Positions 1-64,000 of a stretch of DNA of 64,000 bases are shown piece after piece (position 1 is the first letter of the stretch; each line of letters opens with the position of its first letter). The position numbers and the translations under genes are program-made. The stretch is from Synechocystis sp. PCC 7509 (GTDB lineage: Bacteria; Cyanobacteriota; Cyanobacteriia; Cyanobacteriales; Chroococcidiopsidaceae), in contig NZ_ALVU02000001.1 of the NCBI RefSeq assembly GCF_000332075.2, forward strand, positions 3,360,324-3,424,323, given 5' to 3'. The notes below the pieces were generated by a model. That model had not been told where the DNA came from. It was given only the letters and a program-made list of their open reading frames with translations, and did no database searches.

Positions 1-368
1 TCGGTTTTGTTAACTTGAATCAATCCCTTTTCTAGCAAAGCTTGAACTAGCTTTTGGGCTTCTGGGGCAGCAATACCCGTTTTGCTAGGTGAAATCGCTG
101 CTTTTTGGCAAGAATTGAGAATTTTTAATTCCTGAGCCGTTACAGGTAATTGTACTGATTCTATTTTAAGTAAAGCCATACCTGCACTAGCAATTTTAAA
201 CTTGCTAACTTCGTAAGTAACCCCCACTAATTCGCGCTCTAGAAGTTGACGACAAGTTTTATCGCGATCGCTTGCTTTAAGGGAACTAAGCTTAATTTTT
301 GCCAAAGCTTCGCGGTAATTGGGAGCGTCAAGGAGTTTTAAGACAAATTTTAGTTCGATGTTTTCCAT
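1..368 (-). CDS. Hypothetical protein, partial (3' end beyond window)
   Basis: The reading frame opens with an ATG at 366-368 on the minus strand and stays open to the window edge, giving about 122 residues. It begins MENIELKFVLKLLDAPNYRE and contains a basic, helical first half rich in Lys and Arg, followed by a segment that could form a winged-helix-like end (AAPEAQKLVQALLEKGLIQV). I do not recognise the family. It is divergent from the next gene, and about 220 bp of shared upstream sequence separates them. The frame is convincing because it is uninterrupted, has typical cyanobacterial codon use and contains a HIP1 site in frame. Confidence 0.6.
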   Translation of the reverse strand, partial: MENIELKFVLKLLDAPNYREALAKIKLSSLKASDRDKTCRQLLERELVGVTYEVSKFKIASAGMALLKIESVQLPVTAQELKILNSCQKAAISPSKTGIAAPEAQKLVQALLEKGLIQVNKT

Positions 369-586
369 AAATAGCCCTCAAATAAGATTTGAGCGATCGC
401 CTTATCTGTTTTAACAAGCGCGATCACTTTTTGTTTTAACTAAATTTCATCCAAATATTGCGCTTAATTTATACCAAATAGTCAAAATTGCTCATAAACT
501 TAGAACGGCACAGAGTCATAAAAGTAATATTTTTTACTAATATGCTGCAAAAGTGTAGTTAATGTTACAAAGCAAATTTAACTCCG

Positions 587-2893
587 ATGGCGAAAAGAAC
601 GCGCAAGCAAACACTCCCAGAACTAGAAAGTCTCCCTCCATCAATTATCTATCGCCCGGTAGCCAACAAAAAACCATCAAAAACTAACCGTTGGGGAAAT
701 TCGTTACTAGCTCTGGCTTTAATATTAACGGCTGCTAGTGCAGTAGCTGGAGGAGCATGGTGGAGTTTGCAGCTATTTGTCAATCCTGACGCAGTTAACG
801 ATGTCAACAAAATTTTGCCTGAAGGTGCAAAGTTCTCCGCTAGTAACCCCGAACAACAACCGCAAACTCTCAAACAAATTGAGGATTCCTTACGCACGCA
901 AGGCAAAACAGCCGGGGAACTTTTGACGCTAGAAACTGATGCCAAAACTTCAGCTATCAAGTCTTTAGTTCTACCAGTATTAAAAAAACAGTCCAACTGC
1001 CAAACTGATTGTCAAGAAATTGTTGAATTACGAATTTATCAGCTAGTAATCAATAAGTTTAAGTTACCCTTTCAAAGCGAGCAAACTACTTATCAGCTAA
1101 TTAGTCAGCTACCTGTATCTGGCCCCGATGAATCTTTTGCGATTTCTCCAGTAGTAGACTCAGAAACGGCTAACTATGGTTCAACTCAACTATTACCCCT
1201 AACTCAACTGCAACGCTTTTCAGGCACTACACCAAAATCCGGTACTTGGTTATATTTAATAGGTCAACGCCAGCATTCCGATAATGGGATTGCTTACGGG
1301 CAGATTCTTCACTACGACAGAAGTCGCTCGGCGCTAAGTTTAGTATTAACTTGGACTAGCCCCACAGGACAAGCTCCCAAATGGCAAGAAGTTACCGGCG
1401 GCGGTTTTCCCGAACTCCTAGTCGATCGCACTAGCGAATTAGAGCCACAGTTGCAAGTGTACCAAGTTAAACCCGCCCAAGCCTCTTTTAATCAATTTCA
1501 GCTAGTCCCGATTTCTATTGAAGAACCAGCAATCAAAACTACCGCCTATCGTAATGCTTTATTTTTAGCTCGTAGCGGTCTTTGGACTCCAGCATGGCAA
1601 TGGTTAAAAGCACTCCCACAGGGCAAAAAACGCCCCTCCGCCGCCGCTCAAGCCCAAATTGATCTAATTGGGTTATACGCCAAATATACGAGCAAGAAAG
1701 CCGATACTGCTTGGGCAAGTCCCAGTCAACAAGCGATCGCAGCTTTGAGCGATGGACGTTGGGAAAAAGGTCTGCAAATATATCAAGCCTCACCGGAAAA
1801 TACCCAAGAAATTGCTACTTTTTTAGTCAATGATTCCGGTAGGTTGTGGAATCGGGTAGAAGCCGCCCTAAAAATTAACCCCCGTCGCCCGGAAGTCCAA
1901 GCTTGGGGGGCGCTAATTCTCGGCGCTCAAGAAGGACAAGCAAATGCTTTAATTTGGCTCAAAGCGCAACCTCATAGCCCAAAAACCTTAACATACGTCG
2001 AAAAACTGCTCAAAAGGCTAGATGGAGATTATGGGGTTTCTTTGCCTGTAGCTAATCGCCCCAGTCGAATTATTGGATATCTAGAACCAGTAAGCAATAT
2101 TAACTTAGCCGATTGGCTGCCTATAGAGCCAAAATCTCTAACTAAAAACCAAAAATGGCAGCAAATTAGAGTAATTACTTATAACAATGGTCAAACTTGG
2201 TTGCGATCGCCTTTTGATAAATTAAAGCTTCCCAACACCGAAAGAGCAAAGTTTTTGTGGCAGCAGTTAGGTTTAAATATAGACCCCAATCTTGATTTGG
2301 TGCTGCGCCTACCCAACGAACAATCGCCCACAACTACTACTGTCAACGTTCAAGCCGTACAGTGGGAAAATGGCGTACTGCGTCTACTTGTACCCGCACA
2401 AACTGAACTCCAGCCCCAACAAATACCTTTAGCTGTAAGTGCTAAGGCTTTGGAATGGGTAGAACCAACAAAAATGACTTTAACAGAATTTCTCAAACAA
2501 GAATCTGTAGATGCTACCGAGTTTTTGCCTGCGGTTTGGCGCGAGTTGTCAGCTAATAAGTCTTTACTCAAGTTTGAGCAATTGCAGCAAGAATTAGCAA
2601 CTTTGACTGTTGGGTTAGTCGATCTTACGGGTGACGACAATCAAGACCTTATACTGACTATTTCGGAGCGGGAAATTGCCACCTTGACAAAAAACAAGTC
2701 TTACAAGGGTGGAGAACGCACAATCGCATTTTCCGATACCGGAGAGCTAATATATAGCGAATTTAGCAGCCCCGTAGGCAAGTTTAAAGCGATCGCTGAC
2801 TTGAAAGATGCTGCACCGCCCGTTTTATTAATTGAAAATGCCAAAAAGTATAATATTCAACGCTGGTCAGCGATCAACCAGCGTTTTGAGTGA
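587..2893 (+). CDS. Membrane-anchored hypothetical protein, 768 aa
   Basis: A long open frame with no family that I can name. The N terminus is basic (KRTRKQ), followed by a Pro-rich stretch and one hydrophobic segment at about residues 38-60 (LLALALILTAASAVAGGAWW), so a single-pass protein with a large extracytoplasmic part is likely. Near residue 680 there is an FG-GAP/VCBS-like calcium-binding loop (DLTGDDNQDLIL), often found in beta-propeller or adhesion modules. The centre contains helical, tetratricopeptide-like text (WNRVEAALKINPRRPEVQAW). The gene stands alone and is divergent from the gene at 1-368. Function is unknown; a periplasmic or envelope-associated role is an inference from the topology. 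Confidence 0.75.
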   Translation: MAKRTRKQTLPELESLPPSIIYRPVANKKPSKTNRWGNSLLALALILTAASAVAGGAWWSLQLFVNPDAVNDVNKILPEGAKFSASNPEQQPQTLKQIEDSLRTQGKTAGELLTLETDAKTSAIKSLVLPVLKKQSNCQTDCQEIVELRIYQLVINKFKLPFQSEQTTYQLISQLPVSGPDESFAISPVVDSETANYGSTQLLPLTQLQRFSGTTPKSGTWLYLIGQRQHSDNGIAYGQILHYDRSRSALSLVLTWTSPTGQAPKWQEVTGGGFPELLVDRTSELEPQLQVYQVKPAQASFNQFQLVPISIEEPAIKTTAYRNALFLARSGLWTPAWQWLKALPQGKKRPSAAAQAQIDLIGLYAKYTSKKADTAWASPSQQAIAALSDGRWEKGLQIYQASPENTQEIATFLVNDSGRLWNRVEAALKINPRRPEVQAWGALILGAQEGQANALIWLKAQPHSPKTLTYVEKLLKRLDGDYGVSLPVANRPSRIIGYLEPVSNINLADWLPIEPKSLTKNQKWQQIRVITYNNGQTWLRSPFDKLKLPNTERAKFLWQQLGLNIDPNLDLVLRLPNEQSPTTTTVNVQAVQWENGVLRLLVPAQTELQPQQIPLAVSAKALEWVEPTKMTLTEFLKQESVDATEFLPAVWRELSANKSLLKFEQLQQELATLTVGLVDLTGDDNQDLILTISEREIATLTKNKSYKGGERTIAFSDTGELIYSEFSSPVGKFKAIADLKDAAPPVLLIENAKKYNIQRWSAINQRFE

Positions 2894-2910
2894 TTACCTA
2901 CTACTAGCAA

Positions 2911-3045
2911 TTAATTTTTGTTCTCTGTACTGGTAGTAGCTAGACGTTGTTTGTTGAGACTTTGCAACTGATATAACAATGATTCAATTTCTGCCTCTAA
3001 GTGCAGGTATTTTACCTGAACGGCAACTTGATAAGGAATCGGCAT
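2911..3045 (-). CDS. Small conserved-type cyanobacterial protein, 44 aa
   Basis: The frame could start upstream at 3105, but the compact part starts at the ATG at 3043-3045 (MPIPYQVAVQVKYLHLEAEI). It contains a Leu-rich heptad-like helix (LHLEAEIESLLYQLQSLNKQ) that should form a short coiled coil. Small proteins with this look are common in cyanobacteria, but I know of no assigned function. It is convergent with the long gene ending at 2893, with only 17 bp between the stops. The upstream in-frame extension is Ser/Asn-rich and looks untranslated. Confidence 0.5.
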   Translation of the reverse strand: MPIPYQVAVQVKYLHLEAEIESLLYQLQSLNKQRLATTSTENKN

Positions 3046-3208
3046 ATTTTTTAAATCGGAATTTATTGAGCGATCAGAGGAAATCGGGGCTAAACAAATA
3101 GTCATTATTAATAAGGTAGTAATTTATGCTTACTCACACCAAATTGTAATTGTAACTTAAAAATTTTTCTGTGTTGTTTGTGGCGATTTTTAAATTGGCT
3201 CCTCCAGA

Positions 3209-4167
3209 TAACTTAAAAAGTGTTTGCAAATAAAAATGAAGCAGTATTGAAACCGAGAAGGAGATGAGAGATAGAGAAAGAATCCCCTTACCCGCTTGGG
3301 AGTGTTGATGAGTGAAGCGTTTTACGATAGTGACTTGACGGATCAAGAATGGCAGATTATTGTTCCGCTATTACCTGCTGAAAAGTCTGTAGGTAGAGGA
3401 CAAAAGGTAAATTTACGCTCGGTGTTCAATGCCATCGTTTATCGAGCCGACAACGGCGTAAAATGGCGCAAGTTGCCCAAAGATTTTCCAGCATAGCAAA
3501 CAGTGTATAGCTACTTCAACTCTTGGAGTCGGTTCGGTGTTTTAGAGCAAATCAATGGCACTATGGTTCGGGAAGTCCGAGTTAGTGAGGGGCGAGCAGC
3601 AGAGCCAAGTTTAGTGATTATTGATAGCCAGTCGGTAAAACTAGGTCAAAAAAGGGGGAGGAACAAGGCAATGATTGCAACAAGAAGATAAAAGGAAGAA
3701 AACGTCATATTGTGGTGGACGTGCTGGGAATGGTATTAGGCTGTTACGTCACTTCTGCTAATACTGCCGATGTCAAAGCGGCTCCGGCGGTGTTGGTTTG
3801 GGTGCTGGATTATGTTTAAACGAATTGTTAAAGTGCTAGCCGACCGAGGCTATTAAGGCACTTTAGGGGGGTTAATTAAAACTTTCTTTGCTCCCCAATA
3901 GCAGCAGGTTGTCGCCCTTGATTAGTCAGCGTCCAACTGATGCTAAAGGGTTTCAGGTAGAACGAAAACGATGGATTGTCGAACGGACTTGGACTTGGCT
4001 GGACAATGCTCGAATTTTGACTCGTGACTATGAATGGTTGCCGGAAAATCATCAGGATATGATTTATATCGTCATGATCCGATTAATGCTCCGCAGGCTC
4101 ACAAAAAATCGACGAACTTGGGAATCTAAAATTAGTTAACTAACATTTACAAACACTTTCTAACTTA
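3209..4167. mobile_element. Degenerate IS5-family insertion sequence
   Basis: An element of about 960 bp is bounded by imperfect inverted repeats at 3210-3231 and 4145-4166. The inner 15 bases read AAAGTGTTTGCAAAT on the left and, in reverse complement, AAAGTGTTTGTAAAT on the right; the full 22 bp match at about 19 positions. It encloses a transposase broken by stops and frameshifts. The exact outer ends and a target duplication are not clear. Length, single frame and the transposase text (SDLTDQEWQIIVPLLP) fit the IS5 family. Confidence 0.75.
3308..4139 (+). pseudogene. IS5-family transposase, inactivated by stops and frameshifts
   Basis: The reading starts at the ATG at 3308 (MSEAFYDSDLTDQEW), which is the usual N terminus of IS5-type transposases, and continues to an in-frame TAG at 3494-3496. 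The same frame resumes at about 3503 with SYFNSWSRFGVLEQINGTMV and reaches IIDSQSVK, the first DDE aspartate region. A frameshift near 3655 moves it to KGRKRHIVVDVLGMVLG, where the second Asp would lie, and more stops follow. The C-terminal part is recognisable at about 3950-4130 (VERTWTWLDNARILTRDYEW), carrying the ERT motif and the catalytic Glu. At least four lesions are present, so the copy is dead unless supplied in trans. Confidence 0.85.
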
Positions 4168-4657
4168 AACGCAAATTAATCTTGAAGCTTATTTTTGCAA
4201 GAGGTCTATTTAATAACTTTGAACTTTGTTTGCGTTCAAATCAGAACTTAACTTGACTTTTGCAACAGGTCTACTGAAAGTAGATAGATTTTGATCAACG
4301 CTAAACTTGTAAAGGCGGGAAAAATCAGTTGTTAATGAATAGCACAACCCACTCGCAAGGTAGATTGTGCCAAAAAACCTTAAATAATTCTTTTCTATTA
4401 TTGCTTATAATGCGATCGCCCTTTCTTAATCAATTCTTAAATATTTACAAAATATTTAATCACCTTTCACTTATAAAGACATTTTCTCTATTGATTTGCA
4501 ATGTATCTAAACCCTTGCCCACAAAAGAATCTAGCATTAATTGAGATAACAAAAGTAACTCATCGATTAGCATAAATAACTTCGCCCATTAGCAATTGTG
4601 AATGTACAATAAAGTAAACAAATATTAATATTTCTCACAATAGGACAAAAGTATATC
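4168..4657. other. Intergenic stretch with two IS-end-like direct repeats
   Basis: I see no convincing gene here; the short open frame at 4329-4544 has low-complexity composition and no ribosome binding site. Two near-identical motifs, TTTTTGCAAGAGGTCTA at 4192-4208 and TTTTGCAACAGGTCTA at 4258-4273, lie 66 bp apart in the same orientation. Motifs of this form occur at the termini of cyanobacterial IS5-type elements, so these may be remnants of lost insertions. The last 100 bp should contain the promoter of the ATPase gene at 4658. Confidence 0.4.
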
Positions 4658-5830
4658 ATGCGTGTAATCCTGATGACAGGTAAAGGCGGAGTTGGCAAAA
4701 CCTCTGTAGCGGCGGCTACAGGGCTACGTTGTGCAGAGCTTGGCTACCGTACACTGGTATTAAGTACCGACCCCGCGCACTCTTTAGCAGATAGTTTTGA
4801 CTTAGAATTAGGACACGAAGCGCAACAAATCCGCCCTAATCTCTGGGGAGCAGAATTAGACGCTTTAATGGAGCTAGAAGGCAACTGGGGAGCGGTAAAG
4901 CGCTACATTACCCAAGTATTGCAAGCTCGTGGTTTAGACGGCATTCAAGCGGAAGAATTGGCAATTTTGCCAGGGATGGATGAAATTTTTGGTTTAGTCC
5001 GGATGAAACGCCACTACGACGAAGGCGAATTTGATGTACTAATTATTGATTCTGCGCCCACCGGAACAGCTTTGCGGTTGTTAAGCTTACCGGAAGTTGG
5101 CGGCTGGTATATGCGCCGCTTTTACAAACCATTTCAAAATATATCTGTAGCCTTAAGACCACTTGTAGAACCATTTTTTAGACCCATAGCCGGGTTTTCT
5201 TTGCCCAATAAAGAAGTAATGGATGCTCCTTACGAATTTTACGAACAAATCGAGGCTTTAGAAAAAGTATTAACCGACAATACGCAAACTTCTGTAAGGT
5301 TAGTTACCAACCCGGAAAAAATGGTAATTAAAGAATCTTTACGCGCCCATGCTTACTTAAGTTTGTACAATGTAGCAACAGATTTAGTAGTAGCAAATAG
5401 AATTATTCCCGCCGAAGTTCAAGATCCATTCTTTAAACGTTGGAAAGAAAATCAAGAACAATATCGCCAAGAAATTCACGAAAATTTCCACCCTTTACCC
5501 GTAAAAGAAGTTCCTTTATATTCCGAGGAAATGTGCGGTTTGGCAGCATTAGAAAGGTTGAAAGATACTTTATACGACAACGAAGATCCAACGCAGGTTT
5601 ATTATAAAGAAACCACCTTAAGAGTTGTTAGAGAAGAAAATCAATACAGCTTAGAACTTTACTTACCGGGTATTCCTAAAGACCAAGTTCAGTTAAATAA
5701 AACAGGTGACGAGCTAAACATTACTATTGGCAATCATCGGCGGAATTTAGTTTTGCCTCAAGCTTTAGCAGCGTTGCAACCTGCGGGAGCAAAAATGGAA
5801 GAAGATTACTTAAAAATTCGTTTTGCTTAA
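4658..5830 (+). CDS. Get3/ArsA-family ATPase with C-terminal Hsp20-like domain
   Basis: A 390-residue P-loop ATPase of the TRC40/Get3/ArsA group, which in other organisms handles tail-anchored membrane proteins or drives arsenite efflux. The deviant Walker A GKGGVGKT is at residues 8-15, followed by [15 protein letters not shown] (switch I) and [14 protein letters not shown] (switch II). Residues about 318-390 form a small beta domain ([17 protein letters not shown]) like the alpha-crystallin/Hsp20 tail that many cyanobacterial and chloroplast homologues carry. Only one ATPase half is present, so it should work as a homodimer. No arsR, arsB or arsC is adjacent, which argues against a dedicated arsenic role. 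It stands alone. Confidence 0.88.
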
Positions 5831-5990
5831 AGGTTTGATTTTTTAACTTTGGCGATCGCACTTCTTCAATCCAAGCATCCCTTGCTAGAAAATGCGAAAT
5901 CTTTTATTTTGAGGAGAGCGCATTATTATACCGATGCGTTGAGCTATGGCGATCAATTAAAATAGTTTCAATCAGCCTGAAAGAGGAGCT

Positions 5991-6266
5991 ATGGCAAAAA
6001 CATTTACGATTACTCTACCAGATGATTTGGAGCAAGCATTGACCGCCCAAGCAGAACGCTTGAACCAGTCTCCAGAGGAAATTGTTTTACAAGTAATATC
6101 ACAGCAGTTAACAACCTTACTGCCATCTAACTCAGTACCACAAGTAGAAACAGACCCACTTTTAAGACTAATTGGTTCTCTCACTATAGACGTTCCTGAT
6201 TTAGCAGAAAATCACGATTACTATATTGGACAAGCTCTGTGTCAGGAGCTAAAAGGGAATGAGTAA
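5991..6266 (+). CDS. Antitoxin of VapBC-like module 1
   Basis: A 91-residue protein with an N-terminal ribbon-helix-helix look (TFTITLPDDLEQALTAQAER, then SPEEIVLQVI), fitting a DNA-binding antitoxin that autoregulates its operon. The C-terminal half (DPLLRLIGSLTIDVPDLAEN) would neutralise the partner. AGAGGAG six bases upstream supports the ATG at 5991. Its 3' end overlaps the PIN-domain gene by 8 bp, which signals translational coupling. The family call rests on the pairing and the N-terminal pattern. Confidence 0.8.
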   Translation: MAKTFTITLPDDLEQALTAQAERLNQSPEEIVLQVISQQLTTLLPSNSVPQVETDPLLRLIGSLTIDVPDLAENHDYYIGQALCQELKGNE

Positions 6267-6675
6267 TTTGTTTGTTGATACGTCAGGTTGGGCAAGTCTT
6301 TTTGTTAATACTCAACCTTACTATCCACAAGCAGAGCGGTATTTTCGTTTAGCTGTTCAACAACAGGAAATCATTTATACAACAAATTATATAATTACTG
6401 AATTGGTAGCATTACTAAACAGCCCACTGCGAGTTGATCGCTTACGGATCTTTGAAATTGTTGATGCGATTAAAACAGTGGCTTATGTTGAGGTGATTCA
6501 TATTGATGATGAGACTGATGCTCTGGCTTGGAAACTATGCAAAAGTAGAGTAGACAAAGCTTGGTCGTTAGTTGACTGTACATCCTTCGTTGTGATGAAA
6601 CAGAAAAGTTGTCAAGAAGCGTTGACCACTGACCGACATTTTGAGCAAGCGGGTTTTGTCCGTTTACTCAAGTAA
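6259..6675 (+). CDS. PIN-domain ribonuclease toxin (VapC-like), module 1
   Basis: A 138-residue PIN-domain protein, the predicted ribonuclease of the pair. Acidic metal-binding residues are visible in order: Asp in LFVDTSGWASL (residue 7), Glu in YIITELVAL, Asp in the region VDKAWSLVDCTSF, and Asp in the terminal motif LTTDRHFEQAGF. VapC toxins cleave tRNA or rRNA; the target here cannot be read from sequence. The ATG lies inside the end of the antitoxin gene. It is clearly paralogous to the PIN gene at 7210, with which it shares the ALTTDRHFEQ motif near the end. Confidence 0.87.
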   Translation: MSNLFVDTSGWASLFVNTQPYYPQAERYFRLAVQQQEIIYTTNYIITELVALLNSPLRVDRLRIFEIVDAIKTVAYVEVIHIDDETDALAWKLCKSRVDKAWSLVDCTSFVVMKQKSCQEALTTDRHFEQAGFVRLLK

Positions 6676-6712
6676 CTCTCACCAAGGGCGATCGCTAAAC
6701 AATTGGCTAGAG

Positions 6713-6780
6713 AATGCGATCGCACTTCCTCAAAATAATCATCCACTGCTAGGCAAATTGATAGAGAGTGCGATCGCATT
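6713..6780. repeat. HIP1-bearing palindrome between toxin-antitoxin modules
   Basis: Perfect 14-bp inverted arms AATGCGATCGCACT (6713-6726) and AGTGCGATCGCATT (6767-6780) enclose a 40-bp loop. Each arm contains a full HIP1 octamer. It lies just downstream of the first PIN gene and may act as a hairpin terminator or as a small mobile repeat. Confidence 0.6.
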
Positions 6781-6922
6781 TATTCGGAGAATTTGTCAAT
6801 GGTTTAACAAAGATTATTTCTGTCCGTTAAGTTTTTCACATCTTTGGCAATCAAGTTTCAGGCAGGCGTTTGATTCTATAGGGATATAATTTTATTAATA
6901 TCTAGCCATAGTGCGTAGCCTT

Positions 6923-7156
6923 ATGAGCCAAATTTTGACTCTAGAGTTAAATGATAAAGTTTTCGCTGCTATTCAAAAGCAGGCACAGAATATTGGTATT
7001 CCTCCAGAAAGCCTAGCAGCAAATCTTCTAGAACAGAAGTTGTCCCAGATTGATAATTTTTTGCTGACAGAAACAGAAAAACAGAGCAGACGAGCAAAAT
7101 TCGAGCGTCATTTTGGAACACTCGATTTTGGTTGTATCGTAGATTTAGATAATTAA
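6923..7156 (+). CDS. Antitoxin of VapBC-like module 2
   Basis: A protein of about 77 residues starting at the ATG at 6923 (MSQILTLELNDKVFAAIQKQ). The same frame extends to a GTG at 6911, but the ATG is preferred because the core homology-like text starts there. The N-terminal beta strand and two helices (FAAIQKQAQNIGIPPESLAA) suggest a ribbon-helix-helix antitoxin. The acidic, aromatic tail (HFGTLDFGCIVDLDN) is typical of toxin-wrapping segments. It is followed after 53 bp by a PIN-domain gene; that gap is larger than in module 1. Confidence 0.7.
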   Translation: MSQILTLELNDKVFAAIQKQAQNIGIPPESLAANLLEQKLSQIDNFLLTETEKQSRRAKFERHFGTLDFGCIVDLDN

Positions 7157-7209
7157 AGCATTGATGCGGATTTAGCAAAAGAGTATTCCAGCACCCATGA
7201 AGAAGGGTA

Positions 7210-7611
7210 ATGTTGCTCGATACTTCTGGTTTGCTTTGTTTGCATTACAAAACTGAGCCGCTTCACACTCAAGCTCTTAGTGAATATAAAAAAGCCCTAT
7301 TTTTATTGACGCATAATTATATTATTGCTGAGTACGTTGCATTAGCAAATGCTCGGCGTTTTCCTCGCTCGTCTGTCCTTACCTTTGTAGTTGATTTGCT
7401 AGATAACCCAGCTATAGAAACAATCTGGATCGATGAGCCGTTACACCGAGAAGCAGTGGAGCTATTGACAGTAAGGCAAGATAAAACTTATTCTTTGTGT
7501 GATTCAGTTAGCTTTGTTTTGATGCGTCAGCGAGGAATGACTAAAGCTTTGACTACTGACCGACACTTTGAACAAAAAGGTTTTACTCGTTTGCTGCAAC
7601 CAGAAACCTAG
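7210..7611 (+). CDS. PIN-domain ribonuclease toxin (VapC-like), module 2
   Basis: A 133-residue PIN-domain protein. It starts at the ATG at 7210, preceded by GAAGAAGGG. Key acidic residues are in MLLDTSGLLCL (Asp4), YIIAEYVALAN (Glu), YSLCDSVSF (Asp) and ALTTDRHFEQKGF (Asp), so the active site looks intact. It is close in sequence to the PIN protein at 6259, especially in the last 40 residues, which points to a duplication of the whole module. Expected activity is RNA cleavage restrained by the protein encoded at 6923. Confidence 0.87.
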   Translation: MLLDTSGLLCLHYKTEPLHTQALSEYKKALFLLTHNYIIAEYVALANARRFPRSSVLTFVVDLLDNPAIETIWIDEPLHREAVELLTVRQDKTYSLCDSVSFVLMRQRGMTKALTTDRHFEQKGFTRLLQPET

Positions 7612-7650
7612 CCACTGTTTTATCGAGTAAGATTAAAAGTTTTTTACTTG

Positions 7651-7699
7651 CGATCGCATTCCTCAAGGCAATCTGTAAATTGATAGGAAGTGCGATCGC
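7651..7699. repeat. HIP1-bearing inverted repeat between modules 2 and 3
   Basis: GCGATCGCATTCCT at 7651-7664 pairs with AGGAAGTGCGATCGC at 7685-7699 with one unpaired base. It resembles the palindrome at 6713-6780 in arm sequence and in its position after a PIN gene. Confidence 0.5.
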
Positions 7700-7763
7700 T
7701 TTTAATTGTCTAGATATCCACCAAAGCCTATGTTATGTTATCGATAGGTATAAATAAAAAGCT

Positions 7764-7955
7764 ATGACTGCCTTAGTAAAAGAACTTTTAAATACCTTTG
7801 ACCAATTGACAGACTCCGAACAGTTAGATTTGGTAGTAGAGATTCTAAAGCGAACCAGTGACTTAAATTTTCCGCCTTTGTCTGACGAAGATTTAGTTAT
7901 AAATGCTGAAGGGCTTTTTCTAGAGTTGGACGAGCAAGAAGCTTTGTATGAGTAA
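7764..7955 (+). CDS. Antitoxin of MazEF-like module 3
   Basis: A 63-residue acidic protein (MTALVKELLNTFDQLTDSEQ) with two predicted helices, ending in ELDEQEALYE. It has the form of the small helical antitoxins that precede MazF/PemK-type genes in cyanobacteria, not of an AbrB-fold MazE. Its last 8 bp overlap the toxin start, as in module 1. The assignment depends mainly on the pairing. Confidence 0.72.
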   Translation: MTALVKELLNTFDQLTDSEQLDLVVEILKRTSDLNFPPLSDEDLVINAEGLFLELDEQEALYE

Positions 7956-8292
7956 TCCCGATCGCGGTGAAGTTTGGCTCGTCGATTTGGGTTATGTAGC
8001 GAAAGTCAGACCATGCTTAGTAATTAGTATTGCTGCTCTCTATCAAGATCGTGCATTAGCTACTCTAATTCCACATACAACCAGCCCACGCAGTTCAAGG
8101 TTTGAAGTGCAAGTCAAAGCTAAATTCCTTAGAGCAGGAGTTTTTGATGTCCAAAATATTATCACAATTCCTCACGTCAAGCTTTTACGCAAATTGGGAA
8201 CCCTGACATCTGAGCAAATGGTAGAAATTGAGGAAATACTACTATTTTGGCTAGGGTTTGAAGCAAACAATACTGAAGAAGATGAAGATTAA
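7948..8292 (+). CDS. MazF/PemK-family toxin (mRNA interferase)
   Basis: A 114-residue protein with the family signature near the N terminus (RGEVWLVDLGYVAKVRPCLVI), then HTTSPRSSRFEVQ and VFDVQNIITIPHVKLL, which line the RNA-binding groove in MazF/PemK proteins. The length is usual for the family. Members cleave single-stranded RNA at short motifs; the specificity cannot be read here. It overlaps the antitoxin frame by 8 bp. Confidence 0.87.
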   Translation: MSNPDRGEVWLVDLGYVAKVRPCLVISIAALYQDRALATLIPHTTSPRSSRFEVQVKAKFLRAGVFDVQNIITIPHVKLLRKLGTLTSEQMVEIEEILLFWLGFEANNTEEDED

Positions 8293-8356
8293 TTGGTGTG
8301 GCGTTACGATCGCTTCATAACACAAAGCTCCTATAGATTGTCGGCGAAAGTTTAAA

Positions 8357-8779
8357 ATGATTATGTCCCGAAACCAAGAGAAGCATCGCCGTATGGAAGT
8401 TCGGCGAGATATAGGAAATCGTCAAGTTGGGTCAACTTCTCAATTTTCCACAGGTTATTTCTATCCGTATTTAATCGCTCATGCCTGTTTCAGTTGTCAA
8501 AAAAGTTTTAAGTTAAGTTGCGAGAAAGAGCATATTTGTCCAGAATGCGGCGGGACAGTTTATTTAATGGGACGTGCGTTTAAAGCTCCAAAACGCCGTG
8601 ATGACGAGCAGTGGAGGAAAGTACAAAAGTTATATGCTTTGGGATTTCGATTTTATAGCTATGGTGGAGAATATGAGCCGCTTCCAAAACGTCTGCGAGA
8701 GGTAGATAATTTTGTTTTGAGTTATCCAGGTCATGAACTTCGAGTTGCAGAGTTAGATTTATTGCTACTTCAAGCTTGA
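8357..8779 (+). CDS. Zinc-ribbon hypothetical protein, 140 aa
   Basis: The protein has a basic start (MSRNQEKHRRMEVRRDIGNR) and two CxxC knuckles, CFSC and CPEC, about 20 residues apart (near residues 38 and 60). These should form a zinc ribbon. The remainder (KLYALGFRFYSYGGEYEPLP) has a mixed alpha/beta pattern. I do not recognise a named family. Two in-frame ATGs lie at 8357 and 8363. It follows the third toxin-antitoxin pair and precedes another antitoxin-like gene, so it belongs to an accessory cluster. Nucleic-acid binding is plausible from the zinc ribbon but not shown. Confidence 0.65.
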   Translation: MIMSRNQEKHRRMEVRRDIGNRQVGSTSQFSTGYFYPYLIAHACFSCQKSFKLSCEKEHICPECGGTVYLMGRAFKAPKRRDDEQWRKVQKLYALGFRFYSYGGEYEPLPKRLREVDNFVLSYPGHELRVAELDLLLLQA

Positions 8780-8849
8780 AGTAATGCGTTAAGTCTGACA
8801 GATGTTAATTTATCGAGTAAAGCTGCCTTTTTATCATTTTGAATAACTT

Positions 8850-9083
8850 ATGTCTTCGGCTGCCATAAATACAATTGTTGAGATACTCGAATTTTTACCT
8901 GATGATTTGCAAAAGCAAGTTGCGGAGCATATTTGTGAATACATTGCCGATTTAGAAGACGAAGCACGGTGGAATTTTTTATTTAAAAAGTCACAAAATA
9001 GTTTAGTTGCTGCCGCCAGACAAGCAAAACAAGAAATCGCCGAAGGTCGATCAATGCCGATGGATTACGACCAGCTAAAGTAA
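8850..9083 (+). CDS. Antitoxin-like protein without recognised toxin
   Basis: A 77-residue protein (INTIVEILEFLPDDLQKQVA) ending in AAARQAKQEIAEGRSMPMDY. This tail is typical of small cyanobacterial antitoxins paired with RelE- or PIN-type toxins. Here the next gene starts 2 bp after the stop but encodes an Imm1-like protein, not a toxin. Either the toxin was replaced or lost, or this two-gene unit works differently. The ATG at 8850 is the first in the frame. Confidence 0.65.
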   Translation: MSSAAINTIVEILEFLPDDLQKQVAEHICEYIADLEDEARWNFLFKKSQNSLVAAARQAKQEIAEGRSMPMDYDQLK

Positions 9084-9084
9084 G

Positions 9085-9504
9085 GTGGCTATGTTTGTTT
9101 CAAAATTCTCTACTGAAGATTGGCAAGGAAATCAAAATAAAGGTTACGTGCAGCTAGTTAAAGAATGGCAAGAAATTGAAAAGGCGATCGCGCAATTAGA
9201 TGGGCATTACAAAACTTTAGTTACTTTGGAAACAGACGGTGAAACCCACATGGCTATCGGTGGGGGGAAAAATAAATATGTGGTGTATTTAACCTTTGAT
9301 AACGAGCAGTTTTATTACATTGTTGAGCCGTCAAAGTCAGAGGCTGAGGAAAATTTAACTGTTGGCGGACAAGAAGGCGCTTATCCTGCCAAACTATGTA
9401 TTGATATAAATACTGCACTTAAAGCGGCTAAAACCTTTGCAGAAATTGGGGTTATGGAAAAGTCAGTTATCTGGGAGTCTGATGGAGTTGTAGCAACAGT
9501 CTAA
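9085..9504 (+). CDS. Imm1-like immunity protein
   Basis: A 139-residue protein whose second half (GAYPAKLCIDINTALKAAKT, then FAEIG) resembles the Imm1 family of immunity proteins. These protect against polymorphic toxins such as deaminases and nucleases. The central part shows beta strands (YVVYLTFDNEQFYYIV) expected of the fold. The frame opens at a GTG at 9085, with an ATG two codons later at 9091; either may be used. It is directly downstream of the antitoxin-like gene at 8850. No secreted polymorphic toxin is encoded nearby, so this is an orphan immunity gene. The family call is from memory of the C-terminal pattern. Confidence 0.6.
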   Translation: MAMFVSKFSTEDWQGNQNKGYVQLVKEWQEIEKAIAQLDGHYKTLVTLETDGETHMAIGGGKNKYVVYLTFDNEQFYYIVEPSKSEAEENLTVGGQEGAYPAKLCIDINTALKAAKTFAEIGVMEKSVIWESDGVVATV

Positions 9505-9633
9505 TAATGAAAGTGGTGCGGGTGGTTGACACAAATAACCGTTTTTCTAGTTTTGGCTTCAAAATTTGTAGCGCCCATCGGGGTTACTCAAGCCTGATAA
9601 AATAAGCTTTGCCTATATTAATAACTTGAGACA

Positions 9634-9924
9634 ATGAACCCAGACGCAACCACCACTGGCGCAGATGCAATTGATGAAGCGATCGCATCCGGCAACGATT
9701 TTGATGGTTCTCCCATTCCCCAAGCCAAACTAGGCTTGTATCATCAAGTAATGGGGTTGGAAGCCGAAAGACAACGCAGTGGCGTATCTAATACGATGCG
9801 ATCGCGCATTGTCCGCATTGGTGCAAAGCACATTCCCCAAGCTGAACTTAACCAAATGCTAATAGATGCCGACTTTGCACCCCTAAAAGATAAAGAAATT
9901 GCTTTTTACTATAGCGGTAAATAG
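9634..9924 (+). CDS. Conserved-type hypothetical protein, 96 aa
   Basis: A small soluble protein (MNPDATTTGADAIDEAIASG) with a helical middle (LYHQVMGLEAERQRSGVSNT) and an ordered end (LIDADFAPLKDKEIAFYY). No signal peptide or membrane segment is seen. Its composition and its place before a core gene suggest a vertically inherited cyanobacterial protein, but I cannot name a function. The gene on its 3' side, ycf23, starts 58 bp later in the same direction and may be co-transcribed. Confidence 0.6.
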   Translation: MNPDATTTGADAIDEAIASGNDFDGSPIPQAKLGLYHQVMGLEAERQRSGVSNTMRSRIVRIGAKHIPQAELNQMLIDADFAPLKDKEIAFYYSGK

Positions 9925-9982
9925 CTAGTTTTGTTTTATTTTTGCTAGACTACCCTCTACATTACTCACAGGAGCTACATTT

Positions 9983-10729
9983 ATGACAATGGATCGATTA
10001 CTACAACGCGCTTTTGATTGTGCTTCCGTACTCAAAGTTATTAGCGGCTTAAATAACTTTAATAGCGATCGCGTCGCTGCAACCATTAGAGCCGCCGAGC
10101 TTGGTGGGGCTACTTTTGTGGATATTGCTGCCGATCCTAATTTAGTTGCTTTAGCTAAACAGTTGACAAATTTACCAGTTTGTGTATCTGCCGTAGAGCC
10201 AGAATTGTTTGTACAAGCAGTAGCGGCGGGTGCAGACTTAATTGAAATTGGTAACTTTGATAGTTTTTACGCTCAAGGGCGACGTTTTGAAGCGGTGGAA
10301 GTATTGGCTTTAACTTATCAAACCCGTAGCCTTTTACCCGATATTACTTTATCTGTAACTGTTCCCCACATTTTAGCGTTGGACTTACAAGTTCAACTAG
10401 CCGAAGACTTGGTTAAAGCCGGAGCCGATATTATTCAAACTGAAGGTGGAACTAGCACTAACCCCTTGCATGGTGGGACTTTAGGACTGATTGAAAAAGC
10501 TGCTCCTACCTTAGCCGCCGCCTATGAAATTTCTCGCGCTGTAACTGTTCCCGTACTGTGCGCTAGTGGCATATCTAGCGTTACTGCACCACTTGCGATC
10601 GCATCGGGAGCAGCCGGAGTCGGCGTTGGTTCGGCAATTAACCAACTAAATAGCGAAGTTGCCATGATTGCCGCCGTTCGTAGTTTGGTAGAATCCTTAG
10701 TTGGTAATCGTCGCCGGATTTTTGCCTAA
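9983..10729 (+). CDS. ycf23: Ycf23 family protein (DUF561)
   Basis: A 248-residue TIM-barrel-like protein matching the cyanobacterial/plastid Ycf23 family (DUF561). Typical text includes VLKVISGLNNFNSDRVAATI, GGATFVDIAADPNLVALAKQ and the C-terminal phosphate-binding-like loop VLCASGISSVTAPLAIASGA. The biochemical role is unknown. An ACAGGAG-type ribosome binding site precedes the ATG at 9983. It is convergent with the aminotransferase gene, with a hairpin between them. Confidence 0.85.
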   Translation: MTMDRLLQRAFDCASVLKVISGLNNFNSDRVAATIRAAELGGATFVDIAADPNLVALAKQLTNLPVCVSAVEPELFVQAVAAGADLIEIGNFDSFYAQGRRFEAVEVLALTYQTRSLLPDITLSVTVPHILALDLQVQLAEDLVKAGADIIQTEGGTSTNPLHGGTLGLIEKAAPTLAAAYEISRAVTVPVLCASGISSVTAPLAIASGAAGVGVGSAINQLNSEVAMIAAVRSLVESLVGNRRRIFA

Positions 10730-10737
10730 AAATTATT

Positions 10738-10762
10738 AGAGGCGTTCCGGCGGAGCGCCTCT
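10738..10762. terminator. Hairpin between convergent genes
   Basis: AGAGGCGTTCC (10738-10748) pairs with GGAGCGCCTCT (10752-10762) with one G-T pair and a 3-nt loop. It lies between the stops of ycf23 and the convergent aminotransferase gene and touches the latter's stop codon. No long T-run follows, so it may equally be a dispersed GC-rich repeat. Confidence 0.5.
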
Positions 10763-11882
10763 ACATCAAACAATCTTTGAGACTGTAAACTACCTGTTGT
10801 TGCTGCTCTACAGACAGTTCGGGAAACATGGGTAAAGATAAGACTTGCTCTGATGCTGCTTCAGCTACGGGGAATTGTCCTAACTGATAGCCTAAATGCT
10901 CGTATACGGGCTGCAAGTGTAAAGGGCGCGGATAGTAAACCATTGAAGCAACCCCCCGCCCAGCCAACAAGTCTCGCACTTTGTCTCGCCCTTCTAGCAC
11001 CCGAATTGTGTATTGATTCCAAACGGCACTAGATCCCGCTAATTCTTGCGGTGCAACGATTCCCGGAACATGACTTAGTAAATCTTGGTAGTTAGATGCG
11101 ATCGCCCTTCTTTTTTCGTTCCAAGTGTCTAAATAGCGCAACTTTATTTGTAATATCGCCGCTTGTAAGGAGTCTAGGCGGCTATTTATCCCGTTTTCGG
11201 CGTGAATGTAGCGTTCTTTTTGCCCGTGTTCACGCAAGCTTCTAATAGTAGATGCGATCGCCGGATCGTTGGTTGTCACCGCTCCCCCATCTCCACAAGC
11301 ACCAAGGTTTTTAGTAGGAAAAAAGCTAAAACAACCCACTCTCCCAATACTACCGACTTTAAACGCTTCCCAATCAGCCCCCGTTGACTGGGCGCAGTCT
11401 TCTATTACCGCGATTTGGTGAGTAGAGGCAATTTCCATTAACTCCGTCATATTCACAGGTTGCCCAAATAAATGAACGGGGATAATTGCTTTAGTTTTAG
11501 GTGTAATTGCTGCCGCCAGAAGGTCTAAATTGAGGTTAAAAGTAGCTGCGTCAATATCGACAAATACAGGAGTTGCACCCACCGCCGCGATCGCTTCAGA
11601 CGTAGCGATAAAAGTAAAAGGAGTAGTAATTACTTCGTCACCTACGCCAATATTTAAAGCTCTCAGGGCTAAGTACAGCGCATCTGTACCCGAATTGCAA
11701 CCTATACAATGTGATACGCCGACATAATGTGCAAACTGTTGTTCAAATTCTTCAACGAGAGTTCCACCAATGTAGCGCCCAGATGCTAAGACTTTTGATA
11801 CAGTTTCGTTGACTTCCACCTCAATACTTTTGTACTGCTGTGTCAGATCGAGAGGGGGGATAAAATTCACGCTTTGACTCAT
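10761..11882 (-). CDS. DegT/DnrJ/EryC1/StrS-family PLP aminotransferase
   Basis: A 373-residue sugar aminotransferase-type enzyme. The ATG at 11880-11882 (MSQSVNFIPPLDLTQQYKSI) is chosen over an upstream in-frame start because family members begin with this motif. The PLP-binding Lys is in FFPTKNLGACGDGG (Lys191), EDCAQ provides the ring-stacking and Asp contacts (Asp162), and CNSGTDALYLAL binds the cofactor phosphate. Members transaminate UDP- or dTDP-ketosugars for lipopolysaccharide, glycan or antibiotic sugars. No other sugar-nucleotide genes are adjacent, so the substrate is unclear. Confidence 0.88.
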   Translation of the reverse strand: MSQSVNFIPPLDLTQQYKSIEVEVNETVSKVLASGRYIGGTLVEEFEQQFAHYVGVSHCIGCNSGTDALYLALRALNIGVGDEVITTPFTFIATSEAIAAVGATPVFVDIDAATFNLNLDLLAAAITPKTKAIIPVHLFGQPVNMTELMEIASTHQIAVIEDCAQSTGADWEAFKVGSIGRVGCFSFFPTKNLGACGDGGAVTTNDPAIASTIRSLREHGQKERYIHAENGINSRLDSLQAAILQIKLRYLDTWNEKRRAIASNYQDLLSHVPGIVAPQELAGSSAVWNQYTIRVLEGRDKVRDLLAGRGVASMVYYPRPLHLQPVYEHLGYQLGQFPVAEAASEQVLSLPMFPELSVEQQQQVVYSLKDCLM

Positions 11883-11998
11883 AAGTTTTAATTTTAATAT
11901 CAAACCAAATTTTGTTTGGTAAGAAAATGTTTAATAGTACCTTTTTAGCTTTGAGAATAAGTAAAGCTATAAATTGTTTCCTTTAGGGAGTTTAGGTA

Positions 11999-12775
11999 GT
12001 GGAAGGTTTAATTAAGCTAGACTTGCTAGATTTGGGTTTGGCGCTGGGCATGATGGTAGTGGCGATTGGTTTATCGGCTTGGCAACAATTGGGCATGGAA
12101 TGGACATTAGCGATCGCCACAGGGCGGACACTCCTACAATTGCTGGTGGTTGGGTATATATTAGCGTTCATCTTTGCTTTAGATAATCCTTGGGCGGTTT
12201 TAGCGATTTTGCTGGTTATGGTTTCAATTGCGGCGATTGTCGCCCGTAACCGAATTAGTAAAAAAATTCCTCGCGTTTTACCTTTGGTATGGGGAGCAAT
12301 TTTTATTAGTACAGCTTTAACTTTAGGCTATACAACGCTACTAATAATTCAACCGTCAAGTTGGTACGAACCTCAGTATCTTATTCCCATCGGCGGGATT
12401 ATTTTGGGTAATTCTATGAATGGCGCGGCGATTTCTGGAGAAAGATTAGTTAGCACCATTAATGCCAGTCACTTAGAAATAGAAACTCATCTAAGTTTAG
12501 GTGCAACTCCTCAGCAAGCTGTAAATAAATATCGCACCGAAGCAATTATTGCTGGGTTGATTCCGACTATCAACGCCATGATGGTTGTAGGCATAGTTAC
12601 TTTACCGGGTATTATTACCGGGCAATTGTTAAGCGGTATTGAACCATTAGATGCCGCATCTTACCAAATCTTAGTAATGTTTATGCTGACTTTTGCTAAT
12701 TTAATTACTGCTTTATTAGTAACTCAGGGGCTATGCCGTCAGTTTTTTAATGGTGCAGCACAATTAGTTAAGTAG
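11999..12775 (+). CDS. FetB/UPF0014-family ABC transporter permease
   Basis: A 258-residue membrane protein with about seven hydrophobic segments (LGLALGMMVVAIGLSAWQQL, AVLAILLVMVSIAAIVARNR and others). The motif PIGGIILGNSMNGAAISGER and the later TINAMMVVGIVTLPGIITGQ are hallmarks of the FetB/YbbM (UPF0014) family. In E. coli FetAB exports iron under oxidative stress. The partner ATPase FetA is not adjacent. The start is the GTG at 11999 with GGGAG upstream. Confidence 0.85.
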   Translation: MEGLIKLDLLDLGLALGMMVVAIGLSAWQQLGMEWTLAIATGRTLLQLLVVGYILAFIFALDNPWAVLAILLVMVSIAAIVARNRISKKIPRVLPLVWGAIFISTALTLGYTTLLIIQPSSWYEPQYLIPIGGIILGNSMNGAAISGERLVSTINASHLEIETHLSLGATPQQAVNKYRTEAIIAGLIPTINAMMVVGIVTLPGIITGQLLSGIEPLDAASYQILVMFMLTFANLITALLVTQGLCRQFFNGAAQLVK

Positions 12776-12837
12776 ATAAAGCTAGAAAAACTTAGTAATA
12801 GGCTGTAGGGTAGGGAAGTTGAGACTAAAAGCTGAAG

Positions 12838-14016
12838 ATGGATTTATTAGAGTACCAAGCTAAAGAATGGTTCCGGGAAATGGGCATCCCAGTATTGCCA
12901 TCTCAACGAATTGACCGGATTGGCGATCTTAAGGGGTTGAAAATTCCTTATCCAGTAGTGATCAAATCTCAAGTCCGCACGGGCGGACGAGGACGCGCTG
13001 GGGGAGTGCGAATTGTTACAAATACTATCGATGCGATCGCCGCAGCCCAAACTATATTTCATCTGCCAATTTTAGGTGAAGTTCCAGAGGTGCTACTAGC
13101 GGAAGCAAAATACAATGCTACTTGCGAATTTTATTTGGCGGTAGTCTTAGATAGCGCTACTCGCAGACCTGTATTATTAGGTTCTCCTCAAGGTGGTATC
13201 GATGTGGAATCATCCCAAGAATTGCTCCAACAAGTTGTAGTAGATCGAGAATTTTCTCCTTTTTATGCCCGCAAATTGATTGTCAAAATGGGCTTGAAAG
13301 GAGCTTTGATTAAATCAGTGAGCGATATTGTCGAGAAGATGTATCGGTTATTTTTGCAAAAAGACTTAGATTTAGTAGAGATAAATCCTTTAGGTGTAAG
13401 TGCAACAGGCGAATTAATGGCACTAGATGGCAAAGTAACCGTCAATATCCGCGCGATCGCCCGTCATGCAGATATTAGCTTGATGGCGCAAAAAATGGCA
13501 AATCGTGCCAATAGTCAAAATTACTTTGATATTTTAGGTAACGCCGATTTAATCGATCGCGACGGTAATATTGGCATTTTAGGCAATGGTGCGGGACTTG
13601 TAATGGCAACTTTGGATTTAGTTGCCGATGCGGGCGGAAAAGTAAAAACTTGCTTAAATATCGGACATGGCAGCAATTTAGACCCTTCTAAACCTAGTTT
13701 TGGCGATCGCCTAGAACAGGGATTAGAATTTTTGGCGCAAGACAAAAGCCTTCAAGTTATACTCGTCAACATTCTTGGCAGCGTTCTTAAAGGTGTAAAA
13801 GTAGCAGAATCTATTAGTAAGTTTGTGGAACATCATAGTATGCCAAAAACCCGTAATGGATTTTATCCCCGTCTAATTATTCGTTTTGCTGGCTCTGAAC
13901 TTAATTTAGCCCAAGCCCAATTTGTTACTTTAGCAATTCCATTAGTCGAAAACTTGGATGAGGCTGTTTTGCTAACTGTTCGTCAAGCTAAATCTTCTCC
14001 GGCTAGAAAGTCATGA
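12838..14016 (+). CDS. sucC: Succinyl-CoA ligase (ADP-forming) beta subunit
   Basis: A 392-residue ATP-grasp subunit that pairs with SucD to interconvert succinyl-CoA and succinate with formation of a nucleoside triphosphate. The opening DLLEYQAKEWFREMGIPVLP is the conserved N terminus. The nucleotide-binding region has VVIKSQVRTGGRGRAGGV, the metal-binding part is DLVEINPLGVSATGELMALD, and IGILGNGAGLVMATLDL begins the CoA-ligase-like C-terminal domain. The stop overlaps the sucD start by 4 bp (ATGA), so the two subunits are translationally coupled. Confidence 0.9.
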   Translation: MDLLEYQAKEWFREMGIPVLPSQRIDRIGDLKGLKIPYPVVIKSQVRTGGRGRAGGVRIVTNTIDAIAAAQTIFHLPILGEVPEVLLAEAKYNATCEFYLAVVLDSATRRPVLLGSPQGGIDVESSQELLQQVVVDREFSPFYARKLIVKMGLKGALIKSVSDIVEKMYRLFLQKDLDLVEINPLGVSATGELMALDGKVTVNIRAIARHADISLMAQKMANRANSQNYFDILGNADLIDRDGNIGILGNGAGLVMATLDLVADAGGKVKTCLNIGHGSNLDPSKPSFGDRLEQGLEFLAQDKSLQVILVNILGSVLKGVKVAESISKFVEHHSMPKTRNGFYPRLIIRFAGSELNLAQAQFVTLAIPLVENLDEAVLLTVRQAKSSPARKS

Positions 14017-14900
14017 ATTTACAGCCAGATAGTAAAATTTTGTTTCAAGGTATCACCGCCGAACTTTGCTCCACTCATGGCGCTTTGATGAAAATTCACG
14101 GCACAAATTTAGTTGCTGGCGTGAATCCCGGTTTGGGCGGACAAACCTTTGATGATATTCCTGTATTTGACCTCGTAGAACAAGCCGTAGCCAAAGTTGG
14201 GGCAATTGATACTACTTTAATTTTTGTCCCGGCTTACCAGGCTTTAGATGCGGCATTAGAAGCAATGTCTGCGGGTATTAAACAAATTATTATTGTTTCA
14301 TCGGGAATGCCGCCCTTGGATATGGTGCATCTGCTGCGTAAAGCTGAAGCCACCGAAACTATTATTGTCGGACCCAATAGCCCCGGAATTATTGTCCCCG
14401 GAAAACTACTTTTAGGTACTCACAGAAGCGAGTTTTATATGCCTGGAGAGGTGGGAATTGTCAGCCGTAGTAGCACTTTAACCTATGAAATTGCTTTAGA
14501 ACTAACAAAGGCAGGTTTGGGACAGTCTATGGCTGTAAGCATTGGCGGAGATGCGATCGCCGGATCTTCATTTTTGCAATGGCTGCAAATTTTTGACGAA
14601 GATGAAGCAACAAGCGCGATCGTCTTGGTGGGAGAAATTGGGGGGAATAGCGAGGAAGCCGCCGCTCAGTATATTGCTGAAACTATAGACAAACCTGTAA
14701 TTGCTTATATTGCCGGTCGAAAAGCCCCCGCCGGAAGACACTGGGGACACACAGGAACTTTGGCCGCCGTTGTGGGTAGAGGGGGGGATGTTGGTACAGC
14801 CCAAAGTAAATTAGCCGCCTTTAAAGCGGCTAAAGTGCCGATCGCCGAAAAACCCTCTCAAATTCCTGAATTAGTTAAAAAAGTCTTGAAAATTAAATAA
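14013..14900 (+). CDS. sucD: Succinyl-CoA ligase alpha subunit
   Basis: A 295-residue subunit that binds CoA and carries the phosphohistidine. The N-terminal Rossmann region has GITAELCSTHGALMKIHGTN and VAGVNPGLGG. The catalytic His is in GRHWGHTGTLAAV at residue 246, the same number as in E. coli SucD. Cyanobacterial TCA cycles commonly bypass 2-oxoglutarate dehydrogenase but many still keep sucCD. It forms an overlapping pair with sucC and is convergent with the SRPBCC gene. Confidence 0.9.
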   Translation: MNLQPDSKILFQGITAELCSTHGALMKIHGTNLVAGVNPGLGGQTFDDIPVFDLVEQAVAKVGAIDTTLIFVPAYQALDAALEAMSAGIKQIIIVSSGMPPLDMVHLLRKAEATETIIVGPNSPGIIVPGKLLLGTHRSEFYMPGEVGIVSRSSTLTYEIALELTKAGLGQSMAVSIGGDAIAGSSFLQWLQIFDEDEATSAIVLVGEIGGNSEEAAAQYIAETIDKPVIAYIAGRKAPAGRHWGHTGTLAAVVGRGGDVGTAQSKLAAFKAAKVPIAEKPSQIPELVKKVLKIK

Positions 14901-14913
14901 TCAAGCTGCATAG

Positions 14914-14961
14914 GCTCAAAATTGTAACGGTGGCACAATGGTTGCTTTGTGTTATTTGAGC
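14914..14961. terminator. Possible bidirectional hairpin after sucD
   Basis: GCTCAAA (14914-14920) and TTTGAGC (14955-14961) form an outer stem. An inner CACAA/TTGTG pairing lies between them. A T-run (GTTTTTGCC) follows on the plus strand. The position between convergent genes fits a shared terminator; the stem is modest. Confidence 0.35.
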
Positions 14962-14983
14962 GTTTTTGCCGCAATTATCAATG

Positions 14984-15649
14984 CTATTTTTTTGCCGAGC
15001 GCTTTTCAACTTCTGTTTTCAAAGCTACTAAAGTATTTTCTAAACTATTTTTGTAGATACTAAAAAATAAACCGCGCGTAGAAATAGCCCCAGGATCGGC
15101 GTTGACTTGGTGAGTTATCAAAACTTGATTTGGCAGTGCGCCAGGATAAGGTGAAACTGGTTCTATCTGCCAAGTGCCTTGCAAAGATTTTAAATCCCCT
15201 GCCACTAAGTTAAAAGCAATCCGCTTTGGGTAAGTTTCTTTAATAGCAATTCGCACGCGGGCTTTTTTAGTTAACATAAAAGCTCGAATAACTTGGACTT
15301 GCTCAAAAACTTTGCCAGCACCATTATTTTGAATTACCTTACTGCTGACAACATTGGGGAAAAAATGGTAGAAATTATTGTAGTCTGTTAGTACCTGCCA
15401 AGCTGTAGCTACCGTTGCTTTTACTAATACTTTACCTGTATATTTACCTTTGCTTCCCGTTACCAAACTTTGCCCTTGACGTAAGGCTACCCGCTCTTGG
15501 GTAGGAAGGCGATCGAGAGTGCTATTAAATAGCTCTGCTTTTGCCTCTATTGAAGTCATTGATATATTTAACGCGATCGCACTTATACTTACCGCAAATA
15601 AGCGACAGTATTTTTGAACCTTTCTATTCATCACAATTATTGAACTCAT
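14984..15649 (-). CDS. SRPBCC/START-like (polyketide cyclase-type) secreted protein
   Basis: About 221 residues starting at the ATG at 15647-15649 (MSSIIVMNRKVQKYCRLFAV); another ATG is six codons later. The upstream in-frame extension begins with TTG and is rejected. The N terminus has a hydrophobic signal-like stretch (AVSISAIALNISMTSIEAKA). The rest fits the SRPBCC fold: YTGKVLVKATVATAWQVLTD and FYHFFPNVVSSKVIQN, as in cyclase/dehydrase proteins that bind hydrophobic ligands. The ligand is unknown. It lies next to the tRNA-Pro integration site and is the last chromosomal gene before the element. Confidence 0.75.
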   Translation of the reverse strand: MSSIIVMNRKVQKYCRLFAVSISAIALNISMTSIEAKAELFNSTLDRLPTQERVALRQGQSLVTGSKGKYTGKVLVKATVATAWQVLTDYNNFYHFFPNVVSSKVIQNNGAGKVFEQVQVIRAFMLTKKARVRIAIKETYPKRIAFNLVAGDLKSLQGTWQIEPVSPYPGALPNQVLITHQVNADPGAISTRGLFFSIYKNSLENTLVALKTEVEKRSAKK

Positions 15650-15867
15650 TTTATTAACGTTTACTTCAATCAATAGCGCTGTCGCCCACAAAACAAGTAG
15701 GCAACACTCCTAAGCAATCTGGATAATCTAGAGCAAAACTCAACGGGCTTACCACCACTCCCTGTCACTATAGTTCCCCAAAACTGCATAAAAATTGCCG
15801 AGCAACTTCGCTAGGAATGATAACTACACGAATATTAATAATTGCCCTGTGTACTTACAGTGCCTTG

Positions 15868-15973
15868 GTGTATGAATTGGTGTGTTTGGTGTAGGATAGA
15901 AAAGCGTGAAATACTTGCATTTCTTCGCGGGATGTGGCGCAGCTTGGTAGCGCACTTCGTTCGGGACGAAGGG
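15868..15973 (+). repeat. Left attachment repeat (attL)
   Basis: This copy holds about 60 bp upstream of the tRNA plus the 5' 46 nt of the tRNA sequence. It matches 24318-24423 except for three bases at about 15880-15885. Identity fades after the anticodon stem (CGAAGGG), with a further CCGCTG shared after one mismatch. Confidence 0.85.
15928..15973 (+). pseudogene. 5' fragment of tRNA-Pro(CGG)
   Basis: CGGGATGTGGCGCAGC through the anticodon arm CTTCG-TTCGGGA-CGAAG is identical to the intact gene at 24378. The T arm and 3' acceptor strand are missing: the following bases do not form a T stem or pair with CGGGATG. It is the displaced half left by integration. Confidence 0.85.
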
Positions 15974-16028
15974 TCCGCTGTTCTCAAACCCGCTCTAATC
16001 AGCCTTTTACAATCACAAATCTTTCGGT

Positions 16029-16048
16029 CGTACCAATAACGTACCAAT
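16029..16048 (+). other. Paired CGTACCAAT sites, left end (possible integrase arm sites)
   Basis: CGTACCAAT occurs at 16029-16037 and 16040-16048, in the same orientation and 11 bp apart. An identical pair with identical spacing is at 24286-24305 near the other end. Helically phased repeats inside both element ends fit accessory sites for the integrase or an excisionase. Confidence 0.55.
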
Positions 16049-16222
16049 GACCTAATATTAGCCATCAGTAAGTTAATGATCAATAGTACATTTATACTGC
16101 TTCGATCTGAATGTTATGGATGGAGACGATATTGCTAATGACGACATCAGCTTGTAGCGATCGCTTACGGCTAAACTCCCCATCAGTAGATAAACTAACT
16201 TTTATTTTTAAGTAGGCGGTAG

Positions 16223-16489
16223 TTGGGACACTATCGGCTAATTATTGGGACACTTTGGGGCATTATCAAAGACGGCTGAAACCGTTACTACATATAGTTG
16301 GGACACTATGACAGCAAAAAACGCATCAAACTTTAGCCGCCACAGAAATCACCCACAGCATTGAAGGGTATATGTTAAATATATCTAAAAAGTTTTAGTC
16401 AATTTAAAGTGGGGAAGTGTCCCACAGTTACACAGTAAGGCTTTGAGCCATTTGGTATAGTGTCCCAAAAGTGCCTCAAAGTGTCCCAT
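16223..16489. other. Iteron cluster, putative replication origin of the element
   Basis: Three copies of TTGGGACACT(A/T)T on the plus strand start at 16223, 16245 and 16298. Three copies in the opposite orientation (AGTGTCCCA core) lie at about 16415, 16457 and 16478. An AT-rich stretch (about 16370-16410) separates the two sets. Two of the right-hand copies sit in a longer direct repeat of about 30 bp whose shared end is CAGTAAGGCTTTGA (16418- and 16481-). Such iterons with an AT-rich centre are typical of Rep-dependent origins. The element also encodes its own primase-helicase. Function as an origin is inferred. Confidence 0.6.
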
Positions 16490-16630
16490 AGTTATACAGT
16501 AAGGCTTTGACTAAATAAGTCAAAAATTGAACTGAGCAATCGATATCGATACCCTCCCCATCCAATGCTGTGGGTAATAGTCGATTTCAATAAGCGGTGG
16601 TGTACTCCGTGTGTAGGCTAACTGAGTTAA

Positions 16631-16759
16631 TTAGTCCCTATCGAGGTAATCTCTAACCGCGTCTCTAACAATTTCAGAAACAGATTTCTCTAGCTCTGTT
16701 GATTTGGCTTGTAAGCGACTCATTAACCCATCGGGGAATCTTATATTGTAAGACTTCAT
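16631..16759 (-). CDS. Small ribbon-helix-helix protein, 42 aa
   Basis: The ATG at 16757-16759 opens MKSYNIRFPDGLMSRLQAKS, ending in VRDAVRDYLDRD. One beta strand (YNIRF) and two helices with SVSEIVRDAV are the pattern of the CopG/Arc ribbon-helix-helix fold. GAGAAG upstream is a good ribosome binding site and lies at the end of the preceding gene, whose stop is 7 bp away, so the two are coupled. Likely a DNA-binding regulator or antitoxin of this two-gene operon. Confidence 0.7.
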   Translation of the reverse strand: MKSYNIRFPDGLMSRLQAKSTELEKSVSEIVRDAVRDYLDRD

Positions 16760-16766
16760 CGTCTTC

Positions 16767-17168
16767 TCAGACTTTTTCACAGCGCTTTTTCTCTGCAATA
16801 AAATTGATTAAATCTTCAGCCGCTTCTGTATAGTCTATTCCGTTTGTTTCTATCACTTCATATATCTCGGACTCGCACCAAGGCTCAACCACAAAGAAAT
16901 AATCGCTAAATCCCCCGGCATAGAGTACGGAAACTTTGATAATCCCTTCAATTATTTCACCCGTTTTATAAGTGCTAATTATTCTGAACTCGTCAGCGTA
17001 GACAGCCATATCAAAATTAGGGTCGTAAACTTGCCGAACTAATTGCGCTAGACCGTCGTAATCTTCCTCGTAAGCCATTGCAGCCATATTTAAAGCTAGA
17101 TAGGTCTCTCGGTCTGATTTTGGAGGTAACAGAGCGTTTTGTTCACTTCCGTTTTTATAGTTGGTCAT
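16767..17168 (-). CDS. Hypothetical acidic protein of the element, 133 aa
   Basis: A soluble acidic protein (YEEDYDGLAQLVRQVYDPNF, VEPWCESEIYEVIETNGIDY) with no family that I recognise. AAGGG before the ATG at 17166-17168 supports the start. It forms an operon with the ribbon-helix-helix gene that follows it (7 bp gap). The order large gene then RHH could be a toxin-antitoxin pair in reverse order, or a replication-control pair. A palindromic site (17209-17226) lies just upstream of its start. Confidence 0.6.
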   Translation of the reverse strand: MTNYKNGSEQNALLPPKSDRETYLALNMAAMAYEEDYDGLAQLVRQVYDPNFDMAVYADEFRIISTYKTGEIIEGIIKVSVLYAGGFSDYFFVVEPWCESEIYEVIETNGIDYTEAAEDLINFIAEKKRCEKV

Positions 17169-17208
17169 ATTGCTTAACCCTTAGTGCTTTTGTACCTACA
17201 ATGTAGCT

Positions 17209-17226
17209 TTGTTGTACTTACAACAA
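17209..17226. promoter_or_regulatory. Palindromic operator candidate
   Basis: TTGTTGTACTTACAACAA has 7-bp perfect arms and lies about 40 bp upstream of the start of the 133-aa gene. A similar half-pattern (TTGTACCTACAA) is at 17190-17201. It could be the binding site of the RHH protein encoded downstream, which would make the operon self-regulated. Confidence 0.45.
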
Positions 17227-17457
17227 TAACCGTAACAATACTGAACTTTCTTAATGAGTTATTCCGTGCTGTTGGTAATATCGACTACATTGTTGTCTCT
17301 GTAGAAGGCGCATTAAGACACTTCAAAGCACTAACTGAAGCCATACATCTAAAGGGATAGTGAAGCCCCTTTAACACGCTTCTACGTGCCGCTTAGTTAG
17401 TTGGTTGATTGCTATCGATCAGTGGCGGCTAAGTCTCAAAATTTAAGGCAGTCTTAT
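17227..17457. other. Spacer with a weak short ORF (17184-17360)
   Basis: A frame from a GTG at 17184 to a TAG at 17358-17360 could encode 58 residues ending NIDYIVVSVEGALRHFKALT. It has protein-like composition but no ribosome binding site, and it could be the 3' remnant of a gene. Nothing else is visible up to the IS701 insertion. Confidence 0.25.
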
Positions 17458-17461
17458 ATAG

Positions 17462-18539
17462 TCAGGACTTACGCAAGGGTCATGTGAACAGATGGACGCT
17501 TGAGTTGCTCAATCAAGTAGTTTGATAGCATCCCATATTTAATCTGATAAATTGTTTGACCTGTACGATAAGCGATGGTTTTCAGACGACTCCACACCAA
17601 TAATGCGCAAGCAATATGGTTACGTTGAATTCTTGCTTTACGACATTGGCAGGCTTCAACTCCGGTCAACTGCTTTAATTGGCGGTGAAACTCCTCAATC
17701 TTCCAACGGCTGCCACACACATCTTGCACGGCATCAGTGGAAGCTTGAGCATTGTCGTTAGTGACGACGAAATCCGTTCTGTTGGTAGAAACAGTAACCC
17801 GGAAAAGTTTCATTTTTTTGTTGGCAGGAAAGCCGCGAATCTTAATAAGTTTTCCTTGCTGCAAATCCTCAGCACTCCAGACGAGTTGATCAATGCGCTG
17901 GTATGGCTGAGTGCCTCTACTATCATCCACTCGCCGATTCGTTTTGAGCGGGCAATAGTACACCTTTTGTAATTGATCGATCTGTGCCATCAATTTTTGA
18001 GTCGCATACCAGCTATCCATCAATACGGTCGTAAATGGTAACTGCGAGCTTTCCACCACGCCATTTAGCATTACCGCCGCATGATCTAGCTTGCTCTGTC
18101 CATCCCCATCAGGGTCATAGAGGCGATAATCTACCACCCAAAACTGTCCTGTTTCTCCATTAACGTACACACAGCTAATTAACCCGATGCCACGAATGAC
18201 TCGATGTTCGTTGCCACTGTACTGCCGTCGAGTTAGCTCGATTGATGCCGAATAACGTTTGTCCAACACTGTGTCGTCAAACAAGATATAGGCATTTTCA
18301 GACTCTTGTAGGAGTGGTTTTATGTTGTCCCACAACAGGTGAGGTGTCAATTTCTCGCCCCGTAAATAGCGATTGATGCGGTCGTGACTGATGCCATCAA
18401 GATGGTCAGCCAAGTTCGTCACGGTGTAGTTAATGGGGCTGCTCAACAGGTACTGGCAGTAGTCGAGTTTGGTAAAGTTCATCCCTTTAGTTTAATGGCT
18501 ACCTCTTTGCTTCCTTGCCTGTCCCTGCGTAAGTCCTGA
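17462..18539. mobile_element. IS701-type insertion sequence inside the element
   Basis: Perfect 14-bp terminal inverted repeats TCAGGACTTACGCA (17462-17475) and TGCGTAAGTCCTGA (18526-18539) enclose one intact transposase gene. ATAG at 17458-17461 recurs at 18539-18542, giving a target duplication of 3-4 bp (the boundary is ambiguous by one base). Size is about 1.08 kb. The copy looks intact and recent. Confidence 0.85.
17469..18482 (-). CDS. IS701-family transposase
   Basis: A 337-residue DDE transposase starting MNFTKLDYCQYLLSSPINYT, as in the cyanobacterial IS701 group. The first catalytic Asp is in ENAYILFDDTVLDKRYS, the second in FTTVLMDSWYATQKL, and the Glu in the SRWKIEEFHRQLKQLTGVEA region, the YREK-like box of IS4-related enzymes. 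The frame is uninterrupted and fills the element, with the stop 7 bp from its left end. It has inserted between the promoter region of the 133-aa gene and the rest of the element. Confidence 0.88.
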   Translation of the reverse strand: MNFTKLDYCQYLLSSPINYTVTNLADHLDGISHDRINRYLRGEKLTPHLLWDNIKPLLQESENAYILFDDTVLDKRYSASIELTRRQYSGNEHRVIRGIGLISCVYVNGETGQFWVVDYRLYDPDGDGQSKLDHAAVMLNGVVESSQLPFTTVLMDSWYATQKLMAQIDQLQKVYYCPLKTNRRVDDSRGTQPYQRIDQLVWSAEDLQQGKLIKIRGFPANKKMKLFRVTVSTNRTDFVVTNDNAQASTDAVQDVCGSRWKIEEFHRQLKQLTGVEACQCRKARIQRNHIACALLVWSRLKTIAYRTGQTIYQIKYGMLSNYLIEQLKRPSVHMTLA

Positions 18540-18542
18540 TAG

Positions 18543-18982
18543 TAATAATAAGAGAGTGCCTTAAGTTTCTCTGTATCGCGGTCACGGTAGACGTTTCAGC
18601 CGATAAATTACCTCTGTTTTTTAGTGTACCGCCCCTTGTGACAGTTGGGGATTACACGCAAATACTTAAGGTCTTTTTAATAAAAATCTCATGCCTAAAG
18701 ATCGTGAAGGAATTAGGCATGGCTCACGGCTACTAAGCGATCGCAATTGAACTCTGAAAATGCTGCTTAACAATGTGGTATGGGGTGAACTTAAACTTTT
18801 CAATATAAGTTTTAGTTTTATTTCTAGCTAGGTAATTTCGTATAACTTATAGGTCACTCAGCCTTACATACTCGTTTGACCCTACATATCTGCTTAAATC
18901 TCCGAAACCTATGCCGCGATCTAGTTATAACGTTTTTCTGTCTTATGGCTTTGCTCATAGCCGTCTGCAAAACCACACGTAA
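18543..18982. other. Non-coding stretch of the element with one inverted repeat
   Basis: No gene is supported here. CATGCCTAA (18690-18698) and TTAGGCATG (18713-18721) form a perfect 9-bp stem with a 14-nt loop, which may be a small RNA hairpin or an operator. The region probably carries the promoter of the replication operon. Confidence 0.35.
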
Positions 18983-19007
18983 CCTAACTATAGAGACGTT
19001 AGTTAGG
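18983..19007. promoter_or_regulatory. Operator-like inverted repeat upstream of RHH gene
   Basis: CCTAACTA (18983-18990) and TAGTTAGG (19000-19007) are perfect 8-bp arms with a 9-nt spacer. The site ends 15 bp before the ATG at 19022 and overlaps the leader, where a repressor would block transcription. The encoded RHH protein is the natural candidate to bind it. Confidence 0.5.
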
Positions 19008-19021
19008 ATTTGAGGTTTTAT

Positions 19022-19180
19022 ATGACGACTGAGCGAAAGAATAAGCGATTGCATATTGTGACGACTGCTTACGAACGTCAGCAGATTGAACAAATGAGCG
19101 ATCAGCTAGGGATGACTGTTAGCCAATTAGTACGATTAGCCGCTCAACAGTTTATTACTAACCATGCAGCAGCTAAGTAA
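19022..19180 (+). CDS. Ribbon-helix-helix DNA-binding protein, 52 aa
   Basis: The ATG at 19022 is preceded by GAGG at 8 bases. The protein reads MTTERKNKRLHIVTTAYERQ and then MSDQLGMTVSQLVRLAAQQF: a basic strand, a helix, a turn with GMT, and a second helix, which is the RHH pattern of CopG-like plasmid copy-number regulators. It sits 79 bp upstream of the primase-helicase gene, in the position expected for a replication repressor. An inverted repeat lies just upstream of it. Confidence 0.75.
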   Translation: MTTERKNKRLHIVTTAYERQQIEQMSDQLGMTVSQLVRLAAQQFITNHAAAK

Positions 19181-19259
19181 CACCCACAAATCAAAAAGAG
19201 TTGGGGGGCAACCCAACTCCAACAAATAATCTATTTCACTAATTAAAGGATACACAGCA

Positions 19260-21503
19260 ATGACTTACTCAATCCACAGTGCCATCAATAAGACAATTCA
19301 ATATATATCTAGTTTAGGGCTTTCAGCACTGCCCGTAGTACCTCAGCAACCCCAAATAAAGAACGCTGACGGTAAGCTAATTTTTACGGGTAAAAACCCA
19401 TCTTATTTTGATGCGATGGGTAAGCCCTGCACTATTAATCATAGCGAGTATGCAGACCGACAGCCGACTGATAATGAGTTGCGGCTATGGTTCTCTAGCC
19501 CTCAGACAACCGGAGTAGGAGCATTAGGCAGCGACTCAATTGTTTTTATCGATATTGACCTTAAAAACTTCGCTTCTGACTCTGAGTGTAATCGCATTGT
19601 CATGAACGAATGGTTAGCCAAGCGCTTACCGCTTCAAAGCTGTTGGAGAGAGAAAACACGCGGTGGCGGCTATCGATTGGCTGTTCGACTAAGCACCCCG
19701 GCAACATTCACCAATTTTAAATTCACCCATTTTGACAGACATTGTGGAGAAGTAATCGGTAAAGGTAGATTTGCTGTATTAGCTCCTACTCCGGGTTATA
19801 AACAGCAGACAAGCTATGGCATTGTCAGCATAGACTCTCTAGATAGCGTGGGTATAATCTCTACTAAGACTGTTAAAGAGCCGCTTAAACCGTTATCAGA
19901 AGCGCCTACACCTCTAAATACACAGACAGCCATACAACCGCCTAATTCCGGGGGTGGAGCATCTGTTAGTATCTACAGTGTTTGCTCTCAATCTGTAAAA
20001 GATTTACTCAATTCTACTTTACCGCCAACAGATAGAAGCCTAGCCATTACTAAAGTCATCAAAGAGCTTTACGGATGGCAAAACTATCTATCTAAAGAAG
20101 GTAAGCACCTTAACGAATCTATCGACGACATCATTAAAAATTACGCGGAATGTTGTGGGCTAGAACCCTACAAACTTGCTCGGATTAAATCTAGCATCGA
20201 CCTAGATAGGTGTCAACCGTCTAAATCGATTTACGCTGACGGTAAGTTTCAGCCGCTTCATATGACGGCAGAAAAGAATGTTATTTCTTATCTGTCAGCT
20301 ATGGAGCGATCGCCCCGCTACAATACCCTAACCCTTTCTGTGGAATATGAAGGGCAGTCAACTACAGCCGCATCGCTGATTGAGCTTAAAGAGCGGATGT
20401 ATTTAGATGTTGGAGTCGTTAACCTTCGTAAGGTGTCGTTAGCTAATAAAGAGTGGGCTGATGCTGTCGTTGATTGGGCGATCGCTAACAACTCCTACAG
20501 CCCGATTGCTGAATACTTGAACAGCCTACAACCCACCGCCTCCGATGTTTTAGATGAATTAGCGGAACGAATGGGGATAGTAGCGGCTGAAAAGGTTTGG
20601 CTGACTAAGTGGCTGCTGCAATGTGTAGAGCGTCCACTAAATAGCGGATGCGATGCCCCTTATATGTTGGTGTTTCACGGTTCTCAAGGCTGCGGCAAGA
20701 CGTTCACACTCAACACCATAGCTAAACAGTGGTTTATTATTCTCAACCCTAAAAACGCCGTTGGCAAAGACGGGCTGATGCTATTCCATAGAGGTTGGGT
20801 TATCTGTAACGATGAATTATCGACCTTATCTAAATATGATATCGAGTCGCTAAAGTCTGAGATTACGACGACTGTTGATGCCATTCGGCTTCCTTATAGG
20901 GCTGATGTACAGCAGATGAGGCGCTCATCTGTTCTTTGTGGCACAACTAACAACGCTGAATTTCTCAAAGACGGTACGGGCAATCGTAGATTTTTAGTGG
21001 TTCACTTTCGCAATACCTTTACAGCCGATGACCGGGAATGGCTAAACGCTAATGTTGATAGGCTATGGAGTCACGTAGTACACCTAAAACAGTCCGGCGT
21101 TGATTATCACTTAACTGATGTAGAGGCATCCGCGCTGATTGAGACTCAAAAGAGCTATCGGGTGCTGACAGAAACAGACGAATTGGTTATCAGGGCGATC
21201 AAATGGTGGCTATCTAACACGCCTACAAAGACATTGCCGATCGCTGTTACAGACTTAACAACTCTAACCAAACAGTGCGGGGGTAAGCTAACCACCCAAA
21301 GAGTTAGTAAGACGCTCAAAGGTTTAGGGTTTGAAACTGATCGTATTGGTCGCGGCACAGATAAGCGAACAATCGTGCTGAATCCCCACATCGTAAATGA
21401 ATTTGTGGACGTACCAATCAGTAGTAACTTTAGTGCTTTCGGCATCACGCTTAACAAAGATTCTGTTGGCACTGAGTCAACTAACGGCGATCTAGCTTTT
21501 TAA
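19260..21503 (+). CDS. Replication protein: PrimPol plus VapE-like helicase
   Basis: A 747-residue two-part protein. The N-terminal third resembles bifunctional primase-polymerase (PrimPol) domains: VFIDIDLKNF supplies the DxD metal site (about residue 98), REKTRGGGYRLAVR and GEVIGKGRFAVLAPTPGY follow. The C-terminal half is an ATPase of the virulence-associated E (VapE/VirE) type, with Walker A GSQGCGKT at about residues 475-482, the acidic CNDELSTLS, and TTNNAEFLKDGTGNRRFLVV as sensor and arginine finger. Such fusions replicate satellites and plasmids. AAAGGA precedes the ATG at 19260. Together with the iterons it makes the element a likely autonomous replicon when excised. Confidence 0.85.
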   Translation: MTYSIHSAINKTIQYISSLGLSALPVVPQQPQIKNADGKLIFTGKNPSYFDAMGKPCTINHSEYADRQPTDNELRLWFSSPQTTGVGALGSDSIVFIDIDLKNFASDSECNRIVMNEWLAKRLPLQSCWREKTRGGGYRLAVRLSTPATFTNFKFTHFDRHCGEVIGKGRFAVLAPTPGYKQQTSYGIVSIDSLDSVGIISTKTVKEPLKPLSEAPTPLNTQTAIQPPNSGGGASVSIYSVCSQSVKDLLNSTLPPTDRSLAITKVIKELYGWQNYLSKEGKHLNESIDDIIKNYAECCGLEPYKLARIKSSIDLDRCQPSKSIYADGKFQPLHMTAEKNVISYLSAMERSPRYNTLTLSVEYEGQSTTAASLIELKERMYLDVGVVNLRKVSLANKEWADAVVDWAIANNSYSPIAEYLNSLQPTASDVLDELAERMGIVAAEKVWLTKWLLQCVERPLNSGCDAPYMLVFHGSQGCGKTFTLNTIAKQWFIILNPKNAVGKDGLMLFHRGWVICNDELSTLSKYDIESLKSEITTTVDAIRLPYRADVQQMRRSSVLCGTTNNAEFLKDGTGNRRFLVVHFRNTFTADDREWLNANVDRLWSHVVHLKQSGVDYHLTDVEASALIETQKSYRVLTETDELVIRAIKWWLSNTPTKTLPIAVTDLTTLTKQCGGKLTTQRVSKTLKGLGFETDRIGRGTDKRTIVLNPHIVNEFVDVPISSNFSAFGITLNKDSVGTESTNGDLAF

Positions 21504-21604
21504 CTAAAAACTTAAGTCAATCTTCTGATGGTCAATGCGATCGCACATCAGAAGATTGATACCCAAAAAGGCGATCGCTTACTCTATATACAGGAGTTAC
21601 TCAT

Positions 21605-22120
21605 ATGGCACTAAAATACAATAAAGAAGAAGGCAAATGGGGCAAAGAGGCAGAGCGTTATGTACTTCAGCTATTGCGTGAGCAGGGATTAGATGCGTCT
21701 ATGCCTGAGCTTTCCTTTGCTAACTCTGCCGACTACGCGAGGTATGAACATGACCTCGTAGTAGCCGATAAAGAAGACCCAAATAAAACAATAATTGCAG
21801 AGGTCAAACGACGGCGTAAACGATTTAATACTCACCTAAACTATCCACACCCCACAGTAATTGTAGATGCTTGCAGTACCTATGATTCTAAGGTGAGAAA
21901 ACCTTTCATGTATTTTATAGTAGATGAAAATTTGACAAGTGTTTTTGCTGTACCGGGACAATCTCGTAAGCATTGGAGCAGGGTACAGTTGTTCAATGAT
22001 CAGAAAAAAGAAAAGGAAGTCTATTATACTTGTCCTGTCGAGCAATGCCTCAGTTTTGACAACGCTTTTTTTCTTGTTAAAGCCTTTTTATCATCTAAGA
22101 AGCCTGATGTATCTACATAA
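21605..22120 (+). CDS. PD-(D/E)XK-like nuclease
   Basis: A 171-residue protein with the order expected of restriction-endonuclease-like folds: a helix with an early Glu (WGKEAERYVLQLLREQGLDA), then EHDLVVADKE (catalytic Asp), then IIAEVKRRRKRF (the ExK pair), then beta strands (KPFMYFIVDENLTSVFAVPG). This suggests a metal-dependent DNA nuclease, perhaps a Holliday-junction resolvase or restriction-type enzyme. It follows the replication gene by 100 bp in the same direction and may process replication intermediates. The specific family is not recognised. Confidence 0.6.
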   Translation: MALKYNKEEGKWGKEAERYVLQLLREQGLDASMPELSFANSADYARYEHDLVVADKEDPNKTIIAEVKRRRKRFNTHLNYPHPTVIVDACSTYDSKVRKPFMYFIVDENLTSVFAVPGQSRKHWSRVQLFNDQKKEKEVYYTCPVEQCLSFDNAFFLVKAFLSSKKPDVST

Positions 22121-22188
22121 AACAAAATCGCTCTTACACAAAAACTGTAGCGGCGACCACTTAAGGTATCTCCATATGATGATTGCTG

Positions 22189-22380
22189 TTACAAAGCACT
22201 AACTGTTAAGTAATGGGTTGTTACCTTACCGTCACGCTCTGAGACGTATTTAAGGTAATCGGCATCTTTTGGCTCTACTGTGGTCGCAATGTGTAGAAAT
22301 TCATCACACCCGCCCTGCTCAATTATTTCTCGATATTCAGCCATGACATCTTGCTCAGTCTTTTTATTTGTAGCTTTCAT
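22189..22380 (-). CDS. Small hypothetical protein, 63 aa
   Basis: An acidic protein (MKATNKKTEQDVMAEYREII) with a helical start, preceded by GGGAGG six bases before the ATG at 22378-22380, a strong ribosome binding site. No known motif is seen. It is transcribed against the replication genes, so it may be a separate control gene of the element. Confidence 0.5.
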   Translation of the reverse strand: MKATNKKTEQDVMAEYREIIEQGGCDEFLHIATTVEPKDADYLKYVSERDGKVTTHYLTVSAL

Positions 22381-22591
22381 TTACTGCCTCCCAATAGGAA
22401 TTAAGATAGTCGAACTCCTACAGAAAAATTCTAGCACACCATTAATTTAGGATATTTGACGCTTCAAGACGGTTGGATTATATGTATGTGGTGCGTCAAC
22501 GCTCTCAATCCTTTTACAAGTGGAGTCTTAATTTGCCGCTTTATACTTCACGAACTATGTTTTGATGGGCTATCTGTACGAAATTGTCACA

Positions 22592-22699
22592 ATGCCCCAT
22601 ACTCCTCAGTACATCCACGAAGCGTTGAAACAATCCGCTAACGAGTTAAATACAACTCATCACGACTTAATTAATGCCATACTTGCCGAATGGCTATAG
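22592..22699 (+). CDS. Possible small RHH-like protein, 35 aa
   Basis: MPHTPQYIHEALKQSANELN followed by THHDLINAILAEWL has the spacing of a ribbon-helix-helix second half (helix, turn, helix). It lies 23 bp upstream of the 97-aa gene in the same direction. There is no clear Shine-Dalgarno sequence, and it is shorter than usual, so it may be a fragment. Confidence 0.35.
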   Translation: MPHTPQYIHEALKQSANELNTTHHDLINAILAEWL

Positions 22700-22722
22700 A
22701 ATAGAAAATAACGGACAAAACA

Positions 22723-23016
22723 ATGAAAAAAGTTTTAATCGCTTCTTTAACTATCGCTGTTGGAGTTTTTGCCGGAAACGAGCTAATTTCTTTTAAAAAC
22801 TCCCCAAATACTTATTTTCTTAGTGACGCTCAAAGAGCTAAACGAGCGGCAATAGAAAACTGTAAAGCCGAAATGACTAAAACGGTACAGGTAATCAACC
22901 AAAGCGCAGAACTTCATAATCAACGAATAGTATCGCTAGGAGGGGAATTTAACGATGGTTTCCCTGAAATGGGGGACAAGGAACTTGAGGAGCGATGCAA
23001 AAACGTTCGTTACTAA
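22723..23016 (+). CDS. Hypothetical secreted or membrane-anchored protein, 97 aa
   Basis: It has a typical signal or anchor segment at the N terminus (MKKVLIASLTIAVGVFAGNE), then a helical region with two Cys (CKAEMTKTVQV and ERCKNVRY at the end). Function is unknown. It is the last plus-strand gene of the element and is followed by a strong hairpin terminator. Confidence 0.55.
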   Translation: MKKVLIASLTIAVGVFAGNELISFKNSPNTYFLSDAQRAKRAAIENCKAEMTKTVQVINQSAELHNQRIVSLGGEFNDGFPEMGDKELEERCKNVRY

Positions 23017-23031
23017 ATGATCACAACAACT

Positions 23032-23056
23032 AACCCACCCCTAACAACGGTGGGTT
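23032..23056 (+). terminator. Rho-independent terminator
   Basis: AACCCACC (23032-23039) pairs with GGTGGGTT (23049-23056), loop CCTAACAAC, followed by TTGCTT. It lies 16 bp after the stop of the 97-aa gene. Confidence 0.75.
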
Positions 23057-23133
23057 TTGCTTAACCTAGGATTACTTATACTTTATATTACTTATGGCAC
23101 TACCGACGGAAGCGGCGATCGCATCTGTATACT

Positions 23134-24282
23134 CTAGCCCAAAACGTCGGGCAAAGATGGGCGGTTAATCATATGCCCGTAAGTCTTCATTACCATTGTC
23201 ATATCGCTATGCCCTAGTAAATAAGCGACCCCCGTTGGTGGCACTCCCTTCTCTATAGCAACTGATGCTAAAGTGTGACGAATAGCATACGGCTGTCTGT
23301 AACTGATACCCAAGCCTTCTAAAACTACCCGCCATTGTCTCCTAATAAATGCACGGTCGTCTATAGGGTTGCCAAGGGGTGAAGTGAAAACTAAGTCATC
23401 AGCAGATAGACCGTCTATCCGTTCATCTAACAACTTCCTAAGCCGTGTGGTCATTGTAAGATAACGAATACTTCCGGTTTTAGTCTCTTTCCTCACTCTA
23501 GCCGCGCCGTTAGTTTGACCGCGATCGCCACGCCCTAACACTGAACAGATTACAATCTCATTACGCTCTAAGTTGATATGGCGACGCTGTAAACCTATCG
23601 CCTCCGATGGTCGGCATCCGGTGAGAAATAAAAACTCGACATAATCAGCATAGTGGCTATGGAGATAAGCTGAAGACTTAGGACAGAATTTATTAGCCCG
23701 AAATGCCGTAACGATCGCGGCTGTCTCCTCAGCGTTAAACGGCTGTATCGGCTTTTTAACTACCTTTCTACGCTTAACTACTGTGTAGGGGTTGCGGCTA
23801 AGTAATCCTTTATCTACAGCCCATCGCATACAGCTATTTAGATAGCGTAAATAGTCGTTGAAGATACGGGGGGCATACTCTAAGCGCTCAAACCAAGTAA
23901 CATCGTCTAGCTGTGGGTTAGCCTTTTCTATATGACGCAAAATAGCTTTGTAGTGTCCGTTGCGGGTACGTTCAGATAGCTTTAGTGACATAACCCATTC
24001 ATTCCACAGTGGCAGTAAATAGAGGTCTTTAGCCTCTCCTAGAGCGAGTTTCGCTGTCTTAGTCGGTACGGAATTGGTACGATACTTATCTAGCGACGGG
24101 TCAAAGTAACCCCCTAGCATATCTAATTCAATCTCAGAAACGATTTTCTGAGCGGCTTTTAGATTGATTTTGTTGTAGGGCAAACCCAAAGCCAAACAGT
24201 ACCGTTCTCCTCTAAATGACCATCTAAGCCGCAAGCGATCGCAGTTATTCTTTATGGCTACATTGCCTTTTGCCGTTTTCAT
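23134..24282 (-). CDS. Tyrosine recombinase (integrase) of the element
   Basis: An integrase of about 382 residues starting at the ATG at 24280-24282 (MKTAKGNVAIKNNCDRLRLR). The in-frame extension to 24405 would run through the tRNA gene and is rejected. The N-terminal arm/SAM-like domain includes RNGHYKAILRHIEKANPQLD. The catalytic domain has Arg in LTGCRPSEAIGLQRR, Lys in the beta hairpin near VRKETKTGSIRYL, YAIRHTLASVAIEKG (box II, first His replaced by Tyr), LLGHSDMTMVM and the nucleophile in KTYGHMI. The start lies right beside the CGTACCAAT pair, so integrase binding could repress its own promoter. Confidence 0.9.
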   Translation of the reverse strand: MKTAKGNVAIKNNCDRLRLRWSFRGERYCLALGLPYNKINLKAAQKIVSEIELDMLGGYFDPSLDKYRTNSVPTKTAKLALGEAKDLYLLPLWNEWVMSLKLSERTRNGHYKAILRHIEKANPQLDDVTWFERLEYAPRIFNDYLRYLNSCMRWAVDKGLLSRNPYTVVKRRKVVKKPIQPFNAEETAAIVTAFRANKFCPKSSAYLHSHYADYVEFLFLTGCRPSEAIGLQRRHINLERNEIVICSVLGRGDRGQTNGAARVRKETKTGSIRYLTMTTRLRKLLDERIDGLSADDLVFTSPLGNPIDDRAFIRRQWRVVLEGLGISYRQPYAIRHTLASVAIEKGVPPTGVAYLLGHSDMTMVMKTYGHMINRPSLPDVLG

Positions 24283-24285
24283 CGT

Positions 24286-24305
24286 CGTACCAATTCCGTA
24301 CCAAT
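24286..24305 (+). other. Paired CGTACCAAT sites, right end (possible integrase arm sites)
   Basis: CGTACCAAT at 24286-24294 and 24297-24305, in the same orientation and 11-bp spacing as the pair at 16029-16048. It ends 12 bp before attR and abuts the integrase start codon. Confidence 0.55.
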
Positions 24306-24317
24306 TCGGGGCTAAAA

Positions 24318-24423
24318 GTGTATGAATTGATGGCTTTGGTGTAGGATAGAAAAGCGTGAAATACTTGCATTTCTTCGCGGGATGTGGCGCAGCTTGGTAG
24401 CGCACTTCGTTCGGGACGAAGGG
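24318..24423 (+). repeat. Right attachment repeat (attR)
   Basis: The second copy of the 106-bp repeat, here leading into the intact tRNA-Pro gene. The element thus supplies about 60 bp of upstream sequence and the 5' half of the tRNA, while the chromosome supplies the 3' half. Confidence 0.85.
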
Positions 24424-24451
24424 GCCGCTGGTTCGAATCCAGTCATCCCGA
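24378..24451 (+). tRNA. tRNA-Pro (anticodon CGG)
   Basis: A 74-nt cloverleaf with acceptor CGGGATG/CATCCCG, D stem GCGC/GCGC, anticodon stem CTTCG/CGAAG with loop TTCGGGA (anticodon CGG, reading CCG), T arm GCTGG-TTCGAAT-CCAGT (5-bp stem with one mismatch-free pairing) and discriminator A. CCA is not encoded. It serves as the integration site of the element to its left, which rebuilt its 5' half and promoter region. Confidence 0.93.
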
Positions 24452-24552
24452 CTTAAATTGTAGAGGTCTTATCTTTACTCATTGTGAAGTTTAAGATGTT
24501 GAGGAGATAGACATAGCTTGAAAAGTTGCATCAAATCATTCTCCTTACTCCT

Positions 24553-24600
24553 TTAAATAAATCCCCCAACATCTTTAAAGACATTGGGGGATTTATTTAA
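24553..24600. terminator. Strong bidirectional hairpin terminator
   Basis: Perfect 17-bp arms starting TTAAATAAATCCCCCAA (24553-24569) and ending at 24600, with a 14-nt loop. A/T-rich outer parts give U-tracts on both strands. It can end tRNA transcription from the left and the minus-strand YciI gene from the right. Confidence 0.75.
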
Positions 24601-24625
24601 CCTAAGTTCTGACTTAAAATCTCTG

Positions 24626-24895
24626 TCAAAAAGCTTGCACCCACTCTTTAACTTCGTAATCAGTCCAAATACTATTTTGCCAGTAGGGATCGGCTTCTAT
24701 TAACTTGCGTACCGTCGCTTCGTCTTGGGCTTCATAAATGCCAAAAACTTTTGTGGTATCTTTTGTTGGGCCAATGGTAATTAAAACCCCCGATGCTTTT
24801 TGCCCAGCCAATCCATCTAAATGCGCTTGGCGATAAGGAGCGCGTTTTTCTAGCACATCCTGGCAATAAGTACCCCACATTATGTATTTAGGCAT
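24626..24895 (-). CDS. YciI-like protein
   Basis: An 89-residue protein starting at the ATG at 24893-24895 (MPKYIMWGTYCQDVLEKRAP); the upstream extension is not family-like. YCII-related domains are small ferredoxin-like folds; RQAHLDGLAGQKASGVLITI contains the conserved His and the strand after it, and ADPYWQNSIWTDYEVKEWV is the usual C-terminal block. Function is unclear, though some members have dehydrochlorinase-like or hydrolase activity. It lies 60 bp downstream of pheT in the same direction and may be its operon partner. Confidence 0.8.
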   Translation of the reverse strand: MPKYIMWGTYCQDVLEKRAPYRQAHLDGLAGQKASGVLITIGPTKDTTKVFGIYEAQDEATVRKLIEADPYWQNSIWTDYEVKEWVQAF

Positions 24896-24954
24896 GGTAG
24901 TTTTAGTTAGTTTTGAATTGATTTGAGCGGCGAACCGATACACCTGTACATTAT

Positions 24955-27423
24955 TTAACTTCTAAGATTGACATGGAATTTTTCAATCAAAGATGCTCGT
25001 ACTTTTTGATGGACTGTTTCAACCTCACTATCGGTTAAAGTGCGATCGCCGGCGCGATAAACTAATCGAAATGCTAAACTTCTTTGCCCTGGGGGGACAT
25101 TTTCGCCCCGGTACTGATCAAATAACTCTACTGATTCTAAAATTTCTTTCCCTGCTAAGGAAATCGCTTTCAGTAATTCAGCCACAGAAATCTGTGTAGA
25201 GGCAAAAAAGGCAATATCTCGATCTGTTGCTGGGTAAGTAGAATAACTTTGGAACTGATGCTTGGCAATCTCCGCCGCATCTATACAATCAACTAGTACA
25301 TCTAAATAGAGTTCAAAAGCATACACCTCATCAGGTAAATCCCTTTGTTTGCGTAACCCTGGATGTAACTGACCAAAAGTTCCTAAGCGGTTTCCCTGCA
25401 ACCACAAAGACGCTGTGCGACCTGGATGCAGGCGCGAATCTTGATGATTGGGTTGGTACTCCACTATTAAACCTAGGCGCTGAAATACGCTTTCCAAAAC
25501 GCCTTTAGCTTCAAACCAATTGATCGGGCAATTTTTGCCGCCACGCGTCCACTTTCCACTACTTGGATCGCCGCCCAAAATTCCCGCCAATGCCTCCGCT
25601 TCCGCTAATCCTTCCTCGTCTTGCCAAAAAATTCTCCCAATCTCAAAGCCATTTAGGGGCGGATTACCTTGGGAGCGATTGTACTCAAAAGCTTCAATCA
25701 AACCAGACACTAAATCTGTCCGTAGGGCGGAGTATTCAGCAAATAAAGGGTTAGCTAAGACTATTTGCCGATCTTCTCCGGGTTTGACTAAAGAATAATG
25801 GATTAATTCTGTAAGTCCTGTAGCGCGAAAGGCGGCGCGAATTTCTCGCCTTAGTTGTACCTCTAAACCAAGATCACCAGGTTCAGTTTTTTCGGGGAGA
25901 GTGTCGCAAAAGCGATCGTAGCCGTAAACCCGACCAATTTCTTCAATTAGATCGATCTCTCGTTCTAAATCTCGATGGCGGTAAGGAGGAACTTTTACAC
26001 TCCAAATTCGCGCTGCGTTTGGGTGGGGTTTAATTTCACATCCCAAAGCAGTCAATATTTGCTGCATTTGCTCCTCTTGGAGTTCCCCAGTAGTTTCACC
26101 CAAATCTATCGGACCCAACAACTGATTGACGCGGTCTAAACGCAGTTCAATGGAACGCGAAAACGTTTCTAAGTTTGGGCGCGTATCAACCATAACCTGT
26201 TGCTCAATAACCGCCCCAGTTATCTCTTGCAACAAGTTTAAAGCGCGATCGCAAGCCCTCTCTAGTTCTACGGAGTTTACACCCCGCTCGTAACGTGCTG
26301 AGGCTTCGCTTCGCAGTCCTAAGCTTCTTGCCGAGCGCCGAATTGTGGCACTATCAAATAACGCGGCTTCTAAAACTAAATTCTCTGTCCCTGCATGGAC
26401 TTCGGTTTCTTGTCCCCCCATCACCCCAGCAATAGCTACAGGCTTGTCGTTGGCGGTAATCAACAAGTTTTGAGGAGATAGAGAACGATTTTGACCGTCT
26501 AACGTCCTTAAAGATTCTCCCGCTTCGGCAAAACGAACACCCATTCCTAAACTATTTGCTCTTGCTACCAATTGCAGGCGATCGCGATCAAAAGCGTGTA
26601 AGGGTTGTCCCCATTCCAATAAAATATAATTTGTAATATCTACAACATTATTTATCGGTCGGACTCCCGCCGCTTGCAAGCGCTGCTGCAACCAATGGGG
26701 GGAAGCCGCAACTTTTACTTGAGAAATTACCGTCCCAATATAAGTAGGATTTGCTTGGGTTGCCGATATTTTTAGTTGCAAGTGACTTGCAGCCGTTGGT
26801 TTTTCAACTTTTGCCACTGCTGGTAATTTTACTGTCACCCCAGTCAAAGCTGCTACTTCTCGCGCCACTCCCACCATACTTAATGCGTCGGCACGATTTG
26901 CTGTTGCTGTCAAGTCCAGTATTACATCATCTAATCCTAACAAAGGTCTAGCATCGCTCCCTACGGCTAATAAATCGGGATTTTCCTGGTCTACCTCTGC
27001 AAAAATATGAATTCCCGCCGATTCCTTGGCTAAACCAACTTCCGCTAAAGAGCAGATCATGCCCTCGGAACGAACGCCTCGCAGTTTGGCGGGGCGAATT
27101 TTTAAGTCTATTTTTGGTAAATAAGTACCAACTGTTGCTACCGGGACGTAAATATCTGCCCGGATGTTAGCCGCGCCACAGACAATCTGCAATGGTGACG
27201 ATTGCGAACCAATATCAACGGTTGTAACGCTTAATTTGTCAGCATTTGGGTGGGGCAAGCACTCTAATACCCTACCCACCACAACCCCAAAAGCCCAAGA
27301 AAGACGATCTTCAATGTCTTCGACCTCAAACCCTGCCAGCGTTAGGATTTCGGCTAACTCCTCTGGAGTAAGTGTCAACGCTGGTTCTACCAGTTCCCGC
27401 AGCCAGTTAAGAGAGATACGCAT
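24955..27423 (-). CDS. pheT: Phenylalanyl-tRNA synthetase beta subunit
   Basis: An 822-residue subunit of the (alpha-beta)2 enzyme that charges tRNA-Phe. The N-terminal block [20 protein letters not shown] and the tRNA-binding OB domain ([20 protein letters not shown]) are followed by the B3/4 editing region, the B5 domain ([20 protein letters not shown] nearby) and the C-terminal anticodon-binding FDX-ACB domain ([12 protein letters not shown], ending in the [15 protein letters not shown] motif). The length matches bacterial PheT. pheS is not adjacent, as is common in cyanobacteria. Confidence 0.95.
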
Positions 27424-27487
27424 GGAAAAAAATGCTTATTTTATGCTCAAGTCAGCCTGACTATCTTACTGCGGTCTGGTAGAAAAA

Positions 27488-27535
27488 CCCAATAATTGGG
27501 AATTATAAGTGCGGAGGATAAAAATCCGGATTTTT
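27488..27535. repeat. Two perfect palindromes between pheT and the kinase gene
   Basis: CCCAATAATTGGG (27488-27500) and AAAAATCCGGATTTTT (27520-27535) lie in the 293-bp gap between divergent genes. They could be regulator binding sites; no known consensus is recognised. Confidence 0.35.
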
Positions 27536-27716
27536 TCGCGCTTATGGATGATCTTTTGGGAGGTTTCCGTAGCACGGAGTTAATCACTGACGTATCTTTA
27601 TCTTGTCTTCACAAAATCTTCAGCAAAAATGAGTTTGTATTTGTTCGTATTTGTTTGGATAATTAAGTTGGGGTACAACTATCCAAAAAACCCTAATCTT
27701 AGGAGTTGACCCGTTC

Positions 27717-29318
27717 ATGACCTACTGCTTAAATCCTAAATGTCGTCATCCAGAAAACCCTATAGAGCAAACAAAATGCGCTGATTGTGGTTTTAGTCTA
27801 GTTAAGTTGCGCGATCGCTATCGTGTATCCCAAGCACTGGCTCATGGAGGCTTTGGAGCTACTTTTCTAGCGCAAGATGAAGGCTTACCTGGCGAACCTG
27901 TGTGCGTCATCAAACAACTGCGCCCATCGGTAAATGAGCCAAATGTTTTTCAAATGGCACGGGATTTATTTGAACGGGAAGCTAAAACTTTAGGCAGAAT
28001 TGGCAATCATCCCCAAATACCAAGGCTACTTGATTATTTTGAAGAAGATAATCAATTTTATTTAGTGCAAGAGTACGTTAATGGCGCTACCTTACAGCAA
28101 GAAGTCAAACGCTACGGTGCTTTTAGTGAAGCTGGGGTGCAGCAATTTTTAAGCGAAGTTTTACCAATACTGCAATACATCCACGATCAACGGGTAATTC
28201 ACCGCGACATCAAGCCTGCTAACTTAATTCGGCGCGTGGAAGACTGCAAACTCGTCATGATTGACTTTGGCGCTGTCAAAAACGAAGTCAACAACACCAT
28301 CAATAGTCAATCCTTGCACACTAATGTGACCTCTTATGCTGTCGGTACGGCAGGCTTCGCTCCACCCGAACAAATTGCTCTACGTCCAGTTTATGCTAGT
28401 GATATTTATGCAGTAGGGGTAACTTGCATCTATTTACTTACGGGTAAATCTCCTAGAGACTTTGATTACCATCCTTCTACCGGGGAAATGTTATGGGAAA
28501 AAAAAGTTCGCGTTAGCGATTCCCTAACAGAAGTTCTCAAAAAAATGCTAGAAGTATCGGTTCGCCATCGTTACAAATCTGCTACCGAAGTATTAAACGC
28601 TATTCAACTTGAACCCTACGAAGACAGTTTAGCGAAAAGCATGGCTAGTCACAAAAAGCCGCTATCTGGTAATGACAAATCGGGGTTTTTAGATCGTTCT
28701 AATCCAGAAGAAGGTTACAATCCATCAATTGTCCAAATGGCAACATCAATCCGCGAAAGACGGGTAAAATCTATAGAAGCTAATCCTAAGTCAAGTGCAG
28801 ATATTACTCAAGAATTAAAAGCCAAAACTTGGAAAGCAAAAATAACTAATCAAAGTATTCCTCTTAGTTCCAAAAATCCGCCTGTTCCTCGTATAGATAG
28901 CAATACTTTATTAAGTGCTTATATCAACGGCAGACGTGACTTTGCTATGCAAAACTTAAGTATGCTGGATTTGGAAAGAGCAGATTTAACGGAAGTAAAT
29001 TTTCACGGTTGCAATTTGCATAAAACTAATTTACACAAAGCAATTTTATTTAATAGTGATTTAGGGCAAGCTAGTCTCAATCAAGCCTCCTTGAAAGACG
29101 CAAACCTTAGTAGAGCTTACCTTAGCCATGCTGACTTAGAAGGGGCAGATTTACGCGGCGCAGATTTGAGCGATGCCTACCTTAATCATGCTAACCTACG
29201 CGGGGCTAATTTAAGCGGTGCAAATCTCACTAATGCTAAGGTTTCTGAGGAACAGTTAGCAATGGCTAAAACTAATTGGATGACTGTACGCCCTAATGGC
29301 AAACGCGTAGTTTTGTAG
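27717..29318 (+). CDS. SpkB-type Ser/Thr protein kinase with pentapeptide repeats
   Basis: A 533-residue kinase with the layout of cyanobacterial SpkB. Residues 1-26 form a zinc-ribbon-like Cys motif (C4, C9, C21, C24). The kinase domain runs from about residue 33 to 300, with a glycine-rich loop (ALAHGGFGATFLAQD), Lys in CVIKQLRPS, catalytic loop HRDIKPANLI and DFGAVKN. After a linker, residues about 415-505 hold roughly 18 pentapeptide repeats of the A(D/N)Lxx type (ANLSRAYLSHADLEGADLRG). In Synechocystis SpkB is linked to oxidative stress and motility; the substrate here is unknown. It stands alone. Confidence 0.9.
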   Translation: MTYCLNPKCRHPENPIEQTKCADCGFSLVKLRDRYRVSQALAHGGFGATFLAQDEGLPGEPVCVIKQLRPSVNEPNVFQMARDLFEREAKTLGRIGNHPQIPRLLDYFEEDNQFYLVQEYVNGATLQQEVKRYGAFSEAGVQQFLSEVLPILQYIHDQRVIHRDIKPANLIRRVEDCKLVMIDFGAVKNEVNNTINSQSLHTNVTSYAVGTAGFAPPEQIALRPVYASDIYAVGVTCIYLLTGKSPRDFDYHPSTGEMLWEKKVRVSDSLTEVLKKMLEVSVRHRYKSATEVLNAIQLEPYEDSLAKSMASHKKPLSGNDKSGFLDRSNPEEGYNPSIVQMATSIRERRVKSIEANPKSSADITQELKAKTWKAKITNQSIPLSSKNPPVPRIDSNTLLSAYINGRRDFAMQNLSMLDLERADLTEVNFHGCNLHKTNLHKAILFNSDLGQASLNQASLKDANLSRAYLSHADLEGADLRGADLSDAYLNHANLRGANLSGANLTNAKVSEEQLAMAKTNWMTVRPNGKRVVL

Positions 29319-29326
29319 AGACGTTA

Positions 29327-30571
29327 TTAGTTAATTTGGAGAACTTGAACCTGCTCTCCGGCGGGGATATGGGTTTGTCCTACAGGCAACACGGCTAAAC
29401 CGTTGGTTTGGGCTAAGTTAATTAAATTACCTGAACTTGGACTACCACTTGCGAGGGCAAATTCATAATTGCCATCTACTAAATGTAACTGTCCCCAGAG
29501 GTAAGTTTCGCGTTTACCATCAGAAGTTAAATCGTAACGAGTCCGCGCTAATACAAACTTTGGTTGCCAATTATTTGCCAAGCCAGAAAGTTTCCGCAAT
29601 GCTGGTTGAACAAATCGCCAAAAAGTTACTAAAGCCGAAACCGGATTTCCGGGTAAACCAAAGTATAAAACGCTTTGTTGGGTTTTGGGCTTGGGAAAGG
29701 TAGCGACTGTTAGCGGTTTACCAGGTTTTATGCCTACGGAGCGAATATGAATTGTAGCTCCCAATTGCTCTAAATTTTTATCTATATAGTCGTAATCTCC
29801 AACCGAAACACCCCCGGAAGATAAAACTACATCCGCTACAGATATTGCTTGAGCAATGGCTTTTTTTACCTGTTCTGGGCGATCGCGCACAATTCCCATT
29901 GGTACGGGTTCTGAGCCGATTTGTGCCACTAATGCCGCTAAAGCATACTGATTTGAGTCTACAATCTGACCGGGATGGAGCAGTTCGTCGGGTGCTACTA
30001 ATTCGTTGCCTGTAGATAAAATTGCCACGCGCGGACGACGGTATACAGTTACTTCTCGACATTGCGCCGCCGCTAATACGGCAATTTCTGCCGGATTAAT
30101 AGTGATTCCTGGCGGCAATAGTTGCCCTCCAGCTTGGTAAAATGAAGCGCGATGACGAACAAATTCTTGGGGTTTGGGAGCCGCTAATATTAATACGCGA
30201 TCGCCTTGTTTTTGGGTTTGTTCTTGCATAACAACAGTATCCGCACCTTCGGGCATCACCGCCCCAGTAAAAATCCTTGCTGCTTGTCCCGATTGAATAT
30301 AGCGTAAAGGTTTGACTCCGGCGGGGATTTCTTCCACTACTTCTAAAACTGTGGGACAGTCTTTAGTAGCGCCGCTAACGTCTTCGTAGCGTACTGCGTA
30401 GCCATCCATTGCCGAATTATCCCAGTGGGGAAAATCTAGTTGGCTAGTCACAGGTATTGCTAAAATGCGATCGATCGCCGTTAATAAAGTCACTAACTCT
30501 CTGTCCCATTTTTTATCTAGAGGCTGGACTAAATTAAAAATAATTGCTTCCGCATCGCTAACTTGTAGCAT
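29327..30571 (-). CDS. moeA: Molybdopterin molybdenumtransferase MoeA
   Basis: A 414-residue enzyme that inserts molybdate into adenylylated molybdopterin. The start MLQVSDAEAIIFNLVQPLDK at 30569-30571 matches the family; an upstream GTG in frame is rejected, and GAGAG lies before the ATG. Typical motifs are FPHWDNSAMDGYAVRYEDVS, ARIFTGAVMPEGADTVVMQE, VAILSTGNELV, VVLSSGGVSVGDYDYI and the C-terminal domain (FGLPGNPVSALVTF). In cyanobacteria it supports nitrate reductase and other molybdoenzymes. The stop is convergent with the kinase gene, only 8 bp away. Confidence 0.93.
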   Translation of the reverse strand: MLQVSDAEAIIFNLVQPLDKKWDRELVTLLTAIDRILAIPVTSQLDFPHWDNSAMDGYAVRYEDVSGATKDCPTVLEVVEEIPAGVKPLRYIQSGQAARIFTGAVMPEGADTVVMQEQTQKQGDRVLILAAPKPQEFVRHRASFYQAGGQLLPPGITINPAEIAVLAAAQCREVTVYRRPRVAILSTGNELVAPDELLHPGQIVDSNQYALAALVAQIGSEPVPMGIVRDRPEQVKKAIAQAISVADVVLSSGGVSVGDYDYIDKNLEQLGATIHIRSVGIKPGKPLTVATFPKPKTQQSVLYFGLPGNPVSALVTFWRFVQPALRKLSGLANNWQPKFVLARTRYDLTSDGKRETYLWGQLHLVDGNYEFALASGSPSSGNLINLAQTNGLAVLPVGQTHIPAGEQVQVLQIN

Positions 30572-30837
30572 GGCGCTCTCTTGCTCCGACTTTTTTACTA
30601 AACTATCAGCTATAAAAACATCCACAACTATAACTTGTGCGTGGCTCACAAATTATTAGTTATTTAGCTTGCGATCGCCCTTCCTAGTCAAAATTAATAT
30701 ATTATTTTTTCTTTCCCCTGACTTCGCCCTTGGGAATTAAAAAGTAAATATTTAATAATAGTTGCTAGGATAGACAATCGTGTGAGATAATAGATATTTG
30801 TGTAAAATTCCGTCCAAAGCAAACAGCATTAAAGACT

Positions 30838-31032
30838 ATGGCTAAAAGCAAAGGTGTACGGATTGTTGTGACATTGGAATGTACCGAGTGTCGCACCAAT
30901 CTAGATAAGCGATCGCCGGGTGTATCTCGTTACACCAGCATGAAGAACCGCCGCAATACCACCGCCAGATTAGAATTAAAGAAATTTTGCCGCTACTGCA
31001 ACCGTCACATTGTTCATAAGGAAATTAAGTAA
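30838..31032 (+). CDS. rpmG: 50S ribosomal protein L33
   Basis: A 64-residue protein ([20 protein letters not shown]) with two CxxC pairs, CTEC and CRYC, so it is the zinc-binding form. It lies 3 bp before rpsR, the usual cyanobacterial and plastid rpl33-rps18 order. Confidence 0.95.
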
Positions 31033-31035
31033 TAT

Positions 31036-31251
31036 ATGGCTTACTATCGCCGTCGTCTATCTCCTATTAAACCCCAAGATCCAATCGATTATAAAGATAT
31101 CGATTTGCTGAGAAAGTTTGTAACCGAGCGAGGCAAAATTCTACCTCGTCGAATTACGGGATTAACATCCAAGCAACAAAGAGACTTAGCACTAGCAATC
31201 AAGCGGGCGCGAATTGTGGCTTTAATGCCATTTATCAATGCTGAAGGATAA
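31036..31251 (+). CDS. rpsR: 30S ribosomal protein S18
   Basis: A 71-residue protein ([20 protein letters not shown], then [20 protein letters not shown]). [20 protein letters not shown] is the S18 signature. It is co-transcribed with rpmG and probably with the exoribonuclease gene that follows after 68 bp; a weak AAAGCG/CGCTTT hairpin (31258-31279) lies in that gap and may modulate read-through. Confidence 0.95.
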
Positions 31252-31319
31252 TTGGGCAAAGCGGTTACAAAATCGCTTTCAAGTTGCAGATTAAAAGTTA
31301 ATAATTTTTTACGTTTGTT

Positions 31320-33359
31320 GTGGATAAGGGAACGCTAGTTGAATTTAAAGTCCAAGGCGATCGCCGACTTGCGGTGGTAGATCGTCCTGATGGCAAAACA
31401 CGTTGGTTTGTAGTCGATGAGCGCGGTACTGCTCATAGCTTAACGCCTCGACAAGTTACCTATAGCGTTCCCGGACAAACTTATAAAGCTTCAGAAATTC
31501 CTAAGTTTTTAACCGCAGTCCAACCTTATATCGATCCGTCAAGCTTGGAAATAGCCTGGGAATTGTTAATAGAACTGGGGGAGGAAAGTGTTAACCCAAA
31601 AAAATTAGCTTCCTTACTATTCTCCGAGGAAAACCCACCCCAGTGCTACGCGGCACACTGCTTATTATCGGAGGATAAACTTTATTTCAAGCTAAAAGGC
31701 GATTATTACGAACCGCGTAGCGCCTCCCAAGTAGCAGAACTCAAGCACCAAAGCGAAGTAGCCAACCTTCGCCAAAAAGAGCAAGAGCAATTTTTCGCGC
31801 GAATTTCTCAAGTTCTAGATGGTGCAACGGTAGAGTGGGAAAAGTACGATCGCCAACGTTTAGAAGCGATAGAACGTTTTGCCTTAACCATGGTTGAGAC
31901 AGGGCGGTCAGGAGGAATGCAAGATCCTAATCGCAATCCCCCGGCGTTGCTACTAGAAATTATGAATCATCTAGGACGCACCGCTACCCCGCAAGCGGTA
32001 ATGCAATTATTGATTGATTTAGGTATCTGGAGCGAGCATGAAAATTTGGTATTGCGGCGCTCATTAATTCCGTCTCAGTTTCCTATCAAGGTATTAGAAG
32101 TGGCGCAGCAGTGCTTAGATTCCCCACCACCAGACTTAGACCTAGACCGTTTAGACTTAACGCGGTTAAAAGTTTATACAATTGATGACGAGAGTACCAG
32201 CGAAATTGATGATGGTCTAAGTTGGGAAGTATTAGCCAACGGACAGCAAAAGCTATGGGTACATATTGCCGATCCCACGCGCTGGCTAATACCGGAAGAT
32301 GAATTAGATAAGGAAGCAAGAAGGCGCGGTACAACAGTGTATTTGCCTACAGGGATGATCCCAATGTTTCCCGCAGTATTGGCTACAGGCCCAATGAGCT
32401 TAATTCAGGGCAAATCTTGTTGCGCCTTAAGTTTTGGTGTAATTTTAGACGAGCTAGGGGCGGTGGAAAGCTACAGTATCCATGCAAGTGTAATTAAGCC
32501 CACCTATCGCCTGACCTACGAAGATGTAGACGAGATGTTGCAACTAGGATTACGAGCAGAACCAGAAATTGCGGCGATCGCCTCTTTAGCCCAATTACGT
32601 AAAACTTGGCGGCATTCTCAAGGCGCAATTAGCATTCATTTACCCGAAGCCAGCATCAAAGTCAAAGGCGACGAAATTACTATTAATGTTTTAGAAGATT
32701 CGACTTCTAGGCAGTTGGTAGCCGAGATGATGATTTTAGCTGGGGAAGTTGCGGGGCGCTACGGTCAAGCTCATAATATTGCTTTGCCTTTTCGCGGTCA
32801 GCCGCAGCCGGAACTACCTTCTGCCGAAGAATTGATTCAATTGCCCGCCGGGCCTGTCCGTGCTTGCGGGATGCGCCGTTGTATGCCTAAAAGTGAGATG
32901 AGTATTACCCCCAGTCGTCATGCTGGATTGGGTTTGCAAACTTATACGCAAGCAACTTCCCCCATCCGTCGCTATAGCGATTTGCTAACTCATTTTCAAC
33001 TCAAAGCTCACCTGCGGGGCGAAGATTTGCCTTTTTCCGCCGAACAGCTTAAAGAAGTGATGTTAAGCGTATTTAGCGTCACTCAAGAGGTGGTTCTGGT
33101 AGAACGACAAACTAATCGTTATTGGGGTTTAGAGTATCTCCGCCGCCACCCAGAGGAAGTGTGGCAAGCCTTAGTTTTGATGTGGTTGCGCGAAGACACG
33201 GGTTTAGCATTGATTTTAATTGAAGACTTGGGTTTACAGTTGCCCATGCCCTTTAAACGAGATGTCGCCTTGGGCGAACAAGTATTACTCAAAGCTGCTT
33301 ATGTAGACCCCCGCCAAGACATACTTCAGTTTCAAGAAGTAAGTCATGCAGAGGTTTAA
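31320..33359 (+). CDS. RNase II/RNase R-family exoribonuclease
   Basis: A 679-residue 3'-5' exoribonuclease. The N-terminal OB-like part is VEFKVQGDRRLAVVDRPDGK. The RNB domain starts near LTRLKVYTIDDESTSEIDDG, whose Asp cluster binds the catalytic metals, and includes TSPIRRYSDLLTHFQL. A short S1-like end follows. The length is between RNase II and RNase R of E. coli. The frame starts with a GTG at 31320. Association with rpmG-rpsR is a common cyanobacterial arrangement. It overlaps the stop of the convergent gene at 33356 by 4 bp. Confidence 0.9.
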   Translation: MDKGTLVEFKVQGDRRLAVVDRPDGKTRWFVVDERGTAHSLTPRQVTYSVPGQTYKASEIPKFLTAVQPYIDPSSLEIAWELLIELGEESVNPKKLASLLFSEENPPQCYAAHCLLSEDKLYFKLKGDYYEPRSASQVAELKHQSEVANLRQKEQEQFFARISQVLDGATVEWEKYDRQRLEAIERFALTMVETGRSGGMQDPNRNPPALLLEIMNHLGRTATPQAVMQLLIDLGIWSEHENLVLRRSLIPSQFPIKVLEVAQQCLDSPPPDLDLDRLDLTRLKVYTIDDESTSEIDDGLSWEVLANGQQKLWVHIADPTRWLIPEDELDKEARRRGTTVYLPTGMIPMFPAVLATGPMSLIQGKSCCALSFGVILDELGAVESYSIHASVIKPTYRLTYEDVDEMLQLGLRAEPEIAAIASLAQLRKTWRHSQGAISIHLPEASIKVKGDEITINVLEDSTSRQLVAEMMILAGEVAGRYGQAHNIALPFRGQPQPELPSAEELIQLPAGPVRACGMRRCMPKSEMSITPSRHAGLGLQTYTQATSPIRRYSDLLTHFQLKAHLRGEDLPFSAEQLKEVMLSVFSVTQEVVLVERQTNRYWGLEYLRRHPEEVWQALVLMWLREDTGLALILIEDLGLQLPMPFKRDVALGEQVLLKAAYVDPRQDILQFQEVSHAEV

Positions 33360-33973
33360 TCGGGCTTTTTGAAGTCTTGCAAAATTGCTGATAAAGATAA
33401 ATGCTTGCGAATATCCATCATTTCGGCTAAAGATTGCCCACTTAAATCGCTAGAAACTTGAGTTGGTTCTGGTGGTAGTACGGTAACTACAGGGGTATTA
33501 TCTATTAAATCAGTCTCTACAGATTGGGTTTCTAATAATGGCTCTGGGATAGGTGGTGGCTCTACTTCTACCGTAGTAGTCTTATTGCCTACAGTTTCAC
33601 CTTGTTTGAGCATTAGTCGGCGCTGCTGGCGACGCGATCGCCCACGTTTAGGAATTGTTGGCAAATTATGCCGCCATTTATAAATTGCTACCGTACTTGC
33701 CACACCAGCACCCATTAACGCAATTGTTGGCAACCAGTTACCCCCGGTAGGAGTAGGTGCTTTTTGACTAGCGATGGTAGTTTGTTGGCTGGAATCTTTA
33801 TCGGTACGCCCGGTATTAGTTAAGCTGACAACCGCGATCGCGGCGATCGCCATTGATAAAGCGCCAAATCCCAATATTAGCAACCAAAGATATATCAACA
33901 ATGGCGACTTATTCGGCAGCTTCGACTCGGTTAATTTGGGCGGAGGCTCTTGAGTATTAAGGTGGTTTGTCAT
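33356..33973 (-). CDS. Hypothetical two-helix membrane protein
   Basis: About 205 residues starting at the ATG at 33971-33973 (MTNHLNTQEPPPKLTESKLP); an upstream TTG is less likely. Two hydrophobic segments, LLIYLWLLILGFGALSMAIA and WLPTIALMGAGVASTVAIYK, are separated by a Ser/Thr-rich loop. A strongly basic stretch (KRGRSRRQQRRLMLKQGETV) follows the second, then an acidic, Pro-rich tail. Family is unknown. Both ends should face the cytoplasm by the positive-inside rule. Confidence 0.6.
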   Translation of the reverse strand: MTNHLNTQEPPPKLTESKLPNKSPLLIYLWLLILGFGALSMAIAAIAVVSLTNTGRTDKDSSQQTTIASQKAPTPTGGNWLPTIALMGAGVASTVAIYKWRHNLPTIPKRGRSRRQQRRLMLKQGETVGNKTTTVEVEPPPIPEPLLETQSVETDLIDNTPVVTVLPPEPTQVSSDLSGQSLAEMMDIRKHLSLSAILQDFKKPD

Positions 33974-34325
33974 CGCGATTTTCAACGACTATTTAGAGAT
34001 TTTACATTTAAGGCGATCGCTCCTCCAAGATCGGGATCAACCAATTGATAATACATGGCTTCAGTCCTATAGACTGTAACTTCAAGATAATATTTAAACG
34101 AATATATCCAAAAATAAGTAGATTTTTGACTAAGAGTGTTTAAGTAATACTTAAGAAGTTAGAAAGTGCGATCGCCAGTAGATGATCGAGCGGAACGCTC
34201 GAACCGATAGGGCTACACCTTCTGCTAATAAACTAGCCCTAATAGTATCCAAAATTTAGGGTACGCACGTCTGAGACACGTGGGATATAATTTTATACTC
34301 AATCAATTTCTTATTTGGAGTTATT
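33974..34325. other. Intergenic stretch with a small hairpin
   Basis: No gene is seen. CGAGCG (34187-34192) and CGCTCG (34196-34201) make a 6-bp stem with loop GAA. ACTTAAGAAGTT-like and HIP1 sequences are nearby. The last 60 bp hold the leader of the gene at 34326, with TTGGAG as ribosome binding site. Confidence 0.4.
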
Positions 34326-35162
34326 ATGCGTTATTTTGACGTATTGGTTGGTGCGATCTTAGCACTAGCCATCCCCTCGACTGCTGTCGGTGCGACCTGT
34401 GAAGATAGCTTTGTCAAGAAAGGCAACGAGCTATCAGGGCTGCGCTTTATCGCGGAGATTGCCGTTGAGGATTTGATGCCGCCTACCGCCATTGGTCAGA
34501 TGCGTGGGATAGCGGTAGCCAAGGGCTATGACATCATTACCGAAGAGGCAGAGTATGGAAGTATGCTGATTGAACAACCACGTTCAGGTTCAGTACGACC
34601 CTTCCCGATTGTTGTCACTGCGACATCAGAAGGTGGTGCTTCGCGAGTAAAGCTGGAGGCAAAATTGTTCAGAGGGATGTTTGCTGGTGTAGAGAATGCA
34701 AAGACCGAACTATGCAGTATGTTGAACAAAGTGCAGGGTGGACCCGCCGGGATTGAAGCTGCGGCGCGCAGTAAAGACGCAGTTTCAGCCAATGCGCCCA
34801 GCGTCAGTGCCTCAATGACGCTTTCACAGCAAATTTCCCAAGAAGCCGCCAGCAATGCGGCGATTGTTCCGTCGCGCTATCGGGGGAAGTCATACACGAT
34901 CAAAGGGCGTGTTGCTTATGTAATTGAGGATGCCGATAGCTATCGCATTGCTTATGATATTCCAGAAACGACTAGCGATCTCGCTCTGCATATAGGCAAG
35001 TTCCGGTTTTTGACACAGATTAGCTGCATCGTCGCCAAAGGGCAGAGCGCTTACGCATTATCCCTAAAGAAAGGCAGCAGCATTAAGCTAACTGGTCAAT
35101 ATCGCGACTTTGACCAATTCAAGCACGTCATGTGGTTTGACGGTTGTAGACCCGCCGAATAA
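34326..35162 (+). CDS. Secreted protein with OB-fold (tRNA_anti-like) domain, probably acquired
   Basis: A 278-residue protein with a clear signal peptide (MRYFDVLVGAILALAIPSTA, cleavage near AVGA-TC). The C-terminal third (YRGKSYTIKGRVAYVIEDAD, then ISCIVAKGQSAYALSLKKGS) resembles the tRNA_anti-like OB-fold domain found in many secreted bacterial proteins. The middle contains a helix-linker-Ala/Ser-rich region. Codon use is richer in G and C (GCC, GAC, CTG, GGC) than in neighbouring genes and no GCGATCGC is present, in contrast with flanking genes. This suggests transfer, perhaps from a proteobacterium. It has its own TTGGAG ribosome binding site. Confidence 0.7.
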   Translation: MRYFDVLVGAILALAIPSTAVGATCEDSFVKKGNELSGLRFIAEIAVEDLMPPTAIGQMRGIAVAKGYDIITEEAEYGSMLIEQPRSGSVRPFPIVVTATSEGGASRVKLEAKLFRGMFAGVENAKTELCSMLNKVQGGPAGIEAAARSKDAVSANAPSVSASMTLSQQISQEAASNAAIVPSRYRGKSYTIKGRVAYVIEDADSYRIAYDIPETTSDLALHIGKFRFLTQISCIVAKGQSAYALSLKKGSSIKLTGQYRDFDQFKHVMWFDGCRPAE

Positions 35163-35191
35163 GAGATTTTGCTCAATAGCTAATTTTTAAT

Positions 35192-36094
35192 TCATTCTTC
35201 GCTGAGAATAGCCGTTTGAGCCAACCAATCAATAATCAAAGGATTTACTTTGTCTGGTGCTTCATCGTGGGGACAGTGACCAGCATTGGCAATCGGCTTC
35301 ACCTGTACCGGTTGACCCATTGCGCTTAAGTCTTGAAAAATCTTCGACCCATTAATCGGAGTCCAGGGGTCAGCATCTCCCCAAATTACCAACAACGGAC
35401 ACTGAACTTTAGGCAATAACTGAGCAGGGGTTGGCCCTGGAGGTGCAGTTAAAATTGACACAAAAACCTGTTGCGCCCCTTCGTCGCAAGATGGTTGATA
35501 CAGCAGGTCTACAAGCTCATCGGTAACGGCTGTGCGATCGCGATACACTTGCATCAGACTCCGCCTTATTTGCGACTTTTGCCGCACTCTATTAAACAAA
35601 ACTTTGCCAGTAATCTTAGAACGTATTAAGCGATTAAATGCGCCCATTACCAACCTTAAAGGCGGATTTAGTTCGTGGGGACGGTGGCTAAGTCCTCCCG
35701 CACAGTTAATTAGAATTCCCCCCGCCGCAATGTCTGGATGATTGGCAATCACCATCAAGCTTAATAATCCGCCGATAGAATTACCCACAAATACCGCCCG
35801 TTGCCGAATATGCGCCGTCCAAAAATCTTTAACTAATTCTTCCCATAATTCCATTGTGTAGTTCAACGGTGGCTTATTGGAACTTCCAAACCCCAGTAAA
35901 TCAATGGCAAATACTCGGTAGCCCGCCGCAGCTAATACAGGGATATTTTTGCGCCAGTGTCCGATAGAAGCACCGAAACCATGAATTAATAATAAAGGTT
36001 GTCCCGTACCCATGACTGTATAGCCAATTTTGTAACCTTTCCAGTCCCAAGTTAGTTTGTCGAAAATGCCAATTACCTGTTGCTCAGTGATCAC
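35192..36094 (-). CDS. Alpha/beta-hydrolase fold protein
   Basis: A 300-residue soluble hydrolase. The oxyanion region is LLLIHGFGASIGHWRKN, the nucleophile Ser lies in VFVGNSIGGLLSLMV, the acid in VIWGDADPWTP and the His in IANAGHCPHDEAPDKVN, so the triad is complete. A cap domain is visible between residues about 145 and 215. The GNSIGG elbow and the overall text resemble cyanobacterial hydrolases related to haloalkane dehalogenases and pheophytinase-like enzymes. The substrate is unknown. It lies downstream of crtH in the same direction, after a hairpin. Confidence 0.85.
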   Translation of the reverse strand: MITEQQVIGIFDKLTWDWKGYKIGYTVMGTGQPLLLIHGFGASIGHWRKNIPVLAAAGYRVFAIDLLGFGSSNKPPLNYTMELWEELVKDFWTAHIRQRAVFVGNSIGGLLSLMVIANHPDIAAGGILINCAGGLSHRPHELNPPLRLVMGAFNRLIRSKITGKVLFNRVRQKSQIRRSLMQVYRDRTAVTDELVDLLYQPSCDEGAQQVFVSILTAPPGPTPAQLLPKVQCPLLVIWGDADPWTPINGSKIFQDLSAMGQPVQVKPIANAGHCPHDEAPDKVNPLIIDWLAQTAILSEE

Positions 36095-36138
36095 AATAAA
36101 CTTTATTAATATTTGTAACTACTTAAATTGTAGATTAA

Positions 36139-36259
36139 AGGGCGTTGATGTCGGTGTTGCTGAATTGGTAATGGGTAATTGGTCATTGGTAATAATTTCA
36201 ATGAGCAATTTTCAACTTTCAACAACGCCCACAATGTCTAGTTCCCCCAGAATTGGGGG
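36139..36259. repeat. Small inverted-repeat unit with terminator-like hairpin
   Basis: GGGCGTTG (36139-36146) and CAACGCCC (36224-36231) bracket a stretch rich in ATTGGTAAT-like direct repeats, a pattern of dispersed cyanobacterial repeats. Just beyond, CCCCCAGAATTGGGGG (36244-36259) is a hairpin that could end the minus-strand crtH transcript. Confidence 0.45.
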
Positions 36260-36280
36260 TTAGGAGGTGTGTAAAGCTGT

Positions 36281-37777
36281 TTAAAGTCCCAAGTCTACCG
36301 CTACTCGATGAGCGCAAGCAAAACCAGAAAAAGCTACAGCATTCAATCCTTGTCCGGGAAAGGTACTATCACCCACGCAATAAAGCCCAGGAATTGATGT
36401 GCGGTTAAAAGGCATCCCCAATAATCCCATTAACTTCCGCCGGGGGATAGGGCCATAAGTACCATCTTGTCGATTTAAAAACCGTCGATGGCTGCGAGGC
36501 GTTCCCACTTCCATGTAGTCTAAAGCCGCATCTAAACCCGGAAAAATCTGTTCTAAACGTTTAATTATTTTTCCTGCCGCCGCTTCTTTTTTTTGTTCGT
36601 ACTCGCACTGAGAAAGCTCTTGCCAATCTTCTACCCAGCTTGGAGTAAAAGTATGAATAATATGATGACCCGCCGGGGCTAAATCGGGGTCTAGTAAGGT
36701 AGGAATTGAAACAAAAATAGTTTCTTCCATTTTTTCCCAATCTTCTACCAAAATATGATGGCATTCTGTCCCCACAGGCAACAATTGCGCCTTTACACCC
36801 AAGTGCAGATTTAAAAAACTCGGAGATTTTTGATAGCGTTGTTGCCATTTTTGCTCGGAGGCTGGCATTTTTTCTTTTGGTATCAATTTCTCGAAGGTAT
36901 CCCAGCGCGTAGCATTAGAAATAATCCTTTTTGCCCTGTAAACTTTTCCCGAAGCTAGCTTTACGCCAACGGCGCGATTATTTTCGGTCAGAATCTTTGT
37001 AACTCTAGCTTGATACTGAATTTCTCCCCCAGCTTTTTCTAGCCCATCGGCTAATTTTTGGGCAATTTGACCGACACCGCCTTTGGGGTAGTTAATTCCG
37101 CCGTAATGACGGTCAGAAAAGACCATTCCCCCATTAATCATTGGTGTCAAGTCGGCGGGGACTACTGACCAGATATAACACTCTATATCAATAAACTTCA
37201 ATAACAAAGGGTCTTTAATATACTTTCGCGCTACATCGCCCACATTTTGGGGCAAATACTTAACCAAACCCAAACAAGCCAAAGGATGCTGAAAAAATAC
37301 CCGTGCTAGATATCTTGGTTCTTCTAGGGAAAGTAAATCCATCCGATTGAGACAGTTAAAAACTGTCCAGCATTCATCGTAAAATTGGCGGATACCTTGC
37401 TTTTCGTGAGGAAAATAACTTAGGAGTTCTTGCAAAAATTTCTCATAATCGCGGTGAACTTTTACTTCTAAATTGTTAGGTAAATGATAGTGAATTTGCA
37501 CCGGGTCGGGGATCGTTTCCAGACTTACATTTACTGCCTCTAACGCTTTGGTGAGAAGGTTTGTAGTGCCTTGAGTCCCAAAGCCAAAAATCATCGACGC
37601 GCCAACATCAAAGCGGTAGCCTTCGCGCTCAAAATACCCCGCACTTCCTCCAGGAATTAAATAGCTTTCTAGAACTAGCACTTTAGCGCCCTTAGCTGCT
37701 AACTGAGTAGCCGCCACTAAGCCGCCAATACCAGCACCGATGGTGATCGCATCAAATAAAGTTTCGGCAGTAGGCAT
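36281..37777 (-). CDS. crtH: Carotenoid cis-trans isomerase CrtH (CrtISO)
   Basis: A 498-residue flavoprotein that converts poly-cis lycopene to the all-trans form in the cyanobacterial/plant carotenoid route. The dinucleotide fold is [20 protein letters not shown], then [40 protein letters not shown] and the C-terminal FAD motif [20 protein letters not shown] are typical of CrtISO. The length is as expected (about 500). A related family, CrtI/CrtO ketolases, is less likely given the SAGYFEREG and MIFGFG motifs. Confidence 0.88.
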
Positions 37778-38059
37778 ACATTCAACTTTGTTTAAGAGTT
37801 CTAAATAAAATTTTTGCGCTTGCTGGATATACAGTTTAGCTCTTTTTAGCTCTCCGCACCAGGCAAAAAAAATAGGATGGGTCTGCTGACTTGAGCCGAC
37901 CTATCCCATCTGCCGATCCTTAAAGAGAGGAGAACACTGAAAATTACTATAAACTTGATTGAGAATTTATGTCAATAGCTAATGCAAATTATTTTCAATT
38001 AGCGGCAAAAACTATAGGAGTAAAACAGACTTTTTTTCCAGATTGGTACTAAGAATATT
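37778..38059. other. Spacer between crtH and upp with a 9-bp hairpin
   Basis: GGATGGGTC (37875-37883) pairs with GACCTATCC (37898-37906) with one G-T pair. AGAGAGGAGAACACTG follows at about 37925, but no ORF starts there. It may be a leader structure or a small RNA. The promoters of both divergent genes must be in this spacer. Confidence 0.35.
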
Positions 38060-38749
38060 ATGATGAGTCAGACTTTAAAAGAAGTGCCACCCCTAGCTAT
38101 GACACTGCAACTACGTGTTTACGTTCCCCCCCATCCTTTAATCAAGCACTGGCTAGGAGTTGCCCGCGATGAGGCCACGCCGTCAGTATTGTTTAGAAGT
38201 GCGATGACTGAGTTAGGGCGTTGGCTTACTTACGAGGCAATCCGCGACTGGTTGCCTACAGAAGAAACTATCGTGCAAACGCCCCTAGCACCTTGCAAAG
38301 CGACGATGATTGATTTTACAATTCCGATTGCCGTAGTACCAATTTTACGAGCGGGGTTGTCTTTGCTTGAAGGAGCGCAGACATTGTTACCTTTGGCATC
38401 CATTTATCATTTGGGATTGGTACGAGATGAAGCAACTCTTACTCCTACTTGCTATCTCAATAAATTACCTGCGCAGTTTGTACCCGAAACTAGAGTATTG
38501 ATTCCTGAGCCAATGTTGGCAACGGGCGGCTCAATTATGGCAGCAATGGAGCAATTGGTATCTAGAGGAGTAGACCCAGCCAAGGTGCGGATTATTTCAG
38601 TAGTAGCTGCGCCTCCAGCTTTGCAAAAACTCAGTGTTGCTTATCCAAATTTGATTATTTACAGTGCAGCTATTGACGAAGAATTAAACGATCGCGGGTT
38701 TATTGTGCCAGGATTAGGGGACGCAGGCGATCGCACCTTTGGCACTTGA
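38060..38749 (+). CDS. upp: Uracil phosphoribosyltransferase
   Basis: A 229-residue salvage enzyme converting uracil and PRPP to UMP. Family text includes HPLIKHWLGVARDEATPSVL, RSAMTELGRWLTYEAIRDWL, VPILRAGLSLLEGA and the PRPP loop LIPEPMLATGGSIMAAMEQL (the usual Asp before PMLATG is Glu here). The C-terminal uracil-binding block is FIVPGLGDAGDRTFGT, complete. The frame has adjacent ATGs at 38060 and 38063. Confidence 0.93.
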   Translation: MMSQTLKEVPPLAMTLQLRVYVPPHPLIKHWLGVARDEATPSVLFRSAMTELGRWLTYEAIRDWLPTEETIVQTPLAPCKATMIDFTIPIAVVPILRAGLSLLEGAQTLLPLASIYHLGLVRDEATLTPTCYLNKLPAQFVPETRVLIPEPMLATGGSIMAAMEQLVSRGVDPAKVRIISVVAAPPALQKLSVAYPNLIIYSAAIDEELNDRGFIVPGLGDAGDRTFGT

Positions 38750-38813
38750 GGGGCAATACTTCCGGTAAAATAGTCTGTATTTAGAGCGAGTCATTTTTGA
38801 AGACGGTAAGCAT

Positions 38814-39158
38814 ATGAATCAGCGCGATGGATTTACAGGCGGCTTTATAGCAGGGACAGTTGTAGGCAGTGTTGTAGGCGGTGTCATCGGCGCACTACTC
38901 GCTTCACGAGTTTTAAATGAAGCAGACAGCGATATCGAGCCAAGAAAGAAAACAAACTTAGCAGAGGGTAGTAACTCTAGACCAAAACGCCGTCCGCTTA
39001 AAGCTTCTTCCGAACAAACAATTGAGGTGGCGCGGCGCTCTTTAGAAGACAAAATTGCCCAACTAAATGAAACAATTGACGAAGTACGCCTAAACTTGGG
39101 CAATGTAAATGGAAACCCACTACCAGCCAATTTAGAAAGGACTACTTTGGGAGAATAA
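38814..39158 (+). CDS. YtxH-like small membrane-associated protein
   Basis: A 114-residue protein with a Gly/Val-rich hydrophobic segment near the start (GGFIAGTVVGSVVGGVIGAL) and a helical, charged tail (SLEDKIAQLNETIDEVRLNL), the layout of YtxH/gas-vesicle-protein-like proteins in cyanobacteria. Role unknown, probably membrane- or stress-related. It follows upp by 65 bp in the same direction. Confidence 0.7.
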   Translation: MNQRDGFTGGFIAGTVVGSVVGGVIGALLASRVLNEADSDIEPRKKTNLAEGSNSRPKRRPLKASSEQTIEVARRSLEDKIAQLNETIDEVRLNLGNVNGNPLPANLERTTLGE

Positions 39159-39271
39159 CTCAATAGTGGGTTATTTGCCTTACTATTGTCAGAGCAAAAA
39201 TCCGCAGAAATCGGCTAGATTAAAGTCAAACCGATATCGCTGTTAAAACTTACCACTCGCTGAATTAACCT

Positions 39272-39544
39272 ATGTCTTCAATCGCGTTACTCGCCAATAC
39301 GCTATCTACTTTTATCACCATTTACACCGGGCTATTATTTGTTCGCATTTTGTTAACTTGGTTTCCCAATATCAGCTTTTACAATCAACCCTTTGCGACT
39401 CTAGCCCAACTTACCGATCCTTACCTTAATTTGTTTCGGTCAATTATTCCGCCTCTAGGTGGCATGGATTTTTCGCCAATGTTAGCAATAATCGTTCTTC
39501 AATTGTTGGGTAGCTTTGTGGCAGGAATTCCAGCATTTGTATAG
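39272..39544 (+). CDS. YggT-family membrane protein
   Basis: A 90-residue protein with two membrane segments (LSTFITIYTGLLFVRILLTW and LAIIVLQLLGSFVAGIPAFV) and the motif QLTDPYLNLFRSIIPPLGGM, the signature of the YggT/Ycf19 family. Homologues act in membrane organisation, osmotic tolerance or chloroplast c-type cytochrome biogenesis. It is followed by a strong terminator. Confidence 0.87.
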   Translation: MSSIALLANTLSTFITIYTGLLFVRILLTWFPNISFYNQPFATLAQLTDPYLNLFRSIIPPLGGMDFSPMLAIIVLQLLGSFVAGIPAFV

Positions 39545-39561
39545 AAATAATTAAAACTTGT

Positions 39562-39598
39562 AAAGACAAAACCCGCAATAAGTACGGGTTTTGTCTTT
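39562..39598. terminator. Strong hairpin terminator
   Basis: AAAGACAAAACCCG (39562-39575) pairs perfectly over 14 bp with CGGGTTTTGTCTTT (39585-39598), loop of 9 nt. It lies between the convergent YggT gene and the gene at 39640 and can serve both. Confidence 0.8.
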
Positions 39599-39639
39599 AG
39601 GGTAATGAGTAAAAACAATTACTTTCTAATCAATAATTC

Positions 39640-40083
39640 CTATCTTCTAACTTGTCCGCTAAAACCTGCGGCTTTAAACTGCTTGAGTTGCAAGGGTAAA
39701 GGCTGATTTGCGGGTACAGAAATTCGCATATTAAACTCGCTTACACCCGCAGGTATTTCAGGAATTGAGCCAAGTCTAGTACGGTTTTGCATTACTGAGT
39801 CATTGTTAGCATCGTAAATCCGCCCAAATACATCAGCGTCATAAACAGATTTACCCGAAGTATTTTCAGCTTTGCCCGTCACAATAAAACAATTAGCGGC
39901 GGTGGTAGTCCCGCTAGTAACCGCCCCTTGAGCGAGTTCTGGGGGACACTCTTTATAACCAATATCTGTTAATTTAATTTGAGTTAGCGCACTAGCTGAG
40001 GGAGTATATACCAAGGAACTTATCCCCAATAGCATAGTCAAGGCGATAACAAATAGGGAGCGTAACCGCATACACTGCACCAC
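39640..40083 (-). CDS. Secreted hypothetical protein, FxLYD-like, 147 aa
   Basis: The N-terminal signal peptide (RSLFVIALTMLLGISSLVYT, then SASA) leads to a single beta-rich domain (CFIVTGKAENTSGKSVYDAD, then VFGRIYDANNDSVMQNRTRL) that resembles FxLYD-type immunoglobulin-like domains of extracytoplasmic proteins. Two or three Cys are present (YKECPPEL, ANCF), perhaps a disulphide. Function is unknown. Confidence 0.65.
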   Translation of the reverse strand: MVQCMRLRSLFVIALTMLLGISSLVYTPSASALTQIKLTDIGYKECPPELAQGAVTSGTTTAANCFIVTGKAENTSGKSVYDADVFGRIYDANNDSVMQNRTRLGSIPEIPAGVSEFNMRISVPANQPLPLQLKQFKAAGFSGQVRR

Positions 40084-40189
40084 ATAAAAGGCAACTTTTT
40101 TAGCTTACCACGCGATCGCTCCAAGGAAAATTTACCCTACTTTGTGAGGAATCGCGATTATTAAAGTTTTGTCATAATTAATTAATCAA

Positions 40190-40789
40190 GTGCGAAAGCG
40201 CAAGTTAGCCATGACACCAGCCGATCTTGAAGCCGCCCTAAAAGCTGCTTTTAGCCGTTGCGATCACAATTTTTGCCCTTTAAGTGAGGAGCAAAAAGAA
40301 ATCCTGCTGCAAGTAGCGGCGGAATTGAGTGGGCAAAAAGCAAAAACTAATAATAGGTTAAATAACCCCTTAGACGAACTTTCCCCAGAGCAACGTCAGA
40401 GCTTTTGGCAATATATTCAAGTTCAAGAGCAACAAAATCTCTCGTGGAAAGCGCAGTTACTCAATGATTGGTTGCAAGAGCGCGATTCTGGGGAAATGCA
40501 ATTTATCCGCGAATCCTATGGTTTTGCTTGGCTTAATCGCATTCAGCCTGCACACATTGCTAAATATGCCCAAGAAGTCTTAAAACTAAAAATAGGCGAT
40601 CGCATTGAAGTAGCTAACGGTTTATGGGAATGGGTGCAAGAAAATGGTCCCTGTAGCCGCCAATGGTTTCCCTGTACAGTAGTTGCTGTAGATGACACAA
40701 GTTGTACGATTCGCTTTAGTAACGGCGCTGAATACCAAATTCAGGGCGTTTACAACTGGAATCGTTACAATTGGCGCTGGATAGAATAA
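40190..40789 (+). CDS. Hypothetical cyanobacterial protein, 199 aa
   Basis: A soluble protein. The frame opens with a GTG at 40190; the ATG at 40211 (MTPADLEAALKAAFSRCDHN) is an equally good start. The C-terminal part (LKIGDRIEVANGLWEWVQEN, CTVVAVDDTSCTIRFSNGAE, NWNRYNWRWIE) is a small beta-barrel-like module rich in Trp, similar in style to SH3/Tudor-like folds. The N-terminal half is helical. No known family is recognised. It is convergent with the protease gene, 3 bp from its stop. Confidence 0.6.
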   Translation: MRKRKLAMTPADLEAALKAAFSRCDHNFCPLSEEQKEILLQVAAELSGQKAKTNNRLNNPLDELSPEQRQSFWQYIQVQEQQNLSWKAQLLNDWLQERDSGEMQFIRESYGFAWLNRIQPAHIAKYAQEVLKLKIGDRIEVANGLWEWVQENGPCSRQWFPCTVVAVDDTSCTIRFSNGAEYQIQGVYNWNRYNWRWIE

Positions 40790-40792
40790 TAA

Positions 40793-42250
40793 CTAGCCAC
40801 CGATGCCCAAACGCCCCGCCAATGCTGGCGTTAGCGGCAAAAGGACACAAATCATCAAAAATAATGCAAGTAAGCCTAAAGCCGCTCTAGCATCGTCTGG
40901 TTCGGTAATTTCGTTGAGGCTGGGACGCTCCAAATCACGCTGTAAAAACAAAATTGCGATCGCCCAATACATGGCTACAGGGTTTGCTAATGATGCCACA
41001 GCTAAAATAATTAACGTGGCAATAGTAGCCCGTCCTGCGGTCTTGCGCCCGTAAATAGCTTGTACAATCCGCCCCCCATCCAACACCCCGGCGGGCATTA
41101 GGTTTAGAGCAGTAATCACTAAACCCAACCAACCGATTACTGTTAATGGATTTACGTCAACTAAACTATCGTGGAGATTAGCACCAATAATTACCCGTGC
41201 TAAAGTTCCCACTAATATTGAGCCTTGAAAAAACTCTGTAGGGACTTGAAACAAACTACCGGGGTGAGATAGCAATAAACCAACTATTAGCAGCAATAGA
41301 GAAAGCAAACCCCCCGCCGCCGGGCCTGCAAAAGCAATATCAAACAAAGCTTGGCGATGGGGAACTAAAGACGCAAACCGGGTAATTGCGCCAAAAGAAC
41401 CTAGTTGTAAAGTTGGTAAGAAAAAAGGCGGACTCAATTTAACTTGGTAACGTCGCGCTACAAAGTAATGAGCAAGTTCGTGGGACGCTAAAATAGCAAT
41501 AATCCCGATACCAATAGGTAAAACCTCTGTAAAACGCTCTAAGTGAGTAAAAAAATCAAAACCCAGTAATATACCAGCCGTTTCAAAAATCGTCGCCATA
41601 GTGGCAATAATTAAACCCACTGCCAAGATATACTGACTCACCGTTACTGGACGTACATCGGCGCTACGGGGAAGGATGATTACTACAGGTTTGGCATCTA
41701 CATTTTCGACCAAAAACAGCCGATAGCGATCGCTTAATTTCTCCTGCAAGGAAGCCGTCAACTTTTTGTGTACAGCTTCTGGTTCTCCGCGCAAGTTTCC
41801 CTTAATAATTACTCCTTCTTGATAGGGAATTGTTTCTACAGCAAAATAAGTATCAATACTAAAAATTCCTCTAATTGCTACCATATCGTCCGAGGGAATC
41901 GGGACTATAGTTTGCTCTGGTGGCTTGCTTGGCGTAATCGTCTCGTTGGTGGGAGTTGGTGGCGTAAGACTAGGTTTAGTTTGGGTTTGGGTTCTTAGCC
42001 GATTATTAATTGCTATATAAGCCACCGTTGAAGCTACAACTAAAAATAAAATACCCACAAGATTTAGATAAATTCCGGCAGCAAATAAGCCAAAAAACAA
42101 CAACCAAGGAGCAATTAAGACCACCGACTGTAACCAAGTCAAAAGGCCTAACTTGCCCAAAGCTTTAGCTCGATAAAAACCCCAGCCCAATATAGCGCAA
42201 GCTACCAATACAACTAAGGCGATCGTAGAAGTTTCTGATGCGGTGTACAT
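40793..42250 (-). CDS. Site-2 protease family (M50) metalloprotease, EGY1-like
   Basis: A 485-residue intramembrane zinc protease. About eight hydrophobic segments are visible. The HExxH motif is in ILASHELAHYFVARRYQVKL, and the third zinc ligand region is LNLMPAGVLDGGRIVQAIYG (the DG motif). A soluble domain between residues about 110 and 205 (DMVAIRGIFSIDTYFAVETI) matches cyanobacterial and plant EGY proteins, and the PPFFLPTLQLGSFGAITRF block is typical of this clade. S2P enzymes cut membrane-bound regulators; the substrate here is unknown. Confidence 0.88.
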   Translation of the reverse strand: MYTASETSTIALVVLVACAILGWGFYRAKALGKLGLLTWLQSVVLIAPWLLFFGLFAAGIYLNLVGILFLVVASTVAYIAINNRLRTQTQTKPSLTPPTPTNETITPSKPPEQTIVPIPSDDMVAIRGIFSIDTYFAVETIPYQEGVIIKGNLRGEPEAVHKKLTASLQEKLSDRYRLFLVENVDAKPVVIILPRSADVRPVTVSQYILAVGLIIATMATIFETAGILLGFDFFTHLERFTEVLPIGIGIIAILASHELAHYFVARRYQVKLSPPFFLPTLQLGSFGAITRFASLVPHRQALFDIAFAGPAAGGLLSLLLLIVGLLLSHPGSLFQVPTEFFQGSILVGTLARVIIGANLHDSLVDVNPLTVIGWLGLVITALNLMPAGVLDGGRIVQAIYGRKTAGRATIATLIILAVASLANPVAMYWAIAILFLQRDLERPSLNEITEPDDARAALGLLALFLMICVLLPLTPALAGRLGIGG

Positions 42251-42329
42251 TTTTAAATAAAACTACTTTTTGCTATAGCCTATAAGTCTACCGTAATCCC
42301 GTAGGCTATCCAAAAATCACCCTGGATCT

Positions 42330-44648
42330 CTAACATTGAGACTGGGCTGCTAATAGATCCTCAATTGCTTTCGTATTTACGGCTTTTGAGAAAAAATACC
42401 CCTGTGCGTATTGGCATTTGAGCGCTTTGAGTTTCATTAGTTGCTCTTTGGTTTCTACGCCTTCGGCTACAACCTCTATTCCCATATTTGCGGCTAGAGC
42501 GAGGATAGTTTGGATAATCTTAATTTTAGAATTGTCGTCATCGTCATGGTTATTCATACCCAGGACAAAAGAACGGTCAATTTTTAAGATGTCAATAGGA
42601 AAACGGTGCAGATAACTAAGGGATGAATAGCCTGTACCAAAGTCATCTAGACACAAGATTATCCCTAAACTTTTTAATTGCTTGAGAGTTTGGTCAATTT
42701 GCTGACTATTTTCTACCAGTACGCTTTCGGTAATCTCTAAATGTATATGGTTTGGTTGCAAGTTATAGGCATCCAAAATTTCTTTTATAGATTTAACTAC
42801 ATTGGGGGAGGTGAATTGTTTGCTAGAAAAGTTCACACTCATAGTGATGTCAGCGTTAGGAAATTTTACTTGCCATAAATGTAACTGCTTGCACGCCTCG
42901 CGCATTACCCACTCTCCCAAAGGAATAATTAGCCCCGTTTCTTCTGCTATAGGTATAAACTCTGTAGGTGAAACAAAGCCTAAATCGGGATGCTCCCAGC
43001 GCAATAAAGCTTCAAATCCAATGATTTTGGCAGTTTTTAGTTCTACAATCGGTTGATAATAAATTTGCAACTCTTGGCGTTCTATAGCTCGGCGCAAGTC
43101 TGTTTCTAACTGCAACGTTGCTATTGCTTGGGAGTGCATATTGCTATCAAAAATTTCATGCCTGGCTTTACCTTGAGATTTAGCGTAATACATAGCTGTA
43201 TCTGCATCGCGCAAGAGGTGGTCTGGTTGATCGTAACCTTGATTATTGATAGCAATGCCAATGCTAGTGGCGGCAAACATTTCGTGACCGCTCAAATTAA
43301 ATGGTAGTGCTAATTCCTTTTTGACTCGCTCGGCAATATCTGTCGCCGAATTGACATCTTTGATGTTGTCTAGCAAAATTGCAAATTCATCGCCTCCCAG
43401 GCGCGCTACAGTATCGCTAGAGCGGACGCATTTTTCTAAACGGCGGCTAAGTTCAATTAATAAGCGATCGCCTATGCGATGCCCCAAACTATCATTAACT
43501 AACTTAAATCGGTCGAGATCCAAAAATAAGACCGCAAACTGGTAATCTTGATGGTGTTTGGCTTTTTGAAAGCAATTGGTTAGGCGTTGCATCAACAAAG
43601 CTCGATTGGCAAGTCCTGTCAGCACATCGTGCAAAGTATCGTGGACTAATTGTTTTTCAATTTGCTTAAAATGGGTAATATCCACGATGATGCCCCGTAA
43701 AAGCTTCGTATTTCCGGCTTCATCTTTTACCGCTTGTACCAAATCGCGTAGCCAGACTTCACGACCATCTTTTGTTTTGGCTCGATACTCTACTACTTCC
43801 TCTTGTCCCATAATTACTGCCACTTGATAGCGGCTTTGAACTATCGCCAAGTCGTCAGGGTGAATATAAGTTTCCTGAAAATTCGCCTGATCCAACCATT
43901 TACTAACGGGATAGCCGAGTAATTCTTCTGCTCGTTGGCTAATAAAAGAAAATTGCATTGCGATCGCGTCGGCTTCCCAAACGATCGCATCTAGTCCATG
44001 TACTAAGTCGCGAAATCTTTGTTCTGAGGCTTGAGCTAAGGCTTGCAATACTTCGCTATGAATCTTAGCTTCCTGTAAGGTTTTAATTAAGCTTTGTAAT
44101 TGCTTTTCCATACTGCCAACTACTTTAGTGGGAAAAAAGATAATTAAAATACCTAGCCCCGTACCCAGGGTAATCGACAAAGTAAAAAATGCTAAAGTCG
44201 TTTTTTCTAAATTGTCTTGAGACAAAGTAACTTCTACAGTTCCCAAAGTGCGATTATTAAATTTAATTGGTGCTGTACTTCTAGAGTCAAGGCTCTGCCA
44301 CCATAGTTTATCTATTTGAAGATTATGTTCGTAATGTGCGATCGCCATTCCTCGCTCATCTAAAACTCTCAGACTTACTTGTTCTGTTTCGACAATTTCT
44401 TGGGCAATTATCTGGGTGTATTTGTGGCTTTGATATTTCCACAAATTCGGCTCTTGCAATACCAAGTCAGTAAATTTTTCGGCGAGGTTTTGAGCATGGA
44501 TAGTTGCAGTCCTTTTTAGGGCGGTAATTTCCAAAAAGTAGAAAATTGCTGGAAACCCCAAGCTAATTAATAACCAAACTAGCACTGTTAATGGATATAA
44601 TCGTTGTCGCAAACGTTTACTTAGTCTAATTTCTGTTTGCAAGTCCAT
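42330..44648 (-). CDS. PAS-GGDEF-EAL membrane sensor for cyclic di-GMP
   Basis: A 772-residue sensor. TM1 (YPLTVLVWLLISLGFPAIFY) and TM2 (LGTGLGILIIFFPTKVVGSM) enclose a sensory loop of about 110 residues. A PAS domain with PAC (ELLGYPVSKWLDQANFQETY, then RAKTKDGREVWLRDLVQAVK) follows. The GGDEF domain has the intact site RLGGDEFAILL and the EAL domain has GFEALLRWEHP, with EITESVLVE and DDFGTGYSSLSYL, so both synthesis and hydrolysis of c-di-GMP are possible. Such dual proteins often show one dominant activity. It is the last gene of the signalling block. Confidence 0.92.
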   Translation of the reverse strand: MDLQTEIRLSKRLRQRLYPLTVLVWLLISLGFPAIFYFLEITALKRTATIHAQNLAEKFTDLVLQEPNLWKYQSHKYTQIIAQEIVETEQVSLRVLDERGMAIAHYEHNLQIDKLWWQSLDSRSTAPIKFNNRTLGTVEVTLSQDNLEKTTLAFFTLSITLGTGLGILIIFFPTKVVGSMEKQLQSLIKTLQEAKIHSEVLQALAQASEQRFRDLVHGLDAIVWEADAIAMQFSFISQRAEELLGYPVSKWLDQANFQETYIHPDDLAIVQSRYQVAVIMGQEEVVEYRAKTKDGREVWLRDLVQAVKDEAGNTKLLRGIIVDITHFKQIEKQLVHDTLHDVLTGLANRALLMQRLTNCFQKAKHHQDYQFAVLFLDLDRFKLVNDSLGHRIGDRLLIELSRRLEKCVRSSDTVARLGGDEFAILLDNIKDVNSATDIAERVKKELALPFNLSGHEMFAATSIGIAINNQGYDQPDHLLRDADTAMYYAKSQGKARHEIFDSNMHSQAIATLQLETDLRRAIERQELQIYYQPIVELKTAKIIGFEALLRWEHPDLGFVSPTEFIPIAEETGLIIPLGEWVMREACKQLHLWQVKFPNADITMSVNFSSKQFTSPNVVKSIKEILDAYNLQPNHIHLEITESVLVENSQQIDQTLKQLKSLGIILCLDDFGTGYSSLSYLHRFPIDILKIDRSFVLGMNNHDDDDNSKIKIIQTILALAANMGIEVVAEGVETKEQLMKLKALKCQYAQGYFFSKAVNTKAIEDLLAAQSQC

Positions 44649-44716
44649 AAGAGGTGCGTTGAGACAAATAGGTTTAAGTTTCGATCTAAATCAAGTCATT
44701 ATTCCCAAACTTAAAA

Positions 44717-45709
44717 CTACTTTTTGTCTTCCCCCATTGCCAAATAGCTATTGGCGGCTAATATTTTTGCTCCATCCTGCGATCGCACAAACTTTATAAA
44801 TTCTTGAGCATCTGGGGAAATTTTACCCGGATGAAAAACAAAATACAAGTTTTTGACTAAAAGGTATTTGCCCTTAGCGGCATTTTCTATAGTTGGAGCA
44901 ATACCATTAAATTTCAAAATTTTTATAGAAGATAGTCGTTTTTCTGTTGTAATTGTTCCTATGTCAGCGATTCCTAGAGCTAGAGGTGTTTTTTCTAGTT
45001 GCTGGTTCATTTGTTGGTCTTTGTACAAAGTAGTCCAACGCTCGTCTTTCTGGCTATCTGTGTAAACTTGTTTAAACCCGCTAATTTTTTGCTCTAATAT
45101 AAGAATCGAGCTATCGCTAGGCTCTCGCGTCAAAACGATTATTTCTTTACCATCAAGCCACTGAGTTTTTTTGCCTTGATAAATATCAAGTAATTGGGCG
45201 GAAGTAATATTATTGTCAGCGACGGAGGGATGAACGGCGAAAGCTAGAGGCGTTTTTGCGATCGCAATTACTGTAAGTCCCAGTTTTTTTTCCTTTTCTT
45301 TCAACGGTCTAGAAACCATCCCAACAGCCACTGCACCATCCGCCGCCGCTTGAATTGCTCCACCAGAACCAATACTTGCAGGCACATTTATCTTGATTTC
45401 GGGATGAGTTTTTTGAAATTGTCTGGCTAAAATTCTGGTGATTTCTAAACTTACTCCCGATCCAGCAAAGGTTAGTGGTGTTACGGTGGGCGGTTGTATA
45501 TCTGTTTGGGGCTTAATTGGTGTATTTAGTGAGACAGTGTTATTAACTTGACTCTGGTTATCTTTAAGTAAAGATCGCCATACTAATACGGTATTGACGG
45601 ACATCCCAAAAAATATTAGTAGTATTAACCACCAAACTATATCGATGCTTTGCACTTTGGCGAAGTTTGTTAGCCTTTGCCAAAACGCTGAATGCTTAGG
45701 TTTATCCAT
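44717..45709 (-). CDS. PstS-like phosphate-type substrate-binding protein
   Basis: A 330-residue protein with one N-terminal membrane anchor (IVWWLILLIFFGMSVNTVLV) and a periplasmic type II binding fold of the PstS family (LTFAGSGVSLEITRILARQF, NVPASIGSGGAIQAAADGAV, YQGKKTQWLDGKEIIVLTRE). The GSGGAIQAA motif contacts the bound oxyanion in PstS. No pstCAB genes are adjacent, so it may be a sensor or an orphan binding protein. It is 170 bp downstream of the RsbW-like gene and in the same direction as the GGDEF-EAL gene. Confidence 0.8.
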   Translation of the reverse strand: MDKPKHSAFWQRLTNFAKVQSIDIVWWLILLIFFGMSVNTVLVWRSLLKDNQSQVNNTVSLNTPIKPQTDIQPPTVTPLTFAGSGVSLEITRILARQFQKTHPEIKINVPASIGSGGAIQAAADGAVAVGMVSRPLKEKEKKLGLTVIAIAKTPLAFAVHPSVADNNITSAQLLDIYQGKKTQWLDGKEIIVLTREPSDSSILILEQKISGFKQVYTDSQKDERWTTLYKDQQMNQQLEKTPLALGIADIGTITTEKRLSSIKILKFNGIAPTIENAAKGKYLLVKNLYFVFHPGKISPDAQEFIKFVRSQDGAKILAANSYLAMGEDKK

Positions 45710-45879
45710 TTTTTAACCACAACAACGTTGTTTATTAACTCACATTCGTAGGTTAATTATAGATACCTAGTTGGGTTAGCGCTGACTGAGTAGTATAGAG
45801 CGCAACCAGTCTATATAGGTTAATTTTATCAAGTCTAGAATGCTTAATTCTATAGTTCCCATTTTTGCCATGATTATAA

Positions 45880-46323
45880 CTAAGCTGACAAATTTGTTGT
45901 CCGATTGACTACAAAAATATTGCGATTGCGATCGCCTAGCTTCTCATAAACAAACTTATCCACCCCTTGAAAAGCTAGAAAAATCCCCAATCCCCCTATC
46001 GGTCTTTGCGCCAAAGGTCGCTCCAAAGTTTCGGTTTCTACCGGTACTTTTTCCAACGGGTTAAAGGCTGCACCCGTGTCTTCAAGGGCAATTGTGACGC
46101 AATGATCGTCAATATCGGCTTGTACGCCTAATACGCCCTCTTTTCCCGCTTCTTGGTAGCCATGAATAATTATATTGGTGGCAATTTCGTCTATGGCTAG
46201 ACGCAGCTTGTAAGCGGCTTTTTTATCTAATCCCGCTTGAGTGGCTACAGCAAGAATGTATTTAGCGATCGCATCTAGTGATTCAATAGTTCCCGGTACG
46301 GTTATAGCTTCCATAAGTTTCAT
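45880..46323 (-). CDS. RsbW/SpoIIAB-like serine kinase (anti-sigma factor type)
   Basis: A 147-residue GHKL ATPase. The N box is LAIDEIATNIIIHGYQEAGK with the metal-binding Asn, and the G boxes are ALEDTGAAFNPLEK and RPIGGLGIFLAFQGVDKFVY. Proteins of this type phosphorylate STAS anti-anti-sigma proteins and bind a sigma factor or another target. The gene follows the RsbU-like phosphatase by 18 bp, so kinase and phosphatase are one operon. Candidate partners are the STAS proteins encoded at 48506 and 51003. Confidence 0.88.
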   Translation of the reverse strand: MKLMEAITVPGTIESLDAIAKYILAVATQAGLDKKAAYKLRLAIDEIATNIIIHGYQEAGKEGVLGVQADIDDHCVTIALEDTGAAFNPLEKVPVETETLERPLAQRPIGGLGIFLAFQGVDKFVYEKLGDRNRNIFVVNRTTNLSA

Positions 46324-46341
46324 CGTAGTTTTAATAATTAA

Positions 46342-48306
46342 CTAATCAATGGGTGTATTCCACTGCACCGCTAACATGGTGATATCGTCAAACTGTGGCG
46401 CTGAGTCGGTATGAGCAACTACATCGGTTTTGATTTGCTCTAAAAGTTTGCAGGGAGAAGAAAAGGATTGAGTTATTAAGGAAACTAAACGCTTGTAGCT
46501 AAAAAATTCCCCCGTAGGACTTCGCGCTTCGGTAACTCCATCGGTGTAGCCAATTAAACTGTCCCCAGGTTCTAATTGCAAAGTGCCGATCTTAAACTTA
46601 GCATTGGGAATCATCCCAACGGCTGGCCCTGTAGGCGCTAGAGTTTGTTTAATCACTCCAGCATTGGCAACTATTAGCGGCTCGTGTCCGCCATTAATAT
46701 AAGTCATCAATCCTGTATCCGGGTTGAGGATGCCAAAAAACATGGTGGCAAACATCCCCGTCTCGCCGTGTTCTTTGACAATATAGTTATTGGTAATTTC
46801 TACTGCTCCTAGTCCATAGGTTTGCTCTAGTTGGTTTTCTTCGGGTGCTTTAGTCAGACAATTTTCAGTTGTATTTCTGGGAGTCAGTGCTAATTTATCC
46901 AAGCAAATTTGTCCAGAAAAAACTCTAATAAAGCTGCGAAATAGTCCCATAAACATTGCTGCGCCGACACCTTTATCGCAGACATCAGCAATTACAAGTC
47001 CGACATAGTTGCCAGGAAGCATAAATACATCATAAAAATCCCCAGCTACGGTTTTTGCTGGCTCAAAAACTGCGGCAATTTCCCAGTTAGGCAATTTTAA
47101 AAGTGGTTCTGGTAAAAAATCTCTCTGGAGTTTTTGACCTTTTTCTAAATCGAGTTCTAAAGCTTGTTTTGCTTCATTTAATTGCCTTGTTCGTTCCGTA
47201 ACTCGATCTTCCAAAGTGCGGGTATAGCTACCCATTTCGGCAACCATTGAATTAAATGTTTCTGCCAATAGTTCCAGTTCATCATTACTTTTAATTTCAA
47301 CTACTGTATCAAAATTGCGATCGCGTACTTTTTGCGCTCCTTCGTACAGTTTAATAATGGGTCTAACTAACCACTGTGCCAAAATAAAAGCCACTAATAG
47401 CGAAAATAGCAAGCTGCCAACAATCACATGAAGGTAAGTATATTTCAACCCTTCAAGCTGTTTAGCAATGCTTCTCACATCCATATCTAAACCCATGACA
47501 GCGATTACTTTGCCGCTTGCATCTTTAATCGGAATCCCCGCCGTAATAAAACTACTCCATTGATTGGCATAAAATGTACTGTCAGATTGTGCTACCCCAT
47601 CAAAAGCTGGAGCAAGGGAAACAGAGCCAGGAGTATAATAATAGCCAATCCAACGGTTGCTTTTTGAGGTAGACGTAGCGTATCTATATTCTCCATCCTC
47701 TGCTAAAACTCTTAATATTTTTCGGTCAGAGGAGTTAGGCGCAGTAGTAACTAAATAACTACTCCAAATAAAAACATCTGAGCTATTATCTCGACGGGTT
47801 CTATTTGTAATATCTCCTAGTTTTTGAGCAATAATTTGATAAATTTTTAAGTTAACAATTTTGGTTCTTTCCGCCTGAGATTTCAAGCCATCAGCAGCTA
47901 TCTGAGATTTAAAACCACCGGCAGCAATTTTTTCTTCTAAAAGTATTTTATGATCTGTTGGAACACTTGCCTTTGCTACTTGGTTACTTATCTGGCTAAT
48001 TGCCTTGATATCCTCCGGTGTAAAACTTGCAGCTTCTTTAGTCCCAATAGCTTTTAATTCCTCAGACAAATCTGCCAAAATAGCGCCTTGGGTGCGGGTA
48101 TAGATCCAGCTAATACTTGCCCCCGCAACGCTAACTGACAGTAAAGAAATAGCTAATCCTAATTTGAGATAAAAAGGGAAAGTTAGCCCTTTTTTCGCCA
48201 TTATCTTAGGAACGTCAATAAGGCTTTCTGCCACACTATTTTTTTTGGGCTTTTGCAGCTTTAAATAACCAAGCATCTGCATTTTTTTACCTTTGCTATC
48301 AAGCAA
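46342..48306 (-). CDS. RsbU-type PP2C phosphatase with extracellular sensor and HAMP
   Basis: A 654-residue membrane phosphatase. TM1 (FYLKLGLAISLLSVSVAGAS) is followed by a dCache/PAS-like external region of about 230 residues (GVAQSDSTFYANQWSSFITA), TM2 (YLHVIVGSLLFSLLVAFILA), HAMP and a short coiled coil, then a PP2C (SpoIIE) domain with QRDFLPEPLLKLPNWEIAAV, TVAGDFYDVFMLPGN, VIADVCDKGVGAAMFMGLFR and IGYTDGVTEARSPTGEFFSY (metal-binding Asp residues). It should dephosphorylate a STAS protein in response to an outside cue. It pairs with the kinase gene at 45880. Confidence 0.9.
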   Translation of the reverse strand: MLDSKGKKMQMLGYLKLQKPKKNSVAESLIDVPKIMAKKGLTFPFYLKLGLAISLLSVSVAGASISWIYTRTQGAILADLSEELKAIGTKEAASFTPEDIKAISQISNQVAKASVPTDHKILLEEKIAAGGFKSQIAADGLKSQAERTKIVNLKIYQIIAQKLGDITNRTRRDNSSDVFIWSSYLVTTAPNSSDRKILRVLAEDGEYRYATSTSKSNRWIGYYYTPGSVSLAPAFDGVAQSDSTFYANQWSSFITAGIPIKDASGKVIAVMGLDMDVRSIAKQLEGLKYTYLHVIVGSLLFSLLVAFILAQWLVRPIIKLYEGAQKVRDRNFDTVVEIKSNDELELLAETFNSMVAEMGSYTRTLEDRVTERTRQLNEAKQALELDLEKGQKLQRDFLPEPLLKLPNWEIAAVFEPAKTVAGDFYDVFMLPGNYVGLVIADVCDKGVGAAMFMGLFRSFIRVFSGQICLDKLALTPRNTTENCLTKAPEENQLEQTYGLGAVEITNNYIVKEHGETGMFATMFFGILNPDTGLMTYINGGHEPLIVANAGVIKQTLAPTGPAVGMIPNAKFKIGTLQLEPGDSLIGYTDGVTEARSPTGEFFSYKRLVSLITQSFSSPCKLLEQIKTDVVAHTDSAPQFDDITMLAVQWNTPID

Positions 48307-48371
48307 ACGATCAGGTTATCAATGATTTAATCATCGATAAACTTATGGACTCAAACTAAAAATTTGTAGAG

Positions 48372-48465
48372 CTATAGCAATCCTATTTGATTCATAAACA
48401 TTAACCGTAGGGGTGTAAGGCATTACACCCCTACAACGTTCGCAATTGATTTAGGATTGCTATAG
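48372..48465. repeat. MITE-like palindromic element, 94 bp
   Basis: Terminal inverted repeats CTATAGCAATCCTA (48372-48385) and TAGGATTGCTATAG (48452-48465) are perfect over 14 bp. An inner pair, GTAGGGGTGTAA (48407-48418) and TTACACCCCTAC (48423-48434), makes a second perfect stem. It carries no gene. Such nested palindromes are non-autonomous elements (MITEs) of IS630-like or similar transposases in cyanobacteria. It separates the STAS/glgX operon from the RsbU gene and could also act as a hairpin in RNA. Confidence 0.75.
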
Positions 48466-48505
48466 AATTATTTTCTATCTCTACTGCAACTAGCAGACAA
48501 GTATT

Positions 48506-48835
48506 TTAAACTTGAGCAACTCCGTATTCTTCAACAACAAATACACTTTCAGCAAAGCCAGTTTTGGTAAGAGTATCTAGCACCATCTCTTGAGGAGCAA
48601 CTACATAAATATCAACGTCAGAACCCATCTTTTGTTTAGCAAAGATCAGGACGCGCAAGCCAGCACTAGCCATGTATTCTAAGTCTTGCATAAACAGCAC
48701 AAGTTTCTGTGGTTGACTTGCGGCGGCTTGTTCTACCGCAGTTTTAAATAAAAGTGCTGAACCTGCATCTAATTCGCCAACTAAAGTAATTTTAGCGACA
48801 TCTTTGTCCATTTCTAGAGTTGCAGTAAAAGCCAT
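48506..48835 (-). CDS. STAS-domain anti-anti-sigma factor (RsbV-like)
   Basis: A 109-residue single-domain STAS protein starting at the ATG at 48833-48835 (MAFTATLEMDKDVAKITLVG), with AAAGGAAAA upstream; the frame extends to 48871 but lacks a good start there. The phosphorylatable Ser is in LEYMASAGLRVLIFA, the site at which RsbW-type kinases act. It is the last gene of the operon from 54968, 25 bp after glgX. Confidence 0.87.
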   Translation of the reverse strand: MAFTATLEMDKDVAKITLVGELDAGSALLFKTAVEQAAASQPQKLVLFMQDLEYMASAGLRVLIFAKQKMGSDVDIYVVAPQEMVLDTLTKTGFAESVFVVEEYGVAQV

Positions 48836-48860
48836 AATTTTGTTTTCCTTTGATGTAAAA

Positions 48861-50984
48861 TTATTTACCAACGAGAATAACTACCGTGCGATCGCCTAGT
48901 AGTAAACCAGACTGATTATCTAAGCGCGGTTCTGTCCCTGGAATCCAGCTATCTTCCCCAGGGTTAGAGCCTGTATTAGCAAAAACGTGCCATTGCATAG
49001 AATCCGGCAATCCCGGCAACTCAAACCAATGAGCAACATAATCGGTATTCATCGCTACATAGATGTAGTTATCAACTACCGTTCCCTCTTTGGCGTGTTT
49101 GCCACAAAGCATAAAAGCTAGGGTGCGGCTAGACTCTGACCAATCAGCACTCCAAGCTTGCTGTCCGTGCCAGGTGATGTCTGCGTAACCGCTACCAACA
49201 TAGTCTCGATTCTGGAAGTGAAAGCGATTTCTTAGTACCGGGTGAGCTTGGCGGAAAGCATTGCAGTGGGCAAAGAATTGAAATAAATGCTTGTTGGATT
49301 CTAATAGCGTCCAATCGATCCAGTTAAGTTCGCTATCGTGGCAATAGGTATTGTTATTACCTTGCTGACTGCGCCCAACTTCATCTCCCATCAAAATCAT
49401 GGGTACGCCTTGACTAACCATCAACATAGCAACAGCATTTTTCATCTGCCGTTGACGTAAGGCATTTATTCCTGTATTTTCTGTCCACCCTTCAGCGCCA
49501 CAATTCCAGCTATCGTTATCATTACCTCCATCGTTATTGTTTTCGCCATTTGCCTCATTGTGCTTATCGTTGTAAGACACCAAATCCGCCAAAGTAAAGC
49601 CATCATGACAAGTAATAAAATTAATCGATGTCGCTGGCCCTCTACCCGCCCAAGCATACAAATCGGGAGAACCTTGGAGACGTTGAGCCATATCGCCTAC
49701 ACAGCCCGGTTCTCCTTTCAAAAACTTGCGAATCCCATCGCGGTACTTACCATTCCATTCTGCCCAGCGTCCAAAGGCGGGAAAAGAGCCGACTTGATAT
49801 AAGCCGCCAGCATCCCAAGCTTCAGCAATTAGTTTGCATTTAGCAAGGATGGGGTCAAAAGCTAGAGATTCTAAAAGCGGTGGATTTGCCATTGGCGCAC
49901 CCCAAGGATCTCGCCCCAAAATTGACGCAAGGTCAAAACGGAAGCCGTCAACGTGATACTCCGCCGCCCAAAAGCGCAGACAATCAAGCACCATATTTCG
50001 CACAATGGGGTTATTGCAATTTAAGGTATTGCCCGTACCGCTAAAGTTGAAATAGTACCCATCGGGGGTAAGCATATAGTAAGTTTGGTTATCAATCCCC
50101 CGGAAGGAAATTGTCGGGCCGCGTTCGTTACCTTCGGCGGTGTGGTTAAAAACTACATCTAAAATTACTTCAATACCGTTTCTGTGTAGTTCTTTAATTA
50201 GCGTTTTTAACTCGTCAACCTGCATTCCCAACTTACCTGTAGCTGCATAGCCAGCTTTGGGAGCAAAAAAGCCGACGGTACTATAACCCCAGTAATTAAA
50301 TAACATTTCCCCGGTTTTGGGGTTGGGGCGGCTATTTTCAAATTCATCGAATTCGTAAATAGGCAGTAATTCAAGACAGTTAACGCCTAATTCTTTAAGG
50401 TAGGGGATTTTTTCGCGGATAGCTGCATAAGTCCCTGGATGCTTGACTCCAGAGGAAGGATGACGAGTAAAACTCCTGACGTGAGCTTCGTAGATAATTT
50501 GATCTTCTGGTTCAATTTCTAAAGGGCGGTCATCTTCCCAATCAAAGTCATCAAAAGCAAGGCGGGCGCGGTGTTGGTATTTATCGTTCCAATCTGGCGT
50601 ATTACCCCAAACATCTCTACCGCCAATGAGTTTGGCGTAAGGATCCATGAGGATTTTGGTAGAATCAAACCAATAACCTGCGGGGGGGTCAAAAATTCCA
50701 TCCATGCGGTAGCCGTACTCGATATCTTCGTAATTGAGATCGAAGACAATCATGCTAAATACGTTGCCAATCCGAAAAGCATCAGGAAAAGGAATTTCTA
50801 CTAAAGGTTCGAGGGCGTGTTTTTTGAATAAAACTAATGTACAAGACTTAGCATGGCGCGAATAAATCGAGAAATTTACACCTCCCGGTAATAAAGTAGC
50901 GCCAAAAGGTAGGGGTTTACCGGGTCTAAGCTTGTAGCCGTTGTGGGTGTGAGTGGGGCTAATATCAATTCTGCCTAGGGTCAT
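48861..50984 (-). CDS. glgX: Glycogen debranching enzyme (isoamylase type)
   Basis: A 707-residue GH13 enzyme of the GlgX/TreX isoamylase group, which cuts alpha-1,6 branches of glycogen. An N-terminal CBM48-type beta domain (GKPLPFGATLLPGGVNFSIY) precedes the barrel. Catalytic residues are visible: Asp in VDGFRFDLASILG, Glu in LIAEAWDAGG and Asp in FITCHDGFTLADLVSYNDKH. The ending is a beta domain (GLLLGDRTVVILVG). It lies between two STAS genes in the same operon, an unusual neighbourhood for a glycogen enzyme. Confidence 0.92.
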   Translation of the reverse strand: MTLGRIDISPTHTHNGYKLRPGKPLPFGATLLPGGVNFSIYSRHAKSCTLVLFKKHALEPLVEIPFPDAFRIGNVFSMIVFDLNYEDIEYGYRMDGIFDPPAGYWFDSTKILMDPYAKLIGGRDVWGNTPDWNDKYQHRARLAFDDFDWEDDRPLEIEPEDQIIYEAHVRSFTRHPSSGVKHPGTYAAIREKIPYLKELGVNCLELLPIYEFDEFENSRPNPKTGEMLFNYWGYSTVGFFAPKAGYAATGKLGMQVDELKTLIKELHRNGIEVILDVVFNHTAEGNERGPTISFRGIDNQTYYMLTPDGYYFNFSGTGNTLNCNNPIVRNMVLDCLRFWAAEYHVDGFRFDLASILGRDPWGAPMANPPLLESLAFDPILAKCKLIAEAWDAGGLYQVGSFPAFGRWAEWNGKYRDGIRKFLKGEPGCVGDMAQRLQGSPDLYAWAGRGPATSINFITCHDGFTLADLVSYNDKHNEANGENNNDGGNDNDSWNCGAEGWTENTGINALRQRQMKNAVAMLMVSQGVPMILMGDEVGRSQQGNNNTYCHDSELNWIDWTLLESNKHLFQFFAHCNAFRQAHPVLRNRFHFQNRDYVGSGYADITWHGQQAWSADWSESSRTLAFMLCGKHAKEGTVVDNYIYVAMNTDYVAHWFELPGLPDSMQWHVFANTGSNPGEDSWIPGTEPRLDNQSGLLLGDRTVVILVGK

Positions 50985-51002
50985 GGGGATAATTTACAAT
51001 TA

Positions 51003-51383
51003 CTAGGTGGGTAATACTTGGGGTTGATTCTTTAAGGCAGCAATTCCCGCTTCAACGGTATCGCAGTTGATAAAGTAGTCTAAAAAACCTGTAATAGACA
51101 TCGTGTCTTTGATGTCGTCCACTAAGCCAACTAAAACTATTTGCCCTTCTTGGTTTGTGACTTGCCGATACAAAGACAACATCATTCGCAGTCCCGCACT
51201 CGACATATAAGGAACTTTAGTCATATCCAATAAGAGTTTGACCTGGGGTTGAGCAAGAGGTAGTAGCTGATCTTCGACCATCGGAGCGGTGTTATAGGTT
51301 ACTTCCCCATTCATTTCAACTAGGGTGATGTTGGTTGCTGGGTTGGCTTCTGGCAGTGGTATCGTGGCGATTTTAATTTCCAT
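51003..51383 (-). CDS. STAS-domain anti-anti-sigma factor, second copy
   Basis: A 126-residue STAS protein (TLVEMNGEVTYNTAPMVEDQ). The phosphorylatable Ser lies in KVPYMSSAGLRMMLSLYR, and IVLVGLVDDIKDTMSITGFL is the usual C-terminal helix region. The sequence differs from the STAS protein at 48506, so the two may have separate kinases or targets. It is 18 bp upstream of glgX. Confidence 0.87.
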   Translation of the reverse strand: MEIKIATIPLPEANPATNITLVEMNGEVTYNTAPMVEDQLLPLAQPQVKLLLDMTKVPYMSSAGLRMMLSLYRQVTNQEGQIVLVGLVDDIKDTMSITGFLDYFINCDTVEAGIAALKNQPQVLPT

Positions 51384-51414
51384 ATTTGAGCTGTTTAGAG
51401 GTTGAAAGATTGAC

Positions 51415-51759
51415 TTATTGGTTATCTAAAATTTCGTTGAGGCTACTAAAACAGCCAGCAACTTTGTTGAAACCTGCATAAACGCACATAAATAACAGTA
51501 ATTCTTCAATTTCGGCGCGGGTTGCTCCTTGCTTAGTTGCCATGTCTACATGAGCCGCAAAGGGGCTACCTGTACCGATTTGGTCTTGAATTACTACATC
51601 AACCGCGATCGCAATTAAGGCTTTAGTTTTTTGGTCAATTAGCGGCAATCCCCACGCTTCTCCAGCAACTCTAGTCACAAAATCGCCAAACTTGGGGTTA
51701 ATTTGTTTTAACGCCTCTTGGAGTTCGTGGTCGTCTAAAACTGCATTTTTATAAGTCAT
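51415..51759 (-). CDS. Carboxymuconolactone decarboxylase-family protein
   Basis: A 114-residue protein of the CMD/AhpD fold (FVTRVAGEAWGLPLIDQKTK, then IAVDVVIQDQIGTGSPFAAH). It lacks the CxxC-His pair of AhpD peroxidase partners (LLLFMCVYAGFNKVAG has one Cys), so it resembles the decarboxylase branch. The substrate is unknown. It sits in the operon between an epimerase-like gene and a STAS gene, 31 bp from the latter. Confidence 0.85.
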   Translation of the reverse strand: MTYKNAVLDDHELQEALKQINPKFGDFVTRVAGEAWGLPLIDQKTKALIAIAVDVVIQDQIGTGSPFAAHVDMATKQGATRAEIEELLLFMCVYAGFNKVAGCFSSLNEILDNQ

Positions 51760-51824
51760 ATGTGATCGTTTTCCAGTATTTTTTTAACTAGGAGGCAGTA
51801 ACTAGCACTACCTCCCACAAATCC

Positions 51825-53660
51825 CTAAACTGGGGCAATTTGAACTTTAACGGTGACTCTTTCGGTTGTTTGGGGCAATTTTACCGTCAGCGCTTCCGCA
51901 TCAAAATCGGTGTAAGGTTCGCCGTTGATTTCGCACTTGGCAATTTTGACGCTACCAGGGGGCAAAATATCGGGTTGAACGCGCAAAATATTATCTTTAA
52001 ACCCTCCCGGTTGCGGCTTAAAGAAGAAGTCCATCGGCTGCTTATTCGTTAGCAAATTGGTGTAAACCGCCGCTAAAAAGCATAGTTCGGTGGAGTGATA
52101 ACCGCTCATAGAGTGGCTACCCTTAAAACGCTCTGTACCTGTGAGAAAAGGAATGCCGTTAGCTTGGACGTTGAAATAAACCCCGCCGTCGTCATGGTCT
52201 AAGAAATAGGCATTGTAGAAAGCTGTAACTTCCCGACTATGGCGCAGAGATTCGGGATATTTGAGAACGCCTTGCAAAATCATATAGGCTAGGATAGCTT
52301 GCTCTTGCTGCCACCAAGCTTTGCGATCGTGGTAGACAAAGCGATAATGTTCTTCCCCAGGCTCTAATTTGCGCTCCAATACATCATACCAACCTCCCCG
52401 TTGGCGATCGCTGGCAAGGTCTGGCATTAGTACGGCTATTTTGGTTGCTAAAGATTTGTATTCCTCTTTAGGTTTCAACGAGTGCATCCGCATCAAGTTC
52501 CAAGCAATTTTCAGGTTGTGACCAACCACCGCCCGGTTTTGCTGTCCTACCCAGGTACTATCATGCGACCAGTCTTCGTGAAAGCGCTCTTGTACAAAGG
52601 GACTATTTTCAAAGTCAGGGAAGTATTTAGCAATAGTATCGAAGGTGTCTTCTAACATCTCTGCGTACTCGGCTTCACCTGTTGCTAAGTACAAATTGAT
52701 CAAATAAGCCGGAGCATGATCTCCTACGGAGTTCCAGTTTTTACGGGCGCGATTGACTCCCAATGTCTCGCTACGGGGGTCTAAAGTTAAGGGATCAATA
52801 CTGGAAAAATAGCCGCCTTGTACGGGGTCGCGGTAGAAGTTTTTAAACAGTTTGACAGTTTTTTGGGTATCGCTGAGAATCTGGGGATCTCCGGTAATTC
52901 GATAAGTCTGTACTGGCCCTGCTAGAGCGTAAACTTGCTCGTACATGGGGATCGATTCGCGGTCTTCGCTAAAAGCATCGCCATGTTCAGAAGATAATAA
53001 CTTTAATTCGCGATCGCCTTTAACTTGAATGCCGTGATACCAGTAAACAATATCTTCATCTTGGTCATAAAACCGCATATGGTCGCGCAGGTATTCTGTT
53101 CCTTTTTCCGCCGCTTCCAAAAATCGGTCTTCCCCAGTCATCATGTAAGCAGTAGCAAAACCATAAACTAAGCGAGAAATCGTATCGGTTTCTTGCAGAT
53201 AGTCATCTTGCTTTTTTTCCCCAGCTAAATTGAGGTAAGTCCGGTAATTACTGTAATCAATTTCTTGGTTTGGATAGTTAAATTGCCATTTGAGATAGGA
53301 GTCAGCAATGGAGTGAATTTGCTTCACCCACCAGTCGGGTTCTTCATGGCGATAGTTTTCGGGTGCATCTCCAGGGAAAACTAGCGATTTAACTTCAAAC
53401 TTATGTTCGCCACCTTGGGGGTAAAAGATTCCATAGGCAAAAACGTGTTGACCGGGAATTAGTAGTTCTGCCAACCGCCCCGTACAATCGTTGTAAGGCT
53501 CTTCTAAATTGTGGGTAATTCGAGCGTAAACTGTTGGGGTTAGGTAAGCTTGAAACTCTTTGCCATCAGAGGTTTTAATCCCAAAGCTTTTTTCTGTCCG
53601 GTTAAAAGAGGTAACGTACCCGGCGATCGCATCTGAAAATGTAAACTCAATATTACTCAT
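51825..53660 (-). CDS. AGE-family (N-acylglucosamine 2-epimerase-like) protein
   Basis: A 611-residue protein with an (alpha/alpha)6-barrel pattern (EDRFLEAAEKGTEYLRDHMR, GYFSSIDPLTLDPRSETLGV, VVGHNLKIAWNLMRMHSLKP, LDHDDGGVYFNVQANGIPFL). The family includes sugar epimerases, cellobiose 2-epimerase and related glycoside-active enzymes; His residues at the core are visible (GHNLK, SMSGYHSTELCF). N-terminal and C-terminal beta regions of about 110 and 100 residues are extra relative to simple epimerases. A role in sugar metabolism with glgX is likely. The specific reaction is not assigned. Confidence 0.78.
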   Translation of the reverse strand: MSNIEFTFSDAIAGYVTSFNRTEKSFGIKTSDGKEFQAYLTPTVYARITHNLEEPYNDCTGRLAELLIPGQHVFAYGIFYPQGGEHKFEVKSLVFPGDAPENYRHEEPDWWVKQIHSIADSYLKWQFNYPNQEIDYSNYRTYLNLAGEKKQDDYLQETDTISRLVYGFATAYMMTGEDRFLEAAEKGTEYLRDHMRFYDQDEDIVYWYHGIQVKGDRELKLLSSEHGDAFSEDRESIPMYEQVYALAGPVQTYRITGDPQILSDTQKTVKLFKNFYRDPVQGGYFSSIDPLTLDPRSETLGVNRARKNWNSVGDHAPAYLINLYLATGEAEYAEMLEDTFDTIAKYFPDFENSPFVQERFHEDWSHDSTWVGQQNRAVVGHNLKIAWNLMRMHSLKPKEEYKSLATKIAVLMPDLASDRQRGGWYDVLERKLEPGEEHYRFVYHDRKAWWQQEQAILAYMILQGVLKYPESLRHSREVTAFYNAYFLDHDDGGVYFNVQANGIPFLTGTERFKGSHSMSGYHSTELCFLAAVYTNLLTNKQPMDFFFKPQPGGFKDNILRVQPDILPPGSVKIAKCEINGEPYTDFDAEALTVKLPQTTERVTVKVQIAPV

Positions 53661-53751
53661 CTATTTGTCTCTCTTTGCTAAAAGATAATTACTTGAATTT
53701 GCTGATATTCCACCCTAGACAACACAATTTTTAAGCCAGATTTATGGCTAT

Positions 53752-54378
53752 TTATCCAGCAATATTCACTAAAGTTTGTTGGGATTGCTTTTCAATTTCT
53801 CCTACAAATGATTGGAGAAACATATCAACAACTCCCGGATGTTTGGCAGTGATTAAATCACCGTCAATTACTAATTCTGCCGTGCCATCATTCTCATAAA
53901 CAACCTCACTCCCGGCGTTTTCGACATCACAAATAATATTGTGAGCGCAAGTAACTTTACGACCTTTTATTAAGTCAGAGTCTGCACAAAATAGCCATAA
54001 CCCATGACAAATAGTCCCTACTTTTAAGCCTTTTGTCTGCATAGCTTTGCGGAGAAAAACAACGGCTGGAGCTTGGTTTTTTTGACCTTTTTTAACCGTT
54101 ACTTGATATCTCAAACGATCCATTGCATAAGCGCCAATTGCAATGATGCCTTTGTAATCTTCTGGATTAACTTCGTTAACTTCAGTAGTTACAGTTACAT
54201 GATCTTCAACTTCGCCATTATCTGGATTAGCACCAAAAGTTAATTGAGGATTTCCCCACAAATGCGAAATATATTCAACTTCATAGCCTTGGGATGGAAA
54301 GTATTTATTAAATTCGCGGTATTCAGTTTGATCGAAATGTTCTTCAATCAAAACACCAATTTTACCTTTAATGGACAT
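53752..54378 (-). CDS. DJ-1/PfpI-family protein
   Basis: A 208-residue protein of the DJ-1/PfpI superfamily (GKIGVLIEEHFDQTEYREFN, RKAMQTKGLKVGTICHGLWL). The nucleophile Cys in TICHGLW lies in the conserved elbow, and an acidic residue near EEHFDQ matches the Glu of the family. Members are protein/nucleotide deglycases, proteases or stress chaperones; which applies here cannot be read. It is the second gene of the operon, 26 bp after the first. Confidence 0.87.
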   Translation of the reverse strand: MSIKGKIGVLIEEHFDQTEYREFNKYFPSQGYEVEYISHLWGNPQLTFGANPDNGEVEDHVTVTTEVNEVNPEDYKGIIAIGAYAMDRLRYQVTVKKGQKNQAPAVVFLRKAMQTKGLKVGTICHGLWLFCADSDLIKGRKVTCAHNIICDVENAGSEVVYENDGTAELVIDGDLITAKHPGVVDMFLQSFVGEIEKQSQQTLVNIAG

Positions 54379-54404
54379 TTTTAAACCCCAAAAAATTATT
54401 GAAC

Positions 54405-54968
54405 TTAAGTTGTAATTAATTGCAAAAGTGGTTCTGGAGCAAATACATCGCGGTAAAAAGTTAACTGCTCAGTTTTTAAGTAACAAGCACCTCTATGTCC
54501 CCTCCGTATCCAGGTAACATTACCTTTAGCAAGAGTTTCGTTTGTTTCGTCGTCTACACACTTCCATTCAAAGTAAGTAACTTCACCGTGAAACATGACA
54601 ATTGGCCAACACATAGTTACGCCGGGTTGAGCAATTAACGCCCACCAATGTTTTTCACGGATTTTTTGTTTTTCTAAACCGTAATAAGGGCCGTCTTGAC
54701 AGAGATAAACTAATTCATCACGATATTCCGCAGTAAGAATATCGCCGCGTCCTTGCCTTAAAGCTTCGCAATGAGTTGGCCACCAGTCTTTATTTTCTTG
54801 CTCTATTTGTTTAAGAGTGTATTCGCCAATTTCTGGCAAAGTATCCTCTTTCATCGCCATAAATTTTTCCGCATCTTGAATAAAGACCGTTTTTACTCGA
54901 TCTTCAATTAATCCAGGTTTTGAATAGTCGGCGGCTAAAGCTTTGTAGTAATTGGTTTTTGCCCCCAT
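54405..54968 (-). CDS. Hypothetical protein, SnoaL/NTF2-like, first gene of the operon
   Basis: A 187-residue protein starting at the ATG at 54966-54968 (MGAKTNYYKALAADYSKPGL). AAGGAG eight bases upstream is a strong ribosome binding site and decides this start; the frame reaches to 55025 without it. The sequence (YLCQDGPYYGLEKQKIREKH, PIVMFHGEVTYFEWKCVDDE) suggests a single cone-shaped alpha+beta domain of NTF2/SnoaL type. It heads a seven-gene operon ending at 48506. The leader carries a hairpin that buries the ribosome binding site. Confidence 0.65.
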   Translation of the reverse strand: MGAKTNYYKALAADYSKPGLIEDRVKTVFIQDAEKFMAMKEDTLPEIGEYTLKQIEQENKDWWPTHCEALRQGRGDILTAEYRDELVYLCQDGPYYGLEKQKIREKHWWALIAQPGVTMCWPIVMFHGEVTYFEWKCVDDETNETLAKGNVTWIRRGHRGACYLKTEQLTFYRDVFAPEPLLQLITT

Positions 54969-54975
54969 TAGGTCG

Positions 54976-55060
54976 CTCCTTGATAGTTGTATTAGACATT
55001 TTGCTAATAAATTGCGCGATCGCATTTAGCAAACATATTAATTTGCCAACTATCAAGGAG
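54976..55060 (-). promoter_or_regulatory. SD-sequestering hairpin in the operon leader
   Basis: Read on the minus strand, CTCCTTGATAGTTG (55060-55047) pairs perfectly over 14 bp with CAACTATCAAGGAG (54989-54976), whose AAGGAG is the Shine-Dalgarno sequence of the gene starting at 54968. An inner stem TTTGCTAA/TTAGCAAA lies in the 57-nt loop, with GCGATCGC at its tip. If the transcript begins upstream of 55060, translation of the first gene should be blocked until the stem opens. A short upstream ORF (ATG at 54997-54999) runs through the right arm and could open it. Confidence 0.65.
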
Positions 55061-55438
55061 AAACCCGTAAAACTACGGCAAGTTTTATTTTGCTTCTAGC
55101 TAATATCAGTGAATATACTGTAGTCGATCTATTTAAAACCTTAAGTGCTATTTGTTAATTAACGCAAATTAAATATTGCATAGAAAAATGTTTTTTAAGG
55201 CTTAGATAAATTATTAATTATAGTTATAAACTAATAATTGTATTCAATATTTTTACTCCCCCCGAAAGAAATAAAATTTGTAATTAAACATCAATTCAAA
55301 ATATTTAATTTATTGCTGCAACAATCATTTCAAAATTACCCATTTTCAAGAAATCGTACAAATTTTAATGATTGCAATTCTACTAATTATTAAAATCTAT
55401 AGATTTAAGGGAGTACAGCAAGTATAGGTTGTTTGTAG
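55061..55438. other. AT-rich spacer with the operon promoter region
   Basis: No gene is seen in this AT-rich 378-bp stretch. It separates the minus-strand gene ending at 55439 from the operon leader, so it should contain the operon promoter. No confident -35/-10 pair or known regulator site was identified. Confidence 0.45.
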
Positions 55439-56200
55439 CTAAGAAAATAAGTTGAATCGCTGCAACTGCGTTTCAATGACCTGGGGCAATACTTTATCTA
55501 GTTCAGCGCTATCCTCAAAGGGCAAAGATTGGTAACTCGGTAGTTCAAAAGGATATTGCCCTAATAGTTGTCGCGACATTTGAGCAATTAAGATTTGTTC
55601 TGAACGTTTGCTAGTCACCGCATACCCAATTTCGACACACACGCTCGGACTTAAAATTAGCTGCGTAGTGCCATCAATTTGAGCTAGGGGCGTACCGTCA
55701 GCGATAAATAACAGGCTTTTACGGATTTTGCGAGTAGCAGTGCTGCTAAGTCGCAGGGGGCTATTACCAGAACGTGAGGATTCCACTAGAGTTATGGGGA
55801 AACGCGATCGCTTGTTTAAGTTTTCTAGTACCTTAACTAGGGATGCTCTGAGTATTTGACTTGACTGTGGGTACTCGTTTTGATTGCATAAAAAAATTGT
55901 TGGCTCTATCTGAGCGATGGTTGTCTGCTTGATAAAATAAATTTCATGGCTGCTCAAATCGATATTGGCGATCGTGTAGCCGCCACTACCTTCAATATAA
56001 AATTCGACTACTTCTCCATCTAGGTAGCGTTGAAACCATCCTGACTGCTTAATTTCGGCGCTGTCTTCTAAAAAATCTGCTCTTAGCGCCGACTTGAGGA
56101 GGCTATTTTTACTGAGCCTCAAATCGTGGGGGCGTTTTTCTAATTCTTGAAGCGGCTCATACTTGTTTAAATACCAAGCTTTTAGGGCAATAATCGCCAT
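55439..56200 (-). CDS. Hypothetical cyanobacterial protein, 253 aa
   Basis: A soluble protein (MAIIALKAWYLNKYEPLQEL) with an N-terminal helical part, a short beta stretch (EFYIEGSGGYTIANIDLSSH) and a C-terminal region PSVCVEIGYAVTSKRSEQIL that faintly resembles the end of TIR-like or nucleoside-deoxyribosyltransferase-like folds (N-x-EIGYA pattern). The basic middle (LSSTATRKIRKSLLFIADGT) has no clear match. I do not assign a function. It is isolated from its neighbours by long spacers on both sides. Confidence 0.6.
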   Translation of the reverse strand: MAIIALKAWYLNKYEPLQELEKRPHDLRLSKNSLLKSALRADFLEDSAEIKQSGWFQRYLDGEVVEFYIEGSGGYTIANIDLSSHEIYFIKQTTIAQIEPTIFLCNQNEYPQSSQILRASLVKVLENLNKRSRFPITLVESSRSGNSPLRLSSTATRKIRKSLLFIADGTPLAQIDGTTQLILSPSVCVEIGYAVTSKRSEQILIAQMSRQLLGQYPFELPSYQSLPFEDSAELDKVLPQVIETQLQRFNLFS

Positions 56201-56271
56201 AACACAGATTTTATTTAAGGCTGCTTTTTAATTATATTTACTCAGCCTAGGGTTGTAGTAAAATTTTTCAT

Positions 56272-56447
56272 ACAACAACACCCAACTTGATACTAGCCGA
56301 GGAATTTCCTATCTTAGGCGATTTTACTTAGGGTTGCACTGAATAATTACTGTATTATTAAGCTCAGTAATATTGCTTTCAGTCGCAGCGCCCCCGATTA
56401 TAACCACTTCAGGAAATATCAGTTTTAAATAAGTTGGGTGTTGCTGT
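56272..56447. repeat. MITE-like element, 176 bp
   Basis: Terminal inverted repeats ACAACAACACCCAACTT (56272-56288) and its near-perfect complement AAGTTGGGTGTTGCTGT (56431-56447) match at 16 of 17 positions. The interior has no ORF and is AT-rich with a CAGTAATA/TATTACTG-like pair. This is the form of a non-autonomous element; a related full-length IS was not found in the window. Confidence 0.65.
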
Positions 56448-56592
56448 GTATTGACGAGACAGATAAGAATTTAACAGCGCTTTTTACCTCTTAATTTATA
56501 TGTGGACTTTAGCTGTTGGATCTGCCAGGGAAGCTTTGTAGCTTCAATTAATAGATTAAGCTTTTGACGCTGATAAAAGCTAGGAAATGATA

Positions 56593-57042
56593 TTAAAGTT
56601 TACTTTTAATTTCTTCCCGGACGCTCATCAATATTTTGCCTAAATGGTTATCGCCAGTTTTGGCTTCTCCACAACCCCAATAATAGTCATTCGGTGAATT
56701 TTCTACTATTATCAAGTTGGCAGTAGATAACAAAATGGCTTGAATATCTTGATGAGTCAAAAACTTTTGCAATACCGCAAGTCGCATCACTTGAGTTTTG
56801 ACTTGTTGCCAATTTGAGCGCAGTTGACGGCTACAGTCGCGCCCCAAGGCGGCGGCTTGTTCTGGGGTAGAGGCGGCTTTAATTATGGATGCGAGTTTTT
56901 CGTCTAGGGAGCCGATAAACTTTTGCGCCTGATAATAATGCTCGACGGTTTGCCAAGTCTCGCCCTGTAGCTCAATACTATGGGGGGAAAAGTTGGAAAA
57001 GCACCCGTAGGGTTCATTCACCTTATAAAAGTAAATGGTCAT
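56593..57042 (-). CDS. NADAR-domain N-glycosidase (DUF1768)
   Basis: A 149-residue protein starting at the ATG at 57040-57042 (MTIYFYKVNEPYGCFSNFSP); the extension to 57075 is not family-like. YGCFSNFSPHSIELQGETWQ, TVEHYYQAQKF and YYWGCGEAKTGDNHLGKILM are the hallmark blocks of the NADAR family, whose members hydrolyse ADP-ribosyl derivatives or damaged riboflavin intermediates. It is close to the usual length. It stands alone. Confidence 0.87.
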   Translation of the reverse strand: MTIYFYKVNEPYGCFSNFSPHSIELQGETWQTVEHYYQAQKFIGSLDEKLASIIKAASTPEQAAALGRDCSRQLRSNWQQVKTQVMRLAVLQKFLTHQDIQAILLSTANLIIVENSPNDYYWGCGEAKTGDNHLGKILMSVREEIKSKL

Positions 57043-57296
57043 TGCGATCGCACTTGTTAACTCCAACTTTCTCAAGTGTAAATAATAACAAAAAATGTTT
57101 GCTTTTAGCTAAATATTATTAAATTAATTTAATAATCGATTAATTAAAGTCTAAGTATGCTCTACTTTTAGCTTGGCTATATTTAATTTAGCCCGCAGTT
57201 ATTAGCTAAACATAGTTTTTAAAAATTATCCAATTTTGAGATCGGTAAAATACACGCTCCAAAAAGTAAAACTTATTTGTTATTTAGTTAAAATAA

Positions 57297-57316
57297 CCCT
57301 CTTTTTTAGGAGAGGG
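57297..57316 (-). terminator. Terminator of cysK
   Basis: CCCTCT (57297-57302) and AGAGGG (57311-57316) form a short stem; on the minus strand it is followed by TTATTTTAACT. It lies 32 bp after the cysK stop. Confidence 0.5.
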
Positions 57317-57347
57317 AATAGGATAACTAGGCTGGCTTTTAAAGCCA

Positions 57348-58322
57348 TTAATCGGGCAAAAGTCCTTTTTGGGCTAACCAATCTCGGTTAAACAACCGCG
57401 ACTGGTAGCGAGTACCGCTATCGCACAAAATTGTCACGATTGTATGTCCATCTCCTAGCTGTTTTGCTAATTGGACGGCGGCGGCAACATTGATCCCTGT
57501 AGAGCCGCCCAGAAATAGCCCTTCTTCTTGTAGTAATCGGTAAACAACGCGGACGGCTTCAGCATCGTCTATTTGAATTGCATCATCTATGAGAGCATTG
57601 ATTAAATTAGCAGTGATGCGACTATTGCCAATACCTTCGGTAATAGAGCTACCTTCGGCGTGGGGTTCGCCCGTTTTGACATAGCTATACAGCCCGCTAC
57701 CCATAGGATCGGCTAAAACGGTTTTAATTGCTGGATTTTTTTCTTTAAGGTACATGGAAACGCCCGCCAGCGTCCCACCAGTTCCCGTCGCTGCTACCCA
57801 AATATCAACTTTTCCGTCGGTTTGTTCCCAAATTTCTTTACCTGTAGTTTCGTAATGCGATCGCCTATTTGCCAAATTATCAAACTGATTTGCCCAAATA
57901 GCATTTTCCATTTCGGAGGCAATTCTACCGGAAAGTCGGACGTAGTTGTTAGGGTCTTTGTAGGGTACGGCGGGAACGGTTCGTACTTCAGCACCTAGAG
58001 TTTTTAATGCCTCAATTTTTTCTTGGGACTGAGTATCGGGAATTACAATCAGGCATTTATAGCCCTTGGCGTTGCAAATATGGGCAAGTCCAATACCTGT
58101 ATTTCCGGCGGTTCCCTCCACTACCGTACCACCGGGTTTGAGTAAGCCTTTTTCTTCCGCCTCTTGAATCATATACAATGCCGCCCGGTCTTTAACAGAA
58201 CCGCCGGGATTCAAAAATTCGGCTTTACCAAGAATTTCGCAGCCAGTTTCAGCGCTGAAGCGATTTAAGCGAATTAATGGCGTATTGCCTACAGTATCTA
58301 TGAATCCATTTTTGATATCCAT
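57348..58322 (-). CDS. cysK: Cysteine synthase A
   Basis: A 324-residue PLP enzyme (O-acetylserine sulfhydrylase). The PLP Lys is in [15 protein letters not shown], the phosphate-binding loop is [20 protein letters not shown], and [12 protein letters not shown] is the second loop. [20 protein letters not shown] completes the fold. The length is usual (about 320). It makes cysteine from O-acetylserine and sulfide. The upstream gene is cobK, 380 bp away. Confidence 0.93.
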
Positions 58323-58702
58323 GCCCAGATTACCTAATATACCCTCTATAAAGATTTTGGCTTAGATTTGCGATCGCACTTCTATCTTTAGGAATTAGTT
58401 TGGCGATTTCACTGGTTGCCGGGATATCTTGAAAACATAAATACTGCTAAAATCTGCTCGACTTTTAGCAAGCACATTTTTTACTTTGAGATGTTTTGCA
58501 TCTATTTTTGTTAAGAAAAATTAAAAAATTTTGTTGTTAAATTACTTGAAATTTGCTTGATTTTTTGATAAAATTTATTTTATAATGGAAAGTCAAACTT
58601 TAATAAAAAAAATTCTGATATTTCCATTATTTAATTATACTTTAAACATTGTCAATAAAAAGCTAAAAATTGTTAAAATAACCAAAATTTTTTAGATAAA
58701 AC
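58323..58702. other. AT-rich spacer upstream of cysK
   Basis: No gene is seen. A perfect 10-bp inverted repeat, ATAATGGAAA (58582-58591) and TTTCCATTAT (58621-58630), has a 29-nt loop and lies in very AT-rich DNA. It is a candidate regulator site for cysK or the end of cobK. A HIP1 octamer is close to the cysK start. Confidence 0.4.
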
Positions 58703-59479
58703 TTAACAATGAATTTGGATAAACTCTAACGCGGTTGCCAAGTCGCTAGTTTGCTGAGGATAAGAAATCACAGGTCTAGCAACTACAATTAATGGAATAT
58801 TTAATTGTTGGGCTACAAGGCGCTTGACAGCTTCACCACCCGCCGCTCCAGAAGCTTTAGAAACCACTAAAGAAATCTGCCATTGCTGCCACAGACTGCG
58901 CTCTAATTCCAGGGAAATAGGGGGACGCAAACAGATGAGGCGACTATTAGGGAAGCCAGAATTTAAAGCAGTTTCTAGTGCGATCGCACTAGGTAAAATT
59001 CGCGCAAATAAAGTAGATTTTTCTTGCCAAGATTGAAATAGCGGTAATGTGCGATAGCCGACAGTTAATAGCACGCGATGAGAGTGCAAATAATCACCCG
59101 ATAGTAGCGTATTAAAACTATCTACATTTATTACTGAAGCGTCATCTATAGCAGGTCTTTCGTAACGTAGATAGGGAATTTGTAGCTTTTGAGTAATAGA
59201 AATCGCCCTTTGGGAAATTTCTGTAGCATAAGGGTGAGACGCATCTAAAACCGCCGTGATTTTTTGTTGGCAAAGAAACGCCTCTAACTGTTGAGAATCT
59301 AAACGTCCTACCCAGACTTGGAGATTAGGACTAGGGGGATAAAGATTTTGCGCCCAAACCGTAGTTACAGAAACTACACAAGAAATATGACTGTGATAAG
59401 AAAGTTCTGCGGCAATGGCGGCACTTTCAGTCGTACCGCCAATTAGCCATAGACGGCGGGTATAATCTATTAATGGCAA
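58703..59479 (-). CDS. cobK: Cobalt-precorrin-6A reductase CobK/CbiJ
   Basis: A 258-residue NAD(P)H-dependent enzyme of the cobalamin pathway. LWLIGGTTESAAIAAELSYH is the nucleotide-binding N terminus and AVLDASHPYATEISQRAISI is the diagnostic motif. VVSKASGAAGGEAVKRLVAQ and VVARP follow in the second half. Cyanobacteria make pseudocobalamin, so the gene fits, but no other cob genes are next to it. Confidence 0.9.
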   Translation of the reverse strand: MPLIDYTRRLWLIGGTTESAAIAAELSYHSHISCVVSVTTVWAQNLYPPSPNLQVWVGRLDSQQLEAFLCQQKITAVLDASHPYATEISQRAISITQKLQIPYLRYERPAIDDASVINVDSFNTLLSGDYLHSHRVLLTVGYRTLPLFQSWQEKSTLFARILPSAIALETALNSGFPNSRLICLRPPISLELERSLWQQWQISLVVSKASGAAGGEAVKRLVAQQLNIPLIVVARPVISYPQQTSDLATALEFIQIHC

Positions 59480-59485
59480 TACTTT

Positions 59486-59677
59486 TTAGCCTTTAAGCGC
59501 TTTTCTAAAATTCTGGCGATAAGATTTGCTGTACGCTAACAGAAAAGGCCAAAGTATTGCTAAACGCAACTTATTGGTGAAAGCACCGTTGAAACTTGTG
59601 CGCCTAAAACCGTTCCAAAACTTCCACACGCCACCACCATAAACCAATATCAAACCAAAAGTAATAAGACCACCCAT
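59486..59677 (-). CDS. Small membrane protein, 63 aa
   Basis: The start is the ATG at 59675-59677 (MGGLITFGLILVYGGGVWKF), with AAGAGG nine bases upstream. One hydrophobic segment at the N terminus and a second at LRLAILWPFLLAYS frame a basic region (RRTSFNGAFTNKLR). I recognise it as a small cyanobacterial-type protein without a function. It may be co-transcribed with cobK, whose start is 6 bp downstream. Confidence 0.6.
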   Translation of the reverse strand: MGGLITFGLILVYGGGVWKFWNGFRRTSFNGAFTNKLRLAILWPFLLAYSKSYRQNFRKALKG

Positions 59678-59992
59678 TTTATTCAACCTCTTGAGCGAAT
59701 GACAAAATAGAAATTGAATCTGCCAATTAGATAATTATACATTTCGGAGATTGTGTTACTCCCTAAATAGGTTATCAGCGATCGCTTGAGTATACTAGGC
59801 ACAAGTAATTGCTGGTACTACCAGTGTAGATGAGCGCTTCCAAAAACTTGATTTTAGTTTGCTCCCCTGGATGTGTCTTGTGGGAGTATCTTAAAAGCCA
59901 AGAAAAATCAGAAAATAGATTAATTATTAGTAAAGTGCGATTTCGTCAGCTTTAAGTCTAAAGACGAATTGCCCACACCTCAAGGAGAAGTT
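59678..59992. other. Spacer upstream of the manC-type gene
   Basis: No gene is seen in this 315-bp spacer between divergent genes. The sugar-nucleotide gene has a clear CAAGGAG ribosome binding site before the ATG at 59993. Confidence 0.5.
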
Positions 59993-62047
59993 ATGCGTGC
60001 AGTATTGATGGCTGGAGGATCGGGGACGCGGCTAAGACCGTTGACTTGTGACTTTCCTAAACCGATGGTGCCGATTTTGAATCGCCCAATTGCCGAACAT
60101 ATTATTAATCTCCTCAAACGACATCAAATTAACGAAGTAATTGCGACGCTGTATTATTTACCTGATGTATTTCGAGATTACTTTGGCGATGGTAGCGATT
60201 TTGGCGTACAGATGACTTACGCCGTTGAAGAAGATCAACCATTGGGGACGGCGGGTTGCGTAAAAAACATTGCTGATTTTTTAGATCGAACTTTTTTAGT
60301 AATTAGCGGTGATAGCATTACAGATTTTGACCTTACCGCCGCGATTGAATTTCACAAACGCAAAAAATCAAAAGCAACCTTAATATTAACTCGCGTCCCC
60401 AATCCAATTGAGTTTGGGGTAGTAATTACCGATGAAGACTACCGGATTCGCCGTTTTTTAGAAAAACCTTCTACAAGCGAAATTTTTTCGGACACTGTTA
60501 ATACTGGCACTTACATATTAGAACCGTCAGTCTTGGATTATTTACCGACAAATCAAGAGTGTGACTTTTCTAAAGATTTATTTCCCCGGCTATTAGAAAG
60601 CGATGAGCCAATGTACGGATATATTGCTCAAGGCTACTGGTGCGATGTCGGACACCTAGAAGCTTACAGAGAGAGTCAGTATGACGGCTTGCAGCGAAAA
60701 GTAAAACTTGATTATGCTTACGAGGAGCAATCCCCGAATCTCTGGGTTGGGCAAAATACTTTTATCGATCCTAGTGCAAAAATTTCCACTCCCTGTTTGA
60801 TTGGTGATAACTGCCGAATTGGAGCTAGAGTCCAAATTGAAGCTGGAACAGTAATTGGCGATAATGTCACAATTAGCGCTGATGCTAATCTTAAGCGTCC
60901 GATTATTTGGAATGGGGCAACCATTGGAGAAGAAGTTAACTTACGAGCTTGTGTCATCGCTCGTGGTACGCGCGTAGACCGCCGCGCTCAGGTGTTGGAG
61001 GGTGCTGTAGTTGGTTCGTTGTCTACGGTGGGAGAAGAAGCTTTAATTAGCCCTGGAGTGCGTGTTTGGCCCAGCAAACAAATAGAATCGGGGGCAACTT
61101 TAAATATTAATTTAATTTGGGGTCACACCGCCCAGCGTAATTTATTCGGTCAGCGTGGGGTACAGGGACTGGCAAATATTGATATTACGCCAGAATTTGC
61201 GGTCAAGTTAGGTGCAGCTTACGGTTCGACCTTAAAGCCTGGTAGCCAAGTTACCGTATCGCGCGACCAGCGTAGTATGTCTCGGATGGTAACGCGAAGT
61301 CTGATTGCGGGTTTAATGTCTGTGGGCGTGAATATCCAAAACTTAGATGCGACGGCTTTACCAATGGCGCGAACGGTAGTCTCTAAGCTTTCGGTAGCTG
61401 GAGGTATTCACGTGCGCTTGCATCCCGATCGCCCAGATTCGATCTTAATTGAATTTATCGATCGCAAGGGCATTAATATTTCTAAATCCAAAGAAAAGAA
61501 AATTGAAGGCTCTTACTTCAAAGAAGACTTGCGGCGGGTACAAATTCATGAAATTGGTAATGTAACTTATCCAATTCAGATGATTGACACTTACTGCACG
61601 GCTTTCGAGAAAAATTTGAATGTGGAAGCAATTCGTCACAGTAACTCAAAGGTAATTATTGACTATACTTACTCTGTTTCTGGGGCAATATTACCGCAAC
61701 TACTAGCTAAATTTGGCTGCGATGCGGTAGTGCTAAATGCCAGTCTCAAACCTTCGGCGGTTTCTCCAGTAGAAAAGGAGCAATTACTGACTCAATTAGG
61801 TCAGGTGGTAGAAGTCTTAAAAGCTAGTTTTGGGGTGCAAGTGTCGGCAAATGGCGAACAATTAATTTTGGTGGACGAGTCGGGGATGCCAATCAGGGGT
61901 GAATTGCTCACAGCGCTAATGGTAAATACAATTTTGACGGCTCATCCTAGAGGCACTGTAGTAGTACCGATTCATGCTTCTAGCGCCGTAGAGCAAATTG
62001 CTCGTCGTCATGATGGTAAAGTTACGGTTCTTCCGAGCTTTTGGTGA
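59993..62047 (+). CDS. Mannose-1-phosphate guanylyltransferase/phosphomannomutase-like protein, truncated by an insertion
   Basis: The start is the ATG at 59993 with CAAGGAG upstream ([20 protein letters not shown]), not 24 bases earlier. Residues 1-230 are the nucleotidyltransferase (GSGTRLRP and [10 protein letters not shown]), about 245-375 a left-handed beta-helix ([20 protein letters not shown]), and about 380 onward a phosphomannomutase-like domain ([19 protein letters not shown], the position of the phosphoserine loop). Such two-domain proteins make GDP-mannose-type precursors for glycans. At codon 678 (62026) the gene is cut by an ISL3 element; the frame then ends at 62047 after VLPSFW. 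The lost 3' part continues at 63832. Confidence 0.9.
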
Positions 62048-63823
62048 TCTAGTCATAAAGCTGGATAATTCTAGGAGGATAAGACACCTTTAAAGCTTAT
62101 GACTGTGCAATTCTTCCAATACCTACTTCCTGATTGCAACCTGCTCCGTTTAGAAGACTGTGAAATCGACACGGATAACTATCTGATTACTTTGAACGTA
62201 TCCTCAACCCAGATATCAGCCCAATGCCCACTCTGCGCTACGTCAACGCAGCGCATCCATAGCCGTTATAAACGAACACTAGCAGACATTCCTTGTGTGA
62301 GCTTCAGTTTGACCTTAGCACTCCAAGTCTGTAAGTTCTTTTGCGATAATTGCGCTTGTGTCCGTCGTATTTTCACCGAGCGGATTGGGGGAGTCGCTGC
62401 TCCTTGGGCAAGAAAGACCGTTCGCTTGGTGCATTGGTTGCAGAGCATTGGTTTAGCTTTAGGAGGTGCCGCCGGGACACGTCTGGCGCACCAACTGGGC
62501 ATTCAAGCTTGTGGAAGTACCCTGTTGAACCACCTCAAACAGTTACCCTTACCACAATTGGAGGTGACAAAACTGCTGGGGGTGGATGATTTTGCTTTTC
62601 GTAAGGGACGGCAATATGGCACTATCTTGGTGGATCTAGAGCAGCATCAACCGATAGCTCTACTGGCAGATCGCAAAGCCGAAACGTTGGCACAGTGGTT
62701 ATTGCACCATCCTGGGGTGGAAGTTGTGTCGCGCGACCGTTCTAAGGTCTATCGAAGTGGGATAAACCAAGGCGCACCGGATGCTTTGCAAGTGGCTGAC
62801 CGATTTCATCTAGTGCAAAACTTAGTTGAAACCTTGGAAAAAGTATTTAGCAGCTATAGTGCTGAACTCAAAGCCATTGAGCAACGGCAGCGCCCCAATG
62901 TCACTGCACCGAAGCCAGCGATTGTCAAGGCTAAACCAACGGCAACCGTAACGGCTCAAGCCCAGACCCAGACTGCTTATGAGCGAAGGGTGGAGCAACA
63001 GCAGCAGGTAAAGAAACTCCACCAGCAACAATGGTCTCAAATCGCTATTGCCCAAGCCCTTGGGGTTAGTGTTCGGACGATACATCGTTACCTGACGCGG
63101 CCAAACTTACCAGCAACACTGCCTCGGCGCAAATCCTTTGGCAGAAGTGTACTTGACTCTCACAAGCAGCTTCTTTTAGAGTGGTGGAATGGGGGCATCC
63201 GGCAGCCTAAACTGCTGGTGAGCTTGCTGCAACAGCAGGGATACAGTGGCAGCGAGCGGACTGTGACTCGCTACATTAGTCAACTGCGTCAGGCTCAGGG
63301 GCTGCTTGCAAAACCTGGGCATTCTGCTCAAAGCCTAACCAAAGTGATTGACGAGCAGTCTCCGCCTTTGACGGCTCGTCGAGCCAGCTATTTAGTTGTG
63401 AAGCGCCAGGAGAATCGAGCGTGCGAAGACATCGAACTGTTGGGGCAGCTAGTAGCACAGCACCCAGACTTAGCAATGGCAGTAGAGTTAGCAGAGGAGT
63501 TTTTACGACTGCTACGCCAGCGACAAGGTGAGGCGTTTGCAGCTTGGTTGACTAAGGCTCTCAAAAGTTCATTGCAGCCCTTTCAATCACTTGCATCAGG
63601 TCTTTTTGATGACTTTGCAGCTGTTAAGGCAAGCATGATGTTAAGCGTGAGTAATGGTCCAGTGGAAGGATTGAATAATCGATTAAAGATGTTGAAACGA
63701 CAGATGTATGGACGCGCTGGATTAGCATTACTCAGCAAACGCTTTATTCTGTCTCAGTAAGCCATATCCAAGCATCATCAGTTCCTCACATTATGACTAG
63801 ATCACCAAAAGCTCGGAAGAACC
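62026..63823. mobile_element. ISL3-family insertion sequence, intact
   Basis: A 1798-bp element with 33-bp perfect terminal inverted repeats (62026-62058, starting GGTTCTTCCGAGCTTTTGGT, and 63791-63823). It is flanked by an 8-bp target duplication AAAGTTAC at 62018-62025 and 63824-63831. One long transposase gene fills it. Perfect ends and an 8-bp duplication fit ISL3 and show that the insertion is recent. Confidence 0.95.
62099..63760 (+). CDS. ISL3-family transposase
   Basis: A 553-residue transposase. An N-terminal zinc-finger block (CPLCATSTQRIHSRYKRT, then FFCDNCACVRRIFTER) precedes a helix-turn-helix and the DDE core: first Asp in LGVDDFAFRKGRQYGTILVD, second in LQVADRFHLVQNL, Glu in SNGPVEGLNNRLKMLKRQMY near the C terminus. 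A middle linker contains HTH-like QQWSQIAIAQALGVSVRTIH. The frame is intact, so the element may still be active. Confidence 0.92.
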   Translation: MTVQFFQYLLPDCNLLRLEDCEIDTDNYLITLNVSSTQISAQCPLCATSTQRIHSRYKRTLADIPCVSFSLTLALQVCKFFCDNCACVRRIFTERIGGVAAPWARKTVRLVHWLQSIGLALGGAAGTRLAHQLGIQACGSTLLNHLKQLPLPQLEVTKLLGVDDFAFRKGRQYGTILVDLEQHQPIALLADRKAETLAQWLLHHPGVEVVSRDRSKVYRSGINQGAPDALQVADRFHLVQNLVETLEKVFSSYSAELKAIEQRQRPNVTAPKPAIVKAKPTATVTAQAQTQTAYERRVEQQQQVKKLHQQQWSQIAIAQALGVSVRTIHRYLTRPNLPATLPRRKSFGRSVLDSHKQLLLEWWNGGIRQPKLLVSLLQQQGYSGSERTVTRYISQLRQAQGLLAKPGHSAQSLTKVIDEQSPPLTARRASYLVVKRQENRACEDIELLGQLVAQHPDLAMAVELAEEFLRLLRQRQGEAFAAWLTKALKSSLQPFQSLASGLFDDFAAVKASMMLSVSNGPVEGLNNRLKMLKRQMYGRAGLALLSKRFILSQ

Positions 63824-63831
63824 AAAGTTAC

Positions 63832-64000
63832 TCGTACCAAAGCTAACCCCACCGCGTTGATGGAAGAATGTCAAAACGATCCCAATGTAGTTATGGGGGG
63901 AAGCGGCGATATTGGCTTTATTTTCCCGCAGCTACATCCAGGGTTTGATGCCATGTTCTCGATCGCCAAACTTATTGAAATGCTGACTATCCAAGAGCGC
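63832..64000 (+). pseudogene. 3' part of the interrupted guanylyltransferase/phosphomannomutase-like gene (continues past the window)
   Basis: If the IS and one copy of the AAAGTTAC duplication are removed, the frame reads through as DGKV then TRTKANPTALMEECQ, VVMGGSGDIGFIFPQLHPGF and DAMFSIAKLIEMLTIQER. This is the missing C-terminal half of the phosphomannomutase-like domain, with the sugar-binding GGSGD region. The reading frame is intact to the window end, showing that decay has not followed the insertion. Confidence 0.88.

What the first reader, a model, noticed from the sequence alone, without database searches (positions are those of the whole stretch)
15868..24423. Replicating satellite-like element in tRNA-Pro(CGG) whose att repeat restores the 5' half of the tRNA
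Seen: 106-bp direct repeats at both ends, a 5'-half tRNA copy on the left and an intact tRNA on the right, an inward-facing integrase, PrimPol-VapE-like replication protein, nuclease, RHH genes and an iteron cluster. No relaxase, capsid, portal or terminase is present. Classical islands restore the 3' end of a tRNA. Here the element carries about 60 bp of upstream sequence plus 46 nt of the 5' half, so it must replace the promoter region as well. Prochlorococcus tycheposons are a cyanobacterial comparison for tRNA-based elements with tyrosine recombinases, and P4/PICI satellites for the replication core; relationship to either is inference.
Basis: partly seen in the sequence, partly recalled or inferred. 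Interest (0 to 1): 0.85.

Follow-up and report, generated by a model that had tools for sequence, protein, structure and literature searches.

The report
Mobile element rebuilding a tRNA's front
A small mobile DNA element in this cyanobacterium has inserted into a tRNA gene the unusual way round, supplying the gene's front half and its promoter region instead of its back half, and related elements do the same at other tRNA genes.

Summary
A 113-nt direct repeat (60 bp of upstream DNA plus 53 nt of tRNA, the first 46 identical) flanks an 8.45-kb element: a 5'-half fragment on the left, intact tRNA-Pro(CGG) on the right. Paired motifs that look like integrase arm sites lie inside both ends. In 94 distinct related integrases scored, 66 sit in the conventional way, 3' of an intact tRNA. 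Seven loci, this one included, have the 5' half and upstream DNA supplied by the element (Pro-CGG twice, Pro-GGG, Val-GAC twice, Val-TAC, Leu-CAA); the displaced 5' fragment was found in six of the seven. Pre-insertion sites in relatives prove it for two: the ancestral promoter, or its -35 part, stays with the fragment and element DNA takes its place. Two sister species keep integrase remnants upstream of the same tRNA. Best reading: recombination in the anticodon arm with reversed polarity, flipped repeatedly in this family. Islands with 5' tRNA fragments are a catalogued minority (159 of 3919) and archaeal pTN3 acts alike, so this is a new variant of a known kind. 'Satellite' is not shown: replication genes are present, but no hijacking or packaging gene was found.

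The parts
15868..15980 (+). attL-side repeat: displaced upstream DNA plus 5' part of tRNA-Pro (tRNA part 15928-15980)
   Evidence: (113 nt, 96%)
16029..16048 (+). arm-like motif pair CGTACCAAT-NN-CGTACCAAT, left end
   Evidence: 3 matches in 64 kb, 0.02 expected; a shared paired motif also at both ends of G550 and G421, G017 and the own tRNA-Ala element; binding by the integrase is inferred
16224..16488 (.). six TGGGACACT repeats, three per strand: candidate replication origin
   Evidence: 0.22 expected; function inferred
16631..16798 (-). ribbon-helix-helix (CopG/Arc-like) protein
   Evidence: RHH_1 E 2.7e-6
16767..17168 (-). 133-aa protein, no match in the libraries searched
17462..18539 (-). 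IS701-type insertion sequence (transposase 17469-18482) inside the element
   Evidence: 17-nt inverted ends, 94%; IS701 model E 5e-123
19010..19180 (+). ribbon-helix-helix protein, NikA-like
   Evidence: E 7.9e-7
19260..21503 (+). primase/VapE-type helicase, 747 aa
21605..22120 (+). 171-aa protein, possible PD-(D/E)XK nuclease by motif only
   Evidence: no match; model unusable
22189..22380 (-). 63-aa protein, no match in the libraries searched
22723..23016 (+). 97-aa protein, no match in the libraries searched
23134..24282 (-). tyrosine integrase, 382 aa; its start faces the 5' end of the tRNA
   Evidence: geometry
24062..24081 (-). third arm-like motif pair, inverted, inside the integrase gene (2 mismatches)
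24286..24305 (+). arm-like motif pair, right end, between integrase start and repeat
24318..24430 (+). attR-side repeat: element-supplied upstream DNA plus 5' part of the intact tRNA
24336..24365 (+). promoter-like pair TTGGTG-18-AATACT (7 of 12, weak) inside the repeat; the block is conserved in three congeners
   Evidence: not found by the stricter scan
24378..24452 (+). intact tRNA-Pro(CGG)

Best explanation
An integrative replicon of about 8.45 kb entered the anticodon arm of the tRNA-Pro(CGG) gene by tyrosine-integrase recombination. Its circular attP carries a copy of the tRNA's upstream region and 5' half on the integrase side. Integration pushes the chromosome's own upstream region and 5' half to the left end and rebuilds the gene at the right end from element-supplied upstream region and 5' half plus the chromosomal 3' half. 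Relative to the tRNA the integrase works in the orientation opposite to its usual one. The near-palindromic anticodon arm allows this, and the element keeps whichever gene half its attP then needs. Shown: the sequence outcome, the paired motifs, recurrence at other tRNA genes, and replacement of the upstream region at pre-insertion sites of relatives. Inferred: crossover in the anticodon loop, present excision, plasmid-like replication from the iterons, and expression of the rebuilt tRNA from an element-borne promoter.
For: Repeat and intact/fragment arrangement. Paired motif at both ends, 3 in 64 kb against 0.02 expected. Closest relative found, G550 (integrase 61%, a gene 30% identical to VapE): intact tRNA-Val(TAC) at the integrase side, 47 nt of 5' tRNA plus 68 bp upstream at the far end, the same motif at both ends. 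Further 5' cases with both ends: G335 Leu-CAA, G012 Val-GAC, G016 Pro-GGG, G064 Pro-CGG. Pre-insertion sites: G038 aligns straight through G064's upstream DNA (1062 bp, 95.9%) into the tRNA, overlapping at the 56-bp repeat; G006 and G012 do the same for G016. In G064 and G016 the -35-like region before the intact tRNA is element DNA, not the ancestral one. Congeners G002 and G004 keep an integrase start and arm-like motifs (degenerate in G004) directly upstream of tRNA-Pro(CGG) with no element. 5' fragments end at nt 39-47 (53 here); 3' fragments start at nt 25-37 except two at tRNA-Ala from nt 7 and 13: the common part is the anticodon arm.
Against: No clean pre-insertion site exists for the window's own element: the nearest congener, G005, shares the left START gene and the tRNA but has a 2.4-kb gene between them, and its right flank differs. 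The two window copies of the upstream region are almost the same, so here the promoter change would be small, and the promoter-like match is weak (7 of 12; nothing there). G064 shows no direct paired motif at its two ends, only inverted 10-mers. G335 also holds an inverted 37-nt copy of its tRNA's 3' part between tRNA and integrase, which the model does not explain. Excision and expression cannot be seen in a sequence.
Confidence: 0.88

Rival explanations
1. A conventional island that restored the 3' half, whose ends look reversed because of a later rearrangement or a second, older island.
For: The same integrase family mostly sits in the conventional way (66 of 94 rows). G016 shows its two ends 1.15 Mb apart and inverted. 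The genome holds a 3'-restoring relative at tRNA-Ala. G335 has an extra inverted 3' tRNA piece.
Against: The fragment contains the 5' half and upstream DNA, which a 3' island does not leave. The same arrangement recurs at other tRNAs, in G550 with the same motif at both ends, and pre-insertion sites show 5' insertions.
Confidence: 0.05
2. A phage satellite (P4 or PICI-like) that is packaged by a helper phage.
For: Size, integrase and VapE-type replication protein fit; VapE matches 586 phage records weakly, among them a Streptococcus satellite phage and Synechococcus phage S-LBS1.
Against: No capsid-size, packaging, terminase or helper-control gene by Pfam, PHROGs, NCBIfam or PADLOC. A scan for close relatives in viral contigs gave none for the integrase and one for VapE, at 32%. 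VapE relatives lie in cyanobacterial plasmids too.
Confidence: 0.15
3. A mobilizable or plain integrative plasmid without a virion stage, replicating from the iterons with the VapE protein and moving by another element's transfer machinery or by transformation.
For: Iterons, replication protein, NikA-like RHH gene, plasmid-borne VapE relatives (80 plasmid records).
Against: No relaxase found; the NikA-like match may simply be a generic RHH fold; no oriT was tested.
Confidence: 0.45
4. The element is no longer mobile and the arrangement is a fossil.
For: An IS701 copy lies inside it and no near-identical copy was found: best other integrase in the genome 43%.
Against: Integrase and replication genes are open and full length, the repeats are 96% identical, and the paired motif is perfect at both ends.
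Confidence: 0.3

Closest known systems
Islander-type genomic islands with a 5' tDNA fragment (159 of 3919 in PMC4383910, passages seen)
   Same: Integrase element between an intact tRNA and a displaced 5' fragment; anticodon-centred att sites are one of the catalogued types
   Different: Nothing on promoter replacement or integrase polarity was seen in the passages read; here pre-insertion sites and scars show the first in one integrase family
Archaeal pTN3/TKV4 elements (PMC8371274, PMC5495485, passages seen)
   Same: att corresponds to the tRNA 5' half, the rebuilt tRNA is cut off from its own promoter, and chromosome inversions are linked to the integrase
   Different: Archaeal integrase whose gene is split by integration; here the integrase stays whole, and in most cases the repeat holds tens of bp of upstream DNA as well
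Conventional tRNA islands of the same cyanobacterial integrase family (for example L109, L122)
   Same: Same integrase family and tRNA species, even the same tRNA-Val(GAC) gene in G006 (3' side) and G012 (5' side)
   Different: Those restore the 3' half and leave the original promoter in place
P4/PICI phage satellites
   Same: Small, integrase plus VapE/primase-type replication protein
   Different: No helper-exploitation genes recognised here
Tycheposons (known here only from passages of PMC10872708)
   Same: tRNA border and tyrosine recombinase
   Different: No metabolic cargo recognised; recombinase kinship not tested

Membership tests
Genomic island in a tRNA gene (Islander criteria) | Intact tRNA and a terminal fragment of it in the same orientation, 5' fragment upstream, integrase between, 2-200 kb | tested here: met
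   criteria from passages
Genomic island in a tRNA gene (Islander criteria) | Crossover in the anticodon loop or the T-stem/junction subsites | tested here: inconclusive
   5' and most 3' fragments overlap in the anticodon arm; strand exchange not mapped
5'-half tRNA elements (pTN3-like in what they do) | Rebuilt tRNA lies downstream of element DNA instead of its original promoter | tested here: met
   Shown at pre-insertion sites for G064 and G016; in the window it follows from the repeat, without a clean pre-insertion site
pTN3-like archaeal integrases | Integrase gene split by integration | tested here: not met
   int 23134-24282 is one open frame
Phage satellite (P4/PICI) | Genes that redirect helper packaging or capsids | tested here: not met
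   none recognised; four proteins have no match at all
Phage satellite (P4/PICI) | Helper-dependent transfer in virions | not testable with these tools
   needs induction experiments
Tycheposon | tRNA border plus tyrosine recombinase | tested here: met
   definition from passages
Tycheposon | Recombinase belonging to the tycheposon lineage | not tested
   no reference set used; original paper not seen
Mobilizable element | Relaxase | tested here: not met
   none
Mobilizable element | oriT | not tested
   no search made

The most novel reading that the evidence does not exclude
One integrase family has repeatedly flipped its orientation relative to the tRNA anticodon arm, and with it which half of the gene the element must supply. 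All four combinations (orientation by which attP arm carries the tRNA half) occur in cyanobacteria, one of them by a single case. In the 5'-restoring state the element takes over the promoter of a host tRNA gene; in this genome it is the only full match to that tRNA found. Deletions that remove the element but spare its end fix the foreign promoter, as in the G002 and G004 scars, so mobile elements can permanently rewrite tRNA promoters and hold the host to their integrase end.
Probability: 0.45. Interest if true: 0.75.

Novelty: new variant of a known kind. Interest (0 to 1): 0.58.

Why it matters
tRNA genes are among the commonest docking sites for bacterial mobile elements, and the standard account is that the host keeps its promoter. 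Here a bacterial integrase family shows the mirror image in a traceable way, with pre-insertion sites, scars and several geometries side by side. That makes it testable how integrase polarity evolves, whether elements control expression of host tRNA genes, and how the promoter of a conserved gene can come from a mobile element. It also separates integrase expression from tRNA read-through, which ICEKp1 exploits (PMC13023037, abstract seen).

Tried and rejected
Tried without result. (1) No close relative of the integrase in viral contigs (this tool finds close relatives only) and one VapE relative at 32%. (2) AlphaFold model of the 171-aa protein unusable, so no fold search was run. (3) No PDB-sequence match for it; PADLOC gave one match at E 0.009 for an RHH gene, which I disregard. 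(4) The consensus scan found 13 promoter-like sites in 15700-24600 against 18 in shuffles, none in the repeat; the pair cited is a weak match from my own looser scan. (5) The left tRNA fragment does not fold better than shuffles. (6) The elements at G544 and G403 did not resolve to tRNA sites. (7) Shared end motifs: found in the window, G012, G017 and the own tRNA-Ala element, but for G064 only inverted 10-mers.

Considered and rejected: a chance repeat (113 nt at 96%); a 3' island seen in reverse (see rivals); a duplicated tRNA without an element (integrase, end motifs and pre-insertion comparisons speak against it).

Corrected on the way: and 76 rows were labelled 'conventional' by default, and one (L139) was wrong: a 3' fragment of tRNA-Lys lies nearest its integrase. 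One search relabels all rows from the data: 66 conventional, 8 with the 5' end of an intact tRNA facing the integrase (6 counted as 5'-restoring, 2 with a full tRNA at both ends), 5 with a 3' fragment facing it, 6 convergent, 9 unassigned. Polarity (66 against 13 rows, 15 left out) then needs at least 6 changes; it was 5 and 4 on the smaller tree. The 'restored half' count of 5 was not redone. The trees are the quick kind without bootstraps.

Rows dropped: two long-branch integrases (L107, L154) were left out of the tree; identical proteins were merged. Only fetched loci were scored: 90 and 26, duplicates included, fewer than the matches.

Papers seen but not used for the argument: PMC10865867 and PMC9897764 (passages).
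Full report
WHAT IS THERE. A 113-nt repeat (96%) lies at 15868-15980 and 24318-24430. It holds 60 bp of upstream DNA (57 identical) and 53 nt of tRNA (52 identical, first 46 identical). ARAGORN calls one tRNA in the window, Pro(CGG) at 24378-24452. The integrase (23134-24282, minus strand) starts 95 bp from the 5' end of that tRNA and reads into the element. Inside are two RHH genes, a primase/VapE-type protein of 747 aa, four small proteins without family matches, and an IS701 copy. The 'nuclease' remains a guess from a motif.

END MOTIFS AND ORIGIN. The pair CGTACCAAT-NN-CGTACCAAT occurs at 16029-16048 and 24286-24305 without mismatch and, with two mismatches and inverted, at 24062-24081 inside the integrase gene. 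Chance expectation for 64 kb is 0.02. The position fits integrase arm sites inside both ends; that is inference, supported by shared motifs at both ends of G550 and G421 and of G012, G017 and this genome's own tRNA-Ala element. G064 showed no such direct motif. Six TGGGACACT repeats, three per strand, at 16224-16488 (0.22 expected) are a candidate origin.

THE SITE IN RELATIVES. Of five other genomes of the genus in the 60-genome search, G002, G004 and G005 carry tRNA-Pro(CGG) with the same conserved upstream block as both window copies; G003 has a different upstream region, and G001 shows only an 80% match. In G002 and G004 the block is preceded by the first codons of an integrase like the window's (degenerate in G004) and by arm-like motifs, with no element: scars of the same kind of element at the same tRNA. 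G005 has neither element nor scar. It shares the START-domain gene on the left, but with a 2.4-kb gene in between and a different right side, so it is not a clean pre-insertion site. At E 1e-30 the replication protein has a relative in 15 of 291 genomes of the order, the window's own included, and in none of the other five of the genus.

THE INTEGRASE FAMILY. Relatives were found in 89 of 291 genomes of the order (E 1e-30) and 27 of 386 across the phylum at a stricter cut-off (E 1e-38). Of 94 distinct integrases scored, 66 have an intact tRNA upstream whose 3' end faces the integrase, the conventional state; 8 have the 5' end of an intact tRNA facing the integrase; 5 have a 3' fragment facing it; 6 are convergent with the tRNA; 9 are unassigned, among them L102 (G064), whose integrase is interrupted by another transposon and which I assigned by hand.

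FIVE-PRIME CASES. Shared 5' tRNA nucleotides and shared upstream bp between the two ends: window Pro-CGG 53 and 60; G550 Val-TAC 47 and 68; G335 Leu-CAA 45 and 117; G012 Val-GAC 39 and 77; G016 Pro-GGG 39 and 24; G064 Pro-CGG 41 and 11 (15 by BLAST). A seventh, G005 Val-GAC (L065), shows one end only because its contig stops; G001 and G002 match it only from 22 bp upstream of the tRNA onward, so the upstream DNA beyond that is probably element DNA. G421 (Val-GAC) and G542 (Ala-CGC) have a complete tRNA at both ends and are not counted. G550 is the closest relative: integrase 61% identical, a gene 30% identical to VapE, 5' geometry and the same end motif, but another tRNA. In G335 an inverted 37-nt copy of the tRNA's 3' part also lies between tRNA and integrase; I cannot explain it.

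PROOF BY PRE-INSERTION SITES. G038 aligns without break through G064's left flank (5361-6422, 95.9%) into the tRNA, and from the repeat onward with G064's right side. So in G064 the ancestral promoter region stayed with the fragment and the intact tRNA has an unrelated upstream region. For G016, the sites without element in G006 and G012 match the fragment side over thousands of bases and the tRNA side from 24 bp upstream; the -10-like part is shared and the -35-like part is element DNA. For G012, the fragment side already carries the element-type upstream region while G006 has a different one, which I read as an earlier round of takeover. The window resembles G012: both copies carry nearly the same block.

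A TWO-BY-TWO SCHEME. Two traits describe the set: which way the integrase faces the tRNA, and which attP arm carries the tRNA half. Conventional elements supply the 3' half on the integrase side. The window, G550, G335, G012 and G016 face the other way and supply the 5' half on the integrase side. This genome's own tRNA-Ala element, G017, G174 and G584 face the other way but supply the 3' half at the far end. G064, a single case, faces the usual way and supplies the 5' half at the far end. 5' fragments end at nt 39-47 (53 in the window, one mismatch); 3' fragments start at nt 25-37 except two at tRNA-Ala (nt 7 and 13), so the common part is the anticodon arm. On a quick tree the window, G550 and G421 group together (SH-aLRT 99), and orientation needs at least 6 changes. 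G006 and G012 carry elements on opposite sides of the same tRNA-Val(GAC) gene, and G009 has a 3'-side element at tRNA-Pro(CGG).

HOW IT LIKELY WORKS. The free circle would carry, in order, integrase start, right arm sites, promoter region, 5' half, crossover, left arm sites, iterons. Recombination with the anticodon arm of a whole tRNA gene gives the window's arrangement. Unlike ICEKp1, where the tRNA promoter drives the integrase (PMC13023037, abstract), here tRNA and integrase are divergent from a shared 95-bp region that also holds the end motif, so the integrase needs its own promoter and may repress itself. These steps are inference.

LITERATURE. Islander: 3760 islands with a 3' fragment and 159 with a 5' fragment of 3919 (PMC4383910, passages). 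A review states that with very few exceptions the rebuilt bacterial tRNA keeps its original promoter, citing Williams 2002, and that pTN3-like archaeal integrases use the 5' half (PMC8371274, passages; PMC5495485, abstract and passages). Williams 2002 itself is not held. A related idea is the island family in the 5' end of dusA, a protein gene (PMC4482086, start of abstract in the listings). In the listings of searches (15 of 110 shown), 41, 45, 83 and 84 I saw no paper on 5'-restoring tRNA elements in cyanobacteria or on polarity flips within one integrase family; the library is partial and most entries were seen as titles and abstract beginnings only.

VERDICT. A real, probably mobile integrative replicon with a rare but known kind of tRNA use, here in a variant that can be followed across a family. 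'Satellite' is unproven.

Noticed in passing
L097 about 14528 to L217 9752 (own genome C1, about 877.5-888.8 kb): A second element with a related integrase (43%) in the same genome, at tRNA-Ala(CGC), restoring the 3' half, with its own end motif TTGCATAAA at both ends.
   Followed up: partly
L224 14082-14144 and L219 9924-9986 (G016): The two ends of the tRNA-Pro(GGG) element lie 1.15 Mb apart in opposite orientation, as if an inversion had run through the element; compare the integrase-linked inversions reported for pTN3.
   Followed up: partly
L262 (G421) and L263 (G542): Elements with a complete tRNA gene at both ends (117- and 158-bp repeats, 100% identical), so two intact tRNA genes flank them.
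   Followed up: partly
L265 (G335), 81-117 and 302-338 bases before the integrase start: An inverted 37-nt copy of the 3' part of tRNA-Leu(CAA) lies between the intact tRNA and the integrase.
   Followed up: no
L102 6558-9571: The integrase of the G064 element is interrupted by a transposon (TnpB-like and resolvase-like genes by appearance, not scanned).
   Followed up: no
L271 1838-1892 and about 11717-11771 (G403): A related integrase whose 55-bp repeat is not in a tRNA; possibly a protein-coding target.
   Followed up: no
L043 6076-14451 (G009): A conventional 3'-side element at tRNA-Pro(CGG) with a shortened, 30%-identical integrase match: the same tRNA species used from the other side.
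   Followed up: partly
window 24062-24081: A copy of the end motif lies inverted within the integrase coding sequence, which may bear on self-regulation.
   Followed up: no
L125 and L126 (G101): Two related integrases about 21 kb apart on one contig, at tRNA-Ala(CGC) and at a fragment of it: perhaps a tandem array.
   Followed up: no
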